64,000 nucleotides of DNA, taken from NCBI RefSeq assembly GCF_900215205.1, contig NZ_OBDY01000012.1:62001-126000 (forward strand), in the 5' to 3' direction. Source of the stretch: Paractinoplanes atraurantiacus. GTDB lineage: Bacteria > Actinomycetota > Actinomycetes > Mycobacteriales > Micromonosporaceae. Made by a program: the position numbers and the translations under genes. Of this stretch, positions 1 to 64,000 are shown in pieces. The notes under the pieces were generated by a model that saw only the letters and a program-made list of their open reading frames with translations, made no database searches and had not been told where the DNA came from. Each line of letters begins with the position of its first letter. Within the stretch, counting starts at the first letter, position 1.

Positions 1-2
1 CG

Positions 3-311
3 CCGAACCGCAAGGTGGCCGACATCCCGGCCCTGTCGGACGCCGAGCGCGATGCCTTCGGCCCGCTCTACCTGGAGATGCTGAAGCGCTTCGACGGTCT
101 GTTCGGCAAGCCGATGCCGTACATCTCGGCCTGGCACCAGGCGGTCGTCGGCGAGGGCCGCGACCTGGGATATCTGCACCTTCAGCTGTTCAGCATCCGG
201 CGCGCCGCCGACAAGCTGAAGTACCTGGCCGGCTCCGAGTCGGCGATGGGCTACTTCGTCAACGACATCGTCCCCGAGAGGGCCGCGCAGCTGCTGCGCG
301 AGGCCGCGTAA
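3..311 (+). CDS. galT: Galactose-1-phosphate uridylyltransferase, C-terminal part (5' end outside window)
   Basis: Only the last 102 or so codons are present; the reading frame is open to the window edge, so the GTG at position 15 is not the true start. GalT exchanges UMP between UDP-glucose and galactose-1-phosphate in the Leloir pathway. The visible part has the family C-terminal signature: a tryptophan-His-Gln segment, then a His-x-His-x-Gln-like metal/substrate stretch (LGYLHLQLFSIRR), then the conserved KLKYLAGSE block and a NDI-PE-AA-LR ending. A hairpin with a 9-bp stem lies 72 bp after the stop. The family call is firm; the active-site HPH motif lies outside the window. Confidence 0.85.
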   Translation, partial: PNRKVADIPALSDAERDAFGPLYLEMLKRFDGLFGKPMPYISAWHQAVVGEGRDLGYLHLQLFSIRRAADKLKYLAGSESAMGYFVNDIVPERAAQLLREAA

Positions 312-383
312 GTCTTCCCTTCCTCGCTCTCGCCTTCTCGTCTTCACAGGAGAACGAGGCCTTCGGGGCGGGAGAAGAGGGGC

Positions 384-409
384 GGGGGTCCCGGGACAAT
401 GGGACCCCC
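384..409 (+). terminator. Hairpin terminator downstream of galT
   Basis: Perfect 9-bp inverted repeat GGGGGTCCC / GGGACCCCC with an 8-nt loop, 72 bp after the galT stop. There is no U-tract, as is usual for actinobacterial terminators. Confidence 0.6.
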
Positions 410-590
410 GCTGGGAAGGGACGGCAGGCGCAAAGGTGGGTGCGCCTACGTGGCCGCATCGCCGACGAGAGAACCGATCGGCGCCCGGGACAAGGCAGCC
501 GGATCGGTGGGCGACCCCTCGGCGTCGCGCGGCCCATCCGTTCTGTCAAGAGAAACGACGCCCGTACCCACTGGTTACGGATCTAAACAT

Positions 591-632
591 CACAGGGCCG
601 CCCGCGTTTTGCAAAACGCGGGCGGCCCTGTG
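591..632 (-). terminator. Terminator of icd
   Basis: A perfect 20-bp inverted repeat (591-610 against 613-632) with a 2-nt loop, ending 11 bp beyond the icd stop. The stem centre carries four A/T pairs flanked by a GC-rich helix. It is symmetrical, so it can also stop galT read-through. Confidence 0.85.
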
Positions 633-643
633 ATGATGCGAGA

Positions 644-1858
644 TCAGGCGAGCTTGCGGGCCAGGTTCTCGTCGAGCGCGTTCATGAACTCGTCGGTCGA
701 GAGCCACGGCGCGTCCCGCGAGATGAGCAGCGCCAGGTCCTTGGTCATCTGACCGCCCTCGACGGTCTCGACACAGACCTTCTCCAGCGTCTCGGCGAAC
801 TGGGTCACCTCGGGGGTGCCGTCCAGCTTGCCGCGGTGCTTGAGGCCACCGGTCCAGGCGAAGATCGACGCGATCGGGTTCGTCGACGTCTTCTCGCCCT
901 TCTGCCACTGCCGGTAGTGCCGGGTGACCGTGCCGTGCGCGGCCTCGGCCTCGACGGTGTTGCCGTCCGGGGTCATCAGCACGGAGGTCATCAGGCCGAG
1001 CGAGCCGAAGCCCTGGGCCACGGTGTCGGACTGCACGTCACCGTCGTAGTTCTTGCAGGCCCAGACGTAGCCGCCCTCCCACTTGAGCGCGGCCGCGACC
1101 ATGTCGTCGATCAGCCGGTGCTCGTAGGTGAGGCCGGCCGCCTTGAACTGGTCGGCGAACTCGGTCTCGAAAATCTCCGCGAAAAGATCTTTGAAACGGC
1201 CGTCGTACGCCTTGAGGATCGTGTTCTTGGTGGACAGGTAGACCGGGTAGTTGCGAGCCAGGCCGTACCGGAACGAGGCGCGCGCGAAGTCGCGGATCGA
1301 CTCGTCGTAGTTGTACATCGCCATCGCGACGCCACCACCCGGGTAGTCGGCGACGTGGAACTCCATCGGCGCCGAGCCGTCCTCGGGGGTGAACGTGACG
1401 GTCAGCTTGCCGGCGCTGGGCACCACGAAGTCGGTGGCCTTGTACTGGTCGCCGTGGGCGTGACGGCCGATGATGATCGGCTTGGTCCAGCCCGGCACCA
1501 GCCGCGGCACGTTCTTCATGATGATCGGCTCACGGAAGACGACGCCGCCGAGGATGTTGCGGATGGTGCCGTTGGGCGACCGCCACATCTTCTTGAGGCC
1601 GAACTCCTCGACGCGGGCCTCGTCCGGGGTGATCGTCGCGCACTTGACGCCGACGCCGTGACGCTTGATGGCGTTGGCCGCGTCGATGGTCACCTGGTCG
1701 TCGGTCTCGTCGCGGTACTGGATCGACAGGTCGTAGTACTCGAGGGGGACATCGAGGTAGGGCAGGATCAGCTGCTCCCGGATCTGCTTCCAGATGATCC
1801 GGGTCATCTCGTCGCCGTCGAGCTCCACCACCGGGTTAGTGACCTTGATTTTCGCCAT
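644..1858 (-). CDS. icd: NADP-dependent isocitrate dehydrogenase
   Basis: A 404-residue cytosolic enzyme converting isocitrate to 2-oxoglutarate, CO2 and NADPH. Length and sequence match the eukaryote-like homodimeric subfamily rather than the E. coli type. Visible features are the N-terminal [13 protein letters not shown] block, the substrate-binding SPNGTIRN segment (about residues 94-101), the [13 protein letters not shown] region (131-143) and the NPIAS/FAWTGGL motif near the C terminus. The ATG is preceded by a GGAGAGGAG stretch. A 7-4-7 palindrome lies 30 bp upstream (1888-1905). Together with mdh, sucC and sucD nearby it forms a loose TCA-cycle neighbourhood. Confidence 0.96.
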
Positions 1859-1887
1859 TCGGCCGGCGCTCCTCTCCCATGTTTTTA

Positions 1888-1905
1888 GCAGTACGAGCGT
1901 ACTGC
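1888..1905. promoter_or_regulatory. Palindromic candidate operator upstream of icd
   Basis: Perfect inverted repeat GCAGTAC-GAGC-GTACTGC, starting 30 bp before the icd start. On the icd strand it is followed directly by an A-rich run, so it could overlap a promoter or lie in the 5' untranslated region. The binding factor is unknown. Confidence 0.4.
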
Positions 1906-2015
1906 AGGGCCGTCGAAGATCATCTGTCGCCCCCGGACCGGGATTTACCCCGATCGCCCCAACCAGTTTGCCCGCTTGTCGGCGGCCTGTATCGCAAACC
2001 CGGTGGCATCGAAGA

Positions 2016-3644
2016 ATGTCATTGAATCAGCCGATCGGCCGTCGACTGCTCCTCTCCGCCGCTGCGGGCGCCGTCGCCACCGGACCACTTCTGGTCAACC
2101 CCACGGCGGGGTACGCCCACACGAGCACCACGCTTCCTTCGGACGTCTTCGGGCTCGGCGTGGCCTCGGGCGACCCGCTTCCGGACGCGGTGGTGCTGTG
2201 GACCCGCCTGCACGGCGCCATCCCCGACCGCGCCGTGCCGGTCGAATGGGAGATCGCGGCCGACCCGCTCTTCCGCCGGTCGCGCCGCTCCGGGGTCACC
2301 GCCGCCCGGCCCGCGCTGGGCCACTCGGTGCACGTGGACGTACGCGGGCTGCGGCCGGACACCGAATATCACTACCGCTTCCGCGTCGCCGGCCAGATCT
2401 CGCCGACCGGGCGCACACGCACCGCGCCCGCCGCGGCCTCGAAGCTGCGACACCTGCGGTTCGCCTTCGCCAGCTGCCAGGACTACCAGGCCGGCTTCTA
2501 CACCGCCTATCAGCACCTCGCGGCCGAGGACCTGGCGTTCGTCGCGTTCCTGGGCGATTACATCTACGAGGGACCGAGCAACCCGGCCGCGGTGCGCCAA
2601 CACGAGGGCAGCGACGAGCCGTACACATTGGAGCAATACCGCAACCGCCACGCCCAGTACAAGACCGACCCGGACCTTCAGGCGGCGCACGCCGCCTTCC
2701 CGTGGATCGTCACCTTCGACGACCACGAGGTCGACAACAACTGGGCCGACGAGATCCCGCAGGACCCCGCGCTGCAGACGCCGTCCGCGTTCCGAGCTCG
2801 GCGGATCGCCGCCTTCCAGGCCTATTACGAGCACATGCCGCTGCGCCGCTCGTCGCTGCCGCACGGGCTCGACATGCAGATCTACCGCCGGTTCCGGTTC
2901 GGATCGCTGGCCAGTGTGCACGTGGTCGACACCCGGCAGTACCGCAGCGACCAGCCGGCCACGCTCGAGGCGGCCCAGGACCCGGCGCTGAGCATGACCG
3001 GCCCCGAGCAGGAGAGCTGGCTGGTCAACGGGCTGCGCCACTCCGGCGCCCGGTGGAACCTGCTCGCCAACCAGGTGATGTGGGCCCAGAACGACCGCAA
3101 GGCCGGCCCCGAGCAGGTCTTCGACTTCGACAACTGGGACGGGTACCGCGCCCAGCGCACGCGGCTGCTCAAGCTTTTCCGCGAGGTCGGCAACCCGGTC
3201 GTGCTGACCGGCGACCGGCACTGCACGTGGGTGAGCGACCTGCGGCCGAACTTCGACGATCCGTCGACACCGGTCGTCGGCGCCGAGATCACCGGCACGT
3301 CGATCACCTCGGGCGGCAACGCGAACACGGCGTCGTTCCATGCCACCTACGACCCGATCATGGCGGAGAGCCCACACTGGCGCTACATCGACAACCAGCG
3401 CGGATACGTGGTCTGCGACGTCACTCGCGAGCGCATGGTGAGCAGCCTCCGGCTCGTGGACACCGTCTGGGCCCCGACCGCCACGGTCCGCACAGCAGCG
3501 GATTTCGTGGTGGAGTCGGGCCGCCCGGGCATCGCCGAAGTGATCGAATCCGCGACCTCCACGCCAAGGGCCGCCTCCTCCCCCACCCAGGGTGGGACAC
3601 CGCGCGCCTTCGACGTTACCGACGACCAGGGCCTCGATCGCTAG
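2016..3644 (+). CDS. PhoD-like alkaline phosphatase/phosphodiesterase, Tat-exported
   Basis: A 542-residue secreted metallophosphatase. The start is the ATG giving MSLNQ, because it places a twin-arginine signal ([14 protein letters not shown], residues 8-20) at the N terminus; the open frame upstream has no signal and overlaps the icd promoter region. An N-terminal Fn3-like PhoD domain ([16 protein letters not shown]) precedes the catalytic domain, which shows [31 protein letters not shown] and LTGDRHCTW, the residues that bind the Fe/Ca cluster in PhoD enzymes. The likely role is phosphate release from phosphodiesters outside the cell; no Pho box was identified. Confidence 0.9.
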
Positions 3645-3672
3645 CTGTCCACAGGGCCGGAAGTTATCCACA
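3645..3672 (+). promoter_or_regulatory. Two DnaA-box-like sequences
   Basis: The 71-bp gap between the phosphatase and the MBL gene contains CTGTCCACA (3645-3653) and TTATCCACA (3664-3672) in the same orientation, 19 bp apart. The second is a perfect classical DnaA box; the first differs from the high-GC form TTGTCCACA at one position. Function is unproven. Confidence 0.35.
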
Positions 3673-3715
3673 GAGGGGGCGCGGGCCGGCCCGCGTCCCC
3701 GGCAGAATCGCGGGC

Positions 3716-4504
3716 ATGCCTGTCACCCACGCCGTCGGACGGCTCACTGTCATCGCCCTCGAGGACGCTGAAGGGCCCTTCTTCATGCCCCGGGCCGAGG
3801 CGTTTCCCGATGCCACGGCCGAGCAGTGGGCGGCGGCCGACGCGGCCGATCCGGCCGCGGTGACGGCTGAGGGCGAGTGGTGGCTGCGCTTTCGGAGTTA
3901 TGCGGTGCGGGCCGGGGACGGGCCGGTCACGCTGGTCGACGCGGGCATCGGGCCGGCCGGGTCGCTGGCGGCCGACTGGGCGCCGGTGCCGGGGCGGCTG
4001 CCCGGCGAGCTGGCCGCGGCCGGCATCGATCCGGCCGAGGTCGAGACGATCGTGCTGACCCATCTGCACAACGACCACATGGGCTGGGCCGTCCCACGCG
4101 ACTCGCCGTTCACGGCGGCGCGGGTGGTCGTGCAGCGGGCCGACGTCGCTCTCTACGAGGCCAACCGCGACCAGGCCGGCCAGTTCGACCTGCTGGTCGA
4201 GCCCCTGCGAGCCGAGGGTCGCCTCCACGAGCTCGACGGCGACCTGGCCCTGGCCCCGGGCATCCGGGTGGTGGCGACACCCGGCCACACCCCGGGCCAC
4301 CAGTCCGTCCTGGTCGAGGACGGCGACGACAGCCTGCTCGTCGCCGGCGACATGCTCGTCCACGCCATCCAGCTCCTGCATCCGGAGCTGGCCTACGCCA
4401 GCGACTTCGACCCGGCCCAGGCCCGAGCCACCCGTCAGCGTGCCTTGAAGGCGGTGAAAGCGGTCGCCGTGTCGCACTTGGGCGAGGCGTTCCGGCAGGC
4501 GTGA
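3716..4504 (+). CDS. MBL-fold metallohydrolase
   Basis: A 262-residue cytosolic protein of the metallo-beta-lactamase superfamily. The zinc ligands are visible: D75 in VTLVDAGIG, the HxHxDH motif within THLHNDHMGW (about 115-121), the His in ATPGHTPGH (about 191) and the Asp in VAGDML (about 212). The architecture resembles the lactonase/AttM-like and uncharacterised hydrolase branches, but substrate cannot be read from the sequence. It starts at an ATG 71 bp after the phosphatase stop, in the same direction, so the two could be co-transcribed. Confidence 0.85.
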   Translation: MPVTHAVGRLTVIALEDAEGPFFMPRAEAFPDATAEQWAAADAADPAAVTAEGEWWLRFRSYAVRAGDGPVTLVDAGIGPAGSLAADWAPVPGRLPGELAAAGIDPAEVETIVLTHLHNDHMGWAVPRDSPFTAARVVVQRADVALYEANRDQAGQFDLLVEPLRAEGRLHELDGDLALAPGIRVVATPGHTPGHQSVLVEDGDDSLLVAGDMLVHAIQLLHPELAYASDFDPAQARATRQRALKAVKAVAVSHLGEAFRQA

Positions 4505-4636
4505 GCGCGCCCAGGTCCGCGCGGTCGAAGCCCGAGCGGCAGCGACCGTGAGTGGACCGCTCGGGTCGGACCACTGTTGCTCGCGCGCCAGGGGCGGCGC
4601 CGGTGCGGTTGGGCCGGTCAGACGCGCGTACAAGAA

Positions 4637-4666
4637 AAAGCCGGGACCAAAGACGGCCCCGGCTTT
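4637..4666 (-). terminator. Terminator of mdh
   Basis: Inverted repeat AAAGCCGGG / CCCGGCTTT around a 12-nt centre that can extend the stem by two G-C pairs past a mismatch, 14 bp after the mdh stop, with A/T runs on both sides. Confidence 0.75.
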
Positions 4667-4680
4667 ATCGCAACGATGGA

Positions 4681-5631
4681 TCAGAGGGTGGCGACGTCCG
4701 CCTGCTTGGCGCGAACGGCCTCGGCGGCCTCCTTGAGGCCGGCGATCTCGGAGTCGGTGAGCTTCTCCTCGACGACCTGCTTGATGCCCTCGGCGCCGAT
4801 CTTGGCCTCGACGCCCAGGTAGACGCCGGAGATGCCGTACTCGCCGTCGACCCAGGCGCAGACCGGGAGGACCTCGCCGGAGTCCTCGACGACGGCCTTG
4901 GCCATGCGGGCGGCGGCGGCCGACGGGGCGTAGTAGGCCGAGCCGGTCTTGAGCAGGGCGACTACCTCGGCGCCGCCGTTGCGGGTGCGGACGACGAGCT
5001 CCTCGATCTTGTCCGCCGGGAGCAGGTCGGACAGCGGCTTGCCGTCGACCGTGCAGCGCGACGGGACCGGGACCATGGTGTCGCCGTGCGAGCCGAGGGT
5101 GAGCGCCTTGACGCTCTTCACCGGCACGGCCAGCGTCTCGGCGATCGAGTTGGTGAAGCGGGCGGTGTCGAGCACGCCGGCCTGGCCGAAGACCCGGTTC
5201 TTGGGGAACTGAGTGGCGAGCTGGGCCAGCGCGGTCATCTCGTCGACCGGGTTCGAGACCACGATGACGACGGCGTTCGGCGCGTACTTGGCGATGTTCT
5301 CGGCCACCTGGCGCACGATCTTGGCGTTGACCTCGAGGAGGTCCATGCGGCTCATGCCGGGCTTGCGGGGCAGGCCGGCGGTGACCACGACGACGTCCGA
5401 GCCCTCGATGGCCTCGTAACCCTCGCCGTTGGGGCCGGTGGTGACGCCGACGACCTTGGTCTCGAAGCCCTCGATCGGCCGCGACTGGTTCATGTCGAGC
5501 GCCAGACCGGCCGGCTTGCCGTCGATGATGTCGGTGAGCACCACGGTGTCGAAGATGTCGTACTCGGCCAGACGCTGTGCAGTCGTGGACCCGTAGAACC
5601 CGGCACCTACGACGGTTACCTTCTTGCCCAT
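4681..5631 (-). CDS. mdh: Malate dehydrogenase (LDH-like type)
   Basis: A 316-residue enzyme interconverting malate and oxaloacetate with NAD. I chose the ATG giving MGKKVTVVGAG over an upstream in-frame start because it puts the Rossmann glycine motif GAGFYG at residues 9-14, as in the family; the extra 19 residues would lie inside a structured leader. Substrate-side arginines are in LPRKPGMSR (87-95), where lactate dehydrogenases have a different specificity loop, and the catalytic His is in GSHGD (180-184). It belongs to the LDH-like MDH group and is monocistronic, with its own terminator and an unusual 5' leader (5651-5729). Confidence 0.95.
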   Translation of the reverse strand: MGKKVTVVGAGFYGSTTAQRLAEYDIFDTVVLTDIIDGKPAGLALDMNQSRPIEGFETKVVGVTTGPNGEGYEAIEGSDVVVVTAGLPRKPGMSRMDLLEVNAKIVRQVAENIAKYAPNAVVIVVSNPVDEMTALAQLATQFPKNRVFGQAGVLDTARFTNSIAETLAVPVKSVKALTLGSHGDTMVPVPSRCTVDGKPLSDLLPADKIEELVVRTRNGGAEVVALLKTGSAYYAPSAAAARMAKAVVEDSGEVLPVCAWVDGEYGISGVYLGVEAKIGAEGIKQVVEEKLTDSEIAGLKEAAEAVRAKQADVATL

Positions 5632-5650
5632 AGCTCTATCCACTCCCAAT

Positions 5651-5729
5651 GAGGATTGTTCGCGACGGTGGAGACCAGGGAGTCTCACCTACGCACGTAG
5701 AGGGTTGCGGTGGGTCGCGAACAACCCTC
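5651..5729 (-). promoter_or_regulatory. Structured 5' leader of mdh, possible RNA switch or paired operator
   Basis: Read on the mdh strand, a 16-nt segment (5729-5714) is complementary to 5666-5651; the single DNA mismatch becomes a G-U pair in RNA, giving an unbroken 16-bp closing stem. Inside it lie CTACG-TG-CGTAG (5700-5689) and a hairpin with GAGAC/GTCTC plus GGTG/CACC arms (about 5690-5667). A competing 8-bp pairing GAGGGTTG/CAACCCTC (5729-5722 with 5707-5700) would exclude the outer stem. The 3' side of the stem ends 20 nt before the ATG, next to the ribosome site. It matches no RNA family I recognise. Confidence 0.5.
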
Positions 5730-5815
5730 AGTCTCGGGACACTTTTTGCGAACGTATCAGTCGGTTAACGCCACGTTTCGGCCTGGTCGGCTTAACGCGA
5801 AGTAAGCCACTCTTC

Positions 5816-6412
5816 TCATTCCCCCACCACGGCGCCGTACGCGGCGGCGAACTGGACCGCCTGCGCGATATCGATCTTGGCGCCGGTGAGGTCGACGCCT
5901 CTGAGCTGCACGCCGTCGAGGTCGGCGCCGCGCAGGTCGGCGCCCTTGAGCACGGCGTCGGTGAGCCGGGCGTTGGACAGGTCGCAGCCGCGCAGGTCGG
6001 CCCGGGTCAGGTCGGCGCCCATCAGGTCGGCCTCCCGCAACCGTAAGCCGGACAGGCCGGCGCCGGTGAGGTTCTGGCCGCGCAGGTTGACGAACCCCCA
6101 GTCGCCGCCCTCGACCCTGATCGGCCGCAGGCCGCAGTCGATGAACTGGGTGCCGGTCAGCTTGCAGCCGGTCAGCGTCGCGTCGAAGAACGAGCAGCGC
6201 CGCGCCGTCGACTGCATGATGGCCACGCTGTCGAGCACGGCCGCGTTGAAGCGCACGTTGCCGAAGGTGCAATTGGTGAAGACGCAGCCGACCAGGCGCG
6301 CCTCCGACCAGTCGACGTCGTGGAAGGCGCAATCCTCGTACCGGACGCCGACGACCTCCTCGAGCGCCCAGTCGGCGCCCGAGAAGGTCCGGTCCTGCAC
6401 GAGGTCCGTCAC
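5816..6412 (-). CDS. Pentapeptide-repeat protein
   Basis: A 198-residue protein made almost entirely of A(D/N)LxG-type pentapeptide repeats, clearest from residue about 110 on (NLTGAGLSGLRLREADLMGADLTRADL and following), which fold as a right-handed quadrilateral beta-helix. An earlier, less regular half carries CxF/CxL repeats. Such proteins can mimic DNA (MfpA/Qnr, gyrase protection) or act as scaffolds; no specific function can be assigned. It begins 6 bp after the purH stop in the same direction, so it is probably the last gene of a purN-purH operon. Confidence 0.85.
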   Translation of the reverse strand: MTDLVQDRTFSGADWALEEVVGVRYEDCAFHDVDWSEARLVGCVFTNCTFGNVRFNAAVLDSVAIMQSTARRCSFFDATLTGCKLTGTQFIDCGLRPIRVEGGDWGFVNLRGQNLTGAGLSGLRLREADLMGADLTRADLRGCDLSNARLTDAVLKGADLRGADLDGVQLRGVDLTGAKIDIAQAVQFAAAYGAVVGE

Positions 6413-6418
6413 GAAGAC

Positions 6419-7987
6419 TCAGCCGTGGTAGAAGTGCCGCGTCCCGGTCAGGTAGACGGTCATCCCGGCCTTCTCAGCGGCCTCGATGACCAGGTTGTCG
6501 CGGATGGAGCCGCCCGGCTGCACAACCGCCTTGACGCCGGCCGCGATCAGCACCTCGAGCCCGTCCGGGAACGGGAAGAAGGCGTCGGAGGCGGCCAGAC
6601 TGCCCTTGGCCCGGTCGGCGCCGGCCCGGTTGACCGCGAGGTGGGCCGAGTCGACCCGGTTGACCTGGCCCATGCCGACGCCGACGGTGGCGCCGTCCTT
6701 GGCCAGCAGGATCGCGTTGCTCTTGACGCTGCGGATCGCCCGCCAGGCGAACGCCAGGTCGGCCAGCTCGTCCGCGGACAGCGCGGCGCCGGTCGCGAGC
6801 TCCCAGTTGGCCGGGTCGTCGCCGGGCGCGTCGATGCGGTCGGGCTGCTGCACGAGCGCGCCGCCGCCGACCAGCTTGACCTCGGCCGGCGCCGGGCTCC
6901 AGGCCGGGGCGACCAGCACGCGCAGCTTCTTCTTGCCCTTGAAGATCTCGAGGGCGCCCGCCTCGTACGACGGCGCGACGATCACCTCGGTGAAGATGCC
7001 GTCGAGCTGCTTGGCCATCGCCTCGGTGACCTCGCGGTTGACCGCGATGACGCCGCCGAACGCCGAGACCGGGTCGCAGTCGTTGGCCTTGCGGTGAGCC
7101 TCGGCCACGTCGGCGCCGACCGCGATGCCGCACGGGTTGGCGTGCTTGATGATGGCCACGCACGGCTGGTCGAAGTCGTTGGCGCTGCGCCAGGCGGCGT
7201 CCGCGTCGACGTAGTTGTTGAACGACAGCTCGCCGCCGTGCACGAGCTCGGCCTGGGCCAGCCCGGCCGGGGCGCCCGCGTCGACGTAGAGGGCCGCCTG
7301 CTGGTGCGGGTTCTCGCCGTAGCGCAGGGTGTTCTGCTTCTTCAGCGCGATGCCGGTGAACTCCGGCCAGCCGGTCTCGCCGACCAGGGTCGTCGCGGTC
7401 CAGTTGGCCACCGCCACGTCGTACTCCGCGATGTCGGCGAAGGCCCGCGCCGCCAGCGCCTTGCGCTGCGTCAGGGTGAAGCCGCCGACTTCAAGAGCTT
7501 CGACAATGAGGGGGTACGCCTCGACGGCCGTCACGACCGCGACGGACGGGTGGTTCTTGGCCGCGGAGCGGACCATGGCCGGGCCGCCGATGTCGATCTG
7601 CTCCACGCACTCGTCGACGCTCGCGCCCGAGGCCACCGTCTGCGTGAACGGGTAGAGGTTGCTGACGAGCAGGTCGAACGGCTCGATCTCGAACTCGGCC
7701 AGTTGATGCTCGTGTGACGGCAGACGCAGGTCGGCCAGCAGGCCGGCGTGCACCCGCGGGTGCAGCGTCTTGACCCGGCCGTCCAGGCACTCGGGGAAAC
7801 CGGTCAGCTCCTCGACCCGGGTCACCGGCACGCCGGCGCCCTCGACGGTCGAGGCGGTCGAGCCGGTGGAGACGATCTGCACCCCGGCCGCGTGCAGCGC
7901 CTGGGCGAGCTCGACCAGCCCGGTCTTGTCGTACACGCTCAGCAGCGCGCGACGGATCGGGCGGCGCCCCTCGGCAGTCGAACTCAT
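6419..7987 (-). CDS. purH: Bifunctional AICAR formyltransferase/IMP cyclohydrolase
   Basis: A 522-residue enzyme doing the last two steps of IMP synthesis. The N-terminal IMP cyclohydrolase domain (SVYDKTGL near residue 20, then the STGSTAST loop) is followed by the formyltransferase domain with the LRYGENPHQ and KHANPCG motifs and the C-terminal PGGSIRD and TGTRHFYH blocks. The ATG giving MSSTAEG was preferred because it overlaps the purN stop as ATGA, the usual translational coupling; the upstream in-frame start would run 20 codons into purN. Upstream partner purN and downstream pentapeptide gene form one apparent operon. Confidence 0.96.
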
Positions 7988-8601
7988 GGAATGCGTACCT
8001 TCCTGTCCTGGATGGTCCAGCCCTCGCGAACCAGTCGGCCGACCCACTCGACGAGCTGGGCCCGCTCGGCCACCTTGATGCGCTCGGTCAGCGCCTCCTC
8101 GGTGTCGCCGTCGAGCACGGGCACCGCGACCTGGGCGATGATCGGGCCGGTGTCGACGCCGGCGTCGACGAAGAAGAGGGTCGCCCCGGCGATCTTCACG
8201 CCGTAGGCGAGCGCGTCGCGCGGGCCGTGGATGCCGGGGAACGACGGCAGCAGCGCGTTGTGCGTGTTGATGTAGCGGTCGCCGAAAGCGGCCAGGAACG
8301 CCGGGCCGACCAGCTTGAGGAAGCCGGCGGAGACGACCAGGTCGGGCTTGAACTCGGCGACATGGCTGGCGAGGGCCGCGTCCCAGTCGTCACGCGTCTC
8401 GTACGCCTTCACCGAGTCGACGAACGTCGGCACACCGGCGGCGGCCGCACGGTCGAGGCCGGCGATGCCGTCACGGTCGGCGCCCACCGCGACGACCTGC
8501 GCGCCGTAGGCGGGATCGGCGGTGGCCTCGAGCAGAGCCTGAAGGTTGCTGCCCGAACCGGAGACGAGGACGACCAGGCGGGCGGGCGCGGGGTCGGTCA
8601 C
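7984..8601 (-). CDS. purN: Phosphoribosylglycinamide formyltransferase
   Basis: A 205-residue folate-dependent GAR transformylase, third step of purine synthesis. It has the [11 protein letters not shown] phosphate loop, the catalytic Asn and His in [13 protein letters not shown], and the catalytic Asp in [13 protein letters not shown]. The residue after the catalytic His is Asn instead of the common Pro, a neutral-looking change. It overlaps purH by 4 bp (ATGA). In M. tuberculosis the same pair (Rv0956-Rv0957) also follows perM, as here. Confidence 0.95.
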
Positions 8602-8746
8602 CCGAGGAGCCTATCTCCGTGGTTGGTGCGCACCGACAACGGGTAGTGCCACCGGCACACGAAACCCCTGATCATCGGTTACGCTGCCGATTCTCAGGAA
8701 TGCGAATCCGTCGCTTGCCAGCGCCATCTGTGACACTGGAGGACGC

Positions 8747-9091
8747 GTGACAACCCCACCCCCCTACTACGGCCCCCCGGCCGGTGACCCGGTCGGACCG
8801 CCGGCCGGCAACCAGAACACTCAGGGTCTCGTCGGCATGATTCTCGGGATCGTCGCGATCCCCCTGGTCTGCTGCGTATATCTCGGCATCCCGCTCGGCA
8901 TCGCCGCCGCCATCGTGAGCTGGCTCGGCCTGCAGAAGGCGAACGCGGGCCGCGCCACCAACCGCAGCCAGGCGCTGACCGGGCTGATCTGCGGCGCCGT
9001 GGCCGCCGTGCTCGGCATCGGCCTGCTGATCTGGGCGCTCACCGCCGGTCAGAACATCAACTGGGAAGACTTCCAGAACAGCAACAACTGA
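8747..9091 (+). CDS. DUF4190-type small membrane protein
   Basis: A 114-residue protein: a Pro/Gly-rich N-terminal tail (residues 1-24), then two hydrophobic segments (about 28-60 and 78-102) separated by a short basic loop (KANAGRATNRSQ), then an acidic tail. This is the layout of the DUF4190 family, whose role is not known. It starts at GTG with a GGAGGA ribosome site and is transcribed away from purN and toward perM, with a shared bidirectional terminator after it. Confidence 0.8.
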   Translation: MTTPPPYYGPPAGDPVGPPAGNQNTQGLVGMILGIVAIPLVCCVYLGIPLGIAAAIVSWLGLQKANAGRATNRSQALTGLICGAVAAVLGIGLLIWALTAGQNINWEDFQNSNN

Positions 9092-9103
9092 CCGTCGTAC
9101 GAG

Positions 9104-9129
9104 AAAGGGCGCCCCGTGGGGCGCCCTTT
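9104..9129. terminator. Bidirectional terminator between the DUF4190 gene and perM
   Basis: Perfect 12-bp stem AAAGGGCGCCCC / GGGGCGCCCTTT with a 2-nt loop, sitting between convergent stops at 9091 and 9131. A-tract and T-tract at the stem ends allow termination on both strands. Confidence 0.85.
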
Positions 9130-9130
9130 G

Positions 9131-10600
9131 TCATGCCTCGGATCGTTTGAAGCGCCGGGCCGCGGCCGCGCCGATCGCCGCCGAGACGCCGACCACGGCC
9201 GTCGCGACCAGGCCGACCTGCCACGCGTCGGGCCCGATGGTGGCCATCCGGCCGTCGCCGAGCGGGCCGCCGGAGAAGTCGGCCAGCACGCCCAGCACGA
9301 TTCCGGCGGCGGGACCGGCGATCAGGCCACCGCCGAGCAGGAGCGACCACGGAATGTCGGGGGTCTTCGGCTTGGGGGCGGGGCGGGTCGATCCGGGGCG
9401 GCGGCGGGCCTCGGGCGGCGGGGTCTGGTCGGCCTCGCGGTAGACCCGCAGGGTCAGCATCCAGCCGGCGGCCAGGCCGGCCAGCACGGGAATCGAGAGC
9501 AGGAGGGCGCCGACCGCGCCCATCGGGCCGTTCGGCAGGCCGGCCAGCAGCGGCAGGGTGGGCAGCGGCCCGACGGTCACCTCGGTCAGCCGCACCACCG
9601 ATCCGGTGCCCAGGGCGAAGCCGGGACCGAGCAGATAAGCGGCCGCCCAGACCACGCCGTTGACCCCGTAGGCCAGGCTCACCAGGGTGATGCCGGCCTG
9701 ACCGGCCACGCCGGTGTTGTACGCGGAGATCATGTCGGCCGCCTGACCGCCGCCGACCGCGACGGCGAGGCCGGTGACCGCGGCGCCGGCCGCGAGGATC
9801 AACAGCGCCGCGAGGACGCCTGTACGCAGCCCCTGCCGGAGAACCGCGGGCATGCCCCGCGCCCAGCGGGCCAGCGCCCCGGTGCCGCGCACGGAACCGG
9901 CGAAGGCGGCCAGGCCGCCGAGGACGAAGAAGTTGATCGCGGCCCGGCCGGGCGTGACCTCGGTGCCGCGGCCGTCGACCGCGAGCGCGGCCAGCGAGCC
10001 CAGCAGCGAATAGGTCAGGGCGATGGCGAACGCGACCGACAGGGCGCCGGCCGTGGAACCCGAGCGGCGGGCGCCGACGGCCCGGGTGACGTGCAGCCCG
10101 GCGCGCTCGAGCCGCCACAGGATCAGCGCGGTGAGCAGCAGCGGGGCCAGGCCGAGCGATCCGATCGAGGTGCCGATCGGCACGCCGTGCCCGAGCATCC
10201 AGCCGGCCAGGCCGGCGTGCGCGGCGCCGGCCAGGCCACCGGAGCCCTCGAGGGTGCGGGCGAGACCGATCACGGCGGCGACCGGCAGGTACGAGATCAG
10301 CGCGGCCCAGATCGTGGCGAAGCCGGCGGCCACCGGCAGCGGGGCCCGGCGGACCCGCTCGGGCGGCGGGCGGCGCTGGGTGGGCAGCTTGACGGTCTCG
10401 CGGTTGCCGAGCGCCTTCTCGTCGACCAGGACGGTTTTCTGCTCGACCGGCTCGGCGTGCTCGTCGTCTTCGCGCGCCGGATCGAAAGCTTCCGTGTGCC
10501 GCTCGATCGGCTCCGTGCTCCGCAGGATCGGGGCGTCCTGAACCGCCTCGGCGACCTTCGGGTCGTCCGAGTTCTCCGGGCGGTCGGGTGGCGTCGACAT
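9131..10600 (-). CDS. PerM-like (DUF6350) integral membrane protein
   Basis: A 489-residue polytopic membrane protein. The first 90 or so residues are hydrophilic and acidic and include a run of Arg/Pro just before the first membrane segment; the rest is a series of about nine or ten hydrophobic segments, ending in RRFKRS. Sequence type and position (between sucD and purN) match Rv0955/PerM of M. tuberculosis, which supports cell division under stress and chronic infection. That functional link is by synteny and family, not by motif. It is transcribed alone; a hairpin behind sucD separates it from the sucCD operon. Confidence 0.75.
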   Translation of the reverse strand: MSTPPDRPENSDDPKVAEAVQDAPILRSTEPIERHTEAFDPAREDDEHAEPVEQKTVLVDEKALGNRETVKLPTQRRPPPERVRRAPLPVAAGFATIWAALISYLPVAAVIGLARTLEGSGGLAGAAHAGLAGWMLGHGVPIGTSIGSLGLAPLLLTALILWRLERAGLHVTRAVGARRSGSTAGALSVAFAIALTYSLLGSLAALAVDGRGTEVTPGRAAINFFVLGGLAAFAGSVRGTGALARWARGMPAVLRQGLRTGVLAALLILAAGAAVTGLAVAVGGGQAADMISAYNTGVAGQAGITLVSLAYGVNGVVWAAAYLLGPGFALGTGSVVRLTEVTVGPLPTLPLLAGLPNGPMGAVGALLLSIPVLAGLAAGWMLTLRVYREADQTPPPEARRRPGSTRPAPKPKTPDIPWSLLLGGGLIAGPAAGIVLGVLADFSGGPLGDGRMATIGPDAWQVGLVATAVVGVSAAIGAAAARRFKRSEA

Positions 10601-10649
10601 CGCGAACTACTTTTCCACGCCGGAGGCGGACCAGCGCTGTAGATACGAC

Positions 10650-10679
10650 GGCGCGCCGTCAATCAATTGACGGCGCGCC
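10650..10679 (-). terminator. Terminator of sucCD
   Basis: Perfect 14-bp inverted repeat GGCGCGCCGTCAAT / ATTGACGGCGCGCC with a 2-nt loop, 18 bp after the sucD stop and 49 bp before the perM start, so it insulates the two. Confidence 0.85.
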
Positions 10680-10697
10680 AACATGCGTACAGAAAAA

Positions 10698-11579
10698 TCA
10701 GCTCATGACTTCGCGCATGAGGCGGGCGGTCTCGCTCGGCGTCTTGCCGACCTTGACCCCCGCGGCCTCGAGCGCGGCCTTCTTGGCGTCCGCCGTGCCG
10801 GCCGAACCCGAGATGATCGCGCCGGCGTGACCCATGGTCTTGCCGGGAGGCGCGGTGAAGCCGGCGATGTAGCCGACGACCGGCTTGGTGACGTTCGCCT
10901 TGATGAACTCGGCGGCCCGCTCCTCGGCGTCGCCACCGATCTCACCGATCATGACGATGGCGTCGGTCTCCGGGTCGTCCTGGAACGCCTTGAGAGCGTC
11001 GATGTGCGTGGTCCCGATGATCGGGTCGCCACCGATGCCGACGGCGGTCGAGAAGCCGAAATCGCGCAGCTCGTACATGAGCTGGTAGGTCAGCGTGCCG
11101 CTCTTGCTGACCAGGCCGATGCGGCCGCCCGGGGTGATGTCGGCCGGGATGATGCCGGCGTTCGAGGCGCCGGGCGACGCGATGCCGGGGCAGTTCGGCC
11201 CGATGATCCGGGTCTTCTGGCCACGGTCGATGTTGTACGCCCAGAAGGCGGCCGAGTCCTGCACCGGCACACCCTCGGTGATCACCACGGCGAGCGGGAT
11301 CTCGGCGTCGATCGCCTCGACCACGGCCGACTTGGTGAACGCCGGCGGGACGAAGATGACCGACACGTCGGCACCGGTCTCCTTCATCGCCTCGGCCACC
11401 GTCGCGAAGACGGGGAGCTCGGTGCCGTCGAAGTCGACCTTGGTGCCGGCCTTGCGCGGGTTGACACCGCCGACCACCTGGGTGCCGGCGGCGAGCATCC
11501 GCTTGGTGTGCTTGGAGCCCTCCGAGCCGGTGATGCCCTGGACGATGACCTTCGAGTCCTTGGTAAGCCAGATCGCCAT
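10698..11579 (-). CDS. sucD: Succinyl-CoA synthetase alpha subunit
   Basis: A 293-residue subunit. With SucC it converts succinyl-CoA to succinate with substrate-level phosphorylation. Features: CoA-binding Rossmann domain ([15 protein letters not shown] near residue 12), the GPNCPGI motif, and the phosphohistidine loop [12 protein letters not shown] with the active His at about residue 251. The start is the ATG giving MAIWLTKD; the longer frame upstream only reads through sucC. There are 4 bp between the sucC stop and this start, so the genes are coupled. Confidence 0.96.
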
Positions 11580-11583
11580 TACG

Positions 11584-12762
11584 TCACTTCCCCGCAGCCG
11601 CGAGCTCGGCGGCGCGCTCGGCCGCTCCGTCCATCGTGTCCACCCGCTGCACCAGCGGGTTGTTCGCTCCGTCGAGGATGGCCCGGCCGGCCTCGGCGTT
11701 GTTGCCGTCGAGGCGCACCACGAGCGGCTTGGTGACGGTCTCGCCGCGCTCGGCGAGCAGGGCCAGGGCCTGGATGATGCCGTTGGCGACCGCGTCGCAG
11801 GCGGTGATGCCACCGAAGACGTTCACGAAGACCGACTTGACGGCCGGGTCGCCGAGGACGATCTCGAGGCCGTTCGCCATCACCTGGGCGCTGGCGCCGC
11901 CGCCGATGTCGAGGAAGTTGGCCGGCTTGACGTTGCCGTGCTTCTCACCCGCGTAGGCCACCACGTCGAGGGTGGACATGACCAGGCCGGCGCCGTTGCC
12001 GATGATGCCGACCTCGCCGTCCAGCTTGACGTAGTTGAGGTTCTTGGCCTTGGCCGCCTGCTCCAGCGGGTCGACCGCGGACTGGTCGACCAGCGCCTCG
12101 TGGTCGGGGTGCCGGAACCCGGCGTTCTCGTCCAGGGTGATCTTGGCGTCGAGCAGGAGCACCCGGCCGTCGCCCACCTTGGCCAGCGGGTTGACCTCGA
12201 CCAGGGTGGCGTCCTCGGCCACGAAGGCCTGCCACAGCTTCACCGCGATGTCGACGATCTGCTCGGCGACCTCGGCCGGGTACTGGGCCGCGGCGACGAT
12301 CTCACGGGCCTTGGCCTCGTCGACACCCTTGCTGGCGTCGATCGCGATCTTGGCGACCCGCTCGGGCTGCTCCTCGGCGACCGTCTCGATCTCCATGCCG
12401 CCGGCGACGCTGGCGATGCAGAGGAAGGTGCGGTTGGCCCGGTCGAGCAGGTAGGAGAGGTAGTACTCCTCCTTGATGTCGGCCGTCTCGGCCAGCATCA
12501 CCTTTCCGACCGTGTGGCCCTTGATGTCCATGCCCAGGATGTCGGTCGCCCGGGCCTCGGCCTCGTCCGCGCCGTCGGCCAGCTTGACGCCGCCCGCCTT
12601 GCCGCGGCCGCCGACCTTGACCTGCGCCTTGACGACGACCTTGCCGCCGAGCCGCTCGGCGATCGCCCGGGCCTCCTGCGGGGTCTCGGCGACGCCGCCG
12701 CCCAGCACGGGCAAACCGTGCCGTTCGAACAGGTCACGCCCCTGATACTCGAACAGGTCCAC
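11584..12762 (-). CDS. sucC: Succinyl-CoA synthetase beta subunit
   Basis: A 392-residue subunit with the ATP-grasp nucleotide-binding domain ([17 protein letters not shown] at the N terminus, then [18 protein letters not shown]) and the C-terminal CoA ligase domain with NFLDIGGGA and FVNVFGGI. The GTG at 12762 is chosen because it follows a clear AAGGAGA ribosome site and begins the protein exactly at the conserved DLFEYQ block; an upstream in-frame start lacks a site. It is the first gene of sucCD. Confidence 0.95.
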
Positions 12763-12981
12763 GTGTCTCCTTTCGCTCGCGACGCCAAGCGCCGGCAAGC
12801 CGCACCGTTGCGTCCCGACCTGTGTGCGCGCGGCGAACTTCTCGACGTCGCCGGCGTGAAGAATGTCCGGCCCTGCGGGGCCTTCATTCGCAGACTAGCG
12901 ACCTGAACGGGTGCTCCGAAGGCGCGGGTGCGCGGTGTGCAAGACCACACACCCGGGGCACGAGTGGCTTGTGTTACGCAG

Positions 12982-13554
12982 TCATGCCAGCGGTACCCGT
13001 TGGTTCGCGAAATAGGCGACCGCCCGGAGGATCTCGGCCTCTTTCTTGTCCGCGAAGGTCAGCGTGGCGGTGAGCCCGCTGCCGAAGAACAGGTTCAGCT
13101 GGCTCGCGTCCACCGCCGTGAACGAGCCCAGGCGGTCGTTCAGGCGCGGATCACGTGGGTGCACGACCAGCATCTTCTCGAGGAACCAGCGCCGCCGGCT
13201 GATCAGCCCGATGTGTTCCCAAGGCAGCCAGACGGCCTGCCCCCGGGTCGGCCGGGTCTTGATCCAGAGGCCGGCCGGTCCGGCCGCGAGCACCGGGCCG
13301 CCGCTGGCGACGAGCCAGACGATGCCGCCGACCAGGAGGAAGTAGAGGATCCCGATCACGACCGGGACGGCGACCAAGGCCCCCCAGTTGACGTCGTCCT
13401 CGCCGAGACCCGCCAGTCCGAACAAGCAGAGCGTGAACAGCCAGATGAAGACGCTGGAGGCGCCGGCGAGGCCGAGGCGCTTGGCGAGATGAGGGCGGAC
13501 GACGAAGGGCTGGTCGTCGGGGATGCGCTTGACGACGGGGTACGGGGTGGTCAC
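12982..13554 (-). CDS. Membrane protein with PH-like C-terminal region, unknown function
   Basis: A 190-residue protein with two hydrophobic segments in its first half (about residues 30-52 and 60-85), followed by a soluble part containing a WLPWEHIGLI block typical of small bacterial PH-like (bPH) domains in actinobacteria. No catalytic motif is visible. It lies upstream of sucC on the same strand, but 219 bp separate them and a weak GGTGTG/CACACC hairpin (12934-12953) falls in the gap, so co-transcription is doubtful. I do not assign a role. Confidence 0.7.
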   Translation of the reverse strand: MTTPYPVVKRIPDDQPFVVRPHLAKRLGLAGASSVFIWLFTLCLFGLAGLGEDDVNWGALVAVPVVIGILYFLLVGGIVWLVASGGPVLAAGPAGLWIKTRPTRGQAVWLPWEHIGLISRRRWFLEKMLVVHPRDPRLNDRLGSFTAVDASQLNLFFGSGLTATLTFADKKEAEILRAVAYFANQRVPLA

Positions 13555-13744
13555 ACGAGCCTCTTGGAGCGGGAGCGGGGTGGGGCCGCGACAGGCTAGA
13601 CCACTCGGGTGACGCCGGCGTGATTTCCCCCGTAACCCCCTTTTGGGGGCGTCGTTGATTGTGGTGTCGGAGCGCTACGGCGCACCGGCGCGAAGGCGGC
13701 CGATGCCCTGTCGGTCGAGGGGTGGCGGCGGGGCATCGTGCATA

Positions 13745-13781
13745 GAGAGGCCGGACGTGTGAGGGGTGCGTCCGGCCTCTC
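13745..13781 (-). terminator. Terminator of the B12-binding gene
   Basis: Perfect 13-bp inverted repeat GAGAGGCCGGACG / CGTCCGGCCTCTC with an 11-nt loop, 34 bp after the stop of the 13816-14220 gene. Confidence 0.8.
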
Positions 13782-13815
13782 CCCTTGCCTTGGCTGCTGC
13801 TACCATTCCCCCTGG

Positions 13816-14220
13816 TCAAGCCACCGGGGATGAGACATTGGCGCGTACCCATTCGACGATGGACGCGGTAGTGGCTCCCGGAGTGAAGATGTGCGCCACT
13901 CCCAGCTTTTCCAATTCGGTGATGTCATCGGCCGGAATGATGCCTCCGCCGAATACGACGACATCGCTTGCGTCACGCTCCGCCAGCAGTTCGATTACGC
14001 GGCGGAACAATGTCATGTGCGCGCCGGACAGAACGGACAAACCGATCGCGTCGGCGTCCTCCTGAATGGCGGTCTCGACGATCTGCTCCGGCGTCTGGTG
14101 CAGGCCGGTGTAGACCACTTCCATGCCCGCGTCGCGCAGCGCGCGAGCCACCACCTTGGCCCCGCGGTCGTGCCCGTCCAGCCCGGGCTTCGCTACGACG
14201 ACCCTGATCCGTGCCTGCAT
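13816..14220 (-). CDS. Stand-alone cobalamin-binding domain protein (methylmalonyl-CoA mutase C-domain type)
   Basis: A 134-residue protein consisting only of a B12-binding flavodoxin-like domain. The base-off/His-on signature is complete: [10 protein letters not shown] (about residues 10-19, with the Co-ligating His), then SGAHMTLF and the VVFGGGIIP loop. The ATG giving MQARIRVVV is chosen since family members begin here. No mutase or methyltransferase partner is encoded nearby; it may be the small subunit of a split mutase or a B12-dependent sensor. It is monocistronic, with its own terminator. Confidence 0.85.
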
Positions 14221-14611
14221 CCTGACCCTCCGTGCCGCTGACCGCGATGTCACCTGAACGAACGGTAACCCGCGCCGGGGCCGCGGGGTAGCGGCGGTCA
14301 CATAACGATGATCACCCGGCGTGATGGGAAATGTATTCTGCGTCACCTTACTTTGTGCTTCTCAATCAATCACACCGCGTGTGCGAACAGTTCACCAGGG
14401 AAAGACCACGAATTCGGACATTCGCTGCGCAATACGGACCGGGAACTGTCAGCGAATTGGCGCTGCGACTTGTGACACGGCTGCCGTTTGGCTACCGTGG
14501 CTCCCGGCTGTCAACCGGTTAACGCCGATCCGACAGCACGGAAGACCTGGCCCACCGGCAATTAGGTGGGCACCGGGACGCCGACGTTTTGCCACCGACG
14601 GAGGGTTGTTC
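14221..14611. other. Divergent intergenic region with long 5' leader of the first M23 gene
   Basis: About 390 bp between the B12-binding gene and the M23 gene. It contains the promoter at 14470-14498 and then about 107 nt of presumptive untranslated leader with a 7-bp hairpin GCCCACC/GGTGGGC (14550-14571). I looked for the c-di-AMP (ydaO) riboswitch, common before cell-wall hydrolases in this phylum, but its conserved core was not found. Confidence 0.5.
14470..14498 (+). promoter_or_regulatory. Predicted housekeeping promoter of the first M23 gene
   Basis: TTGTGA (-35), 17-bp spacer and TACCGT (-10): ideal spacing and the TAnnnT form of an actinobacterial principal-sigma promoter. It implies transcription from about 14505 and a leader of about 107 nt. 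Confidence 0.5.
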
Positions 14612-15349
14612 GTGCGCCAGCGCTTGTCGTCTGAGCCCGATCGCTATCGCGGCCGACGCCGCGTACCCACCCCTCCCCGCAGCCGCTACGCCGTCGCCGT
14701 CACCTCGGCCTTCGTCGGGGCCGGAGTCGTGGCCCTGGGCGCCGCGGCCAACATGCCGGACACCAAGCAGGTCGACACCGAGGTTCTCAAGAGCCTCCAG
14801 AGCGCGCAGGTCGCCGACGCCGTGGCCGACCGCGCCGCCGACGAGACCGCCGCCTCGCGAAGCGACAGCCGCGACTCGGCCGCCAAGCAGAACGTCAGCG
14901 CCGAGCAGGCCGCCGAGGACGTGTGGCTGCTCCCCCTCGACGACTACGTCTTCACCTCGCCCTACGGCGTCCGGTGGGGCAAGCTGCACGCCGGCATCGA
15001 CCTGACCGCCCCCGAGGGCATGCCCTACAAGTCGGTGCACGCCGGCGAGGTCACGCAGGCGGGCTACAACGGCGGCTACGGCTACTCGGTCACGGTCAAG
15101 AACGACGACGGCACCGAGGTCATCTACGCGCACTCGCGCCGCGTCCTGGTCAAGGCGGGCGACAAGGTCAAGGCGGGCCAGGTGCTGGGCGAGGTCGGCA
15201 ACACCGGCGCCTCGTACGGCGTGCACCTGCACCTCGAGATCCACGTGGGCGGCGCCCCGACCGACCCGATCCCGTTCCTGCGCGAGCGCGGCGTCGACAT
15301 CAAGCTCCAGGTCGAGTCGGTATATGCCGGCATGGCCGCAGCCTCCTGA
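14612..15349 (+). CDS. M23 family metallopeptidase (peptidoglycan hydrolase), secreted or membrane-anchored
   Basis: A 245-residue protein: short Arg-rich cytoplasmic start, one hydrophobic segment (about residues 28-48), a helical Ala/Gln/Asp-rich spacer (50-100), then a LytM domain. Zinc ligands are visible as HAGID (H-x3-D) and the HLHLEIH motif. The GTG at 14612 fits a GAGGG site 6-8 nt upstream; the longer open frame would run through the promoter. The location next to sucC/pcrA corresponds to Rv0950c of M. tuberculosis. A likely role is cross-bridge cleavage or activation of division amidases. Confidence 0.88.
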   Translation: MRQRLSSEPDRYRGRRRVPTPPRSRYAVAVTSAFVGAGVVALGAAANMPDTKQVDTEVLKSLQSAQVADAVADRAADETAASRSDSRDSAAKQNVSAEQAAEDVWLLPLDDYVFTSPYGVRWGKLHAGIDLTAPEGMPYKSVHAGEVTQAGYNGGYGYSVTVKNDDGTEVIYAHSRRVLVKAGDKVKAGQVLGEVGNTGASYGVHLHLEIHVGGAPTDPIPFLRERGVDIKLQVESVYAGMAAAS

Positions 15350-15508
15350 GGTTCTGACCTCCTACCCCGGAGTCACTCTCCTTAACGTCCAGGTGCCGTG
15401 TGGTTGCCGGCCGGTAGGCGTTGCGTTCCCAATCAGCACGGCGGCTCAGTGCCCGCCCCGGTGGGCCGACAGGCAGATGTCGGTCACCAACTGGGGAGGT
15501 CTTGCCGC

Positions 15509-16366
15509 GTGCCGAATCGAGCTGAGTCCCTCGGCGGACGTCACCGCCGGGAGACGGTCCGCCGGCACGTCGCCCTGCCCCTCGCCCTCGCCAGCCGCCG
15601 TACGCGCAACGCGGCCCTGACCGTGGCCCTGGGCGTCGCCCTCGCCACCGGCATCACCGGCGGGGTGGCCGCCGCGGCCTCGTCCTGGCAGGACAAGCCG
15701 GCCGACCGGGTCTCAGCCGCCGACTTCGGCAGCGGCGACCTCGTCACCGGCGACCTCGGCAGCGGCGACCTCGTCACCGGCGACCTCGGCAGCGGCGATC
15801 TCGGTAGTGGAGACCTCGGTAGCGGCGATCTCCTCGCCGGCGACCTCGGCAGCGGTGACGATTACGCGCCGGGCGACATCGCTGTGCAGTCGGCCGGGCA
15901 GAAGACGCGGCCCAAGCCGGTCGTCGTGGCCGCCGCGGCCCCGAAGGTGGCCGCCGCGCCCGGCGCGGCCTGGGTCAACCCGAACCCGGCGGGCCGGGTG
16001 ACCTCCTGCTACGGCCAGCGCTGGGGCCGGCTGCACGCGGGCGTCGACATCGCGGGCCCGCACGGCTCACCCATCCTCGCCGCCGGCGCCGGCGTGGTAG
16101 TGCGCGCGGGCGCGGCCGCCGGATACGGCAACGCCGTGCTCATCGACCACGGCAACGGCTATCTCACCCACTACGGGCACATGTCCGTGATCGCCGTGCG
16201 GGCCGGCCAGCACGTCGCAGCCGGCGAGCGGATCGGCGACGAAGGCTCGACCGGGCACTCCACCGGCCCCCACCTGCACTTCGAGGTGCACGCGGGCAGC
16301 TACAAGAACCCGATCGAGCCCACCCGCTGGCTGCACGAGCACGGCGTACAGCTGCCCGGCTGTTAG
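15509..16366 (+). CDS. M23 family metallopeptidase with GSGDL repeat spacer
   Basis: A 285-residue paralogue of the preceding gene. A basic N terminus and one hydrophobic segment (about 33-55) precede an unusual low-complexity spacer (residues 74-117) built of 8.8 copies of a five-residue unit ending in GDL, then a proline/alanine linker and a LytM domain with HAGVDIAG and PHLHFEVH zinc motifs. The chosen GTG follows GGGGAGG by 10 nt. Its stop overlaps the pcrA stop by 4 bp on the opposite strand. The acidic repeat may bind calcium or act as a wall-spanning spacer; that is inference. Confidence 0.85.
   Translation: MPNRAESLGGRHRRETVRRHVALPLALASRRTRNAALTVALGVALATGITGGVAAAASSWQDKPADRVSAADFGSGDLVTGDLGSGDLVTGDLGSGDLGSGDLGSGDLLAGDLGSGDDYAPGDIAVQSAGQKTRPKPVVVAAAAPKVAAAPGAAWVNPNPAGRVTSCYGQRWGRLHAGVDIAGPHGSPILAAGAGVVVRAGAAAGYGNAVLIDHGNGYLTHYGHMSVIAVRAGQHVAAGERIGDEGSTGHSTGPHLHFEVHAGSYKNPIEPTRWLHEHGVQLPGC
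15728..15859 (+). repeat. 15-bp tandem repeat encoding GSGDL units
   Basis: 132 bp encoding GSGDL, VTGDL or LAGDL units in unbroken tandem (44 codons, 8.8 units). Copies are almost identical in DNA (GGCAGCGGCGACCTC), which points to recent slippage expansion. Confidence 0.85.
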
Positions 16367-18795
16367 ATCTTCTCGATCGGGGCGTGCCGGAGCACGAGCC
16401 ACATCACCTGGTCGCCGAAGTCGATCTGGGCCCGGGCGCCCGGGCCCTGCCCCTCGACGGTGACGACCCGGCCGAGGCCGTAGCGCTGGTGGTTGACCCG
16501 GTCGCCGGCCGACACCTTGGGCGCCTGGGGCAGCTCGCTCGCGGTCGAGAGCTTGCTGCCGTCGATGCCGAGGCGGCTCGCGAGCTGCTGTGCCTTCGGG
16601 GTGCCACCGGAGAAGCCGCCACCGCGGGAGCGGTCGCCACCGGACCGGCCGCCCACGCCGCCGCCCGTGCCGGACCATGAGGTGTAGTTGCCGGCGGTGC
16701 GCTCCCAGCGGATCAGCTCGGGCGGAAGCTCGGCCGTGAAACGCGACGGCGGGTTGTACTGCGGCTGGCCCCACGCGCCGCGGGTGACCGCGCGGGAGAG
16801 GTAGAGCCGCTGGCGGGCGCGGGTGATACCCACGTACGCCAAACGCCGCTCCTCCTCGAGCTCGTTGTTGTCGCCCAGGGCCCGGGTGTGCGGGAAGACG
16901 CCGTCCTCGAGGCCGGTCAGGAAGACCACCGGGAACTCGAGGCCCTTGGCCGTGTGCAGCGTCATCAGCGTGACCACGCCCTGATGGTCGGGGTCGTCGC
17001 TGGGGATCTGGTCGGCGTCGGCCACCAGCGCGACCTGCTCGAGGAAGCCGGCCAGGGTCGCCGCCGGGGCCTCACCCTCCTCCGCGTCCTCGGCCTGGGC
17101 CTCGACGCGCTCGGTGTACTCGCGGGCGACGCTGACGAGCTCCTGAAGGTTTTCCACCCGGCCCTGATCCTGCGGGTCGAGGCTCTCCTCCAGCTCGGAG
17201 AGCAGGCCGGAGCGCTGGAGCACCGACTCGAGCACCTCCTCGGGCGGCGCCGTGCGCGACAGCTCACGCAGGTCGTCGAGGAGCTGGACGAAGTCGCCGA
17301 TGCTGTTGGCGGCGCGGGTCGAGATGCCCGGCGCGTCCTTGGCGTGGCGCAGCGCCTGGCCGAACGAGATGCGGTCGCGGGCCGACAGCGCCTCGACGCA
17401 GGCCTCGGCGCGGTCGCCGATGCCGCGCTTGGGGGTGTTGAGGACGCGGCGGATGCTCACCGTGTCGTCGTCGTTGACCACCGCGCGCAGATATCCCAGC
17501 GCGTCGCGGACCTCCTTGCGCTCGTAGAAACGCACCCCGCCGACCACCTTGTAGGGCAGGCCGACCCGGATGAACACCTCCTCGAACACACGCGACTGCG
17601 CGTTGGTGCGGTAGAAGACGGCGACGTCGCCCGGGCGGGCCTCGCCGCGGTCGGTGAGGCGGTCGATCTCGCGGGCCACCCAGTCGGCCTCGGCGTGCTC
17701 GGTGTCGGCGACGTAGCCGACGATCTGCTCGCCCGCGCCCTGGTCGCTCCAGAGCCGCTTGGGCTTGCGCGACGTGTTGCGGTCGATCACCGCGTTGGCC
17801 GCCGACAGGATCGTCTGGGTGGAGCGGTAGTTCTGCTCCAGCAGGATCGTGCGGGCGTCGGGGTAGTCACGCTCGAACTCGAGGATGTTGCGGATGGTGG
17901 CGCCGCGGAACGCGTAGATCGACTGGTCGGCGTCACCGACCACGCACAGCTCCCCGGGCGGGACGTCCCCGTCCTTCTCACCGACGAGAGCCTTCACCAA
18001 CATGTACTGCGCGTGGTTGGTGTCCTGGTATTCGTCGACGAGCACGTGGCGGAAGCGGCGGCGGTAGGTCTCGACGACGTGCGGGTGCGACTGGAACAGG
18101 TGCACGGTCGCCATGATGATGTCGTCGAAGTCGAGCGCGTGCGCCTCGCGGAGACGGCGCTGATAGAGCTCGTACGCCTCGGCGATCGCTCTTTCGTTGG
18201 GGCCCTTGGCCTTCTCCTTGAACTCCTCGGGCTCGATCAGCTCGTTCTTGAGGTTGGAGACCTGGGCGGCCAGGCCGCGGGCCGTGTACCTCTTCGGGTC
18301 GAGGTCGAGCTCGCGGACCACGAGCTGCATGAGCCGGCGCGAGTCGTCGGCGTCGTAGATGGAGAAGGTGCTCTTGAGCCCGGCGTGCTCGTGCTCGGCG
18401 CGCAGGATGCGGACGCACGCGGAGTGGAAGGTCGAGACCCACATCAACCGGGCACGTGGGCCGACGAGGTGGGCGACCCGCTCTTTCATCTCGCCGGCGG
18501 CCTTGTTGGTGAAGGTGATCGCGATGATCTCGCCGGGGTGCACGTCGCGCGCGGCCAGCAGATAGGCGATGCGATGGGTCAGCACCCGGGTCTTGCCCGA
18601 GCCGGCGCCGGCCACGATCAGCAGCGGCGAGCCGGCGTGGGTCACGGCGTCGCGCTGAGGGCCGTTGAGGCCGGTCAGCAGCGACTCGGGGTCGAGCCCG
18701 CGCGGTTTGGGGCGCGGGGGTCTCGGCGCCTCGGGCTCCCGCACAGCGGGCATCGCGAACAGGGCACCGTCGGAGGTTTCAGAGGAAGGTCGCAT
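16363..18795 (-). CDS. pcrA: ATP-dependent 3'-5' DNA helicase (PcrA/UvrD1)
   Basis: An 810-residue superfamily 1A helicase for nucleotide excision and mismatch-type repair and replication restart. Motif order: LNGPQRDAV (Q motif), VAGAGSGKTRVL (Walker A, about 63-69), TFTNKAAGEMKERV, VDEYQDTNHAQY (Walker B), GDADQSIYAFRGA, LEQNYRSTQTIL, MTLHTAKGLEFPVVF and YVGITRARQRLYL. A Gly/Ser-rich linker leads to a C-terminal Tudor-like RNAP-binding segment (DRVNHQRYGLGRVV). The ATG giving MRPSSETSDG is used; 37 upstream in-frame codons lack a site. It is the equivalent of Rv0949. Confidence 0.95.
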   Translation of the reverse strand: MRPSSETSDGALFAMPAVREPEAPRPPRPKPRGLDPESLLTGLNGPQRDAVTHAGSPLLIVAGAGSGKTRVLTHRIAYLLAARDVHPGEIIAITFTNKAAGEMKERVAHLVGPRARLMWVSTFHSACVRILRAEHEHAGLKSTFSIYDADDSRRLMQLVVRELDLDPKRYTARGLAAQVSNLKNELIEPEEFKEKAKGPNERAIAEAYELYQRRLREAHALDFDDIIMATVHLFQSHPHVVETYRRRFRHVLVDEYQDTNHAQYMLVKALVGEKDGDVPPGELCVVGDADQSIYAFRGATIRNILEFERDYPDARTILLEQNYRSTQTILSAANAVIDRNTSRKPKRLWSDQGAGEQIVGYVADTEHAEADWVAREIDRLTDRGEARPGDVAVFYRTNAQSRVFEEVFIRVGLPYKVVGGVRFYERKEVRDALGYLRAVVNDDDTVSIRRVLNTPKRGIGDRAEACVEALSARDRISFGQALRHAKDAPGISTRAANSIGDFVQLLDDLRELSRTAPPEEVLESVLQRSGLLSELEESLDPQDQGRVENLQELVSVAREYTERVEAQAEDAEEGEAPAATLAGFLEQVALVADADQIPSDDPDHQGVVTLMTLHTAKGLEFPVVFLTGLEDGVFPHTRALGDNNELEEERRLAYVGITRARQRLYLSRAVTRGAWGQPQYNPPSRFTAELPPELIRWERTAGNYTSWSGTGGGVGGRSGGDRSRGGGFSGGTPKAQQLASRLGIDGSKLSTASELPQAPKVSAGDRVNHQRYGLGRVVTVEGQGPGARAQIDFGDQVMWLVLRHAPIEKI

Positions 18796-18857
18796 CGCGG
18801 GGGCAAGTCTATGCCGACCCACCGACAAGAATCGCCGTCGTCCACCGGGGGCCCGAG

Positions 18858-18866
18858 TTATCCACA
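18858..18866 (+). promoter_or_regulatory. Single perfect DnaA box between pcrA and the 5'-nucleotidase gene
   Basis: TTATCCACA, identical to the classical DnaA recognition sequence, in the 160-bp divergent region 63 bp upstream of pcrA. It could let DnaA link helicase expression to replication; no experimental support is visible. Confidence 0.3.
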
Positions 18867-18955
18867 GGTTTCGGCGAAGCGGTAGCGCGCACGACCGTCG
18901 ATGCACCAGGCTGTCGGGGTCGGCCGCCTCTCACCTTGATCGGGAGTTGAGCACT

Positions 18956-20779
18956 ATGGACCGTTTACGCCATCTCGCCATCCCGGCCCTGGCGCTCGCC
19001 GTCGTCGCCGGCCTGCCCCTCGCGCGGCCCACACCGAGCGCCGCCGCGCCGCCGGAGTTCGCCCCGGTGAGCGTCTCGACCGGCCTGCACAAGGGCGCGG
19101 CCGTCAAGGGACAGTTCCTCAGCTACAACGACTTCCACGGCGCGATCGACCCGCCGAGCGGGAGCGGCGCCGTGGTCAACGCGTCCGGCACGAGCACGCC
19201 CGCCGGCGGCGTCGAATATCTGGCGACCTATCTCAAGAAGCTGCGCGCCGAGGCCAAGGCCGAGGGCCGCCAGACGCTGACCGTCGGCGCGGGCGACCTG
19301 ATCGGCGCCTCGCCGCTGGTGAGCGCGGCCTTCCACGACGAGCCGACGATCGAGCTGATGAACCAGGTCGGCCTCCAGGTCAGCTCGGTCGGCAACCACG
19401 AGTTCGACGAGGGCGTCGACGAGCTGATCCGCATGCAGCGCGGCGGCTGCCACCCGGTCGACGGCTGCCAGGACGGCGACGGCTTCGGCGGGGCCAAGTT
19501 CACCTATCTCGCGGCCAACACCATCGACAACAAGACCGGCCTGCCGATCCTCCCGCCGATCGACATCAAGCTGGTCAACGGCGTGCCGGTCGGCTTCGTC
19601 GGCATGACCCTCGAGGGCACGCCCGGCATCGTCAACCCGGCCGGCATCAAAAACGTGCACTTCACCGACGAGATCCAGACCGCCAACAAGTGGGGCAACG
19701 TCCTCAAGCTGTTCGGCGTGAAGGCCCAGGTGCTGCTCGTGCACGAGGGCGGCTCGCAGGGCACGGCCACTCCGGCGCCGGGCGTCTCCGACTGCACCAA
19801 CTTCTCCGGGCCGATCGTGCCGATCGTGGCCGGGCTCAACCCCGAGTTCGGCCTGGTCGTCTCCGGGCACACGCACCGCTTCTACTCGTGCACGCTGCCC
19901 AACAAGAACGGCACGTCGGTGGTGACCAGCGCCGGCACCAACGGCCAGCTGATCACCGACATCGACTACACGCTCGACAAGCGCAGCGGCCGGTTCGCCG
20001 AGATCACCGCGAAGAACGTGATCGTCGAGAACGGTGTGGCCGACGGGCAGGGCGGCTGGAAGAAGGACGCGAACGGCGTCTATCTGAAGAACCCCGACAC
20101 GGTCGACCCGGGCGCCAAGAAGATCGCCGACAAATACCGTACGGCGGTCGCGCCGATCGCCAACCGCGTCGTCGGCTCGATCACGGCCGACATCACCCGG
20201 GCCGCGACGCCGGCCGGTGAGAGCCCGCTCGGCGACGTGATCGCCGACGGTCAGCTGGCGTACACCAAGGCGGCCGGCGCGCAGATCGCGCTGATGAACC
20301 CGGGTGGCATCCGGGCCGACTTCGACGCCGAGGCGTCGAGTGGGGGCGAGGCCAACGGCCAGGTGACGTATGGCGAGGCGTTCACCGTCCAGCCGTTCAA
20401 CAACCTGGTGGTGACGCAGACCTTCACCGGCGCCCAGATCAAGACGGTGCTGGAGCAGCAGTTCGCCGGCTTCCAGGGGCAGACGACGAACAAGATCCTG
20501 CAGGTGTCGGCCGGCTTCACGTATACGTGGAGCGCCTCGGCCGCGCTCGGCTCGAAGGTCTCGAACCTGGCCCTCAACGGCACGCCGATCGACCCCGCCG
20601 CCTCCTACCAGGTCACCACGAACGACTTCCTGGCCAACGGTGGCGACGGCTTCAGCGCCCTGACCGCCGGCACCGGCCGCACGACCGCCCCCGGCTTCGA
20701 CATCGACGCCCTGGTCGCCTACCTGGGAGCGGCCCCGGTCGCCCCCGGCCCGGCCAACCGCATCAGCACCACGGCCTGA
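18956..20779 (+). CDS. Secreted 5'-nucleotidase/2',3'-cyclic phosphodiesterase (UshA family)
   Basis: A 607-residue exported enzyme releasing nucleosides and phosphate from nucleotides. A Sec signal peptide (residues 1-31, ending PSAAA) precedes the metallophosphatase domain with NDFHG (58-62), GAGDLIGASP, GNHEFDEG, VLLVHEGG and SGHTHRFY, and the C-terminal nucleotidase domain with NPGGIRADF, TFTGAQIKTVLEQQ and the NDFLANGGDGF substrate loop. The start is the ATG behind GGGAG; upstream frame is promoter and pcrA sequence. It converges on the chemoreceptor gene, 10 bp away. Confidence 0.92.
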   Translation: MDRLRHLAIPALALAVVAGLPLARPTPSAAAPPEFAPVSVSTGLHKGAAVKGQFLSYNDFHGAIDPPSGSGAVVNASGTSTPAGGVEYLATYLKKLRAEAKAEGRQTLTVGAGDLIGASPLVSAAFHDEPTIELMNQVGLQVSSVGNHEFDEGVDELIRMQRGGCHPVDGCQDGDGFGGAKFTYLAANTIDNKTGLPILPPIDIKLVNGVPVGFVGMTLEGTPGIVNPAGIKNVHFTDEIQTANKWGNVLKLFGVKAQVLLVHEGGSQGTATPAPGVSDCTNFSGPIVPIVAGLNPEFGLVVSGHTHRFYSCTLPNKNGTSVVTSAGTNGQLITDIDYTLDKRSGRFAEITAKNVIVENGVADGQGGWKKDANGVYLKNPDTVDPGAKKIADKYRTAVAPIANRVVGSITADITRAATPAGESPLGDVIADGQLAYTKAAGAQIALMNPGGIRADFDAEASSGGEANGQVTYGEAFTVQPFNNLVVTQTFTGAQIKTVLEQQFAGFQGQTTNKILQVSAGFTYTWSASAALGSKVSNLALNGTPIDPAASYQVTTNDFLANGGDGFSALTAGTGRTTAPGFDIDALVAYLGAAPVAPGPANRISTTA

Positions 20780-20789
20780 CCCGGGCCGG

Positions 20790-22547
20790 TCAGAAGAGCT
20801 CGAGGCCGCCGCCGGCGGTGGTGGCCTCGAGCTGGGGCTGGGCGGGGGCCAGCTGGTCGATCTGGGCGATGGCCGCCTGGACCTGGGAGATCAGGCCGCT
20901 GATGCTGTGCTGCTGGTCGTCGGCGACCGAGCGGACCTGGTCGATGGCGGCGCGGACGCTGGCGATGCCGTCGGTCATGGTGGCCACGGCGCTCGAGACG
21001 TCGGTGGCGCTCGTGGTCAGGGCGCCCAGGGTGGTCGTGATGCGCTCGGCCGAGGTGGACGTGTCGTCGGCCAGCTTGCGGACCTCGTCGGCCACGACCG
21101 CGAAGCCCTCGCCCGCCCGGCCGGCGCGGGCGGCCTCGATCGTGGCGTTCAGGGCGAGCATGCGGGTCTGGCCGGCGATCTGCGCGATCACCGCCACCAT
21201 CTCGGCCGCGGCGGGCAGGCTGACGCCGAGCGCCTCGGCCGCCCGGTCGGCCTGCGCCGCGTGATCGGCCATCTGCTCGGTCGCCGAGTGGGCGGCGGCC
21301 GCGCCCGCGTTGATGTTCTGCACCGACTCGCGGACCGTGTCGACCTCGTGGACGGCGTCGCCGAGCTGATAGGCGATGCCGCCGATGATCTGTTCCGACT
21401 CGGCCTGGACCCGGTGGAGCGTCTGGTCCCGGGCCTCCTCTTCGGCCGACTGCTGCCGCCGCCGCTGCTCCTCGGCCCGCTCGCGCTCCCCGGCCAGCTC
21501 GGCCTGCTGCGACTCGAAAGCGGCGAGCATGCCGTTGGCCGCCGCGCTCAGCGCCCGCAGGTCGGGATGGGCCGAGTCGGGAAGCCGCTCGCTCACGTCA
21601 CGGGACTCCATGATCCGCTCGGCGGCCTGGCGCAACGGCAGGACCTGCTCGCGCACGCTGCCGCGCACCACCCGGCCGATCGCCACCTTCAGGAAGATCA
21701 TCATGACCACGACGGCGACCGCGATCGCGGTCAGCGCCCGGACCGCCGCGTTGTGCACCGGCCGTTCCTCGAGGTTCTCGAGAGTGACCTGCACCCCGTC
21801 CACGCCGGTCACCGTCGTCTGCACGGCCACTTGGGTCCCGGCCACCGCGGTGTTCACCACGAGCGTGCCGATCAGGCTCGACATGTCGTCGTGGCGCACG
21901 CTGCCCTCGCGTGGGGCGCCGAGCAGCCGGGTCGTGTCGTCGGTGTTCTGATTGATCAGGCCCAACCCGGCCGCGTCCAGAGTGCGAAGCATGACGAGCG
22001 AACCGGACGACGTGCCACCGCCGCCACGCTTGTAGACGGCCAGACTGCAGAACATGGTGGGCGCCCCGACGGCCGAGGTGACGCCGCACGTCGCCGAGCC
22101 GGGGGTGGCGCCGGTGTCGATCAGGGTGTTCAGCACGGTCGTGTCGCGCAGCTCGTCCGGCAGGCTTTCGTAACCGGTCGGACCGAGCTTGCCGCCGACC
22201 TGCTTCTTCCCGTCGCGGCTCACGCCGACCACGCCGGACAGCCCGTAGAAGGCCCGCAGCTGCTCGGCCGGGAAGTCCGCCTCGAAGCCCGCCTGGTCGC
22301 CCCTGGCCACATCGGTGTAGGCGCTGGTCCGCATCGAGTTGGTGATCCCGAAATCGACCATGCTCGCGGCGTGGTCGCTGAGCGCGGTCCGTAACTCTTC
22401 CGCCTCTTTGGTCAACATGCGCTGCTCGGCGCTGCCGAAAGCCCGCAAGGTGATCACCCAGACGGGCACCATCAGGACCACGAGCACCGTCGCCAGCAGG
22501 GCGAGGATGCGCAGCCGGCCCGGCTCACGCAGCCAGCTCCGCTTCAC
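20790..22547 (-). CDS. Methyl-accepting chemotaxis protein
   Basis: A 585-residue transmembrane receptor. One membrane segment (about 13-35), an extracytoplasmic sensor of about 240 residues with a Cys pair (ATCGV and MFCSL, possibly a disulfide), a second membrane segment (about 275-295), a HAMP-like linker, a coiled coil rich in Glu/Arg/Gln, and the MCP signalling tip [20 protein letters not shown] leading into [13 protein letters not shown]. It signals to CheA/CheW at the tip; no che genes are in the window. Its presence suggests a motile stage. The ligand is unknown. Confidence 0.92.
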
Positions 22548-22608
22548 ATGATCACGTTAGGCGGCCGTTTCCCCTGGCGAGGGGCGTCCCACGGATCGGG
22601 CGCTTTTC

Positions 22609-22638
22609 TTGCGGAGTCGTTGCAGGCGGGGGCATACT
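22609..22638 (+). promoter_or_regulatory. Predicted promoter of the chorismate mutase leader transcript
   Basis: TTGCGG (22609-22614), 18-bp spacer, CATACT (22633-22638). A start point about 7 nt downstream falls at the GTG of the leader ORF (22646), which would make the transcript leaderless. Confidence 0.4.
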
Positions 22639-22645
22639 CGGCAGC

Positions 22646-22708
22646 GTGATCCAGCAGGCGCGATTTTTCTATGGCAGCGGGTGCCCCGCGGCCGTAGGAC
22701 GCGTCTGA
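22646..22708 (+). CDS. Putative Phe/Tyr leader peptide upstream of chorismate mutase
   Basis: A 20-codon ORF, GTG to TGA, with consecutive TTT-TTC-TAT (Phe-Phe-Tyr) at codons 7-9. TTT and TAT are rare codons in this high-GC genome, so the cluster is notable directly in front of a gene for Phe/Tyr biosynthesis. It ends 12 nt before a strong hairpin (22721-22756). Its stop codon lies in a small stem GTCTG/CAGAC (22703-22717). There is no good ribosome site, but the predicted start point coincides with the GTG (leaderless). I propose ribosome-mediated attenuation; a convincing antiterminator arm was not found. Confidence 0.55.
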   Translation: MIQQARFFYGSGCPAAVGRV

Positions 22709-22720
22709 ACGACAGACCTC

Positions 22721-22756
22721 CATCAAGCCCCGGGCCTCACCGCCCGGGGCTTGATG
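22721..22756 (+). terminator. Attenuator-like hairpin before chorismate mutase
   Basis: Perfect 15-bp stem CATCAAGCCCCGGGC / GCCCGGGGCTTGATG with a 6-nt loop, 47 bp before the chorismate mutase ATG. No U-tract follows. A partial competing pairing is GCCCCG (22683-22688) with CGGGGC (22745-22750). Confidence 0.65.
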
Positions 22757-22803
22757 CTGCCCGGGCCGGGTCGACCGGGGCGCAAGCACCCGAGGAGCAC
22801 GAC

Positions 22804-23142
22804 ATGACCGCCGACGTGGTGGACAACAAGACCGGTGACAGCGCTGCCCAGGCGAGCGCGGCCGGGATGGACCTCAAGACCGGCGCCGCCGAGCCGCTGG
22901 CCGCGCACGAGATCAGCGCGATGCGCGAGCGGATCGACGAGATCGACCAGGCCATCATCGACCTGTGGCTGGAACGGGCCCGCCTCTCGCAGGAGGTCGG
23001 CCGCACCCGCATGGCCAGCGGCGGCACCCGCCTCGTCCTCTCCCGCGAGCGCGAGATCGTCGAGCGCTTCCGCGAGGCCCTCGGCGCCGACGGCGCCCAG
23101 GTCGCCCTGATGATCCTGCGCGCCGGGCGCGGCCCTCTCTAG
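22804..23142 (+). CDS. Chorismate mutase (AroQ type)
   Basis: A 112-residue helical enzyme turning chorismate into prephenate, the entry to Phe and Tyr. The conserved AroQ helix is clear: [26 protein letters not shown], then [19 protein letters not shown] flexible N-terminal tail (about 32 residues) precedes it. Position beside pcrA matches Rv0948c, the small intracellular mutase that needs the DAHP synthase AroG for full activity; the C-terminal RAGRGPL ending resembles the loop used for that contact. Its stop overlaps the stop of the convergent ABC gene. Confidence 0.9.
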
Positions 23143-24146
23143 TAACGCCGCGCCAGGTCGAGCGTCTCCGCGAAATGGCAGGCGCTGGGGTGCGGGGAAC
23201 GCTCGCGGACCTCCAGGGTCGGCTCGTGGTCGGCGCAGCCGGGCTGCGCCTTCCAACAGCGCGTGCGGAAACGGCACCCCGACGGCGGGTCCGCCGGTGA
23301 CGGCACGTCGCCCTCCAGGACGATGTGCCGGCGGTGACCTCGCAGGCGGGGGTCCGGCACCGGGACCGCCGAGAGCAGGGCCTGGGTGTACGGGTGGGTC
23401 GGCTGGTCGTAGATGGCCACGTGACTGCCCGTCTCGACCACCTTGCCCAGGTACATCACGGCGATGCGGTCGGAGATGTGCCGGACCACCGACAGGTCGT
23501 GGGCGATGAAGACGTACGAGAGGCCGAAGTCGCGCTGGAGGCGCTCCAGCAGGTTGATCACCTGGGCCTGGATCGAGACGTCGAGGGCGGAGACCGGCTC
23601 GTCGCAGACGATGATCTCGGGGCGGAGGGCCAGCGCGCGGGCGATGCCGATGCGCTGGCGCTGACCGCCCGAGAACTGGTGCGGATAGCGGTTGATGTGG
23701 TCGGGGTTGAGGCCGACCGTGTCGAGCAGCTCCTGCACCGCGCGCTCGCGGCCCTGCCGGGGCACCGCGTCCGGGTGGATCTCGTACGGCTCACCGACGA
23801 TGTCGCCCACGGTCATGCGCGGGTTCAGCGACGTGTACGGGTCCTGCATGACCATCTGGATGTTGCGGCGGGCCTGGCGCAGCGCCGGACCGCGCAGGCG
23901 GATCATGTCGTCACCGCGTACCCGGATCTCGCCGCTCGTGGGTTTCTCCAGGCCGACCAGCATCTTGGCCAGCGTCGACTTGCCGCAGCCGGACTCGCCG
24001 ACGATGCCGAGGGTCTCGCCGCGGCGCAGGTGCAGGTCGACGCCGTCGACCGCCCGCACGGCGCCGGTCTTCTTCCGGACGACGACGCCCTGGGTGATCG
24101 GGAAGTGCTTGACCAGGCCCCGCGCCTCGAGAACGACGTCAGACAC
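23139..24146 (-). CDS. Oligopeptide/dipeptide ABC transporter ATP-binding protein (OppF/DppF type)
   Basis: A 335-residue ATPase: Walker [11 protein letters not shown]-loop [13 protein letters not shown], signature [15 protein letters not shown], Walker [14 protein letters not shown]-loop FIAHDLS, and the C-terminal oligopeptide-transporter domain with a Cys pair in [15 protein letters not shown]. The GTG at 24146 follows GGGAGG and overlaps the oppD-type stop by 8 bp. It is the last gene of a five-gene import operon. Confidence 0.92.
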
Positions 24147-25146
24147 CGAGGACCTCCCGGATGAAGTGGCAGCTGGCGATGCGCCGCGGCGCGATCTGAT
24201 AGGCGGGCGGCGGCGGATCCTGCCGGCAGACATCGCGGGCGTAGGCGCACCGCGGGTGGAACGGGCAGCCCCGCGGCACGTCGGTCAGGGCCGGCGGCAG
24301 CCCGCGGATCACGTTGAGCCCGCGGCCCTTGAAGTCGAGGCGCGGGATCGATTCGAGCAGCGCCTTCGTGTACGGGTGGGCCGGGTGCGCGTAGATGTCG
24401 TAGACCGGCGCGTATTCGACGACCTTGCCCGCGTACATCACCGCGATCGTGTCGGCGACGTCCGCGACCACGCCCATGTCGTGCGTGATCAGCACCAGGC
24501 CCATGTTGCGCTCGCGCTGGACCTCGGCCAGCAGCCCCATGATCTGGGCCTGGACGGTGACGTCGAGGGCCGTGGTCGGCTCGTCGGCGATCAGCACGTC
24601 CGGGTCGAGGGCGAGCGCCATCGCGATCATGACGCGCTGGCGCATGCCGCCGGAGAACTGGTGCGGATAGTCGTCGACCCGGTTCTTGGCGTCGGGGATG
24701 CGTACCTGGTCGAGGAGGTCGACGGCGCGGCGCTTGGCCTCCTGGCGGGACAGGCCCCGATGCGTACGGAAAAGCTCGCCGATCTGATATCCGACGCTGT
24801 AGACCGGGTTCAGGGCGCTCAGCGCGTCCTGGAAGATCATCGCGATCCGGTTGGCGCGGACCTGGCGGCGCTCGTCCTCCGGCAGCTTCAGCAGGTCGAC
24901 GCCGCGGTAGAGCACCTCACCCTTGGTCACGTGAGCCGGCGGCGTGTCCAGAATGCCCATGATCGCCTGCGCGGTGACCGACTTGCCGCAGCCGGACTCG
25001 CCCAGCACGGCGAGCGTCTCGCCGGGCCGCAGGATCAGGTTGACGCCGGTCACCGCGCGGGCCACGCCGTCGCGCGTGCGGAACTCGACGTGCATGTCGT
25101 TGACCTGCAACAACGGGGCGTTCGGGTCGAAGTTCATCTCGGTCAC
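24139..25146 (-). CDS. Oligopeptide/dipeptide ABC transporter ATP-binding protein (OppD/DppD type)
   Basis: A 335-residue ATPase pairing with the downstream one. Walker [11 protein letters not shown]-loop [12 protein letters not shown], signature [15 protein letters not shown], Walker [14 protein letters not shown]-loop LITHDMG and the C-terminal specificity domain with clustered cysteines ([15 protein letters not shown]), a place where related mycobacterial OppD carries an Fe-S cluster. The start GTG overlaps the permease stop (GTGA). Confidence 0.92.
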
Positions 25147-26081
25147 CGCAGCTTCGGGTCGAAGGCGTCGCGGATGGCGTCGCCGAGCATGATGAAGGCG
25201 AGCACCGTCACCGCGAGGAAGACCGAGGGCCAGATCAAAGGCGCCGCGGTCGTACGGATGTAGGGCCCGGCCTCGGCGATCGCGATGCCCCAGCTGATCG
25301 CGTCGCCCTTGAGCCCCACGCCGAGGTACGACAGCGTCGACTCGCTGGCGATGTTGATGCCGAGCAGGATCGTCAGCACCACCAGGAACGGGCCGATCGA
25401 GTTGGGCAGGATGTGCCGGAACATCTGCCGGGACGGGCTCGCACCGAGCATGCGGGCCGCGGCCACGTAGTCCTGGCCCTTGGCCGAGATGACGGCCGAG
25501 CGCATCACCCGGGCCGAGGTCGTCCAGCCGAGCAGCCCGAGGGTCAGGATCACCGGGACGATGTTCGTGGCGTCCGGATCCGTGGAGAACCGGTTGGCCA
25601 GCACGATCGCCGCGAGCAGGAACGGGACGCCGAGCACCACGTCGATGAAGCGGGACAGCACCGCGTCGAGCCAGCCGCCGTAGTAGCCGGCGGTGAGGCC
25701 GAACAGCAGGCCGATCACGCCGGCGAGAAGGGTGGCGAACAGGCCGACGATCAGCGAGTCGCGCGCGCCGTAGATGGTCTTGGCGTAGACGTTGCAGCCC
25801 TGGAAGTCGAATCCGAAGGGCGCCCCACTGGCCGCGCCGGCGTTCTTGTTGGCCAGCACGCAGTCGCGCGGGTCGGCCGAGGTGAACAGCGACGGCCAGA
25901 CCGCCATCAGCAGGATGACCGCGACCAGCACCACCGCCACCCAGAAGATCTTGCTGGAGCGCAGGTCGAGCCAGGCGTCACCGGCCAGGCTGCGCGGCTT
26001 GGCCGGCGAGCCGCCGTGGCGAGGCCCGGTCGGGGCCGGGCCGGGCGCCTCGACCGCGCTGACGGCGTTGAGGTCACTCAT
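25143..26081 (-). CDS. Oligopeptide/dipeptide ABC transporter permease (OppC/DppC type)
   Basis: A 312-residue inner-membrane permease. A cytoplasmic Pro/Gly-rich N terminus, one signal-anchor helix (about 47-66), an extracytoplasmic segment with two cysteines (DCVLANKN and QGCNVY), then five further helices with the EAA coupling motif (YVAAARMLGASPSRQMFRH) and the conserved ILLGINIASESTLSYLGVG. It overlaps the upstream permease by 8 bp and the downstream ATPase by 4 bp. Confidence 0.92.
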   Translation of the reverse strand: MSDLNAVSAVEAPGPAPTGPRHGGSPAKPRSLAGDAWLDLRSSKIFWVAVVLVAVILLMAVWPSLFTSADPRDCVLANKNAGAASGAPFGFDFQGCNVYAKTIYGARDSLIVGLFATLLAGVIGLLFGLTAGYYGGWLDAVLSRFIDVVLGVPFLLAAIVLANRFSTDPDATNIVPVILTLGLLGWTTSARVMRSAVISAKGQDYVAAARMLGASPSRQMFRHILPNSIGPFLVVLTILLGINIASESTLSYLGVGLKGDAISWGIAIAEAGPYIRTTAAPLIWPSVFLAVTVLAFIMLGDAIRDAFDPKLR

Positions 26082-27003
26082 AGCGGATCCTGGGGTCGAG
26101 GGCGGCGTACAGCAGGTCGACGATCAGGTTGATCACCAGGAAGACGATCACCAGAACGCTCACGAAGCCGACCACCAGCGGGCCGTCCTCGGCCCGGATG
26201 CCGCGGAACAGGTTGAAGCCGACACCGGGGATGTTGAAGACGCCCTCGGTGATGATCGCGCCCGACATGAGGGCGCCGATGTCCACGCCGATCAGCGTGA
26301 TCACCGGGATCAGCGAGTTGCGCAGCACGTGCGCGCCGATCACCCGTTTGTTCGTCAAACCCTTGGCCCGGGCCGTACGCACGTAGTCGGCCCGCATGTT
26401 CTCGGCCACCGAGGAGCGGGTGACCCGCAGCTCGGTGGCGATCACCAAAGTGCCCAGCACCAGGGCGGGCAGCAACAGATCCCACAGGCCGGCGTCGCGG
26501 GTGACGGTCACCGGGAACCAGCCGAGCTGGACGCCGAAGACCACCTGGGCCACCGGAGCCAGCACCACGACCGGCATGGCCAGCACGATCAGGGTGATCA
26601 CCAGCGTGACGTTGTCGAACACGCCGCCGCGGCGGATGCCGGAGAGCACGCCGGCCGAGACGGCGATGACGGCCGCGATCAGGACCGCCAGCAGCGCCAG
26701 CTTGATCGTGATGGGCCAGGCCTCGGCCAGCATCTCGCTGATCGGGCGGCGCTGGGTCAGCGAGGTGCCGAGATCGCCGGTGAGCAGGCCGCGCACGTAG
26801 TGCCAGTACTGGACGAGGAAGGGGTCGTCGAGGTGGTACTGCGCGTTCAGGGCGATGCGCTGGCTCTCGCTGAGCGGGCGCTCGCCGACCAGGGCCTGGT
26901 AGGGGTCGTCCTGGTTGGCGAACATCAGCGCGTACACGAGGAACGTGGCCCCGAAGAAGGTGAGCACCATCTGGAGCAGGCGCCGCACGATGTAGCGGAA
27001 CAT
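26074..27003 (-). CDS. Oligopeptide/dipeptide ABC transporter permease (OppB/DppB type)
   Basis: A 309-residue permease with about six membrane helices. It begins with the typical MFRYIVRRLLQMV helix; this ATG has an AGAGG site 8 nt upstream and is preferred to a start 12 codons further up. The EAA motif is YVRTARAKGLTNKRVIGAHVLRN (in two parts around KGLT). The 95-bp gap to the binding-protein gene contains a hairpin that would lower permease expression relative to the binding protein. Confidence 0.92.
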   Translation of the reverse strand: MFRYIVRRLLQMVLTFFGATFLVYALMFANQDDPYQALVGERPLSESQRIALNAQYHLDDPFLVQYWHYVRGLLTGDLGTSLTQRRPISEMLAEAWPITIKLALLAVLIAAVIAVSAGVLSGIRRGGVFDNVTLVITLIVLAMPVVVLAPVAQVVFGVQLGWFPVTVTRDAGLWDLLLPALVLGTLVIATELRVTRSSVAENMRADYVRTARAKGLTNKRVIGAHVLRNSLIPVITLIGVDIGALMSGAIITEGVFNIPGVGFNLFRGIRAEDGPLVVGFVSVLVIVFLVINLIVDLLYAALDPRIRYE

Positions 27004-27044
27004 GTGGGTGAAGCCTCTTGGGCCGAAGGGGTGGAACACAGCGG

Positions 27045-27078
27045 TGGCGCCACGGTTTCACCTTGATCCGTGGCGCCA
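27045..27078 (-). terminator. Intra-operon hairpin between binding protein and permease genes
   Basis: 11-bp stem TGGCGCCACGG / CCGTGGCGCCA with a 12-nt loop, 20 bp after the binding-protein stop. A leaky terminator or 3' stabiliser here is usual in ABC import operons. Confidence 0.7.
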
Positions 27079-27098
27079 CAACCGTAGAAATGGTCAGA

Positions 27099-28733
27099 CT
27101 AGCTGGCGATATCGATCTGGTAGATGTCCACCTTGGCGAACAGGTCCATGGTCACGTCGGTGACGCGCTCCGAGTGGCCGAAGAGGTTCTGACTGAACCG
27201 CAGCGGCAGCACCGGCATGTCCTGGGCCAGGATGTCCTCGGCGTTCTGCCAGTACTTCGTGGCCTGCGCGACGGTCGGCGCCTCGGAGCCCTGCTTGACC
27301 AGGCTGTCGAACGTCGCGTTCTTGTAGCCGCCGTAGTTCGAGGAGCCGTCGCTGGTGTAGAGCGGGCCGAGGTAGTTCTCCATCAGCGGGTAGTCCATCG
27401 ACCAGGCGAGCCGGTACATGCCGACGTCCTCGTGGGCGCGGACCTTGGCCAGCAGGTCGGTCAGCTTGGGCACGGTCGCGCCGACGCAGTTGACGCCGAG
27501 GGACGACTTGATCTGGTTGCACATCGCGTCGATCCAGGGCTTGTGGCCGCCGTCCGCGTTGTACGTGATCTTGATTTCGGACGGGCCGCCCGCCGCGTCG
27601 TACATCTGCCTGGCCTTGACGGGGTTGTACTCGCAGTTCTGCTTGCAGGTGTCCTTGCGCGCGGCCTGCAGCACCGGCGAGACGAACGAGGTCGCGGCGG
27701 TCTCGGAGCCGAGGAAGATCTGCTCGGTCATCTCCTGGCGGTTGATCGCCATGGAGATGGCCCGGCGCACCTGCGGGCTCTTGTACTTGTCGTCGTACAT
27801 CGGGAAGGCGACGAACGCGAAACCCGAGCTCGGGCTCTTGAGGAAGCGGTCGCCCAGGTCACCGGAGGCCTGCGAGAGGCTCTCGACGGGGATCTGGGTC
27901 TCGACGTCGAGGTTGCCCGCGACCAGGTCGTTGTACTGCGTGGTCAGGTCCTGGTAGATCCGCCACGTGATGCCGTTGACCTTGGGGACGGTGCCCTTGA
28001 AGTCGGCGACCTTCTCGACCTGGATCTGCTGGTCGTGCTGCCACTTGCCCTTGATCTTGAAGGGCCCGTTGCCGATCGGCGCGTCGGCGAAGTCCTTCTT
28101 GAGCACACCCTCGCTCTCCCACGCCGCCTTGGGCAGCGGGAGGAAGGCGTCGTAGCCCATGACCGACTCCCAGCCGGCGAAGCCCGCGGAGAGCGTGACC
28201 GTGAAGGTCGTGTTGTTGACCTTCTTGAGGCCGCTCAGCGCCTTGGCCTTGGGCTCGGGCGCCTCGGCCGGGCCGTCGTCGTCCGGGTCCTTGGACTGGA
28301 GGTCGGCGAAGCCCTGGATCCGGCTGTAGAAGTACGACGCGAGCTGGCCGTTCGGGCCGTACGCACCGTAGTTCCAGGCGCTGATGTAGTTGTCCGCCGT
28401 GACCGGTTCGCCGTTGCTGAAGGTGAAGCCCGGCTTGAGCTTGATCGTCCAGACCCGGTTGGCCTTGTCATGCGTGATCGACTGAGCGGCGACCACGTAG
28501 GGCTCGCTGTTCTTGTTGAACCGCACGAGCGGGTAGTACAGCGACGCCAGCACCTGCGAGCCGCCCGTTTCCACCACATTGGACGGGATCAGGCTCGTCG
28601 GCTCGACGATGCCGATGCTGATGCTGTTCGGCAGAGCTTCGGCGTCGTCCGAGGAACTACCGCTGCAGCCGGACGCCAACAAGACGATGGCGGCCGCTCC
28701 GGCCGCCATCTTCCATGGCATTTTCCCAGGCAT
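27099..28733 (-). CDS. Oligopeptide-binding lipoprotein (SBP family 5)
   Basis: A 544-residue solute-binding protein for the ABC transporter encoded downstream. The signal ends in a lipobox LASGC (Cys near residue 22), so it is lipid-anchored outside the membrane. Family-5 features include LYYPLVRFN, the KLKPGFTFSNGEPVTADNY block and AISMAINRQEM. The ATG giving MPGKMPWK is chosen since it begins the signal peptide and follows AAGGAGG; the longer frame would add 27 non-signal residues. Substrate is probably peptides, by family. Confidence 0.93.
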   Translation of the reverse strand: MPGKMPWKMAAGAAAIVLLASGCSGSSSDDAEALPNSISIGIVEPTSLIPSNVVETGGSQVLASLYYPLVRFNKNSEPYVVAAQSITHDKANRVWTIKLKPGFTFSNGEPVTADNYISAWNYGAYGPNGQLASYFYSRIQGFADLQSKDPDDDGPAEAPEPKAKALSGLKKVNNTTFTVTLSAGFAGWESVMGYDAFLPLPKAAWESEGVLKKDFADAPIGNGPFKIKGKWQHDQQIQVEKVADFKGTVPKVNGITWRIYQDLTTQYNDLVAGNLDVETQIPVESLSQASGDLGDRFLKSPSSGFAFVAFPMYDDKYKSPQVRRAISMAINRQEMTEQIFLGSETAATSFVSPVLQAARKDTCKQNCEYNPVKARQMYDAAGGPSEIKITYNADGGHKPWIDAMCNQIKSSLGVNCVGATVPKLTDLLAKVRAHEDVGMYRLAWSMDYPLMENYLGPLYTSDGSSNYGGYKNATFDSLVKQGSEAPTVAQATKYWQNAEDILAQDMPVLPLRFSQNLFGHSERVTDVTMDLFAKVDIYQIDIAS

Positions 28734-28960
28734 GGGGTGGGTGCCTCCTTCAGGGGCGCTCACGGGGGTCGTGTGAGTCGCCAGCAACTGTGACACAGAG
28801 CCAACGACAGCCAAGGCCCCGTTACCAAGCCGATATTAGACAGGCCCGGTGCCACGCTTGCTCCCCGACCGGTTCTTCGATATAAGCAACCGGCCCTACC
28901 AGGGAAAACGCCGTTCGGTACGCACACGACAACCCACCGCAGCGCCCGCGTGAAGATCAA

Positions 28961-29623
28961 TCAGACGAGCCTGCGGTCGGCCGCCCAACGTGACAATTCG
29001 TAACGGTTGCTCATCTGGAGCTTCCTCAGGACGTTCGAGACATGCGTCTCGACGGTCTTGATCGAGATGAACAATTCCTTGGCGATCTCCTTGTACGCGT
29101 ACCCGCGCGCCAACAACCGCAGGACCTCGCGCTCGCGGTTGGTGAGCTGGTCGAGCTCCGGGTCGGCGACCGGCACGTCGGGCCGCGAGGCGAAGGCGTC
29201 CAGCACGAAACCGGCCAGGCGGGGGCTGAAGACGGCGTCGCCGTCGGCCACCCGGCGGATCGCCGCGGCCAGCTCGTCCGGTGAGATCGTCTTGGTCACA
29301 TAGCCCCGGGCGCCGGCCCGGATCAGGCCGATCACGTCCTCGGCCGCGTCGGAGACGGACAGCGCCAGGAAGCGCACGTGCGGGTGGGTGCGGCGCATCG
29401 CGTCGAGCACCGCGCGGCCGCCGCCGTCGGGCATGTGCACGTCGAGCAGCACGACGTCGGGCTCGGCGGCCGCGATCTTGGTGACCGCCTCGGCCACCGT
29501 GCTGGCCTCGCCGATGACGTCGACATGCGCGCCCAGCTCGGCGCGCACCCCCGCGCGGAACATCGCGTGGTCGTCCACCAGGAAGACGGTGAGCCGCCGG
29601 CTCTCGCTCGCGGGCTCGGTCAT
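28961..29623 (-). CDS. LuxR-family response regulator (NarL/LiaR type)
   Basis: A 220-residue regulator. Receiver domain: acidic pair at about 17-18 (LVDDH), phosphoacceptor Asp about 61 (VVLLDVHMP), conserved Ser/Thr and Lys (LALSVSD, GYVTKTIS). The C-terminal helix-turn-helix has LTNREREVLRLLARGYAYKEIAKELFISIKTVETHV split over the standard four helices. ATGA overlap with the upstream kinase shows they are a cognate pair. The targets probably include the divergent PspC/LiaF operon. Confidence 0.93.
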   Translation of the reverse strand: MTEPASESRRLTVFLVDDHAMFRAGVRAELGAHVDVIGEASTVAEAVTKIAAAEPDVVLLDVHMPDGGGRAVLDAMRRTHPHVRFLALSVSDAAEDVIGLIRAGARGYVTKTISPDELAAAIRRVADGDAVFSPRLAGFVLDAFASRPDVPVADPELDQLTNREREVLRLLARGYAYKEIAKELFISIKTVETHVSNVLRKLQMSNRYELSRWAADRRLV

Positions 29624-30912
29624 CGTGCTGCCTCCTTACCGGCCGTCACGCTGTCCCGCGACACGGGAAGCGTCAGCCGGACCTCTGTGCCGTCGCCGAC
29701 GGCACTGCGGATCTCCGCCTTGCCGTCGTGACGCTGCATCCGTCCGATGATCGAGCCTCGCACGCCGTGCCGCGACTCCTGCACACCCTGCAGGTCGAAT
29801 CCGGCGCCGCGGTCGCGGACGAAGACGCTCAGCTCGTCCGGCTCGACCTCGGCGTAGAGCGACACCGTCTGCACGCCGGCGTGGCGGGCCGCGTTGACCA
29901 GGGCCTCGCGCGCCGCCGCGACCAGGGCCGCCACCCGCTCGTCGCACTCGGTGTCGCCGACCACCACGGTCTCGACACTGATCGCATAGGTGTCCTCGAC
30001 CTCGGCCGCGGCCTGCTCGAGGGCGGCCGCGAAGCGCTCGGTGGGCGACGCCGTCGGCTTGTAGAGCCAGTTGCGCAGGCTGCGCTCCTGGCCGCGGGCC
30101 AGCCGCTGCACCTCTTTGATGTCGGCCGAGTTGCGCTGGATCAGGGCCAGCGTGTGCAGCACCTGGTCGTGGATCATGGCGGCCACCTCGGCCCGCTCCT
30201 GCTCACGGATGCGGCCCTCGCGCTCGGCCCGGAGCTGGTTGAACATGCGCCAGAGCAGCGGCGCGGCCACCACGCCGACGCCGAGCAGGCCGACCAGCGC
30301 GAAGATCACGCCGTTGATGACCGAGGTGAGGCTGCCGGCCGGCGCATAGACGGCGACCACACCGATGACGCCGGTCGCGACCAGCACGCCACCGCCGATG
30401 AAGCGCAGCAGGAAGAAACGCCTGTCGCTCTCGGCCACCACGGCGGCCAGCCAGGGCGTCTGCGGCATGTTGGCGCCCCACTGGCGCCGCGTCGGGTCGG
30501 CCTGATGCCAGATGATGCCGGCGCCGACCGCGACCACGGCGATCAGCCAGCCGACCGTGCCGGCCACGTTGTCCTTGAAGACCAGGGCCTGCAGGAGAAT
30601 GACACCGAGGCCGATGGCGCCGAACGGCAGCAGCATGGCCAGGTCGCGCCGCTTGGCCGGCTCGCCGGCGGCGGGCACCTGCTGCGGCAGGACGGCCCAG
30701 AAGGCCGCGTAGAGAAGCAGGCCGAGGCCGTTGAAGCCGAGCAGGACGACGAGGGCGATGCGCACGGCCAGCACGGACACGCCGAGGTGCTGCGCGAGCC
30801 CGGACGCGACGCCCGCGATGATGCGGTGGTCGCGCGGCCTGGACAGGCGGCGGGTGGGCGGTGCGGCGGCGGCGCTGATGGCTCCTCCTCGGTTGTGTCC
30901 TTCGATCGTCAC
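29620..30912 (-). CDS. PspC-domain sensor histidine kinase (LiaS-like)
   Basis: A 430-residue kinase: PspC domain at the N terminus (RPRDHRIIAGVASGLAQHLGV), about six membrane helices, then a HisKA_3 dimerisation helix with the phosphorylated His in AAMIHDQVLHTLALIQR and a HATPase domain (EALVNAARHAG, DRGAGFD, G-x-G-x-x IIGRM). The only standard start in the frame before the PspC domain is the GTG at 30912, which has a poor ribosome site; a strong GAGGAGGAG sits before an ATC 11 codons later (30879). It likely senses envelope stress together with the divergent PspC/LiaF protein. Confidence 0.9.
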   Translation of the reverse strand: MTIEGHNRGGAISAAAAPPTRRLSRPRDHRIIAGVASGLAQHLGVSVLAVRIALVVLLGFNGLGLLLYAAFWAVLPQQVPAAGEPAKRRDLAMLLPFGAIGLGVILLQALVFKDNVAGTVGWLIAVVAVGAGIIWHQADPTRRQWGANMPQTPWLAAVVAESDRRFFLLRFIGGGVLVATGVIGVVAVYAPAGSLTSVINGVIFALVGLLGVGVVAAPLLWRMFNQLRAEREGRIREQERAEVAAMIHDQVLHTLALIQRNSADIKEVQRLARGQERSLRNWLYKPTASPTERFAAALEQAAAEVEDTYAISVETVVVGDTECDERVAALVAAAREALVNAARHAGVQTVSLYAEVEPDELSVFVRDRGAGFDLQGVQESRHGVRGSIIGRMQRHDGKAEIRSAVGDGTEVRLTLPVSRDSVTAGKEAAR

Positions 30913-31032
30913 ACGTTCCGGCCGCGCGGACCACGGGGAACTTCCCCTGGTATCCGGCGGCCCGGATCTCAGGGTGGCCTCAGGGTCGCCGCCGGAAGCG
31001 TCTCGGGTGCACGAGGGGCGAGGATCGATGCC

Positions 31033-32466
31033 ATGAACGAGGAAGCTGCCGAACCGCAGGGCACCCAACAGGCGCCCCCCGCTGCGGAGAGGAACGCCCC
31101 ACCGTGGGCCGGTGGGCCGCCCTTCTCCCGTGACAAGCTGGTCCGCCCGCGCCAGGGCCGCTACCTGGCCGGCGTCTCCGGCGCGCTGGCCCGGGCCACC
31201 AACACCGACCCGGTGCTGTGGCGCGTGCTGTTCGCCGTGCTGGGCGTGATCAGCGGTGTCGGTGTGCTGCTCTACCTCATCGGCTGGCTGATCATCCCGG
31301 CCGAGGGCGACACCGCCTCGCCGATCGAGTCGCTGCTCGGCAAGGGCCGGGCCGGCATGACCCCGCTCTCGGTGGTGGTCCTCGGTGGCGCGGCCGTGCT
31401 GTCGTTCGCCTTCATCGTGCAGGACGGGGTGCGGGCCAGCCTGCTGGCGTGCGCGGTCATCTTCGGCGCGATCATCCTGATCAAGCGGTCGAACTCCCAC
31501 CCGGGCCCCACGCCGCCGCCGGACGCCTTCCCCACCGCCGAGTTCGCCACGGCGCCCACGCCCGGACCGGCCGCGACCTCGACCACCCCGGCCACCGAGC
31601 CGCCGGTCGAGCCGGTGACGGCTCCCTTCGAGCCGGTGACGGCTCCCCTCGAGGCGGCCTCCGCCCCGCCTTCCGCCCCGCCTTCCGCCCCGCCTTCCGA
31701 GCCGCCGACGGCTCCGTTCGCCCCGCCGCCGGCAGCCCCGTTCGCCCCGCCGCCCGGTGCCTACCGGCCGCCGTTCGCGCCGCACGGGCCGTTCGCCCGG
31801 CCCACGCCGGCCACCTATCCGCCGGCGCCGCCCGCCCCGCCCGCGGCCAAGCCGCCGAAGAAGCCGAAGGAGCGCTCCAAGCTGGGCCGCCTCACCTTCT
31901 TCGCGCTGATCGTGGTGATGGGCGTGATGGCCGCGATCGACACGGCCGGCGCGAGCATCGCCGTCTCGGCCTACTTCGCGGCGGCGCTGGCCACCATCGC
32001 GGCCGGCCTGATCGTCGGCACCTGGCTCGGCCGGGCCCGCGGCCTGATCGCGCTCGGCCTGATCGCCACTCTCGGCCTGTTCGCCGCGACCGGCTCCGAG
32101 CGCTGGGGCGACGACGTGGCCAACAGCGTCTACCGGCCGACCACCCTGGCCCAGGTCGCGGACCGCTACGACTTCACCCTCGGCGACGCCACGATCGACC
32201 TGCGCCAGATCGATTTCGCCGGCCAGCAGCAGACGATCACCGTCAACATGAAGTTCGGCCAGGTGCGGGTGCTCCTGCCGCCGACTGTCGACACGACCGC
32301 CTCCCTGCAGGTCCAGAACGGCCGGGCCGAGATCCTCGGCAAGACCTTCGAGGGCGAGTCGCTGAACAACGAGAATCTGACCGACCTCGGCCCGGACGGC
32401 GCCGGAGGCGGCACGCTCAAGCTCGACCTGCGGCTCGACGCGGGCAACCTGGAGGTGCACCGATGA
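31033..32466 (+). CDS. PspC domain protein with LiaF-like C-terminal domain
   Basis: A 477-residue membrane protein. N-terminal PspC domain (LVRPRQGRYLAGVSGALARAT, then a membrane helix), another hydrophobic pair (about 115-155), a long Pro/Ala/Thr-rich linker (about 158-275, with APPS and APF repeats), two or three membrane helices, and a C-terminal beta-rich LiaF domain (TITVNMKFGQVRVLLPP). LiaF proteins restrain LiaS in Firmicutes; here it is divergent from a PspC kinase, giving a LiaFSR-like set. Start: ATG 121 bp from the kinase GTG. The next gene overlaps by ATGA. Confidence 0.88.
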   Translation: MNEEAAEPQGTQQAPPAAERNAPPWAGGPPFSRDKLVRPRQGRYLAGVSGALARATNTDPVLWRVLFAVLGVISGVGVLLYLIGWLIIPAEGDTASPIESLLGKGRAGMTPLSVVVLGGAAVLSFAFIVQDGVRASLLACAVIFGAIILIKRSNSHPGPTPPPDAFPTAEFATAPTPGPAATSTTPATEPPVEPVTAPFEPVTAPLEAASAPPSAPPSAPPSEPPTAPFAPPPAAPFAPPPGAYRPPFAPHGPFARPTPATYPPAPPAPPAAKPPKKPKERSKLGRLTFFALIVVMGVMAAIDTAGASIAVSAYFAAALATIAAGLIVGTWLGRARGLIALGLIATLGLFAATGSERWGDDVANSVYRPTTLAQVADRYDFTLGDATIDLRQIDFAGQQQTITVNMKFGQVRVLLPPTVDTTASLQVQNGRAEILGKTFEGESLNNENLTDLGPDGAGGGTLKLDLRLDAGNLEVHR

Positions 32467-32813
32467 GGCCACACCGCGCCGACGGCGTCTCGCTCAGCTT
32501 CGGCATCCTGTTCCTGCTGGTGGTCGCCTGGTGGGCGGTCTCGGCGGTGGTCAACGTCCACCTGCCCGCGGTGGGCTGGCTGGTCGCCGGCGGCCTGATC
32601 GTCTTCGGCGTGATCGGCCTGCTCGGCGCGCTCCGGTCGGCCCGGGGCGGCACCCCCGAGCCGGCCATGGCGACCGCCGTGCCCGCTCCGGCCCCCGACC
32701 CGGAGATCCCCGGCGACCTCCCGCCGGAGATGCACGCGTCGATCGTCCGGGAGCTCCTGGAGGAGCCGTCCGAGCGGTTCACCAAGGAGCACCCCGCGTC
32801 ACCGGAGAAGTAG
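32463..32813 (+). CDS. Small membrane protein, unknown function
   Basis: A 116-residue protein with two hydrophobic helices (about 10-30 and 36-58) and an acidic, Pro-rich cytoplasmic-looking tail. It overlaps the PspC/LiaF gene by 4 bp (ATGA), so it is translated with it and probably shares its regulation by the envelope-stress system. I do not recognise a named family with certainty. Confidence 0.75.
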   Translation: MRPHRADGVSLSFGILFLLVVAWWAVSAVVNVHLPAVGWLVAGGLIVFGVIGLLGALRSARGGTPEPAMATAVPAPAPDPEIPGDLPPEMHASIVRELLEEPSERFTKEHPASPEK

Positions 32814-32819
32814 CCCCAT

Positions 32820-34073
32820 ATGCTCGTGGCCATGACGTACCCCGTGGTGTCCAACGCTCCGATCGCCGGGGTCGGCCCCGTCGCCGCCCGGGCCCTGACC
32901 GCCGAGTTCGCCCGGCACAACGCGCCCACCACCGCCCTGGTGTTCGCCGCCGACCACGCCACCGAGGTGGTGGCGGCCGCCGTCGAGGCCCTGCTGCCGG
33001 CCGACAAGCTCACCCTGGTGGCCGGCGAGCGCAGCACGGCCGACCTGCTGCGCGACCACATCACCGGGCTGGGCAGCTGGATCGCCGACCGGGTGCGGGT
33101 GGTCGACGCGCTCGAAGAGGCCGAGCCGGCCGACGTGGTGATCGTGGGCGAGCCGCTGACCGGCACCGCCGACGAGGTCCGGGTCCTGCTCGACCGCCTG
33201 GGGAAATATCTGAACGAGGGCGCCGTGCTCACCGTGGCCACCCCGGCCACGCCGGGCCGCACCGGTGGCGCCGCGGCCGAGCTGTTCCGGCAGGGCGCGC
33301 TGTTCGGCGTCGGCTCCGACCTGGTGCTGCGCAACCAGCCGCCGCTGCGGGTGCACAAGCTGCGGTTCACCGCGGCCGACCCGCGGGTGGCGGCCACCCT
33401 GGCCCCGGCCTACCGGCCGTCCAGCGTGCCGGTGACCCGCTCGATGCACATCGACTCCAACGGCGTGGCCGCCGCGGGCATCGCGCTCGGGCTGGCCGCG
33501 CTGGCCCGCCGGGCCCGGCCCAAGTCGAAGCTGTGGCTGCTGCCGGCGCTGGCCGCGGCGCCGGTCGCGGCGTTCTTCCGTGACCCCGAGCGTGACGTGC
33601 CCAGCGACCCGTCGGCCGTGGTGGCGGCGTCCGACGGCCGGGTGCTGTCGGTCGAGCGGATGACCGACGAGCGTTTCGGCAGCGGCGAGTTCCTGCGGAT
33701 CGCGGTCTTCCTGTCGGTCCTCGACGTGCACGTCAACCGGGTGCCGGTGGCGGGCCGGGTGTCCGACCACTTCGTCGAGGAGGGCGGCTACGCGAACGCG
33801 ATGACGGCCGCCGCCGAGCACAACGTGGCCGCCTACACGGTGCTCGACACCGAGCACGGCACGGTCGTGGTGGCCCAGCGGACCGGTCTGATCGCCCGCC
33901 GCATCGTGCAGCGCACGCCGGTCGGCACGCTGGTCGCCAAGGGCGAGCGGATGGGCCTGATCCGGTTCGGCTCGCGCACCGACGTCTACCTGCCGGCCGG
34001 GGCGGCCGAGCCGCTGGTGGCCGTCAACGACAAGGTCATCGGCGGTTCCTCAGTGATCGCCCGCTGGCTTTAG
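32820..34073 (+). CDS. psd: Phosphatidylserine decarboxylase with extra N-terminal domain
   Basis: A 417-residue protein. The C-terminal half (about 200-417) is a short (PSD-A type) decarboxylase proenzyme: AFFRDPERDVP, ASDGRVLSVE, FLSVLDVHVNRVP, RFGSRTDVYLP and the self-cleavage site GGSSVIARWL, whose Ser becomes the pyruvoyl cofactor. The first 200 or so residues are an alpha/beta region resembling the C-terminal half of RsmC-type methyltransferases (VIVGEPLTGTADEVRVLLDRLGKYLNEGAVLTV), without a clear SAM-binding glycine motif. Typical bacterial PSD-A proteins are about 200-240 residues, so this is a fusion. The enzyme makes phosphatidylethanolamine and converges on pssA. Confidence 0.85.
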   Translation: MLVAMTYPVVSNAPIAGVGPVAARALTAEFARHNAPTTALVFAADHATEVVAAAVEALLPADKLTLVAGERSTADLLRDHITGLGSWIADRVRVVDALEEAEPADVVIVGEPLTGTADEVRVLLDRLGKYLNEGAVLTVATPATPGRTGGAAAELFRQGALFGVGSDLVLRNQPPLRVHKLRFTAADPRVAATLAPAYRPSSVPVTRSMHIDSNGVAAAGIALGLAALARRARPKSKLWLLPALAAAPVAAFFRDPERDVPSDPSAVVAASDGRVLSVERMTDERFGSGEFLRIAVFLSVLDVHVNRVPVAGRVSDHFVEEGGYANAMTAAAEHNVAAYTVLDTEHGTVVVAQRTGLIARRIVQRTPVGTLVAKGERMGLIRFGSRTDVYLPAGAAEPLVAVNDKVIGGSSVIARWL

Positions 34074-34076
34074 ACA

Positions 34077-34108
34077 AAAATGGCCGCCCCCACCGGGGCG
34101 GCCATTTT
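34077..34108. terminator. Bidirectional terminator between psd and pssA
   Basis: Perfect 14-bp stem AAAATGGCCGCCCC / GGGGCGGCCATTTT with a 4-nt loop and A/T runs at both ends, between convergent stops. Confidence 0.9.
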
Positions 34109-34115
34109 CTTTCGC

Positions 34116-35069
34116 TTACGCGGTTCGCCTCTCGCGCATCCAGAGGACCGGGCCGCTGAGCAGGTACGTCACCACGACCATCACGAAGGTCAGGCGGGCG
34201 TCGACCAGGGCGCCGACGATCGGGAGCAGCCACAGCCAGGCCGGGAGCCGCACGAGGCGGGCCAGCTTCGCGTACGGGAAGCTCGAGACCATGGCGAAGG
34301 CCAGCAGGGCCACACCGCCGAGCAGGGCCAGGCCGGGAAGCGGCAGGCCGATCAGCACGGACACCGCGAGGACCGCGGCCACCATCGTGGTCGGCACGCC
34401 GCAGAAGAACTTGCCGTCCTTGGGTGAGACGTTGAAGCGGGCCAGCCGGATCGCGGCGCAGGCCGCGACGAGCACGCAGGCCACCGCGGCGGCCGGGGTC
34501 GGCACCGAGTGGGCCAGCGAGGCGTAGACCACGACCGGCGCGGCCAGGCCGAACGAGCACATGTCGGCCAGCGAGTCCATTTGGGCGCCGAACGGGCTGG
34601 AGACGCCGAGCTTGCGGGCCAGAGCCCCGTCGAGGCCGTCGAACGCGACGCAGGCGACCAGGCAGGCCGCGGCCAGGCGGACGTCGCCGTGCATGGCCAG
34701 GAAGATCGCCGTGAGGCCGAGGGCCAGGCTGGCGATGGTGCAGCCGTTGACGATCGCGAAGCGCACCTTGCGGGCCGCGGTGTGCTCACCGGGCAGCAGG
34801 GAGGCCGGCGCGGCCTCTTCGACGACGGCTGGGATCGCCAGATGCGGAACGGAGGGGCCGAGGGCCCGACCGTGCTCGGCACCGGTGTAGATGACTTCTG
34901 CCCTGGTCGCGGTGGCGGCCCGGCCGGACTCAGCGTTCCGGCGGCCGACCCGCACCATCAGGGCCTGCCGCGCGATGGTTCCTCCGCGGCGCAGACGGCC
35001 TGCCCAACGACGACCGGCGGGACGGGGGCTATCCGTCGATCGACGCCGGCGCCAAGGGGTTCTCGGCAC
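34116..35069 (-). CDS. pssA: CDP-diacylglycerol--serine O-phosphatidyltransferase
   Basis: A 317-residue integral membrane enzyme that makes phosphatidylserine, the substrate of the convergent psd product. The CDP-alcohol phosphatidyltransferase signature is intact: D-G-L-D-G-A-L-A-R, then GAQMDSLADMCSFG, giving DGx2ARx8Gx3Dx3D. About eight hydrophobic segments follow. The GTG at 35069 is selected because GGAGGAAG lies 6 nt before it; this leaves a long basic, Arg-rich N-terminal tail (about 100 residues) of uncertain role. Pairing with psd is the usual actinobacterial arrangement. Confidence 0.9.
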   Translation of the reverse strand: MPRTPWRRRRSTDSPRPAGRRWAGRLRRGGTIARQALMVRVGRRNAESGRAATATRAEVIYTGAEHGRALGPSVPHLAIPAVVEEAAPASLLPGEHTAARKVRFAIVNGCTIASLALGLTAIFLAMHGDVRLAAACLVACVAFDGLDGALARKLGVSSPFGAQMDSLADMCSFGLAAPVVVYASLAHSVPTPAAAVACVLVAACAAIRLARFNVSPKDGKFFCGVPTTMVAAVLAVSVLIGLPLPGLALLGGVALLAFAMVSSFPYAKLARLVRLPAWLWLLPIVGALVDARLTFVMVVVTYLLSGPVLWMRERRTA

Positions 35070-35296
35070 GTGCTTCCTCCATGGGATGAGATGGCCCACC
35101 TGCACGTTTGCGGTGGGTTAGGTCCCGGTAGCCCGCCGCACACGCGGACCGGGGAAATTCGCGGTGTACACCATCGCACAGCCGGACGACCTTGGCGAGA
35201 AGTCGATCGACCGTCGTTGGCAGGTGCTCCTCCGGGTCTTTCCTTGGCCGGGCGGTCGGGACGGGGCCATCAGAACTCCCCTCCCGCGTAACGATT

Positions 35297-36745
35297 CTAA
35301 CTCGCCCGTTCCGCCCCGATTCGGGCTACGGCGACGGCCGCCGGCTCGGTGAGCGCCAGCCGCCCGGCCTCGGCCAGCGTGAACCACCGCGCCTCGGCGG
35401 TCGAGCCGTCCACCTCTTTGACCACGGGCTCGGTCGGCGTGTCGACCTCCACCCGGAACAGGACACGAATGACATGCCAGTCGATCGGCGTCCCTTCGGG
35501 CCCCACAGCCGCCGGGTCGTACCGGTGCGAGATCTCCACCAGCCCAGTCACCCGCCCGTGTTGCCCGGTCTCCTCAAAAACCTCCCGAGCCAGCGCCGCC
35601 TCCGGCGTCTCCCCATGATCGGTCCCCCCACCGGGCACGTGCCACCGCCCGGCCCCGGGATAGCCCGAGGCGATCCGGGTGAGCAGAACCCGCCCCGAGG
35701 AGTCCGAGGCCACCGCATACGCCCCAAACCGCTGCACCGGCCCCCGCGGCGCGGTCTCCCCGCCCTCCGCAGAGCGCTGCACCACCTCCGCCCGCGCAGT
35801 CTCTCCGCCCTCTTCCGAGCGCTGCACCGCCTCGGCCCGCGCGGTCTCCCCGCCCACCTCCGAACGCTGCACCACCTCCGGCCGCGCAGTCTCGCCACCG
35901 TCACCAGAGCGCTGCAACGCCTCGGCCCGCGCAGTCTCCGAGCCCACCACACCACCACCCTTTTCGCCTGACTTTTCGGAAATGTCAGGTGAGGAGGAGG
36001 GGGAGCGTCCTAAGACGGCTGCGGCCTCGGAGGAGGGGAAGGACTGGGAGGCGGGGCGAGAAGGCTCGGAGGCGAGGCGAGAAGGCTCGGAGGCAGCGCC
36101 GGAGGCGGGGTGAGGCTCGGAGACGGCGCCGGGCGCAGGGTGGGCGCCGCGCGCGGAGTGAGGCTCAGAGACGGCGCCGCGCGCGGGGCGAGGCTCAGAG
36201 ACGACGCCGCGCGCGGGGCGAGGCTCAGAGACGGCGCCGCGCGCGAGGTGAGGCTCAGAGACGGCGCCGGGCGCGGAGTGAGGCTCGGAGGCGGCGCTGG
36301 AGGTGGGGTGGGGCTGGGAGGCGGCGCTGGAGGTGGGGGCATTGGGGGTGAGGTTGAGGGCGGCGGCGGTGAAAGGCATCAGTGGGAGGGCGGCCGGGTC
36401 GGCTACCCACTCGACGAGCTCTGTGGTGCCCTCGGCTTCGTTTCGCAAAGTGCCGGCAAGAGCCGTGACGTCGTAGATGATTCGGTCGGTGTGCTCCAGG
36501 GCGCCGCTCGACAGGGGGAAGACGTCGGCGGTGACGGTGTTGAGGCCGTCGATCCGTACGGCCAGGCCCGTCTCCTCGGCGAACTCGCGCACCACCGCGT
36601 CGTTCGGGTGTTCGCCCCGCTCGACGCCGCCGCCGGGCAGGGTCCACAGGCCGGGGAACTCGCTGCGTGGCGAGTTCCGGGCGAGCAGCACCCGCCCGGT
36701 CTCGTCGCGACAGATTCCGTAGGCCCCGACGCGTCTGATCTTCAC
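35297..36745 (-). CDS. Tandem-Nudix protein with repeat-expanded linker
   Basis: A 482-residue protein with two Nudix hydrolase domains. Domain 1 (about 1-135) has an intact Nudix box, GGGVERGEHPNDAVVREFAEETG in register; domain 2 (about 340-482) has GGGTDHGETPEAALAREVFEETG. Between them lie about 200 residues of low complexity made of two repeat families: a 10-residue AVSEPxxARG unit and a 15-residue GGETARAEVVQRSE unit. Nudix enzymes cleave nucleoside diphosphates linked to another moiety; substrate unknown. The GTG start sits in the loop of a hairpin (36734-36754) that also contains the upstream stop. Probably co-transcribed with the paralogue upstream. Confidence 0.85.
   Translation of the reverse strand: MKIRRVGAYGICRDETGRVLLARNSPRSEFPGLWTLPGGGVERGEHPNDAVVREFAEETGLAVRIDGLNTVTADVFPLSSGALEHTDRIIYDVTALAGTLRNEAEGTTELVEWVADPAALPLMPFTAAALNLTPNAPTSSAASQPHPTSSAASEPHSAPGAVSEPHLARGAVSEPRPARGVVSEPRPARGAVSEPHSARGAHPAPGAVSEPHPASGAASEPSRLASEPSRPASQSFPSSEAAAVLGRSPSSSPDISEKSGEKGGGVVGSETARAEALQRSGDGGETARPEVVQRSEVGGETARAEAVQRSEEGGETARAEVVQRSAEGGETAPRGPVQRFGAYAVASDSSGRVLLTRIASGYPGAGRWHVPGGGTDHGETPEAALAREVFEETGQHGRVTGLVEISHRYDPAAVGPEGTPIDWHVIRVLFRVEVDTPTEPVVKEVDGSTAEARWFTLAEAGRLALTEPAAVAVARIGAERAS
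35729..35945 (-). repeat. 45-bp tandem repeat in the tandem-Nudix gene
   Basis: About 4.5 copies of a 45-bp unit encoding 15 residues of the type GGETARAEVVQRSEE, diverged by a few bases each. The last copy runs into the start of the second Nudix domain (PVQRFGAY), so the unit may come from duplication of that boundary. Confidence 0.8.
36101..36330 (-). repeat. 30-bp tandem repeat in the tandem-Nudix gene
   Basis: About seven copies of a 30-bp unit (core GAGGCTCAGAGACGGCGCCG) encoding AVSEPxxARG. Central copies (36151-36270) are nearly identical; the outer ones are diverged. Spacing stays a multiple of three, so the frame is kept. Confidence 0.85.
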
Positions 36746-36754
36746 CAGATCAGA
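36734..36754 (-). promoter_or_regulatory. Hairpin over the start of the downstream Nudix gene
   Basis: TCTGATC / GATCAGA, 7-bp stem with a 7-nt loop. The GTG start of the 482-residue Nudix gene is in the loop and the upstream TGA in the stem, so translation of the first gene would open the start of the second. Confidence 0.45.
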
Positions 36755-37709
36755 TTAGCCGCGCCTTTCGCAGCGCCTCGGCCGTCACTTCGGTCAGCTG
36801 GTCCTCGGGGAGGTCGGCGACCTCCTTGACCGGCATCCAGCGCGCCTCGGAGGTGGAGCCGCCCACATCCTTGACGATCACCTCGGTCGGGGCGTCGACG
36901 ATCACCCGGTAGAAGGCACGCACGCCGTGCCAGTCGATCGGGTAGCCCTCGGGGCCGAGCGAGGCCGCGTCGCGGTGGCTGGCCACGCCGAGCAGCTCGA
37001 CCAGCCGGCCCTCCTGGCCGGTCTCCTCGACCAGCTCGCGGATCAGCGCCGTGCCCGGCTGCTCGCCGTAGTCGGTGCCGCCGCCGGGCAGGTGCCAGCG
37101 GCCCTCGCCCGGATAGCCGGGGGCGATGCGGGTCAGCAGCAGGCTCGTGTCGTGCGGGTCGGTGGCGATCGCGTACGCCGCGAAGCGCTGCGCCCGGTGC
37201 AGCCCGTCCGGACCCGGATAGGCGTAGAAGGACGGGAAGGTGGGCGCCGGCTCGGGCCGCAGGTCGGCCGAGGCGCTGCCCAGCCCGAGCGCGTCCGCCG
37301 TGAACTGGCGCAGTTTGAGGCGCCCGGCCTCCTCCAGCGTGTGCCAGCGGGCCAGGTCGGTGGGGTGGCCGATGCGGTCGACCAGCGTGCCGCCCCGTAT
37401 CGACACCTCGTAGATGAGGCGGTCGGTGTGGATGGTGACGCCTCGGTGCGGCAGGGAGCGCATGTCGGCCAGGACGTCCTGCAGGCCGGTGACGGCCACG
37501 GAAAGGCCGGTCTCGGCGGCCGTCTCGCGGACGACGGTGTGGTTGGGATCTTCGCCGTGGTCGACGGCGCCACCGGGCAGGGACCAGACGCCCGGCGTGC
37601 CGGAGCTGGTGGAGGCCCGGACCAGCAGCACGCGGCCCTCGTCGTCGCGGGCGACGGCGTAGGCGGCGATCCGGCGGAGCGGTTCGAGTGCGGGGGTCAC
37701 GGGCGGCAT
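36750..37709 (-). CDS. Tandem-Nudix protein (short paralogue)
   Basis: A 319-residue protein with two Nudix domains and only a short linker (about 150-170). Domain 1 has a degenerate box (GGAVDHGEDPNHTVVRETAAETG): the first Glu of the catalytic EE pair is Ala, so it may be inactive. Domain 2 has a full box (GGGTDYGEQPGTALIRELVEETG). Both domains align with those of the gene 4 bp downstream, including VKDVGGSTSEARW against VKEVDGSTAEARW, which shows a tandem gene duplication. It is upstream in the pair and transcribed away from the small PspC gene. Confidence 0.85.
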   Translation of the reverse strand: MPPVTPALEPLRRIAAYAVARDDEGRVLLVRASTSSGTPGVWSLPGGAVDHGEDPNHTVVRETAAETGLSVAVTGLQDVLADMRSLPHRGVTIHTDRLIYEVSIRGGTLVDRIGHPTDLARWHTLEEAGRLKLRQFTADALGLGSASADLRPEPAPTFPSFYAYPGPDGLHRAQRFAAYAIATDPHDTSLLLTRIAPGYPGEGRWHLPGGGTDYGEQPGTALIRELVEETGQEGRLVELLGVASHRDAASLGPEGYPIDWHGVRAFYRVIVDAPTEVIVKDVGGSTSEARWMPVKEVADLPEDQLTEVTAEALRKARLI

Positions 37710-37904
37710 TCTGCCCGGAATATGTTAACTGCAGAAAACATCTGTCGGATTCCTGACAGGGTGCTCGCGCTGCGTAATCCCTGATCAGAGCGTTGCCAGG
37801 GACAACGTGCACTAGATCGACCACGGCCCGTAACCATCATTTCAGGGTACGTATCCGGGCCTTCACCGAGGTCGTAGGGCCCCGCCCAGTCCCACCATAG
37901 AGAC

Positions 37905-38105
37905 ATGAACGAGGCACCCTACAAGCTCCTCCGCCGCCCCAAGGACGACCGTGTCGGGGCCGGCGTCTGCAGCGGCATCGGCCGCTACTTCGGCATCGAC
38001 CCGGTGCTGGTCCGGGTCGCCTTCGTCGTGCTGGCCGCCGCCACCTGGGGCGCGGCCCTGCTCGCCTATCCCCTGATGTGGTTCCTCATGCCGGAAGAGT
38101 GGTGA
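37905..38105 (+). CDS. Small PspC domain protein
   Basis: A 66-residue protein that is just a PspC domain: KLLRRPKDDRVGAGVCSGIGRYFGIDPVLVRV followed by one membrane helix and the ending LMPEEW. PspC domains sense or transmit membrane stress in the phage-shock response. It is the third PspC protein in the window and stands alone, convergent with guaA. Confidence 0.88.
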   Translation: MNEAPYKLLRRPKDDRVGAGVCSGIGRYFGIDPVLVRVAFVVLAAATWGAALLAYPLMWFLMPEEW

Positions 38106-38109
38106 GCGG

Positions 38110-39657
38110 TCACTCCCACTCGATGGTGCCCGGCGGCTTGCTCGTCACGTCGAGCACGACCCGGTTGACCTCGCGGACCTCGTTCGTGATCCGGGTCGAG
38201 ATCTTGGCGATCACGTCGTAGGGCAGGCGCGACCAGTCGGCGGTCATCGCGTCCTCGCTCGACACCGGCCGCAGCACCACGGGGTGACCGTACGTGCGGC
38301 CGTCGCCCTGCACGCCCACGCTGCGCACGTCGGCCAGCAGCACCACCGGGAACTGCCAGACGTCGCGGTCGAGACCGGCCGCGGTCAGCTCCTCGCGCGC
38401 GATCAGGTCGGCCGCGCGGAGCAGGTCGAGCCGCTCCCGGTCGACCGCGCCGATGATGCGGATGGCCAGGCCCGGCCCGGGGAACGGGTGCCGCTGGACC
38501 ATCTCGTCGGGCAGGCCCAACTCCGTACCCAGAGCCCGCACCTCGTCCTTGAACAGCGTGCGCAGCGGCTCGATGAGCGCGAACTGGAGGTCGTCGGGCA
38601 GACCGCCCACGTTGTGGTGCGACTTGATGTTGGCGGTGCCGGTGCCGCCGCCGGACTCCACCACGTCGGGGTAGAGCGTGCCCTGCACGAGGAACTCGAT
38701 GTGCCGCTCGGCGTCGAGCTCGCGGGCCGCGGCCTCGAACGTACGGATGAACTCGCGTCCGATGATCTTGCGCTTCTGCTCGGGGTCGGTGACCCCGGCC
38801 AGGTGCCCCAGGAACGACTCGGCCGCGTCGACCACCTTGAGCCGGATGCCGGTGGCGGCCACGTAGTCTTTCTCGACCTGCTCCGCCTCGCCCGCGCGCA
38901 GCAGGCCGTGGTCGACGAAGATGCAGGTCAGCTGGTCGCCGATGGCCTTGTGCACGAGGGCGGCGGCAACCGCCGAGTCGACACCGCCGGACAGACCGCA
39001 GATCACCTGCTTGTCGCCGACCTGCTCGCGGATGGCCGCGACCTGCTCCTCGATGATGTTCGACGACGTCCAGGTCGGCTCGAGGCCCGCGATGTCGTAC
39101 AGGAAGCGCTTGAGCATCTCCTGTCCCTGCTCGGTGTGCGCCACCTCGGGGTGGAACTGCACGCCGGCCCGCTTGGCCGTGAGGTCTTCGAACGCGGCCA
39201 CCGGAGCGCCCGGCGTCGACGCGGTCACCGCGAAGCCCTGCGGGGCCACGGCCACGCTGTCGCCGTGGCTCATCCAGACCGGCAGGTCGTCGGGGAGCTC
39301 GCGCAGCAGGGTGCCGCCCTGGGCGCTGAGCAGGGTGCGCCCGTACTCCCGGGAGCCGGTGTGCGCGACCGTGCCGCCCAGCGCCTGCGCCATGGCCTGG
39401 AAGCCGTAGCAGATGCCGAAGACGGGCACGTCGTTGTCGAACAGGCTCGGGTCGAGCACGGGCGCGCCCGGCTCGTAGACGCTGGACGGGCCGCCGGACA
39501 GGATGATCGCGGCCGGGTCTTTGGCCAGCATCTCGGCGACCGGCATCGAATGCGGGACGATCTCCGAGTAGACCCGCGCCTCGCGGACGCGGCGGGCGAT
39601 CAGCTGGGCGTACTGGGCGCCGAAATCGACGACGAGGACGGGTCGGGGAGTACTCAC
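38110..39657 (-). CDS. guaA: GMP synthase (glutamine-hydrolysing)
   Basis: A 515-residue enzyme converting XMP to GMP. Class I glutamine amidotransferase domain first: nucleophile Cys in [11 protein letters not shown], His/Glu in FHPEVAHTE. Then the ATP pyrophosphatase domain with the P-loop [12 protein letters not shown] and the C-terminal dimerisation domain ending KPPGTIEWE. The GTG giving MSTPRPV is preferred over a TTG two codons upstream. It lies 9 bp behind a subtilase gene on the same strand, while guaB/guaB3 are 5 kb away. Confidence 0.96.
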
Positions 39658-39666
39658 CGGCAAAGT

Positions 39667-40590
39667 TTACCGGAGGGCCTGGAGGGCCTTCAGAGCGTCG
39701 ACCCGGCCCGACGGCGACGACTTGGTGCCGACGATGGCGGCCCGGATCTCACCCGCGGTGGGCTGCAGAGGGCTGGAGGCGAGCAGGCCGGCCACGCCGG
39801 CGATGAACGGGGCGGCCGACGAGGTGCCGCAGTACTGGCCGATCGCGCCGGACGGGCCCTGGGCCGGGTTGCAGCCGGGCGCGGTCACGTCGACCCACGA
39901 GCCGTAGTTGGACCAGCTGTAGCGGGCGCCGGTGGAGGTGACACCGCCGACGGCCAGCACCGACGGGATGGCCGCCGGGTAGTGCGGGGCGGAGACGCCC
40001 TTGTTGCCGGCCGCGGCGACGATCAGGGCGCCCTTGGCCTCGGCGTACGTCACGGCGTCGCGCAGGACGCCGCTGTCGGCGTTGCCGCCCAGCGACAGGC
40101 TGATGACGCGCGCGCCGCGGTCGGCCGCGAACCGGATGCCCTGGGCGATGGCGGTGTAGCTGCCGCTGCCCTTGGCGTTGAGCACCTTGACCGGCAGGAT
40201 GCGGCAGTTCCAGCAGATGCCGGCGATGCCGGTGCGGTTGGCGCCGCCCGCGGCGACCACGCCGGCCGCCATCGTGCCGTGGCCGTTGTCGTCGGCCGGG
40301 TTGCTGTCGCCGTTGACGAAGTCGTAGCCGGGCAGCATGCGGGTGCGCAGGTCGGGCAACGGGTTCACGCCGGTGTCGAGCACGGCGACGATCACCCGGG
40401 TGTTGCCGCGCAGCGTGTTCCACACCTGGTCGACGCGGGTCTGCTTGAGGCCCCACTGGGTCGAGAAGCCGGGGTCGTTCGGCTTCGACCAGCCGTCGGC
40501 CGAGGCCATCGCGGCGTCACCGGTGGGCGCCACGAACATCGCGGCACCGGCCAGCAGACCTGCGAAGAGCTTTCCGACCCGACCGAGCAC
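39667..40590 (-). CDS. S8 family subtilisin-like serine protease, short form without propeptide
   Basis: A 307-residue exported protease. Signal peptide (1-30), then directly the catalytic domain beginning at DPGFSTQWGLKQ; no I9 propeptide is present. Catalytic triad: Asp in AVLDTGVN, His in NGHGTMAAG, Ser in GTSSAAPF, with the oxyanion Asn in AAAGNKG. Two cysteines (ICWNC) suggest a disulfide. GTG start with GGAGG 7 nt upstream. It is followed by guaA after 9 bp and preceded by a longer subtilase with a hairpin between them. Confidence 0.9.
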   Translation of the reverse strand: MLGRVGKLFAGLLAGAAMFVAPTGDAAMASADGWSKPNDPGFSTQWGLKQTRVDQVWNTLRGNTRVIVAVLDTGVNPLPDLRTRMLPGYDFVNGDSNPADDNGHGTMAAGVVAAGGANRTGIAGICWNCRILPVKVLNAKGSGSYTAIAQGIRFAADRGARVISLSLGGNADSGVLRDAVTYAEAKGALIVAAAGNKGVSAPHYPAAIPSVLAVGGVTSTGARYSWSNYGSWVDVTAPGCNPAQGPSGAIGQYCGTSSAAPFIAGVAGLLASSPLQPTAGEIRAAIVGTKSSPSGRVDALKALQALR

Positions 40591-40612
40591 GCGAGGACCT
40601 CCAAAGCGAAAA

Positions 40613-40637
40613 GGAGCCGGCCAGAGTGGCCGGCTCC
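40613..40637 (-). terminator. Hairpin between the two subtilase genes
   Basis: 11-bp stem GGAGCCGGCCA / TGGCCGGCTCC with a 3-nt loop, 57 bp after the stop of the long subtilase. Probable terminator that separates it from the short subtilase-guaA unit. Confidence 0.7.
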
Positions 40638-40694
40638 CTTCACTTCGGTTCGCTCACTGACCGTTCCGGTCCCTCCCGGTTGCGGTCAGGTTGT

Positions 40695-42488
40695 TCACCT
40701 TTTGTACGTGTACTTCGCCGACAGGCCCGCGTTGCCGGCCTTGTCGTACGTCCGCAGCTGCACCGTGGTGTTGTTCGGCACCGAGGTCGCCTTGAACGTG
40801 AACGGCGTGGTCGTCGACCGCACCTGCGACACCTTGCCGTTGATCAGCAGCTGGGTCACCTTGACGCCGCGGGCGTCCGAGGCGGCGAACTTGACCGTCA
40901 CCGTGCCGGTGATCTTCGAGCCGCTCTTCGGGGCCGAGGTGATCTTCACGACCGGTGCGATGTTGTCGACGATCACCGTGCGCTCGGACGGCTGGAACGA
41001 GTTGCCGGCCTTGTCCCAGACGACCATCCGGACCTTGATCGGGCCGTTGTACGCGTTCGTCTTGAGCGCGACGCTCCACGGCGCCTTGGCCGCGTAGCCC
41101 TTGTTCACGCCGTTGACGAAGAGCTGGACCAGCCGGACGCCCGACTTGTTGTCGCTGGCGCCGCCCGCGGTGAAGGTGGCCGTGCCGCGGACCAGCGCGT
41201 TCTGCGACGGGATGATGCCGGTCGACTTCGGCTTGACCGTGTCGGTGGCGTAGGTCAGCGCGTGCGGAGCGTCGATCTTGCCGTAGTTGACGCCGGTGCC
41301 GCTGATCTTGTGCTGCGCGGCCGAGTTCTGCAGCGCGTTCATCAGCGACCAGCCGGTGAAGCTCGGGTTCTTGGCCTTGATCAGGCCGGCGATGCCGGAC
41401 ACGATCGGCGCCGCGAACGACGTGCCGTCGACCTTGTTGTTGTAGTTGCCGTACCGGTCCATGGCCGTCACGGTGCCGGGCGCCGCGAGGTCGACCCAGG
41501 TGTCGCCGGCCTTGTTCCGGTAGGAGTACGAGGCGAGCGCGTTCGACCGCTGGGCGGTGGCGGCCACGGACACCACGTCGCCGTAGGCGGCCGGGTACGA
41601 GCGGTTGGTCAGCGGGTCGCCGGCGCTGACCCGGTTGCCGGCCGCGGCCACGACCAGCACGGCGTTCGTGTTGGCGTAGGCCACCGCGTCGGAGAGCACC
41701 TTGGAGGAGGTGGGGCCGCCGAGCGACAGGTTGATGATCTTGGCGCCGTGCTGGACGGCCCAGGTGATGCCGGCCGCCACGTCGCTGTCCCAGCCGCTGC
41801 CCTGGCTGTCGAGCACCTTGACCGGGATGATCTGGCAGGTCCAGCACAGGCCGGCCATGCCCCTGGTGTTGTTGCCGCGAGCGGCGATCAGGGAGGCGAC
41901 CTCGGTGCCGTGGCCCGCGTCGTCGGCCGGGGACGCGTCGCCGTTGACGAAGTCGTAGCCGGCCAGCACCGCGCCGCCGGCCAGGTCGCCGACCGCGTTC
42001 ACGCCGGTGTCGACGACCGCGATCTTGACGGGCGAGGCGCCGCCGGTCGTCTGGTCCCACGCCAGCGGCGCGCGGACCTCGTCGATCTCGGGCTGCTCGC
42101 CCTCCTGGTAGGCCTCGTCGTTCGGGACCAGCGTCGCCTTGCGCTGCTGGTCGACCTCGACGTAGGCCACGTTCGGGTCGTTGCGCAGGGCGGCGATCGT
42201 GGCGGCGCTGCGCGCGGCCGGCACCTGCACGGTCGACGCGCGGATCTGGTCGAGGGCCGCGCTGTCGGCGGCCGCGTCGAGCTTGCGCGCTCCGGCCGCG
42301 GAAAGAGTGTTGGTGGCCGCGACCCGGTTGGCGCCGTCCTTGTAGCCGACGACCAGCCGCACGGGCGAGCCGGACTGCGGAGTCGTCGCCTTGGTGTCGG
42401 CCAGGGCCCAGGTGGTCACGCTCGTCATCGCCACGACGACGGCCGTGGACAGTGCGCCGACGGTGATCCGTCGTTTGGTGAGCTTCAT
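40695..42488 (-). CDS. S8 family subtilisin-like serine protease with I9 propeptide and Ig-like C-terminal domains
   Basis: A 597-residue exported protease. Signal peptide (1-30), I9-like propeptide (about 40-125, ending NVAYVEVDQ), catalytic domain (about 130-400) with Asp in AVVDTGVN, His in AGHGTEVAS, Asn in AAAGNR and Ser in GTSFAAPI, then two bacterial Ig-like repeats (about 405-597, each with an aromatic TYDKAGN or VWDKAGN turn). The catalytic half is clearly related to the short subtilase downstream, including the LCWTC/ICWNC disulfide segment, so the pair arose by duplication. The ATG giving MKLTKRR has a GGGGGAGG site. Confidence 0.92.
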   Translation of the reverse strand: MKLTKRRITVGALSTAVVVAMTSVTTWALADTKATTPQSGSPVRLVVGYKDGANRVAATNTLSAAGARKLDAAADSAALDQIRASTVQVPAARSAATIAALRNDPNVAYVEVDQQRKATLVPNDEAYQEGEQPEIDEVRAPLAWDQTTGGASPVKIAVVDTGVNAVGDLAGGAVLAGYDFVNGDASPADDAGHGTEVASLIAARGNNTRGMAGLCWTCQIIPVKVLDSQGSGWDSDVAAGITWAVQHGAKIINLSLGGPTSSKVLSDAVAYANTNAVLVVAAAGNRVSAGDPLTNRSYPAAYGDVVSVAATAQRSNALASYSYRNKAGDTWVDLAAPGTVTAMDRYGNYNNKVDGTSFAAPIVSGIAGLIKAKNPSFTGWSLMNALQNSAAQHKISGTGVNYGKIDAPHALTYATDTVKPKSTGIIPSQNALVRGTATFTAGGASDNKSGVRLVQLFVNGVNKGYAAKAPWSVALKTNAYNGPIKVRMVVWDKAGNSFQPSERTVIVDNIAPVVKITSAPKSGSKITGTVTVKFAASDARGVKVTQLLINGKVSQVRSTTTPFTFKATSVPNNTTVQLRTYDKAGNAGLSAKYTYKR

Positions 42489-42616
42489 CGAAGCTGCCTC
42501 CCCCGTTGATGGCGGCGGCCAGCGTACGGCCGTTCGGGTGAATCGCAATGACCTGTTTCACACTGCGGGAAAGGGCCCTCGTTGAGCTGGTGATCATCCT
42601 CAATTAGTGTTCCGGC

Positions 42617-43681
42617 ATGCGGAACAGCAGGCTTGGTCTATGGATCGGCGCGGCGGTCGTGCTGATCCTGCTCGTCGGCGGGGGCATCGCCTGGGCGGTC
42701 CGATCCGATGACGAGCCCGAGGCCGCACCGGCCCCGCCGGCCTCGGCCCCGCCCACGACCGCGCCGCCCACGACCGCGCCCACCACCGCGCCGCCGTCGC
42801 CCGGGGCCGACATCACCGGCCCGCTCGACCTGCTGCTGATCGGTGTGGACACCCGGGTCAGCATCCCCGACTGGCAGCCGCACGCCGACGCGATCATGCT
42901 GCTGCACGTCGAGCCCGGGCTGAAGAAGGCCTACCTCTACTCCCTGCCCCGCGATCTGCGGGTCAGCTACAGCGGCGGCACCCACAAGCTCACCGAGGCG
43001 ATGAGCCGGGGCGCCGGCGACAGCCGCGACGTCAAGAAGGGCTACGCGCTTCTCTCGAAGACGATCAGCCAGTACACCGGCATCAAGGAGTTCCAGGCCG
43101 GCGCCGTCCTCAACTTCGGCGGCCTGGAGCGGCTCACCGCCCGGCTCGGCGGGGTCGACCTGGTGATCGACCAGACGGTCAAGTCGCGACACCGCAAGCC
43201 GGACGGCACCCTGCGGCCGCTCTCCGGCGGCGACTACATCGGGCCGCAGGCCGTCTATCAGGCCGGCAAGCGGCACCTGAACGGCTGGCAGGCGATCGAC
43301 TACGCCCGCCAGCGCTACGGCCTGCCCAACGGCGACTACGACCGGCAGCGCCACCAGCGGCAGCTGGTCTCGGCCCTGTTCGACAAGGCGCTGAGCCGCG
43401 ACCTGGCCGACGACCCGGCCGCGCTGGAGGGCATCGTCGAAGCGCTCGGCGACACGCTGGTCTATCTGGGCGGACGGCGGCCGGTCGAATACGCGTACGC
43501 GCTGAGGAATTTGACCGCGAAGAACATCACTCGGGTCACCCTGCCCGGAGACGGGGTCTCCGGCGGCAGCGGCTATCTGGGTGAGCGGCTGACCTCCGAG
43601 GGCAAGGGTTTCGTCACCGCCGTCGCCCAGGGCAAGGCCGCCGGGTATCTGGCGAGTCACCCCAAATTGGTGGACAAGTAG
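42617..43681 (+). CDS. LytR-CpsA-Psr (LCP) family protein
   Basis: A 354-residue membrane-anchored phosphotransferase that attaches glycopolymers to peptidoglycan. One N-terminal helix (about 7-27), a Pro/Thr/Ala linker (33-60), then the LCP domain with DLLLIGVDTR, DAIMLLHV, LYSLPRDLRV and the C-terminal RQRYGLPNGDYDRQRHQRQL block, which holds the polyprenyl phosphate and Mg-binding Arg/Asp residues. It is divergent from the long subtilase and ends 3 bp from the convergent M1 peptidase. Confidence 0.92.
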   Translation: MRNSRLGLWIGAAVVLILLVGGGIAWAVRSDDEPEAAPAPPASAPPTTAPPTTAPTTAPPSPGADITGPLDLLLIGVDTRVSIPDWQPHADAIMLLHVEPGLKKAYLYSLPRDLRVSYSGGTHKLTEAMSRGAGDSRDVKKGYALLSKTISQYTGIKEFQAGAVLNFGGLERLTARLGGVDLVIDQTVKSRHRKPDGTLRPLSGGDYIGPQAVYQAGKRHLNGWQAIDYARQRYGLPNGDYDRQRHQRQLVSALFDKALSRDLADDPAALEGIVEALGDTLVYLGGRRPVEYAYALRNLTAKNITRVTLPGDGVSGGSGYLGERLTSEGKGFVTAVAQGKAAGYLASHPKLVDK

Positions 43682-43684
43682 GAC

Positions 43685-45100
43685 CTACGGCTTCGGCGGC
43701 TTGGCCTTCTCGTAGAGCCACTTCTGGAAGAAGGCGTCGAGCTGCTTGCCCGAGACCTGCTCGGCCAGCGCGATCAGATCGTCGGTGGTGGCGTTGCCGT
43801 CGCGGTGCTCGGAGGTCCACTGCTTGAGCAGCTTGTCGAACGCGGCGTCCCCGATGGTCTTGCGCAGCGCGTAGACGGTCATGCCGCCACGCTGGTAGAC
43901 GGCGTCGCCGAAGATCCGGTTGGCGCCCGGGTCGCCGGTCGTCTCGTTCGTCTGGAGCCAGCCGTAGTTCTCGTAGGTGTCGTCGAAGGCCTGCTCGACG
44001 GTCTGCACCTTCTCGTGCTCGTCCCACAGCCACTCGGCGTACGTGGCGAAGCCCTCGTTGAGCCAGATGTCCTGCCAGCGGTCGAGGGCCACGCTGTCGC
44101 CGAACCACTGATGGGCCAGCTCGTGGGCGACGACGGTCTCGTTCTCGCCGCCGTTGAAGAACGACGGCCCGTACACCGGCCGGGACTGCGTCTCCAGCGC
44201 GTAGCCGATGCGCTGCTCGTCGACGACCACACCGCCGTTGGCGTCGAACGGGTACGGACCGAACTTGGTGGCCAGGAAGTCGGTGATCTCGCCGGTCCTG
44301 GCGATCGACACCGCGGCCGGCCCGTCCGCCGGCAGCGAGTCGGCGACCGCGGTGATCATCGGTTTGCCGCCGTGCGTGGCCGTGGTGATCCGGTACTGGC
44401 CGATCACCACGTAGGACAGATAGCTGGCCATCGGCGACCTCTCGGTCCAGGTCCAGGTGGTCCAGTCGCCCTCGTCGCGGGTCGCGCCCCGCACGCCGTT
44501 GCTGATCACCTCGAGGCCGGACGGCACGGTCATCTCGAGGTGCCAGGTCGCCTTGTCCGACGGGTGGTCGTTCACCGGGTACCAGGTGCTCGCCGACTCG
44601 GGCTGGCCCAGCGCGATCGCCCCGGTCGGCGTCTCGAGCCAGCCGCCCTCGCCGAGTGTGGAGTTCGCCAGACGGGACGGCTGACCGCCGTACTGGATGA
44701 CCGTGGTGAACTCGCGCCCGCGGGCGATGCCGCCGGACGGCTTGACGGTCAGCTCGGCCCCGGAGACCGAGGACGTCGCCTTGGCGCCGTCGACCGTCAC
44801 GTCGCTCACGGCCAGCTTGGAGAGGTCGAGGTTGAACGACGACAGATCCTGCGTGGCGGTCGCGCTGATGGTGGCCGTGCCGGTGAGCTGATCCGTCTTC
44901 GGGTCGAACTTCACCTTCAGGTCGTACGCGGCGACGTCGTACCCGCCGTTGCCGTATTTCGGGAAGTACGGGTCGCCGGCACCGTCGGCCCCGGCGGTGA
45001 ACGAAGAACTCGCCGCCGGCGCGGCTTTGCCGCCGTCGTCGCCCGAACACCCGCTCGCGGCCACCAGGGTGACCGCGAGCACCATCGCTGCACGCCTCAT
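43685..45100 (-). CDS. M1 family zinc metallopeptidase, lipoprotein
   Basis: A 471-residue peptidase with a lipobox (AASGC, Cys about 18), so it is anchored outside the cell. The M1 N-terminal saddle domain is followed by the catalytic domain with HELAHQWFGDS (HExxH zinc site) and the third ligand Glu in LNEGFATYAEWL 19 residues on. The exopeptidase GAMEN motif is replaced by a NGGVVVDEQR region, so substrate choice may differ. It lacks the C-terminal ERAP domain of long M1 enzymes. It follows guaB3 after 9 bp on the same strand. Confidence 0.92.
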   Translation of the reverse strand: MRRAAMVLAVTLVAASGCSGDDGGKAAPAASSSFTAGADGAGDPYFPKYGNGGYDVAAYDLKVKFDPKTDQLTGTATISATATQDLSSFNLDLSKLAVSDVTVDGAKATSSVSGAELTVKPSGGIARGREFTTVIQYGGQPSRLANSTLGEGGWLETPTGAIALGQPESASTWYPVNDHPSDKATWHLEMTVPSGLEVISNGVRGATRDEGDWTTWTWTERSPMASYLSYVVIGQYRITTATHGGKPMITAVADSLPADGPAAVSIARTGEITDFLATKFGPYPFDANGGVVVDEQRIGYALETQSRPVYGPSFFNGGENETVVAHELAHQWFGDSVALDRWQDIWLNEGFATYAEWLWDEHEKVQTVEQAFDDTYENYGWLQTNETTGDPGANRIFGDAVYQRGGMTVYALRKTIGDAAFDKLLKQWTSEHRDGNATTDDLIALAEQVSGKQLDAFFQKWLYEKAKPPKP

Positions 45101-45109
45101 GGCGCGAGG

Positions 45110-46228
45110 TTAGCGGTCGAGGACCAGCGCGACTTTCTGGAACTCCTTGACGTCGCTGTAGCCGCACTTGGCCATCGCGCGCCGGAGCCCGCCGAACAGA
45201 TTGAGCTGGCCGTCGGGACGGTCGGCCGGGCCGAACAGCAGCTCATCGAGGGTGCCGTCAGGCTCACCGGCGATGCAGAAGCCGCCCCGCGGCAGCTGCG
45301 GGTGGCTCGCCGAGGAGTGCCACCAGGCCCCTCCGGCGGGTGCTCCCTCGGCCAGCGAGAGGGGCTCACCGAGCATCACGGCGTCGGCGCCGCACCCGAT
45401 CGCCTTAGCGATATCACCCGAAGTGGAGATGCCACCGTCCGCGATCAGGTGAACGTAGCGGCCGCCGGTCTCGTCCAGATAGTCGCGGCGGGCGGCCGCG
45501 GCGTCGGCGATCGCGGACGCCATCGGCACCCGGATGCCGAGGACGGTGTCGGTGGTGGACCACTCGTCCGCGCCGACGCCGACGATCACACCGGCGGCGC
45601 CGGTGCGCATCAGGTGCAGGGCGGTCTTGTAGTCGGTGCAGCCGCCGACGATGACCGGCAGGTCGAGGTCGGCGATGAACTCCTTGAGGTTGAGCGGCTC
45701 GTCCGTGGTGGACACGTGCTCGGCGCTGACCAGGGTGCCCTGGATGACGAGCAGGTCGACACCGGCGTCGAGCACCACCGGGGCCAGCGCCAGCGTGTGC
45801 TGCGGCGACACCCGGACGGCGACGGTGATGCCACCCTCGCGCATGGTCCGCACCCGCTCGGCGATCAGCTCGGGCCGGATCGGCTCGGAGTAGACCTCCT
45901 GGAGCCGCTTGGTGGCGTCGGCGTCCTCATCGAGCGAGGCCAGCTCCTCCAGGATCTTGGTCGGGTCCTCGTACCTGGTCCAGAGGCCCTCGGCGTTGAG
46001 CACGCCGAGGCCGCCGAGGCGGCCCAGGGCGACCGCGGCCTCCGGGCTCATGGTGGCGTCGGACGGATGCGCGACGCAGGGGATCTTGAAGGGGTACGCG
46101 TCGAGGCGCCACTCGGTGGACACGTCGTCCACGTCGCGCGTGCGCCGGCTCGGGACGATCGCGATGTCGTCCAGGTGATACCCCCGCTGGGCGGTCTTTC
46201 CGAGACCGATCTCCACTACGTCGCGCAT
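45110..46228 (-). CDS. guaB3: GuaB3 family IMP dehydrogenase-related protein
   Basis: A 372-residue (beta/alpha)8 protein of the IMPDH/GMP reductase family without CBS domains. Features: LDDIAIVPSRRTRD at the N terminus, IVGGCTDYKTAL, IADGGISTSGDIAKAIGCGADAVMLGEPL. The catalytic-Cys loop of true IMPDH is not in its usual form (here GVIVGVGADEWSTT), consistent with GuaB3 proteins, some of which have been shown to act as GMP reductases in cyanobacteria. It follows guaB after 12 bp, as in M. tuberculosis Rv3410c-Rv3411c. Confidence 0.92.
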   Translation of the reverse strand: MRDVVEIGLGKTAQRGYHLDDIAIVPSRRTRDVDDVSTEWRLDAYPFKIPCVAHPSDATMSPEAAVALGRLGGLGVLNAEGLWTRYEDPTKILEELASLDEDADATKRLQEVYSEPIRPELIAERVRTMREGGITVAVRVSPQHTLALAPVVLDAGVDLLVIQGTLVSAEHVSTTDEPLNLKEFIADLDLPVIVGGCTDYKTALHLMRTGAAGVIVGVGADEWSTTDTVLGIRVPMASAIADAAAARRDYLDETGGRYVHLIADGGISTSGDIAKAIGCGADAVMLGEPLSLAEGAPAGGAWWHSSASHPQLPRGGFCIAGEPDGTLDELLFGPADRPDGQLNLFGGLRRAMAKCGYSDVKEFQKVALVLDR

Positions 46229-46240
46229 GCTCTGACTTCC

Positions 46241-48253
<2,013 letters not shown>

Positions 48254-48254
<1 letters not shown>

Positions 48255-48278
48255 GCCGGGGGTTTAAGGCCCCCGGCT
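48254..48278. terminator. Bidirectional terminator between the DUF5319 gene and the BldM-like gene
   Basis: 9-bp stem AGCCGGGGG / CCCCCGGCT with a 7-nt loop between convergent stops, 8 bp from the regulator stop; the stem includes the last base of the upstream stop codon. Confidence 0.75.
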
Positions 48279-48285
48279 CAGATCT

Positions 48286-49134
48286 TTAAGCAACCAACCC
48301 GGCTCTGAAGCCGGCCGCCACCGCATGGGCCCTGTCCCGGGCCCCCAGCTTGCGGAAGAGCCGCCGCGCGTGGGTCTTGACGGTGTCCTCCGAGACGAAG
48401 AGCTCCCGCCCGATCTCGGCGTTGCTCTTGCCGTCGGCCATCCCCCGCAACACCTGCAACTCCCGCTCGGTGAGCGTGAGCCGCCGTCCGGCGGGCGCCG
48501 GGTCGGCCACGCCGACCTGGGTCTCGTTGCCCGGCCAGGCCACCATCGGCCGGCCGGTCGCGGGGTCGATCGGGGCATCACCACGCTGCGCCGGCACCAT
48601 CGGCGAGTTCGGCAGCATGGCCGGCACGGCCGCCGCGTTGGGCGAGCCCACGCTGAGACCGTTCTGATAGGCGGCCCGGGCCGCTGTCGAGTTGGTGTTG
48701 CGAGCGCCGCCGGCGACGGTGGCCGGCTGGGCGTTCGCCCCGTTCATCGGCATGCCCTGCGGGCGCACCGGGAGCAGGAGCAGTAGCAGCGCCTTGGCGA
48801 CCACACTGACCAGGTCGTGCTCCACGCCGCGGATGACTCCGCGGGCGCCGGCGGCCACGGCCGCGGCGGCGACGCGCGGGTCCTCGGCACCGAAGAGGAC
48901 GACCTGTGCCTGCGGGGCACGGGCGAGGACGCGCCGGGTGAAGCCGACGCTGTCGGGACGGGTCACGGCGGTGTCAGCCAGGACCACTTCAGCCGGCCGT
49001 TCAGCCAGGCGGATCATGGCCTCGGTCTCGCTGACCGCCGTCCGGACGACGCCAGTCATGCCGAGCCGGGCCGCGGTGGACGCGACGGTCTGGGCCGCCA
49101 ACGGGGTACGGACGCACACGAGGACGGTACGCAC
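48286..49134 (-). CDS. bldM: BldM-type atypical response regulator
   Basis: A 282-residue regulator. The C-terminal 65 residues (LTERELQVLRGMADGKSNAEIGREL, then the FVSEDTVKTHARRLFRKLGARDRAHAV recognition part) match the LuxR domain of Streptomyces BldM very closely, and the gene sits next to whiD and guaB as bldM does. The receiver is degenerate: the acidic pair is absent (VLVCVRTPL) and only one candidate Asp remains (VVLADTAV). A variable Ala/Asn/Pro-rich linker of about 85 residues makes it longer than BldM (about 203). It probably acts without phosphorylation, perhaps as a dimer partner in development; that is inferred. Confidence 0.75.
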   Translation of the reverse strand: MRTVLVCVRTPLAAQTVASTAARLGMTGVVRTAVSETEAMIRLAERPAEVVLADTAVTRPDSVGFTRRVLARAPQAQVVLFGAEDPRVAAAAVAAGARGVIRGVEHDLVSVVAKALLLLLLPVRPQGMPMNGANAQPATVAGGARNTNSTAARAAYQNGLSVGSPNAAAVPAMLPNSPMVPAQRGDAPIDPATGRPMVAWPGNETQVGVADPAPAGRRLTLTERELQVLRGMADGKSNAEIGRELFVSEDTVKTHARRLFRKLGARDRAHAVAAGFRAGLVA

Positions 49135-49365
49135 AGTGATCCTCCTTCTCTCTCAGAGGAGATCACGCGAGGGCCGCAGCATTACGCGCTTTAGATGGAA
49201 AAAATGGGAAAGATCGGTATGAGTTGCTCGACCGATGTCATGCGGCTTCAGAAGACATCGACATGGTGCGTGTGAGTCAGGGATCACCGGGGTAACACCG
49301 CGGCAGGCCTGAGCAAGGGCCCTCATGACCGCACTCCGCGTGGCCACGCGGGAGGAGGGTGTTTC

Positions 49366-49755
49366 ATGTCGAACGTTCGTAGACTGCCCGGGCCCATCGC
49401 CGATCTCTGGGATTGGCAGAGACTGGGACTGTGCCGAGGCCGGGACAGTGCACAGTTCTTCCACCCGGACGGTGAGCGCGGTTCGTCCCGCAACCGCCGG
49501 GAGGCCAAAGCCAAGGCCATGTGCGGCGCCTGCCCGGTTCGGGCCGAGTGCGCCGCCCACGCCCTCGCGGTACGTGAGCCGTACGGGGTCTGGGGAGGCT
49601 TCAGCGAAGCGGAGCGGCTGCGGCTGCTCGCTGTCGGCTGGGAGGACCTCGCCGACCGTCATCACGGACGTGTCGACCTTGCTCGTCTCGAGGCCCGCCT
49701 CGGGCGGCCCCACAAGTCGGCGGTTCCGGCACAGCGGCAGGCGCCGGCGGCCTGA
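49366..49755 (+). CDS. whiD: WhiB-family Fe-S transcription factor (WhiD/WhiB3)
   Basis: A 129-residue Wbl protein. The [4Fe-4S] ligands are all present: C23 (GLCRG), C53 and C56 (MCGAC) and C62 (EC), followed by the GVWGG turn (74-78) and a basic AT-hook-like tail region. Position beside bldM and near guaB/groEL matches whiD of Streptomyces (spore maturation) and whiB3 of M. tuberculosis (redox sensing). These proteins bind the principal sigma factor. ATG with GGGAGGAGG 9 nt upstream. Divergent from the BldM-like gene across 231 bp. Confidence 0.9.
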   Translation: MSNVRRLPGPIADLWDWQRLGLCRGRDSAQFFHPDGERGSSRNRREAKAKAMCGACPVRAECAAHALAVREPYGVWGGFSEAERLRLLAVGWEDLADRHHGRVDLARLEARLGRPHKSAVPAQRQAPAA

Positions 49756-49935
49756 CGCCGGCCCACACCCGGCATGATCATGACGATCCGGTCCCCCTCA
49801 GGGGGCCGGGTCGGGTTGTTCGACGGCTCTTCAACAACCGCTTCGGTGGACATGCAAGCCACCGTATGAGCGACTTGCGCTTTCAAGACGGACCGGTAGT
49901 GCGGCCTTCAACGAAGTGGCACGCGGACGTTCTCA

Positions 49936-51630
49936 TCAGCTGATTTTCACTTTGATCGCATGCCAGCCGGTGGCACCGTCCGGTGCCGGCGGCGCCGGAG
50001 TGCTCGTCTGGGTCTGCCCGTTGCGGTCCGTGGCCCGTACCCGCAGACGATGCTCCCCCGGGCTCGCCTGCCAGGTGTAACTCCACTGCCGCCACGTGTC
50101 CACCGAGACCGTGGCGGCCAGGGTCGCCTCCGCCCACGGCTCGTCGTCGACCTGCACCTCGACCTTCGCGATGCCGGTGTGCTGGGCCCAGGCCACCCCG
50201 CCGATCACGACCGGTCCCGCCTCGCGCTTGGCGCCGTCGCGGGGCGTGTCGATCCGCGACTCCGTCTTGATCGGCCCCTGGGCCGACCATCCGCGCGGCA
50301 CCCAGTAGGCGTCGAAGTCCTCGAACCGGCTCAACTCGATCTCGGTGATCCATTTGCACGCACTCACATAGCCATACAGACCGGGCACGACCATGCGCAC
50401 CGGGAACCCGTGGTCGACCGGCAGCGGCTCCCCGTTCATGCCGATCGTGAGCAGCGCGTCGCGCCCGTCGCGCAGCACGGCCGTCGGTGTCCCGCAGGTC
50501 CACCCGTCGATCGAGCGCTGCACCACCTGATCGGCGCCGGGCAGCGGATCGGCCTCGTCCAGCAGCTCCTTGATCGGCGTGCCCAGCCACAGCGCGTTAC
50601 CGATCAGATCGCCGCCGACCTCATTGCTCACGCACGCGAGCGTCACGTACCGCTCGATCATCGGCCGCTGGAGAAGCTGCTCCCAGGTCAGCGTGATCGG
50701 GTTCCGCACCATCCCGTGGATCCGCAGCTGCCACGTCGCCGGATCGACCTGCGGCGGATAGAGCGCCGTATCGATGCGATAGAAGTCAGCATTTGTCGAT
50801 ACATAGGGCGTGACACCAGAGACCTGCACTCCAGCCGGAACTACCGGTGGCGTCTGCCTCGGCGCCGGCAGCACCACCTCGCTGCGCGCCTGCCGCACCG
50901 CCTGCCGCCCGGTCAGCAGCCTGCCCGCGACGCCACCGACGAGCGCGACGCCGCCGGCCAGCCCCAAAGCCTTCAAAAACCGCCTTCGCTCACTCTCGGT
51001 GAGTCTTTCGGGCCCTTTGAAGTACGCGTCCTGACCGGCACCGGGCTCCACGTACTCGGGTCCGTCGTGGTCCGGGCCGTCCGCCCGCTGCGGGCTGTGC
51101 TGCCCACTCACGCTCAGACCGGCACCCGCGGGACCACCCGCCGCGCCCACGCCGACCGGCGTCGCGGCGGCCGTCCGCGCGCTGCCGGCCGTGGCGATCG
51201 ACGGCGCCCCGGCCATACCGAGAAGCAGGCGCAGCACCCACACGGCCAGCGCCGCCCCCGCCACCGTCGGCAGCCAGGCGAACACGCCCGCGTCGTGCCG
51301 CGTCATCGCGGCCGCCACCCCGATCGCCGCGAACAGCCCGATCCCCGCGACACCGGCCCACCAGCGCCGGGCGGCCAGCAGCCCGACCCCGTACGCGTAA
51401 ATCGCCAATAAAACGGCCGTCCCCACGATCAGAGCCGTCTTGTCGTGCACCCCGAAGACCTGGACCCCGAAGTCCTTGACCGGCCCCGGCACGTTGTCCA
51501 CCACCACGCCACCCACCGCCAGCAGCGGCGCCGACAGCGGCCCGGTCAGCACCGCGACCACCTCGGCCGCCCCCACCGCCACCGCGGCCGCCGCCACACC
51601 GGAGAGCCCGGAGCGCACAGAAAGATTCAC
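49936..51630 (-). CDS. Membrane-bound molybdopterin-dependent oxidoreductase (sulfite oxidase-like)
   Basis: A 564-residue protein: four hydrophobic helices (about 5-150), an extended linker, another hydrophobic stretch (about 225-245, RRRFLKALGLAGGVALVGG, resembling a buried Tat-like segment), then the oxidoreductase Moco domain with the Mo-ligating Cys in VTLACVSNEVGGD and GYVSACKWITEIEL, and a C-terminal Ig-like Mo-co dimerisation domain. The electron acceptor and substrate are unknown. The start is uncertain between GTG 51630 and GTG 51618; GGGGAGG lies at the first and 11 nt before the second. Confidence 0.88.
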   Translation of the reverse strand: MNLSVRSGLSGVAAAAVAVGAAEVVAVLTGPLSAPLLAVGGVVVDNVPGPVKDFGVQVFGVHDKTALIVGTAVLLAIYAYGVGLLAARRWWAGVAGIGLFAAIGVAAAMTRHDAGVFAWLPTVAGAALAVWVLRLLLGMAGAPSIATAGSARTAAATPVGVGAAGGPAGAGLSVSGQHSPQRADGPDHDGPEYVEPGAGQDAYFKGPERLTESERRRFLKALGLAGGVALVGGVAGRLLTGRQAVRQARSEVVLPAPRQTPPVVPAGVQVSGVTPYVSTNADFYRIDTALYPPQVDPATWQLRIHGMVRNPITLTWEQLLQRPMIERYVTLACVSNEVGGDLIGNALWLGTPIKELLDEADPLPGADQVVQRSIDGWTCGTPTAVLRDGRDALLTIGMNGEPLPVDHGFPVRMVVPGLYGYVSACKWITEIELSRFEDFDAYWVPRGWSAQGPIKTESRIDTPRDGAKREAGPVVIGGVAWAQHTGIAKVEVQVDDEPWAEATLAATVSVDTWRQWSYTWQASPGEHRLRVRATDRNGQTQTSTPAPPAPDGATGWHAIKVKIS

Positions 51631-51698
51631 CTCCCCATCCTGCTCCCCCGCCGGCGTCCGCGACGACGCCGTAAGCACCTTGTAAGGAGGGTGGGCCC

Positions 51699-53390
51699 TC
51701 AGGTTCGTCTGATGCGGCGGAGGAAGCGGCGGACGCCGAGTACGGCGCCGGCCCCGATGACAAGGCAGACGATGACCACGAACACCGCCAGCCGGTCCGA
51801 CGCGGTGAGGCTGCCGTCGGTGACGGCGAAGCTCAGGGCGACCGGGACTCCCATGAGGACCAGCGCCATCAGGCCCAGGCCGACCGCGGCCCGCTTGGTG
51901 AGCACGCGCCCGCCGGGCCGCTGCGGCGCCGGCCATCCGGAGACGTCCGGCTGCGGAATCTGTGCCGGGTCGCGCGGTGGCTGGTCGACGCGGAGCGCGG
52001 CCGGGATGTGCGAGTCGAGCCAGGGCAGCGCGGCCGCCACGCCGGCCCACAGGGTGGGCTCGATCGACACCGCGATGCCGTCGTGGCCGACGAAGTACCG
52101 CGCGCCGTCAGGCCACGCCCGGACGATGGCGCAGGCGTCGAAGCGTACGGTCGCCGCCTCCCCACCACGCATGAAGCTGACGCCTTCCGGCCCGATCACC
52201 AGGGCCTCGTCCGGGCCTTCGAGGGAGGCGTACGTCGTGCCCGGCACCGCCGTCTCCGACCGGTTGGGCGCGGCCGCGAAGCCGGCCCAGTCGGCGCGAG
52301 TGCGCGGGGCCATGAGCAGACCGTTGGCCGAGGCCGTGACCGCCACCTCGGCCACTTCGGCCGGGCCGACCGCGCGCATCTCGGCGATCGCCTCGTCGGC
52401 GGTCTGCACGGCCCGGCCGGCCAGCAGGTTGAGCGCCTGGCCGGGCAGCCGGGCGCCCTGCTCCTCGGCGTGGTGCAGGGCCTCGGCCCGCTGCTTCACC
52501 ACGGCCGTCACGTCCGCCTCGTCGATCCGGCCCACCCGCAGCGCGGCCAGCACGTCGACGAAACCGCCGAGGACCGCGCCCTGCTTGTCCGGCAGCGAGT
52601 CGGCGACGGCCGTGACCAGCGCCCGGTCCGCGCCGAGGGGCTCGTAGTTGGCCTGCGCCGTGTAGGAGAGCCCGGCCTCCTGCCGCAGCTCACGCCGCAT
52701 CGCCCGCTCCAGCACGCCGGCGAAGACCGACGAGCGCGCGGCCCGCTCGACCTCGGCGTCCCAGACCAGCACCCCGGAGTTGGCCGTGAAGTAGGCGGGC
52801 GTGACCGGCAGCGCCGACGACGGCGTGGGCGCCGGTTGCCGGGTGCCGCTGGGCAGGTCGAGCCGCAGGCCCTCAGGCACGCCCTCGCCGGCCAGCCACA
52901 GCACCGCGTTCTCCCGGGTGAAGTAGCGCTGCACCCAGGCCCGCAGGTCGTCCTCGGTGATCGCGGGCAGGCCCCACTCGGGATAGCTGGGCATGCCGAA
53001 GTCGCGGGCGCCGTGCCGCCACAGCGACATGCTGTCGGCCGCGCCCTGGTTGCGGCCGTTCGCCTCGGCCTGGAGCAGGTCCTTCTCGACGGCCAGGCGC
53101 TGCATCGGCAGGTCACGCAGCGAGGAGCACACCCCGGTCAGGAAGGCGGCCAGGTCCTCTTCGGAGCCCTGCATGTGGAAGAACGTGTACTCGACCCCGG
53201 TGGCGCCGTTGTAGTGGTAGTCGGCGACCCCGGTCGAGTACAGGGCGAGATGTTCGACCAGGTGGGTGATGCCCCGGCGGTAGAGCGGCTCGTCCGCGAA
53301 GCCGACCCGGAAGGCCAGCCCGGCGTGCGCGGGCCCGGTGGTCGGCGCGAGCAGGGTGGGTACGCCGTCGACGTCCAGTTGCCTGATCAT
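51699..53390 (-). CDS. M16-type peptidase-like protein with C-terminal membrane anchor
   Basis: A 563-residue protein. The inverted zinc motif HLVEH (HxxEH, residues 43-47) and a downstream VEKDLLQAEANG block (about 101-112) mark an M16 domain, followed by a second, catalytically plain M16-like half (to about 400), a soluble region and two membrane helices near the C terminus (about 485-545). It is unusual in having the anchor at the C terminus and no signal peptide, so the peptidase should face the cytoplasm. ATGA overlap with the upstream gene shows translational coupling. Confidence 0.8.
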   Translation of the reverse strand: MIRQLDVDGVPTLLAPTTGPAHAGLAFRVGFADEPLYRRGITHLVEHLALYSTGVADYHYNGATGVEYTFFHMQGSEEDLAAFLTGVCSSLRDLPMQRLAVEKDLLQAEANGRNQGAADSMSLWRHGARDFGMPSYPEWGLPAITEDDLRAWVQRYFTRENAVLWLAGEGVPEGLRLDLPSGTRQPAPTPSSALPVTPAYFTANSGVLVWDAEVERAARSSVFAGVLERAMRRELRQEAGLSYTAQANYEPLGADRALVTAVADSLPDKQGAVLGGFVDVLAALRVGRIDEADVTAVVKQRAEALHHAEEQGARLPGQALNLLAGRAVQTADEAIAEMRAVGPAEVAEVAVTASANGLLMAPRTRADWAGFAAAPNRSETAVPGTTYASLEGPDEALVIGPEGVSFMRGGEAATVRFDACAIVRAWPDGARYFVGHDGIAVSIEPTLWAGVAAALPWLDSHIPAALRVDQPPRDPAQIPQPDVSGWPAPQRPGGRVLTKRAAVGLGLMALVLMGVPVALSFAVTDGSLTASDRLAVFVVIVCLVIGAGAVLGVRRFLRRIRRT

Positions 53391-54331
53391 TGGGCACCTC
53401 CGAGGGCCCAGGCACGGCGCTGGCGAATCTGAGTGGCCGGGTCGCCGAGGTAGTGCCACGGATACTCCTCGGCGTAATCGCCGAGCATGCGGAACATGGC
53501 GGCGGCCGAGGCCCGGTCGCCCAGCATGCTGAAGACGAGGGCGAAGCTGCTGGCCGCCCGCACCCAGCCGTAGTCGCGGCCGAAAGCGGGATGGAGCACG
53601 CTGCGCCGGGCCGCCTCGTAGATCTCGTTTCGTACCGGCTCGCTGGAGAGGAACCGCTGGTCCTCGCCTTCGGCAAGGTCGATCCAGTGCTCGAGGTACG
53701 CGTCGACGACCAGGAAGCCCTGCACCGAGCCCTCGGGCGCGGCCAGCACCGCCTCCCGGGCCCACGGGTGCAGCAGCTCCCAGCTCCCGCTCCACTTCGG
53801 GCAGAGCGACTGGAGCAGGGCGTTCTGCGCCGGCAGGTGGTGCGGGGCGAGGGCGATGACCTTGTCGTAGCGGCGGCGGATCTCGGCCAGGCCCACCTCC
53901 AGGCCACGTCCGGAGGTCAGCCGGGCCGTCCACAGGGCCGGGTCACCGGGGTTGCGGGCGACGCCGTCGATCAGCACGGCCTCGGCCCGGCGCAACCGCT
54001 CGTGAAAGGTGGCGAACTGGTCGGCGCTCACATGCTCGGCGCGGGCCGAGGTACGGATCTTCCAGCCGATGCTGGTCCACCGTCGGCCGAGTGCGGCGGC
54101 GGCCGTGCTGTCCTGCGGGTCGTCGGCGAGGACCTTCTCGAGGGTCTCCTCGGCGCCCGGAACCTCGGCCACGACGCCCAGGAGCATCGAGCGGCCGGTG
54201 GGTGGCAGGGGGTCGACGACGGTGCGGACCTGGACCCAGTCGCGGGCGGTCATAGCTGTCCGGACGACGCGGGCCTCGGGGTAGTGATCGGCCACATCGA
54301 ACAGCACTTCGGCTGGCATGGCGGGCAGCAT
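53387..54331 (-). CDS. TPR-like protein of unknown function
   Basis: A 314-residue, soluble, mostly helical protein with tetratricopeptide-like features (ERLRRAEAVLIDGVARNPGDPALWTARL, then RRRYDKVIALAPHHLPAQNALLQSL). No catalytic motif or membrane segment. The conserved-looking LCPKWSGSWELLHPWAREA block suggests a defined family, possibly DUF4034-like, but I cannot confirm that. It overlaps the M16-like gene by 4 bp, so the two probably work together. Start is uncertain between ATG 54331 and ATG 54319. Confidence 0.7.
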   Translation of the reverse strand: MLPAMPAEVLFDVADHYPEARVVRTAMTARDWVQVRTVVDPLPPTGRSMLLGVVAEVPGAEETLEKVLADDPQDSTAAAALGRRWTSIGWKIRTSARAEHVSADQFATFHERLRRAEAVLIDGVARNPGDPALWTARLTSGRGLEVGLAEIRRRYDKVIALAPHHLPAQNALLQSLCPKWSGSWELLHPWAREAVLAAPEGSVQGFLVVDAYLEHWIDLAEGEDQRFLSSEPVRNEIYEAARRSVLHPAFGRDYGWVRAASSFALVFSMLGDRASAAAMFRMLGDYAEEYPWHYLGDPATQIRQRRAWALGGAQ

Positions 54332-54365
54332 AGATGATTTTGATCTTCACCATGTGCCCGCCTTT

Positions 54366-55541
54366 TCAGCCGACGGGATCGCTCAGCAGATGTTCGAAGG
54401 CGAGCTCGGCGGCGCCGATGAGGGCCGCGTCGTCGCCCAGCTCGGGAGTGCGCAGCCGGATGTGCTCGCGGCAGGCGGGCAGGGCGATCGAGGTGAGACG
54501 GCTGCGGATCTGGGCGGCGGCGACGAGGTAGACGTCGCGCAGCGTGCCGCCGAAGATCACCGCCTCCGGGTTGAAGATGTTCACCAGGTTGCCCACGCCG
54601 AAGCCGATCCAGTCGCCCACCTGCCGGACGGCGAACTGGGCCTGGCTGTCGCCGCGCATGGCCGCGTCGACCACGCCCAGCACGGCCTCGCGCCCGCTCC
54701 GGTCACCGCGGCCCGCGTGCTTGAGCAGCGCGTACTCGCCGATCTCGGTCTCCCAGCAGCCGCGCGAGCCGCAACTGCACTCGCGGCCGTACGGGTTGAC
54801 GACCATGTGGCCGACCTCGCCGCCGTACCCACCGTGACCGGCCACCCGGTGACCGTCGGCGATGATGCCGGCGCCGACACCGACGTCACCGTAGAGGTAG
54901 ATGACGTTGTCGCAGCCGACGGCGGCGCCGCGGCTGTGCTCGACCAGGGCCGAGACGTCGGCGTGGTTGCCAACAGTGATCTTGCCGGCGTCGCCGAGCT
55001 CGGCACCGAGCGCCTCGCCGACCGGCTCCTCGACCCACCCGATGGTCGGCGCCAGCCGCACCACGCCGTCGGCGCGGCGGACCATGCCGGCCACCGCGAC
55101 CCCGGTGCCCACGTAGCGCGCGTCGTCGGGGACGTCCTTGCGCATGTCGTGGACGAAGCCGGCCAGCGGCTGCACCGCGTCGAGCACCTGCATGCCGCGC
55201 GGACGATCGGTCTCGCGCCGGTCCAGGATGCGGCCGCCGAGGCCGACCCGGGCCGCACGCAGCCGGTCCACCTCGATGCTGAGGGCGTACGCGTAGACCT
55301 TGGACGACTCGGGCCGGACGACCAGCGACGGTCGCCCGGCCCGGCCGGTCTCACGTGGTGCCGCCTCGCTGACCAGCCCTGCGGTGGTCAGCTCGGCGGT
55401 CAGGGCCCCGATGGTGCTGCGGTTGAGACCGAGCAGGCTCGTCAGCTCCGCCCGGGACGTGGCGCCGTGCACGTGCACGTAACGCAACAGGGTCCCGAGG
55501 TTGTGCCGCCGCACCTCCTCCTGGCTGGGGCCGGCCCGCAT
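54366..55541 (-). CDS. ROK family transcriptional repressor (XylR/NagC type)
   Basis: A 391-residue regulator: N-terminal winged helix-turn-helix (TSRAELTSLLGLNRSTIGALTAEL) and a ROK sugar-kinase-like domain with the ROK signature and zinc-binding CSCGSRGCWE motif (H in GEVGHM). The kinase Asp position is not obvious, as expected for a repressor. It is the last gene behind a sugar ABC transporter operon (34 bp gap), so it most likely controls that operon in response to the imported sugar. Confidence 0.9.
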   Translation of the reverse strand: MRAGPSQEEVRRHNLGTLLRYVHVHGATSRAELTSLLGLNRSTIGALTAELTTAGLVSEAAPRETGRAGRPSLVVRPESSKVYAYALSIEVDRLRAARVGLGGRILDRRETDRPRGMQVLDAVQPLAGFVHDMRKDVPDDARYVGTGVAVAGMVRRADGVVRLAPTIGWVEEPVGEALGAELGDAGKITVGNHADVSALVEHSRGAAVGCDNVIYLYGDVGVGAGIIADGHRVAGHGGYGGEVGHMVVNPYGRECSCGSRGCWETEIGEYALLKHAGRGDRSGREAVLGVVDAAMRGDSQAQFAVRQVGDWIGFGVGNLVNIFNPEAVIFGGTLRDVYLVAAAQIRSRLTSIALPACREHIRLRTPELGDDAALIGAAELAFEHLLSDPVG

Positions 55542-55575
55542 CAGCGTGCCGTCCCCGTACCCAGGATGGTCCGGC

Positions 55576-56832
55576 TCATCGGTTGCCGGTAGCGGCCGCT
55601 CTGCGCCGGGCGAGGGCGTCGACGCTGGCGGCGACGAGCAGGATCAGACCGGTCACGATGTACTTGGTGCCGGAGCTGAAGCCGAGCAGGCCCATACCGT
55701 TGTCGATCACGGCGATCACCGCGCCACCGATGACGGCGTTGATGACCTTGCCCTTACCGCCGAAGAGGCTGGTACCGCCGATGACGGCCGCGCCCACCGA
55801 GTACAGCAGGATGTTGCTGCCACCGGTGTTCGGGTCGACCGAGCTGGCCCGGCTGACGGCCATGATGCCGCCGATCGCGGCCATGAACGAGCCGATGACG
55901 AAGACCGAGATGCGGATCCGGTCGACCTTGATACCGGCCCGGCGGGCCGCCTCGGTGTTGCCGCCGACCGCGTAGACGTGCCGGCCGTAGGCCGTGCGGC
56001 CGAGGACGAACGTCCAGATGACCAGGAAGATGCCCATGATCGGGACGACGATCGGCACGCCCTTCAGCGAGTTGATCGCCGGGTTGATCGCGCGCTCCTG
56101 GCTGAGGATCGCGGTACCGATGATCAGCAGCGCGGCCAGGCCGCCGATGCGCATCGCCACGATGCCCATCGGGTCGGTGACCAGACCCCGCTTGGCCCGG
56201 CTGCGCACGTTGTTGAGCTGCACACCGGCGTAGCCGACGATCGCGACGATGGTGAGGATCCAGCTCCACACGGGCGACAGGTTGTCGTTGTTGAGGGAGT
56301 TGAAGAACTCGTCGCGGGTCGAGATGTTCGTGCCGCCACCGAGCAGCACGAGCAGCAGGCCCTGGAAGCCGAGGAAGGCGGCCAGGGTGACGACGAACGA
56401 CGGGATGCCGATCTTGGCGACCAGGAAGCCGAGCACGAAGCCGATGACCAGGCCGGTGACCAGCGCGGCCGGGATGGCCGTGTACCACTCCCAGCCGTGG
56501 TTGGTCAGCAGGATCGCGACGACCGCGCCACACACGCCGGAGGCGAAACCGGCGGACAGGTCGATCTCGCCCAGGAGCAGGACGAAGACCAGGCCCATGG
56601 CGATGAAGATGACCTGCGCGCTCTGGTTGAACAGGTTCGCGAAGTTCAGGCCGGAGAAGAACGTGTCAGTCGAGATGCCGAAGATCAGGCTGAGCACGAT
56701 GAGGCCGAGGATGGCCGGCAGGGTGCCCAGGTCACCGCCGCGGACGCGGCCCCAGTAGTCACGGATGTAGCTGTTCACGGTCGGCTTGATGACCTTGACG
56801 CCGCCGGCCGTGGTGGTCGTGGTGGTGCTCAC
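55576..56832 (-). CDS. Sugar ABC transporter permease (XylH/RbsC type)
   Basis: A 418-residue permease with about ten membrane helices. Family features include GEIDLSAGF, FVVTLAAFLGFQGLLL, and VYAVGGNTEAARRAGI with GTSLFGGKGKV near the end. XylH-like proteins of this length carry xylose or related sugars; exact substrate is open. GTG/ATG start overlaps the ATPase stop by 4 bp. Confidence 0.9.
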   Translation of the reverse strand: MSTTTTTTAGGVKVIKPTVNSYIRDYWGRVRGGDLGTLPAILGLIVLSLIFGISTDTFFSGLNFANLFNQSAQVIFIAMGLVFVLLLGEIDLSAGFASGVCGAVVAILLTNHGWEWYTAIPAALVTGLVIGFVLGFLVAKIGIPSFVVTLAAFLGFQGLLLVLLGGGTNISTRDEFFNSLNNDNLSPVWSWILTIVAIVGYAGVQLNNVRSRAKRGLVTDPMGIVAMRIGGLAALLIIGTAILSQERAINPAINSLKGVPIVVPIMGIFLVIWTFVLGRTAYGRHVYAVGGNTEAARRAGIKVDRIRISVFVIGSFMAAIGGIMAVSRASSVDPNTGGSNILLYSVGAAVIGGTSLFGGKGKVINAVIGGAVIAVIDNGMGLLGFSSGTKYIVTGLILLVAASVDALARRRAAATGNR

Positions 56833-57644
56833 TTGTCGCCTCCCGGCGTGATGTCGACGGCGTCGCCGTTGAAGTCCGCGGGCTTCTCGGGAGGCAGGCC
56901 GATGTTGCCACTGCGGCCGGCAGTGATCAGCTCGACGACCTGCGAGTGGGTCACATCGGTCGTCTTGACCTGGGCCGCCATGCGGCCGAGGTAGAGCGCC
57001 GCGATCCGGTCGGAGACCGCGAACACGTCGTTCATGTTGTGCGAGATCAGCACGACGCCGAGGCCGTTGTCGGCCAGGCGGCGCACGAGCTCGAGCACCT
57101 GGGCGGTCTGCGCCACGCCGAGGGCGGCGGTCGGCTCGTCCAGGATCACGACCTTGGAGTTCCAGAGCACGGCCTTGGCGATCGCCACGGTCTGCCGCTG
57201 CCCACCGGAGAGGCTGGCGACCAGCTGCCGCAGCGACTTCAGGGTGCGCACCGACAGACTGGCGAGCGCGTCGCCGGCCATCTGCTCCATGGTGGGCTCG
57301 TCGAGGACGATGCCGCGCTTCTTCTCCCGGCCCAGGAACATGTTCTGGACCACGTCCAGGTTGTCGCAGAGCGCGAGGTCCTGGTAGACGACCTCGATGC
57401 CGAGGCTGGAGGCGTCGCTCGGACCGTGGATCGACACGGGGTTACCTTCGAAGGTGACCGTGCCGGAGTCGATCTGGTAGATGCCACTGATGCATTTGAC
57501 GAGCGTCGACTTGCCGGCGCCGTTGTCACCGACAAGAGCGGTGACCTCGCCGGGGTAGACGCTCAAACCGACGTCGTGCAGGACCTGAACGGGACCGAAG
57601 CCTTTATTGATCCCGTTGAGCTCCAGGAGGGGTGTCGCGGCCAC
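56829..57644 (-). CDS. Sugar ABC transporter ATP-binding protein, single-domain
   Basis: A 271-residue ATPase: Walker A GDNGAGKSTL, Q-loop VYQDLALCD, signature LSGGQRQTVAIAKAVL, Walker B VVILDEPTAALG, H-loop LISHNM. It has one nucleotide-binding domain, whereas RbsA/XylG of many bacteria have two fused domains; a homodimer is therefore expected. The C-terminal tail (residues 240-271) is acidic and Pro/Asp-rich. Encoded between binding-protein and permease genes. Confidence 0.9.
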   Translation of the reverse strand: MAATPLLELNGINKGFGPVQVLHDVGLSVYPGEVTALVGDNGAGKSTLVKCISGIYQIDSGTVTFEGNPVSIHGPSDASSLGIEVVYQDLALCDNLDVVQNMFLGREKKRGIVLDEPTMEQMAGDALASLSVRTLKSLRQLVASLSGGQRQTVAIAKAVLWNSKVVILDEPTAALGVAQTAQVLELVRRLADNGLGVVLISHNMNDVFAVSDRIAALYLGRMAAQVKTTDVTHSQVVELITAGRSGNIGLPPEKPADFNGDAVDITPGGDK

Positions 57645-57728
57645 GGTGTTTCTCCTTCGCTGAGTGACCGGTTTTGCCGCCCACGGCGGGGGTTGCCCGG
57701 GGCGGCAGGGTGGGGGGCACCTGACTCT

Positions 57729-57766
57729 GGCGCCGCCCGCTTCCTTTATCGGAAGCGAGCGGCGCC
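57729..57766 (-). terminator. Intra-operon hairpin between sugar-binding protein and ATPase genes
   Basis: GGCGCCGC-C-CGCTTCC / GGAAGCG-A-GCGGCGCC, 15 pairs with one mismatch and a short loop, 40 bp after the binding-protein stop. It fits partial termination to give excess binding protein. Confidence 0.75.
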
Positions 57767-57805
57767 GTCGTCAGGATTTCGGGGCAAGCCCGATATCAGC
57801 TGGGG

Positions 57806-58909
57806 TCAGCTGATGCCCGCTTCGGTGCAGGCCTTCGCGAAGTCGGCGGTGCAGACCGCGTCCTTGGTGACGAAGCCGTCGGCGATGACGTCCTTGACGC
57901 TCTCCTTGGTGATGGAGACCGGGGTCAGCAGCACGGACGGGACCGAGGCGCCCGACTCCGGGTCCTTGGTGGTGCCGGTGGCCGTGGTCGGCTTCTCACC
58001 CTTGGCCAGCGCGATCGCCAGCTCGGAGGCCGCGTCGGCCTCCTTCTTGATCGCCTTGTAGACCGTCATGCACTGGTCGCCGGCGAGGATGTTCTGCAGA
58101 CCCTGAACGGTCGCGTCCTGGCCGGTGACCGGGACCTGGCCGTTGAGCTTGTTCTTCTTCAGCACCGAGATGGCCGCGTTGCCGAGACCGTCGTTCGCCG
58201 CCAGAACACCCTTGATGTTCTTGTTCGACGTCAGCATCTGCTCGAAGATCGTGCCGGCCTGCGCGTTGTCCCAGTCCGGAACGTCCTGGTTCGGGCCCTT
58301 GGTGAAGGTGCCGTCGGCGTACTTCGGGTCGAGGACCGAGTTGTAGCCCTGCGCGAAGAGGGTCGCGTTGTTGTCGGTCGGGGAGCCGTTGAGCTCGGCG
58401 ACGACCGGCTTGGTGTACTTCTTCGCGGTCAGGCAGTCGACCAGGCCCTGGCCCTGCAGCTCGCCGACCTTCACGTTGTCGAACGACACGTAGTAGTCAG
58501 CACCGCCGCTCAGCGTGAGGCGGTCGTAGTCGATCGTCGCGATACCGGCCTTCTTGGCCTTCTCGAGGACGGCCTTACCGGTGCCGGAGTCGAGGTTGAC
58601 GATCATCAGAACCTTGACGCCGCTGGAGATCATGCCGTCGGCGATGGTCTGGAACGCGGTCTTGTCACCCTGCGCGTTCTGGATGTCGACCTGTACCCCG
58701 GCCGCCTCGAACGCCGCCTTGAGGAACTTCGGGTCGTCGGTGCCCCACCGCTGCGAGCTCTTGGTGTCGGGCAGGATCACGCCGACCTTGCCGGCCGAGC
58801 TCGAGCCACTGCCACTACCGGAGTCGCTGCCTTTGTCGTCGCCACAGGCGGCAACGCTGCCGGTGGCCAGCAGGCCGACCGCGGCAAGGGCGAACAGTCC
58901 CTTACGCAT
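57806..58909 (-). CDS. Sugar-binding lipoprotein (XylF type)
   Basis: A 367-residue periplasmic-binding-fold protein with lipobox (VAAC, Cys about 22) and a Ser/Gly/Asp-rich tether. The type-I fold is clear (VGVILPDTKSSQRWGTDDPKF, VNLDSGTGKAVLEKAKKAGI, TIDYDRL, GVLAANDGLGNAAISVL, VTGQDATVQGLQNIL). XylF-like proteins bind D-xylose or related aldoses. First gene of the operon; promoter region 58910-59277. Confidence 0.9.
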   Translation of the reverse strand: MRKGLFALAAVGLLATGSVAACGDDKGSDSGSGSGSSSAGKVGVILPDTKSSQRWGTDDPKFLKAAFEAAGVQVDIQNAQGDKTAFQTIADGMISSGVKVLMIVNLDSGTGKAVLEKAKKAGIATIDYDRLTLSGGADYYVSFDNVKVGELQGQGLVDCLTAKKYTKPVVAELNGSPTDNNATLFAQGYNSVLDPKYADGTFTKGPNQDVPDWDNAQAGTIFEQMLTSNKNIKGVLAANDGLGNAAISVLKKNKLNGQVPVTGQDATVQGLQNILAGDQCMTVYKAIKKEADAASELAIALAKGEKPTTATGTTKDPESGASVPSVLLTPVSITKESVKDVIADGFVTKDAVCTADFAKACTEAGIS

Positions 58910-59277
58910 TCCTTGTGTCCTTTCGGGTAAATCCGGGCCTTCGATCGGATTCGATGTTCTGCGCTGTCGGGAGTGTCGCTCCCCGAGACGCCGTGTGATC
59001 AGGATCTAGTTTGTTGTGTCCGGCAACGTATTCCCGTTGCGACCGGTAGCACAAGCGGTGGCGCCAGCCGATCTCGTAACCGGGGATAACAATCCGGCAA
59101 CACGGCGGTGATACAGGGACTTCGGCCCTGGTGAGGGCCCGGAGACCAGCTGAGCAAGATCGCTAACGACGCTCACCACGTGACGCTAAGTCACCCCGAT
59201 GCCCGATCTGGACCGTTCTCGGGAGAAAGATCCACCCGGCGCGTAACGTTGTCGTAACGGCGCGCGCTCGCCGGGCG
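58910..59277 (-). other. Promoter region of the sugar ABC operon
   Basis: About 370 bp without a gene. It holds a palindrome GCAACG-N6-CGTTGC at 59023-59040, and repeated GTAACG words near 59243-59260. No open frame here looks coding. The YbaK gene stop is at 59278, so this region also includes that gene's 3' end, where I saw no clear terminator. Confidence 0.5.
59023..59040. promoter_or_regulatory. Candidate ROK operator
   Basis: GCAACG-TATTCC-CGTTGC, a perfect 6-6-6 inverted repeat 113 bp upstream of the sugar-binding protein start. It is a candidate site for the ROK repressor encoded at the end of the same operon. Confidence 0.4.
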
Positions 59278-59763
59278 TTATGTCCGGATCTGAGCGGTTG
59301 TCCCGCCGGTGAGGCGAATGAGATCGGCCGGGGCGAGACTCACCTGGAGCCCGCGGCGGCCCGCCGAGATAAACATCAGATCAAGCGCGAGCGCCGAGTC
59401 GTCCACCACGGTGGGCAGCTTCTTGCGCTGCCCGAGCGGGCTGATGCCGCCGCGCACGTATCCGCTGCTGCGCTCGGCCGCGGCCCGGTCGGCGAGGGTG
59501 GCCCGCTTGCCGCCAGCGGCATGCGCCAGCGCCTTGAGATCGAGGTCGCCGGTGACCGGCACGACCCCCACGACCAGCGCACCCTCGACGTCGGCGACCA
59601 GCGTCTTGAAGACCTTGGCCGGCTCCACACCGAGCGCCTCGGCCACGAGCGCGCCGTAGTTCGGCGCGTCCGGCGACACGTCGTAGGGGTGCAGCGTGTG
59701 CTCGACCTTCTGAGAGGTCAGCAACGCGGTGGCCGGGGTGCCGGCAGCGGCCTTCTTCGCCAT
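59278..59763 (-). CDS. ybaK: Cys-tRNA(Pro)/Cys-tRNA(Cys) deacylase (YbaK type)
   Basis: A 161-residue editing enzyme that removes mischarged aminoacyl groups from tRNA(Pro). Family signs: KVFKTLVADV with the catalytic Lys, GDLDLKALAHAAGGKRATLA, GYVRGGISPLGQRKKLP. The ATG giving MAKKAAAG is chosen over a start 17 codons upstream; neither has a strong site, but family members start here. Confidence 0.9.
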   Translation of the reverse strand: MAKKAAAGTPATALLTSQKVEHTLHPYDVSPDAPNYGALVAEALGVEPAKVFKTLVADVEGALVVGVVPVTGDLDLKALAHAAGGKRATLADRAAAERSSGYVRGGISPLGQRKKLPTVVDDSALALDLMFISAGRRGLQVSLAPADLIRLTGGTTAQIRT

Positions 59764-59836
59764 GCCCGGAACGCTACTACCGTGACGAATCTCCCTGAGT
59801 GACTCCTTGATCACATCCCATTCGTGCCCGTTGGGG

Positions 59837-61006
59837 TCAGATCTCCCGGCACAACAGGGCAGTCGGAGCCCCCGCGACCCGGGTCAGCACGAGGGAGGCG
59901 CCGTGCGGCCCGGAGAGCCGCAGATCCTTGCGAAGCTGCTCGGGCTCGAGCGCGGACCCGCGCTTGCGGATCTCCAGCCGCCCGATCCCGCGCTCGCGCA
60001 GAAGCGCCCGAAGCCGCTTGAGCGAGAACGGCAGCACATCAGTGACCTCCAGCCGCCGAGCAAAGCCCGTCTCCACCGGCTCATCGGTGTAGAGATAGGC
60101 GATCTCGGGGTCGCCGAGGCGGGCACCGAGCCGCTCGGCGAGCTCGGCGACGAGGTGCGACCGGACGACAGCGGGGTCCGGGTCGTACAGGAAAGCGCCC
60201 ACCGGCCCCACCGGAGCCTTCTCCGTTCCGGTACCCGTCAGTTCGGACGTCTGCTCACGGACCAGCACTGCTCGGCGGGGCACTTCGGCCAAGGGGCCGC
60301 ACCAGAAGGCCGCCTCCACCAGATCGCCGTCGACGCTGGTCCACTCGCCCTCGGCGCCGGGCGGCAGCAGGTCGTGGTCGATGCCGGGGGCCAGCTTCAG
60401 GACCGTGCGCGGCACGCGATCGGGCAGAGAAGCGATGAAATCCCAGGGCGGTGAGTACGACTTCGGGTCGAAGACACGCCCACGGCCGGCCTTCCGGCGG
60501 GCCGGGTCGGCGAAGACCGCGTCGTATCTCTCCACCGGCACCGACATCGCGTCGGCGCACTCCACCCGTACGTCCAGCCCCAGCGCCTCCGCGTTCGCGG
60601 CGGCCATAGCCGCCGTCTCCGGGTCGGCTTCCACGGCGTACACCGAAATCCCGAACCGCGCCGCCGCCAGAGCGTCCGAGCCCAGCCCGCACCCCAGATC
60701 GGCCAAGGTCCTGACCCCGGCCGCCGCGAGGCGCCTCGCCCGCCTCTCGGCGACGACGGCCCGCGTCGCCTGTTCCAGACCGGCCCGGGTGAAGAACATC
60801 GACGCCGCGTCCGCGCCGAACTTCGCCACCGCGCGCCGGCGCAGCTCGACCTGGGTCAGCGCGGCCGAGGCCAGCTCCGGCGACAGCCCGCGGGCCCGCA
60901 ACGCCGAAGCGGCCGCCAGCGGGTCGCTTCCGGCGACCTCCATGGCGCTGTCCAGCGCCTTCACCCCTTCGGGGGTACGCAGCAGGACCGTCGATTCCCA
61001 AGTCAC
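59837..61006 (-). CDS. Class I SAM-dependent methyltransferase, THUMP-like
   Basis: A 389-residue protein. The central Rossmann methyltransferase fold has motif I LADLGCGLGSDALAAARFG (about 99-117), acidic motif II VYAVEADPETA, and DAVFADPARRK in the catalytic position, where RNA/DNA methyltransferases have D/N-PP-x. The C-terminal region (RLEVTDVLPFSLKRLRALLRERGIGRLEIRKRG) is the THUMP-like domain of this family. Target is unknown, probably RNA. It is divergent from groES across the CIRCE region; the start GTG is 28 bp from the first CIRCE. Confidence 0.85.
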   Translation of the reverse strand: MTWESTVLLRTPEGVKALDSAMEVAGSDPLAAASALRARGLSPELASAALTQVELRRRAVAKFGADAASMFFTRAGLEQATRAVVAERRARRLAAAGVRTLADLGCGLGSDALAAARFGISVYAVEADPETAAMAAANAEALGLDVRVECADAMSVPVERYDAVFADPARRKAGRGRVFDPKSYSPPWDFIASLPDRVPRTVLKLAPGIDHDLLPPGAEGEWTSVDGDLVEAAFWCGPLAEVPRRAVLVREQTSELTGTGTEKAPVGPVGAFLYDPDPAVVRSHLVAELAERLGARLGDPEIAYLYTDEPVETGFARRLEVTDVLPFSLKRLRALLRERGIGRLEIRKRGSALEPEQLRKDLRLSGPHGASLVLTRVAGAPTALLCREI

Positions 61007-61033
61007 GCAGGCATTCTCCCCCGCGCGACTTCA

Positions 61034-61060
61034 TTGGCACTCTGGTTGACGGAGTGCTAG
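61034..61060 (+). promoter_or_regulatory. CIRCE operator 1 (HrcA binding site)
   Basis: TTGGCACTC-N9-GAGTGCTAG, 16 of 18 positions matching the CIRCE consensus TTAGCACTC-N9-GAGTGCTAA. It overlaps the -35 element of the groES promoter. Confidence 0.95.
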
Positions 61061-61074
61061 TTCCGGCCTAATCT
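61046..61074 (+). promoter_or_regulatory. groESL promoter
   Basis: TTGACG (61046-61051), 17-bp spacer, TAATCT (61069-61074): close to the vegetative sigma consensus. Start point predicted near 61081, inside CIRCE 2. Confidence 0.8.
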
Positions 61075-61078
61075 CCGA

Positions 61079-61105
61079 TTAGCACTCTCATCACGAGGGT
61101 GCCAG
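61079..61105 (+). promoter_or_regulatory. CIRCE operator 2
   Basis: TTAGCACTC-N9-GGGTGCCAG: perfect left arm, 6 of 9 in the right arm. Two CIRCE copies around the groESL1 promoter are common in actinomycetes. Confidence 0.8.
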
Positions 61106-61239
61106 CCGCGCGACCATCCGGGCGCGTGGTGAGGCACCAGGCGGACCGGCACCCGCGACGACGGCCCCGCCCGGTGGCATGAGGCATCAGACCGGCCATC
61201 ACCTTGACCGGCGAAACCTGTACCCAGGAGGGTATGCCC

Positions 61240-61548
61240 GTGACTACCGCGACAAAGGTTGCGATCAAGCCGCTCGAGGACCGCATCGTGGTCCAGGCGA
61301 ACGAGGCTGAGACGACCACGGCGTCGGGCATCGTGATCCCCGACACCGCCAAGGAGAAGCCGCAGGAGGGCACCGTCCTCGCTGTCGGCCCCGGCCGCAT
61401 CGACGACAAGGGCAACCGCATCCCGGTTGACGTCAAGGTCGGCGAGACGGTCCTCTACTCGAAGTACGGCGGCACCGAGGTCAAGTACGCCGGCGAGGAG
61501 TACCTGGTGCTCTCCGCCCGCGACGTCCTCGCGGTCATCGAGAAGTGA
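61240..61548 (+). CDS. groES: Co-chaperonin GroES
   Basis: A 102-residue cap of the GroEL ring. The whole family pattern is present: [32 protein letters not shown] (mobile loop), [39 protein letters not shown] chose the GTG at 61240 and not the ATG at 61234, because AGGAGG lies only 2-3 nt from the ATG but 8 nt from the GTG, and this gives [11 protein letters not shown] and 102 residues, as in Streptomyces. First gene of the HrcA-controlled groES-groEL1 operon. Confidence 0.96.
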
Positions 61549-61564
61549 CCTACTGACAGTGCTG

Positions 61565-63270
<1,706 letters not shown>

Positions 63271-63285
63271 CCCGACAGCAACACA

Positions 63286-63315
63286 AAAGGGCGCACCCTC
63301 CGGGGTGCGCCCTTT
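63286..63315. terminator. Terminator of groESL
   Basis: Perfect 13-bp stem AAAGGGCGCACCC / GGGTGCGCCCTTT with a TCCG loop, 15 bp after the groEL stop. The symmetrical form may also stop the convergent ABC gene. Confidence 0.9.
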
Positions 63316-63383
63316 CGCTTTTCGGCCCGCGTCGCTCCCCGGCCCGCCCGATCCGGCCCCGGCGCCGGGCCGGACGGCGCGCG

Positions 63384-64000
63384 TCAGCGAATGGCGGTGG
63401 CGGCCTCTTCGTCGAAGGGGTCGGGGACGCGCTCGCCGTGCCATGAACGCCACAAGGCGGCATAAGGGCCGTTGGCCGCGACCAGCTCGTCGTGGGAGCC
63501 GAGCTCGGTGATGCGGCCGTCCTCGACCACGGCGACGCGGTCGGCGTCGTGGGCCGAGAAGAGGCGGTGGGCGATGGCCACGACCGTACGGCCGTGCAAC
63601 ACCGCCGCCAGCGACCGTTCCAGGTCGCGGGCCGCGCGCGGGTCGAGCAGGGACGTCGCCTCGTCGAGGACGAGCGTGTGCGGGTCGGCCAGGACGAGCC
63701 GGGCCAGCGCGAGCTGCTGCGCCTGCGCCGCCGTCAGCGCCTGCCCGCCCGAGCCGACCACCGTCCCGAGCCCGTCGGGCAGGGCCTCGGCCCACTCCAG
63801 CGCCCGCACCGCCGCCAGCGCCGCCCGCACCTCTTCCTCGGCCGCGCCCGGCCGCACCATGGCCACGTTGTCGTGGACCGTGCCGATGAAGACGTGATGC
63901 TCCTGGCTGACCAGCGCCACCTCGCGGCGCAGCCGGTCGAGCGGCAGCTCACCCAGCGGCACCCCGCCCACCGTGATCGTGCCGCCGGTCGGCTCGTGCA
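63384..64000 (-). CDS. ABC exporter ATPase domain, C-terminal part (5' end outside window)
   Basis: The last 205 or so codons of a type-I ABC exporter, open to the window edge; the GTG at 63971 is not a start. Visible: Q-loop LVSQEHHVFIGTV, Walker B LVLDEATSLLD with its catalytic Glu, and the H-loop AIAHRL. The signature is degenerate (LTAAQAQQLALARL in place of LSGGQ), so this is likely the subunit of a heterodimer with one weakened ATP site. Walker A and the membrane domain lie outside. It converges on groEL. Confidence 0.88.
   Translation of the reverse strand, partial: HEPTGGTITVGGVPLGELPLDRLRREVALVSQEHHVFIGTVHDNVAMVRPGAAEEEVRAALAAVRALEWAEALPDGLGTVVGSGGQALTAAQAQQLALARLVLADPHTLVLDEATSLLDPRAARDLERSLAAVLHGRTVVAIAHRLFSAHDADRVAVVEDGRITELGSHDELVAANGPYAALWRSWHGERVPDPFDEEAATAIR

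Follow-up and report, generated by a model that had tools for sequence, protein, structure and literature searches.

A 20-codon ORF carrying adjacent Phe and Tyr codons precedes the chorismate mutase gene in the window (the whole stretch of DNA that was analysed, 64,000 nucleotides in length, from an Actinoplanes-like genome of the Micromonosporaceae), and the question raised by this locus is whether the ORF and the hairpins around it control that gene. Chorismate mutase produces prephenate, the precursor common to Phe and Tyr, and determines how chorismate is divided between Phe/Tyr and Trp. The initial annotation favoured attenuation of the gene by the supply of Phe- and Tyr-tRNA, and this reading is supported by the conservation of the aromatic codons, the promoter spacing, and the hairpins. 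We consider it probable that the element attenuates chorismate mutase through a leader peptide, sensing the charging of Phe- and Tyr-tRNA. A shortage of Phe or Tyr would most likely raise chorismate mutase, because the leader and a switchable hairpin recur in many actinobacterial families.

As first described, the leader runs from a GTG at 22646 to a TGA at 22708 (translation VIQQARFFYGSGCPAAVGRV, then stop) and reads TTT-TTC-TAT in three adjacent codons. The biosynthetic gene is preceded by a short ORF with consecutive codons for the pathway's products, an arrangement that would be characteristic of an attenuator. The distance to the gene had been given as 98 nt and is in fact 95 nt between the leader stop and the ATG at 22804. 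The features of the element are collected in the table below.

Features of the chorismate mutase leader region in the window (A3, alignment of the family, defined in the text)
Feature	Position	Strand	Basis
Promoter TTGCGG-N18-CATACT	22609..22638	+	sequence; -10 conserved in genus and in 45 of 54 loci from 21 families
Leader ORF MIQQARFFYGSGCPAAVGRV, stop	22646..22708	+	predicted leaderless; kept upstream of chorismate mutase in relatives
Control codons Phe-Phe-Tyr (TTT TTC TAT)	22664..22672	+	sequence; genus variants known
1:2 (pause) hairpin	22667..22699	+	fold; compensatory changes across 21 families and in A3
2:3 outer helix (candidate antiterminator)	22680-22688 with 22730-22738	+	A3; 7 of 9 pairs kept in window, one G-U
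2:3 inner helix (candidate antiterminator)	22694-22700 with 22715-22721	+	A3; 5 of 7 pairs kept in window
3:4 terminator-like hairpin CATCAAGCCCCGGGC / GCCCGGGGCTTGATG, loop CTCACC	22721..22756	+	fold, A3 covariation
Helix 5:6 TGCTGCCCGGG / CCCGAGGAGCA	22755-22765 with 22789-22799	+	RNAalifold (genus); covers Shine-Dalgarno
Shine-Dalgarno GAGGAG of chorismate mutase gene	22792..22797	+	sequence; conserved block in genus alignment
Chorismate mutase, AroQ type, 112 aa	22804..23142	+	PF01817, E 2.5e-10

The rarity of two of the control codons, already remarked upon in the initial annotation, is borne out by eight genes of the window, in which TTT occurs 0 times against 102 for TTC and TAT 9 times against 77 for TAC. 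Phe is nonetheless written mainly as TTT in the leaders, with 65 TTT to 38 TTC in 54 leaders and 93 to 17 in 58 leaders of the genus; the 54 loci, which also served for the -10, 1:2, terminator, and swap tests, were hand-picked from loci with a detected leader. Each of 25 groups has one or more leaders that use TTT, a codon absent from the eight neighbouring genes of the window. Within the genus the leader consensus is VIQQARFFYYGTGSPAAVGRV, with variable aromatic residues, the run appearing as FFY, FFYY, FYFY, YFYY, FYGY, FFAY, FFSY, FFTY, FYDY, or FFFY. Four genus leaders are frameshifted: two (L006 and L028) have lost one T from the T run and read FFTT onward, and two (L018 and L044) carry a deletion that changes the reading frame after FFYY. 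All four keep the FF codons, and their RNA helices are largely intact. A motif derived from the leader, TTYTWYTAYGGNANCGG, occurs once in the 10.9-Mb genome, at the chorismate mutase leader.

The promoter proposed earlier was also found as described, with TTGCGG at 22609-22614, an 18-nt spacer, CATACT at 22633-22638, and then 7 nt to the GTG. In the genus, a script found CATACT at 56/60 loci and GATACT at 1/60, 6 or 7 nt upstream of the GTG; of its three misses, L036 and L044 have a -10 by eye and the leader of L030 lies at the edge of its stretch. More widely, a -10-like hexamer (pattern [TC]ANN[ACG]T) stands 5-9 nt upstream of the leader start at 45 of the 54 loci, covering 21 families, as compared to 30 of 1067 random ATG/GTG codons within the same loci. 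Each of 31 family loci has such a hexamer, a count that is biased in that the script favoured starts having a -10 motif. Because the -10 spacing is conserved, these data support a leaderless leader mRNA, with a predicted transcription start at or beside the GTG. Divergent from the leader, and 98 nt from its start, lies a gene for a CHASE4/MCP-signal chemoreceptor (20790-22547, minus strand).

Relatives had been named from the outset as the place to check the proposal, and there the aromatic codons, hairpins, and promoter spacing proved to be conserved in the genus, in the family, and in many families of the class. Leader, hairpin, and gene occur together in all 60 genus genomes drawn (the window genome and 59 others), and the genus alignment A1 holds 59 of these 60 sequences, L036 being excluded as it lacks the exact GAGGAGCA string though the element is present. 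A further 42 loci (L091-L132) also have the leader, many of them not independent of the 60-genome sample, and nine loci (L133-L141) have no leader of FFYG type. Across the whole family the gene was found in 79/81 genomes, and the leader in 31 of 32 loci, a set made up of loci from the family's remaining genera and four earlier ones; the script had counted 32/32, and one match (L270) was judged spurious.

Beyond the family we relied on a detector that accepts ORFs of 8-40 codons, at most 500 nt upstream of the gene, in which a five-residue stretch holds three or more F/Y or the pattern [FY].?[FY]G occurs, and whose background was 11/441 in shuffled and 1/147 in antisense regions. Among the other families of the order it matched in 36 of 38 gene-bearing genomes (40 drawn), a count that includes one genome with a weak gene match (G064) and one with a leader of dissimilar look (G069, AFCFF); the two misses were G079 and G068. 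In a further sample of the class, where the gene (E 1e-12) was present in 38/148 genomes, five of them already counted and one (G165) excluded for having only 79 nt upstream, the detector matched in 24 of 32 assessable genomes. Four of the eight misses (G202, G213, G224, and G234) belong to the same family as G079, and some misses have related forms (FYGGRVRSPL at L171 and L189, RRYFAET at L186, RFYPDRPP at L192), others showing nothing similar. Related leaders before chorismate mutase in other families include RFFYYGTGSPAAVGRV, RFFYGYRSPVPV, and FLFTYGNRP. With a pattern looser than the order and class detector, leaders of the FLFTYG kind were read in 27 of 27 assessable loci (29 read, with L222 and L225 left out as having no anchor) of a genus that we infer to be Streptomyces, where the gene is present in 61/61 genomes. 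The same looser pattern gave leaders such as RFFYGYRPAVPVV in 25 of 28 loci, with the match at L250 judged spurious, of a genus taken to be Mycobacterium, where 59/60 genomes have the gene. In three genera (g20, g30, and g31) of family f8, the gene is present without the leader (L147, L148, L150, L151, and L152), another genus of that family having it; the leader seems to have been lost or replaced in these three. A search of Rfam 15 returned no match above gathering score within the window.

Conservation extends to the RNA structures that overlap and follow the leader. The 5′ arm of the 1:2 hairpin contains the second Phe codon and the Tyr codon, an overlap with the control codons that is typical of attenuators, and the hairpin is extended outward by pairing of 22655-22662 with 22700-22707. 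With 21 families represented by a single sequence each, and with three off-register families (f33, f46, and f28) yet kept in, its six pairs were standard in 82.5% of cells, compared to 68.2% in shuffles and 53.3% in the best slid version, and 18 cells had changed on both sides compared to 5.5 in shuffles; neither value was reached by any of 2000 shuffles.

The 3:4 hairpin is, as initially annotated, a perfect 15-bp stem (22721-22735 with 22742-22756) with a 6-nt loop, and it is present in the minimum free energy (MFE) structure of the 159-nt leader, whose energy of -92.1 kcal/mol (z -5.37) was matched by 0 of 200 shuffles. In A3, a family alignment of 53 rows comprising 31 from other genera (L270 excluded) and 22 of the 59 genus rows, hand-picked for diversity, the hairpin has 16 cells changed on both sides against 4.5 in shuffles (0/500). 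Conservation of the leader, the promoter spacing, and hairpins 1:2 and 3:4 can be regarded as shown, on the strength of the sequences compared. At the 54 loci, a GC-rich stem starts 9-44 nt (mostly 14-28) past the leader stop. These positions come from a stem scan, which mis-called some loci (e.g., L073, L088, and L175) and was used instead of a first automatic terminator finder that picked long false hairpins. A CAGACC motif lies just upstream of the terminator in several families (22713-22718 in the window; also L062, L069, L082, and L089).

The absence of a U-tract noted in the initial annotation also holds, in that no 5-in-8 U-tract is found behind the stem in the window, where the eight bases past the G+C core are TTGATGCT, with 4 interrupted T. 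At least 4 T in these eight bases were found in the best member of 19/25 groups (16/21 families), a count made without a shuffled control and in which the interrupted tail of the window also scores 4. Sister genera have cleaner T tails, for example TTTTCGCT, and since their U-tracts are better, the poor U-tract of the window is, as judged by this comparison, a local feature.

For the antiterminator, the conserved pairing lies elsewhere than the one first suggested (22683-22688 with 22745-22750). The accompanying doubt that the mechanism is classical has been answered in part: a longer candidate antiterminator exists, with a 9-bp outer and a 7-bp inner helix, and two tests of it were negative. 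The window keeps 12 of the 16 consensus pairs. The outer helix, in which many sister genera have GGGAGUCCGG opposite CCGGGCUCC and much of the window's genus has GGAAGUCCGG opposite CCGGGCUUCC, is paired in 93.3% of A3 cells, with 67.5% in the best slid version, and both of its sides have changed in 17 cells, where shuffles give 8.3 (0/500). For 1:2, the 2:3 outer helix, and 3:4 alike, none of 500 shuffles of A3 reached the observed pairing, both-side changes, or covariation score, with the caveat that related sequences can beat shuffles without structure. Two of five measures for the outer helix (pairs changed on both sides and further pair types) were not above shuffles, and perhaps only a few events carry its signal, because 16 of the 17 both-side cells fall at one base pair, columns 12 with 73 (GC 26, AU 14, CG 2, GU 2, other 9). 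The inner helix, of consensus GUAGGUC:GACCUAC across a loop of variable length, is paired in 87.2% of A3 cells versus at most 39.8% when slid; its covariation in A3 was not above shuffles. Within the genus alone there was no excess of covariation for the antiterminator, and swapping strand 2 between families gave a mean z of 0.00 over 21 families, a null perhaps due to the CCGG motifs that families share. Taken together, the 2:3 pairing is moderately supported, and we consider it likely to be real.

These elements suggest how the attenuator might operate. Transcription would start at the leader GTG or beside it, and the ribosome would load on a leaderless mRNA. With ample charged tRNA it would reach the leader stop, 3:4 would form, and transcription would stop. 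When charged Phe- or Tyr-tRNA is scarce, the ribosome would stall at the FFY codons and cover strand 1, leaving strand 2 free to pair with strand 3 (the terminator's 5′ arm and loop together with the upstream GACCUAC); the 2:3 helix would then block the terminator and chorismate mutase would be made. Of these steps, the stalling of the ribosome, termination in a genus whose U-tract is poor, and the response to Phe and Tyr are inferred.

It is the termination step that invites the most serious alternative, namely that, in the window's genus, this leader with its alternative helices acts by translational attenuation, the 3:4 stem forming without termination. The OFF state would then comprise 1:2, 3:4, and 5:6, with the Shine-Dalgarno buried in 5:6, and a stall would give an ON state made up of 2:3 and a 4:5 helix (GCCCGGG:CCCGGGC), with the Shine-Dalgarno exposed. 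The interrupted tail past the stem core, set against the tails of sister genera, fits such a switch, as does helix 5:6, which is paired in 98.6% of cells over 59 genus sequences, with identities of 0.949 in strand 5 and 0.969 in strand 6 and 0.809 in the spacer between them. The exact 4:5 motif is present in 49/59 of these sequences, and when the window is folded from 22721 on, mimicking a ribosome at the leader stop, 5:6 appears in the MFE structure. However, helix 5:6 has no compensatory change among the 59 sequences, it is not chosen in the whole-leader MFE structure of the window, and the pairing energies between the terminator flank and Shine-Dalgarno-like sites are much alike in sister genera that have U-tracts (-5.1 to -18.3; genus mean -13.7), in a comparison that is crude, the site being chosen by motif. 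Across sister genera, no clear link emerged between Shine-Dalgarno pairing and a poor U-tract. Because of the tail and the conserved 5:6 helix, control in the window's genus may be partly translational, but a purely translational switch strikes us as unlikely. It is tempting to speculate that a leaderless Phe/Tyr attenuator of AroQ-type chorismate mutase dates from early in the Actinomycetes and is class-wide, and that Actinoplanes has lost the U-tract and evolved a six-segment translational switch in which a stall frees the Shine-Dalgarno; to this fuller scenario we assign the same rather low probability.

Two further readings would dispense with the sensing of tRNA charging. In one, the nascent leader peptide itself arrests the ribosome in a ligand-dependent manner, and the conservation of what follows the aromatic residues (GTGSPAAVGRV within the family and GYRSPVPV in other groups) might seem to point this way. 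The conserved residues are, however, encoded by both arms of the covarying 1:2 hairpin, and their conservation can be explained because they encode it. Moreover, the aromatic residues differ in kind and order among genus leaders, and in the four frameshifted genomes the peptide is altered past FF or FFYY while the RNA is kept. Because of these frameshifted leaders and the coding of the hairpin, we rank an arrest peptide low and think it very improbable. The other reading is that the ORF arose by chance in a transcribed region, next to a terminator or a stable hairpin that serves some other end, and the hairpin by itself could conceivably terminate upstream transcripts. The cross-family conservation of the codons, start, promoter spacing, and hairpins, set against a detector background of only 11/441, leaves this non-regulatory reading with a negligible probability.

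Elsewhere in the same genome, no FFY leader was found at the DAHP synthase, prephenate dehydratase, or prephenate dehydrogenase genes or at the best PheS match, with two PheS-like matches (L261 and L262) left out of this check. Near DAHP synthase lies an ORF bearing AFFWEF, a form that differs from the FFY leader. A second gene of the CM_2 family in this genome (G000:C21:143694-143927, L198), within a 322-codon open frame, is without an FFY leader. Five genus genomes (L061, L064, L068, L070, and L072) have a chorismate mutase paralogue, with 54-64% identity to that of the window, that lacks the leader; the detector match at L070 was rejected as an unrelated ORF. In the window, the last four bases of the chorismate mutase gene (23139-23142) overlap a convergent ORF, named by eye as an ABC transporter ATPase.

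Actinobacteria are the source of many aromatic-derived drugs, and RNA control of their chorismate mutase is unreported in the literature searched. The presence of the leader in 21 families makes regulation at the chorismate branch point directly testable, and the natural series of good U-tracts, poor U-tracts, and lost leaders can serve the study of attenuators in high-GC genomes and on leaderless mRNAs. The word chorismate has 0 occurrences in the main text of PMC4046766, PMC11109978, and PMC13236596. No title or abstract start naming a chorismate mutase leader was found in the open-access literature, where absence is weak evidence. On the sequence evidence presented here, this is a real and widespread element, most probably an attenuator of chorismate mutase of a known kind, for which we found no earlier report.

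Known attenuators resemble this leader to differing degrees. Mycobacterial leaderless poly-cysteine short ORFs are said, in work by Canestrari and colleagues from 2020, to be amino-acid-responsive attenuators; in this they would match the leader described here, which is predicted to be a leaderless short-ORF attenuator, but they use cysteine codons. An AroR leader of aroF in Corynebacterium glutamicum was reportedly the subject of a 2014 study by Neshat and colleagues. In Escherichia coli, pheA is a chorismate mutase-prephenate dehydratase fusion, and the pheL-pheA leader has a ribosome-binding site and a U-tract. The fusion target, the ribosome-binding site of the leader, and the U-tract distinguish that system from the window, and no sequence relation is claimed. 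The two would be alike in their Phe codons, in attenuation by the supply of Phe-tRNA, and in a target with chorismate mutase activity. The pheL-pheA attenuator is named in PMC11802643. The trp leader attenuators of Streptomyces and Corynebacterium, as described in the accessible part of their source, are likewise GC-rich actinobacterial leader peptides and have an antiterminator and a terminator, as is proposed for the window, but have Trp codons and poly-U tracts where the window has Phe/Tyr codons and a poor U-tract (Seliverstov et al., 2005; PMC1262725). For operons of phenylalanine or tyrosine, the same part of that study states that no upstream structures were conserved (Seliverstov et al., 2005; PMC1262725). 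The nearest known system is aroR of C. glutamicum, whose Phe-Tyr-Phe leader precedes aroF and for which, according to the accessible text of two papers, transcription rises on Phe limitation (PMC11802643; PMC4046766). As far as those texts go, both are actinobacterial leader peptides with aromatic codons before a gene of the aromatic pathway, the target being DAHP synthase in C. glutamicum and chorismate mutase in the window.
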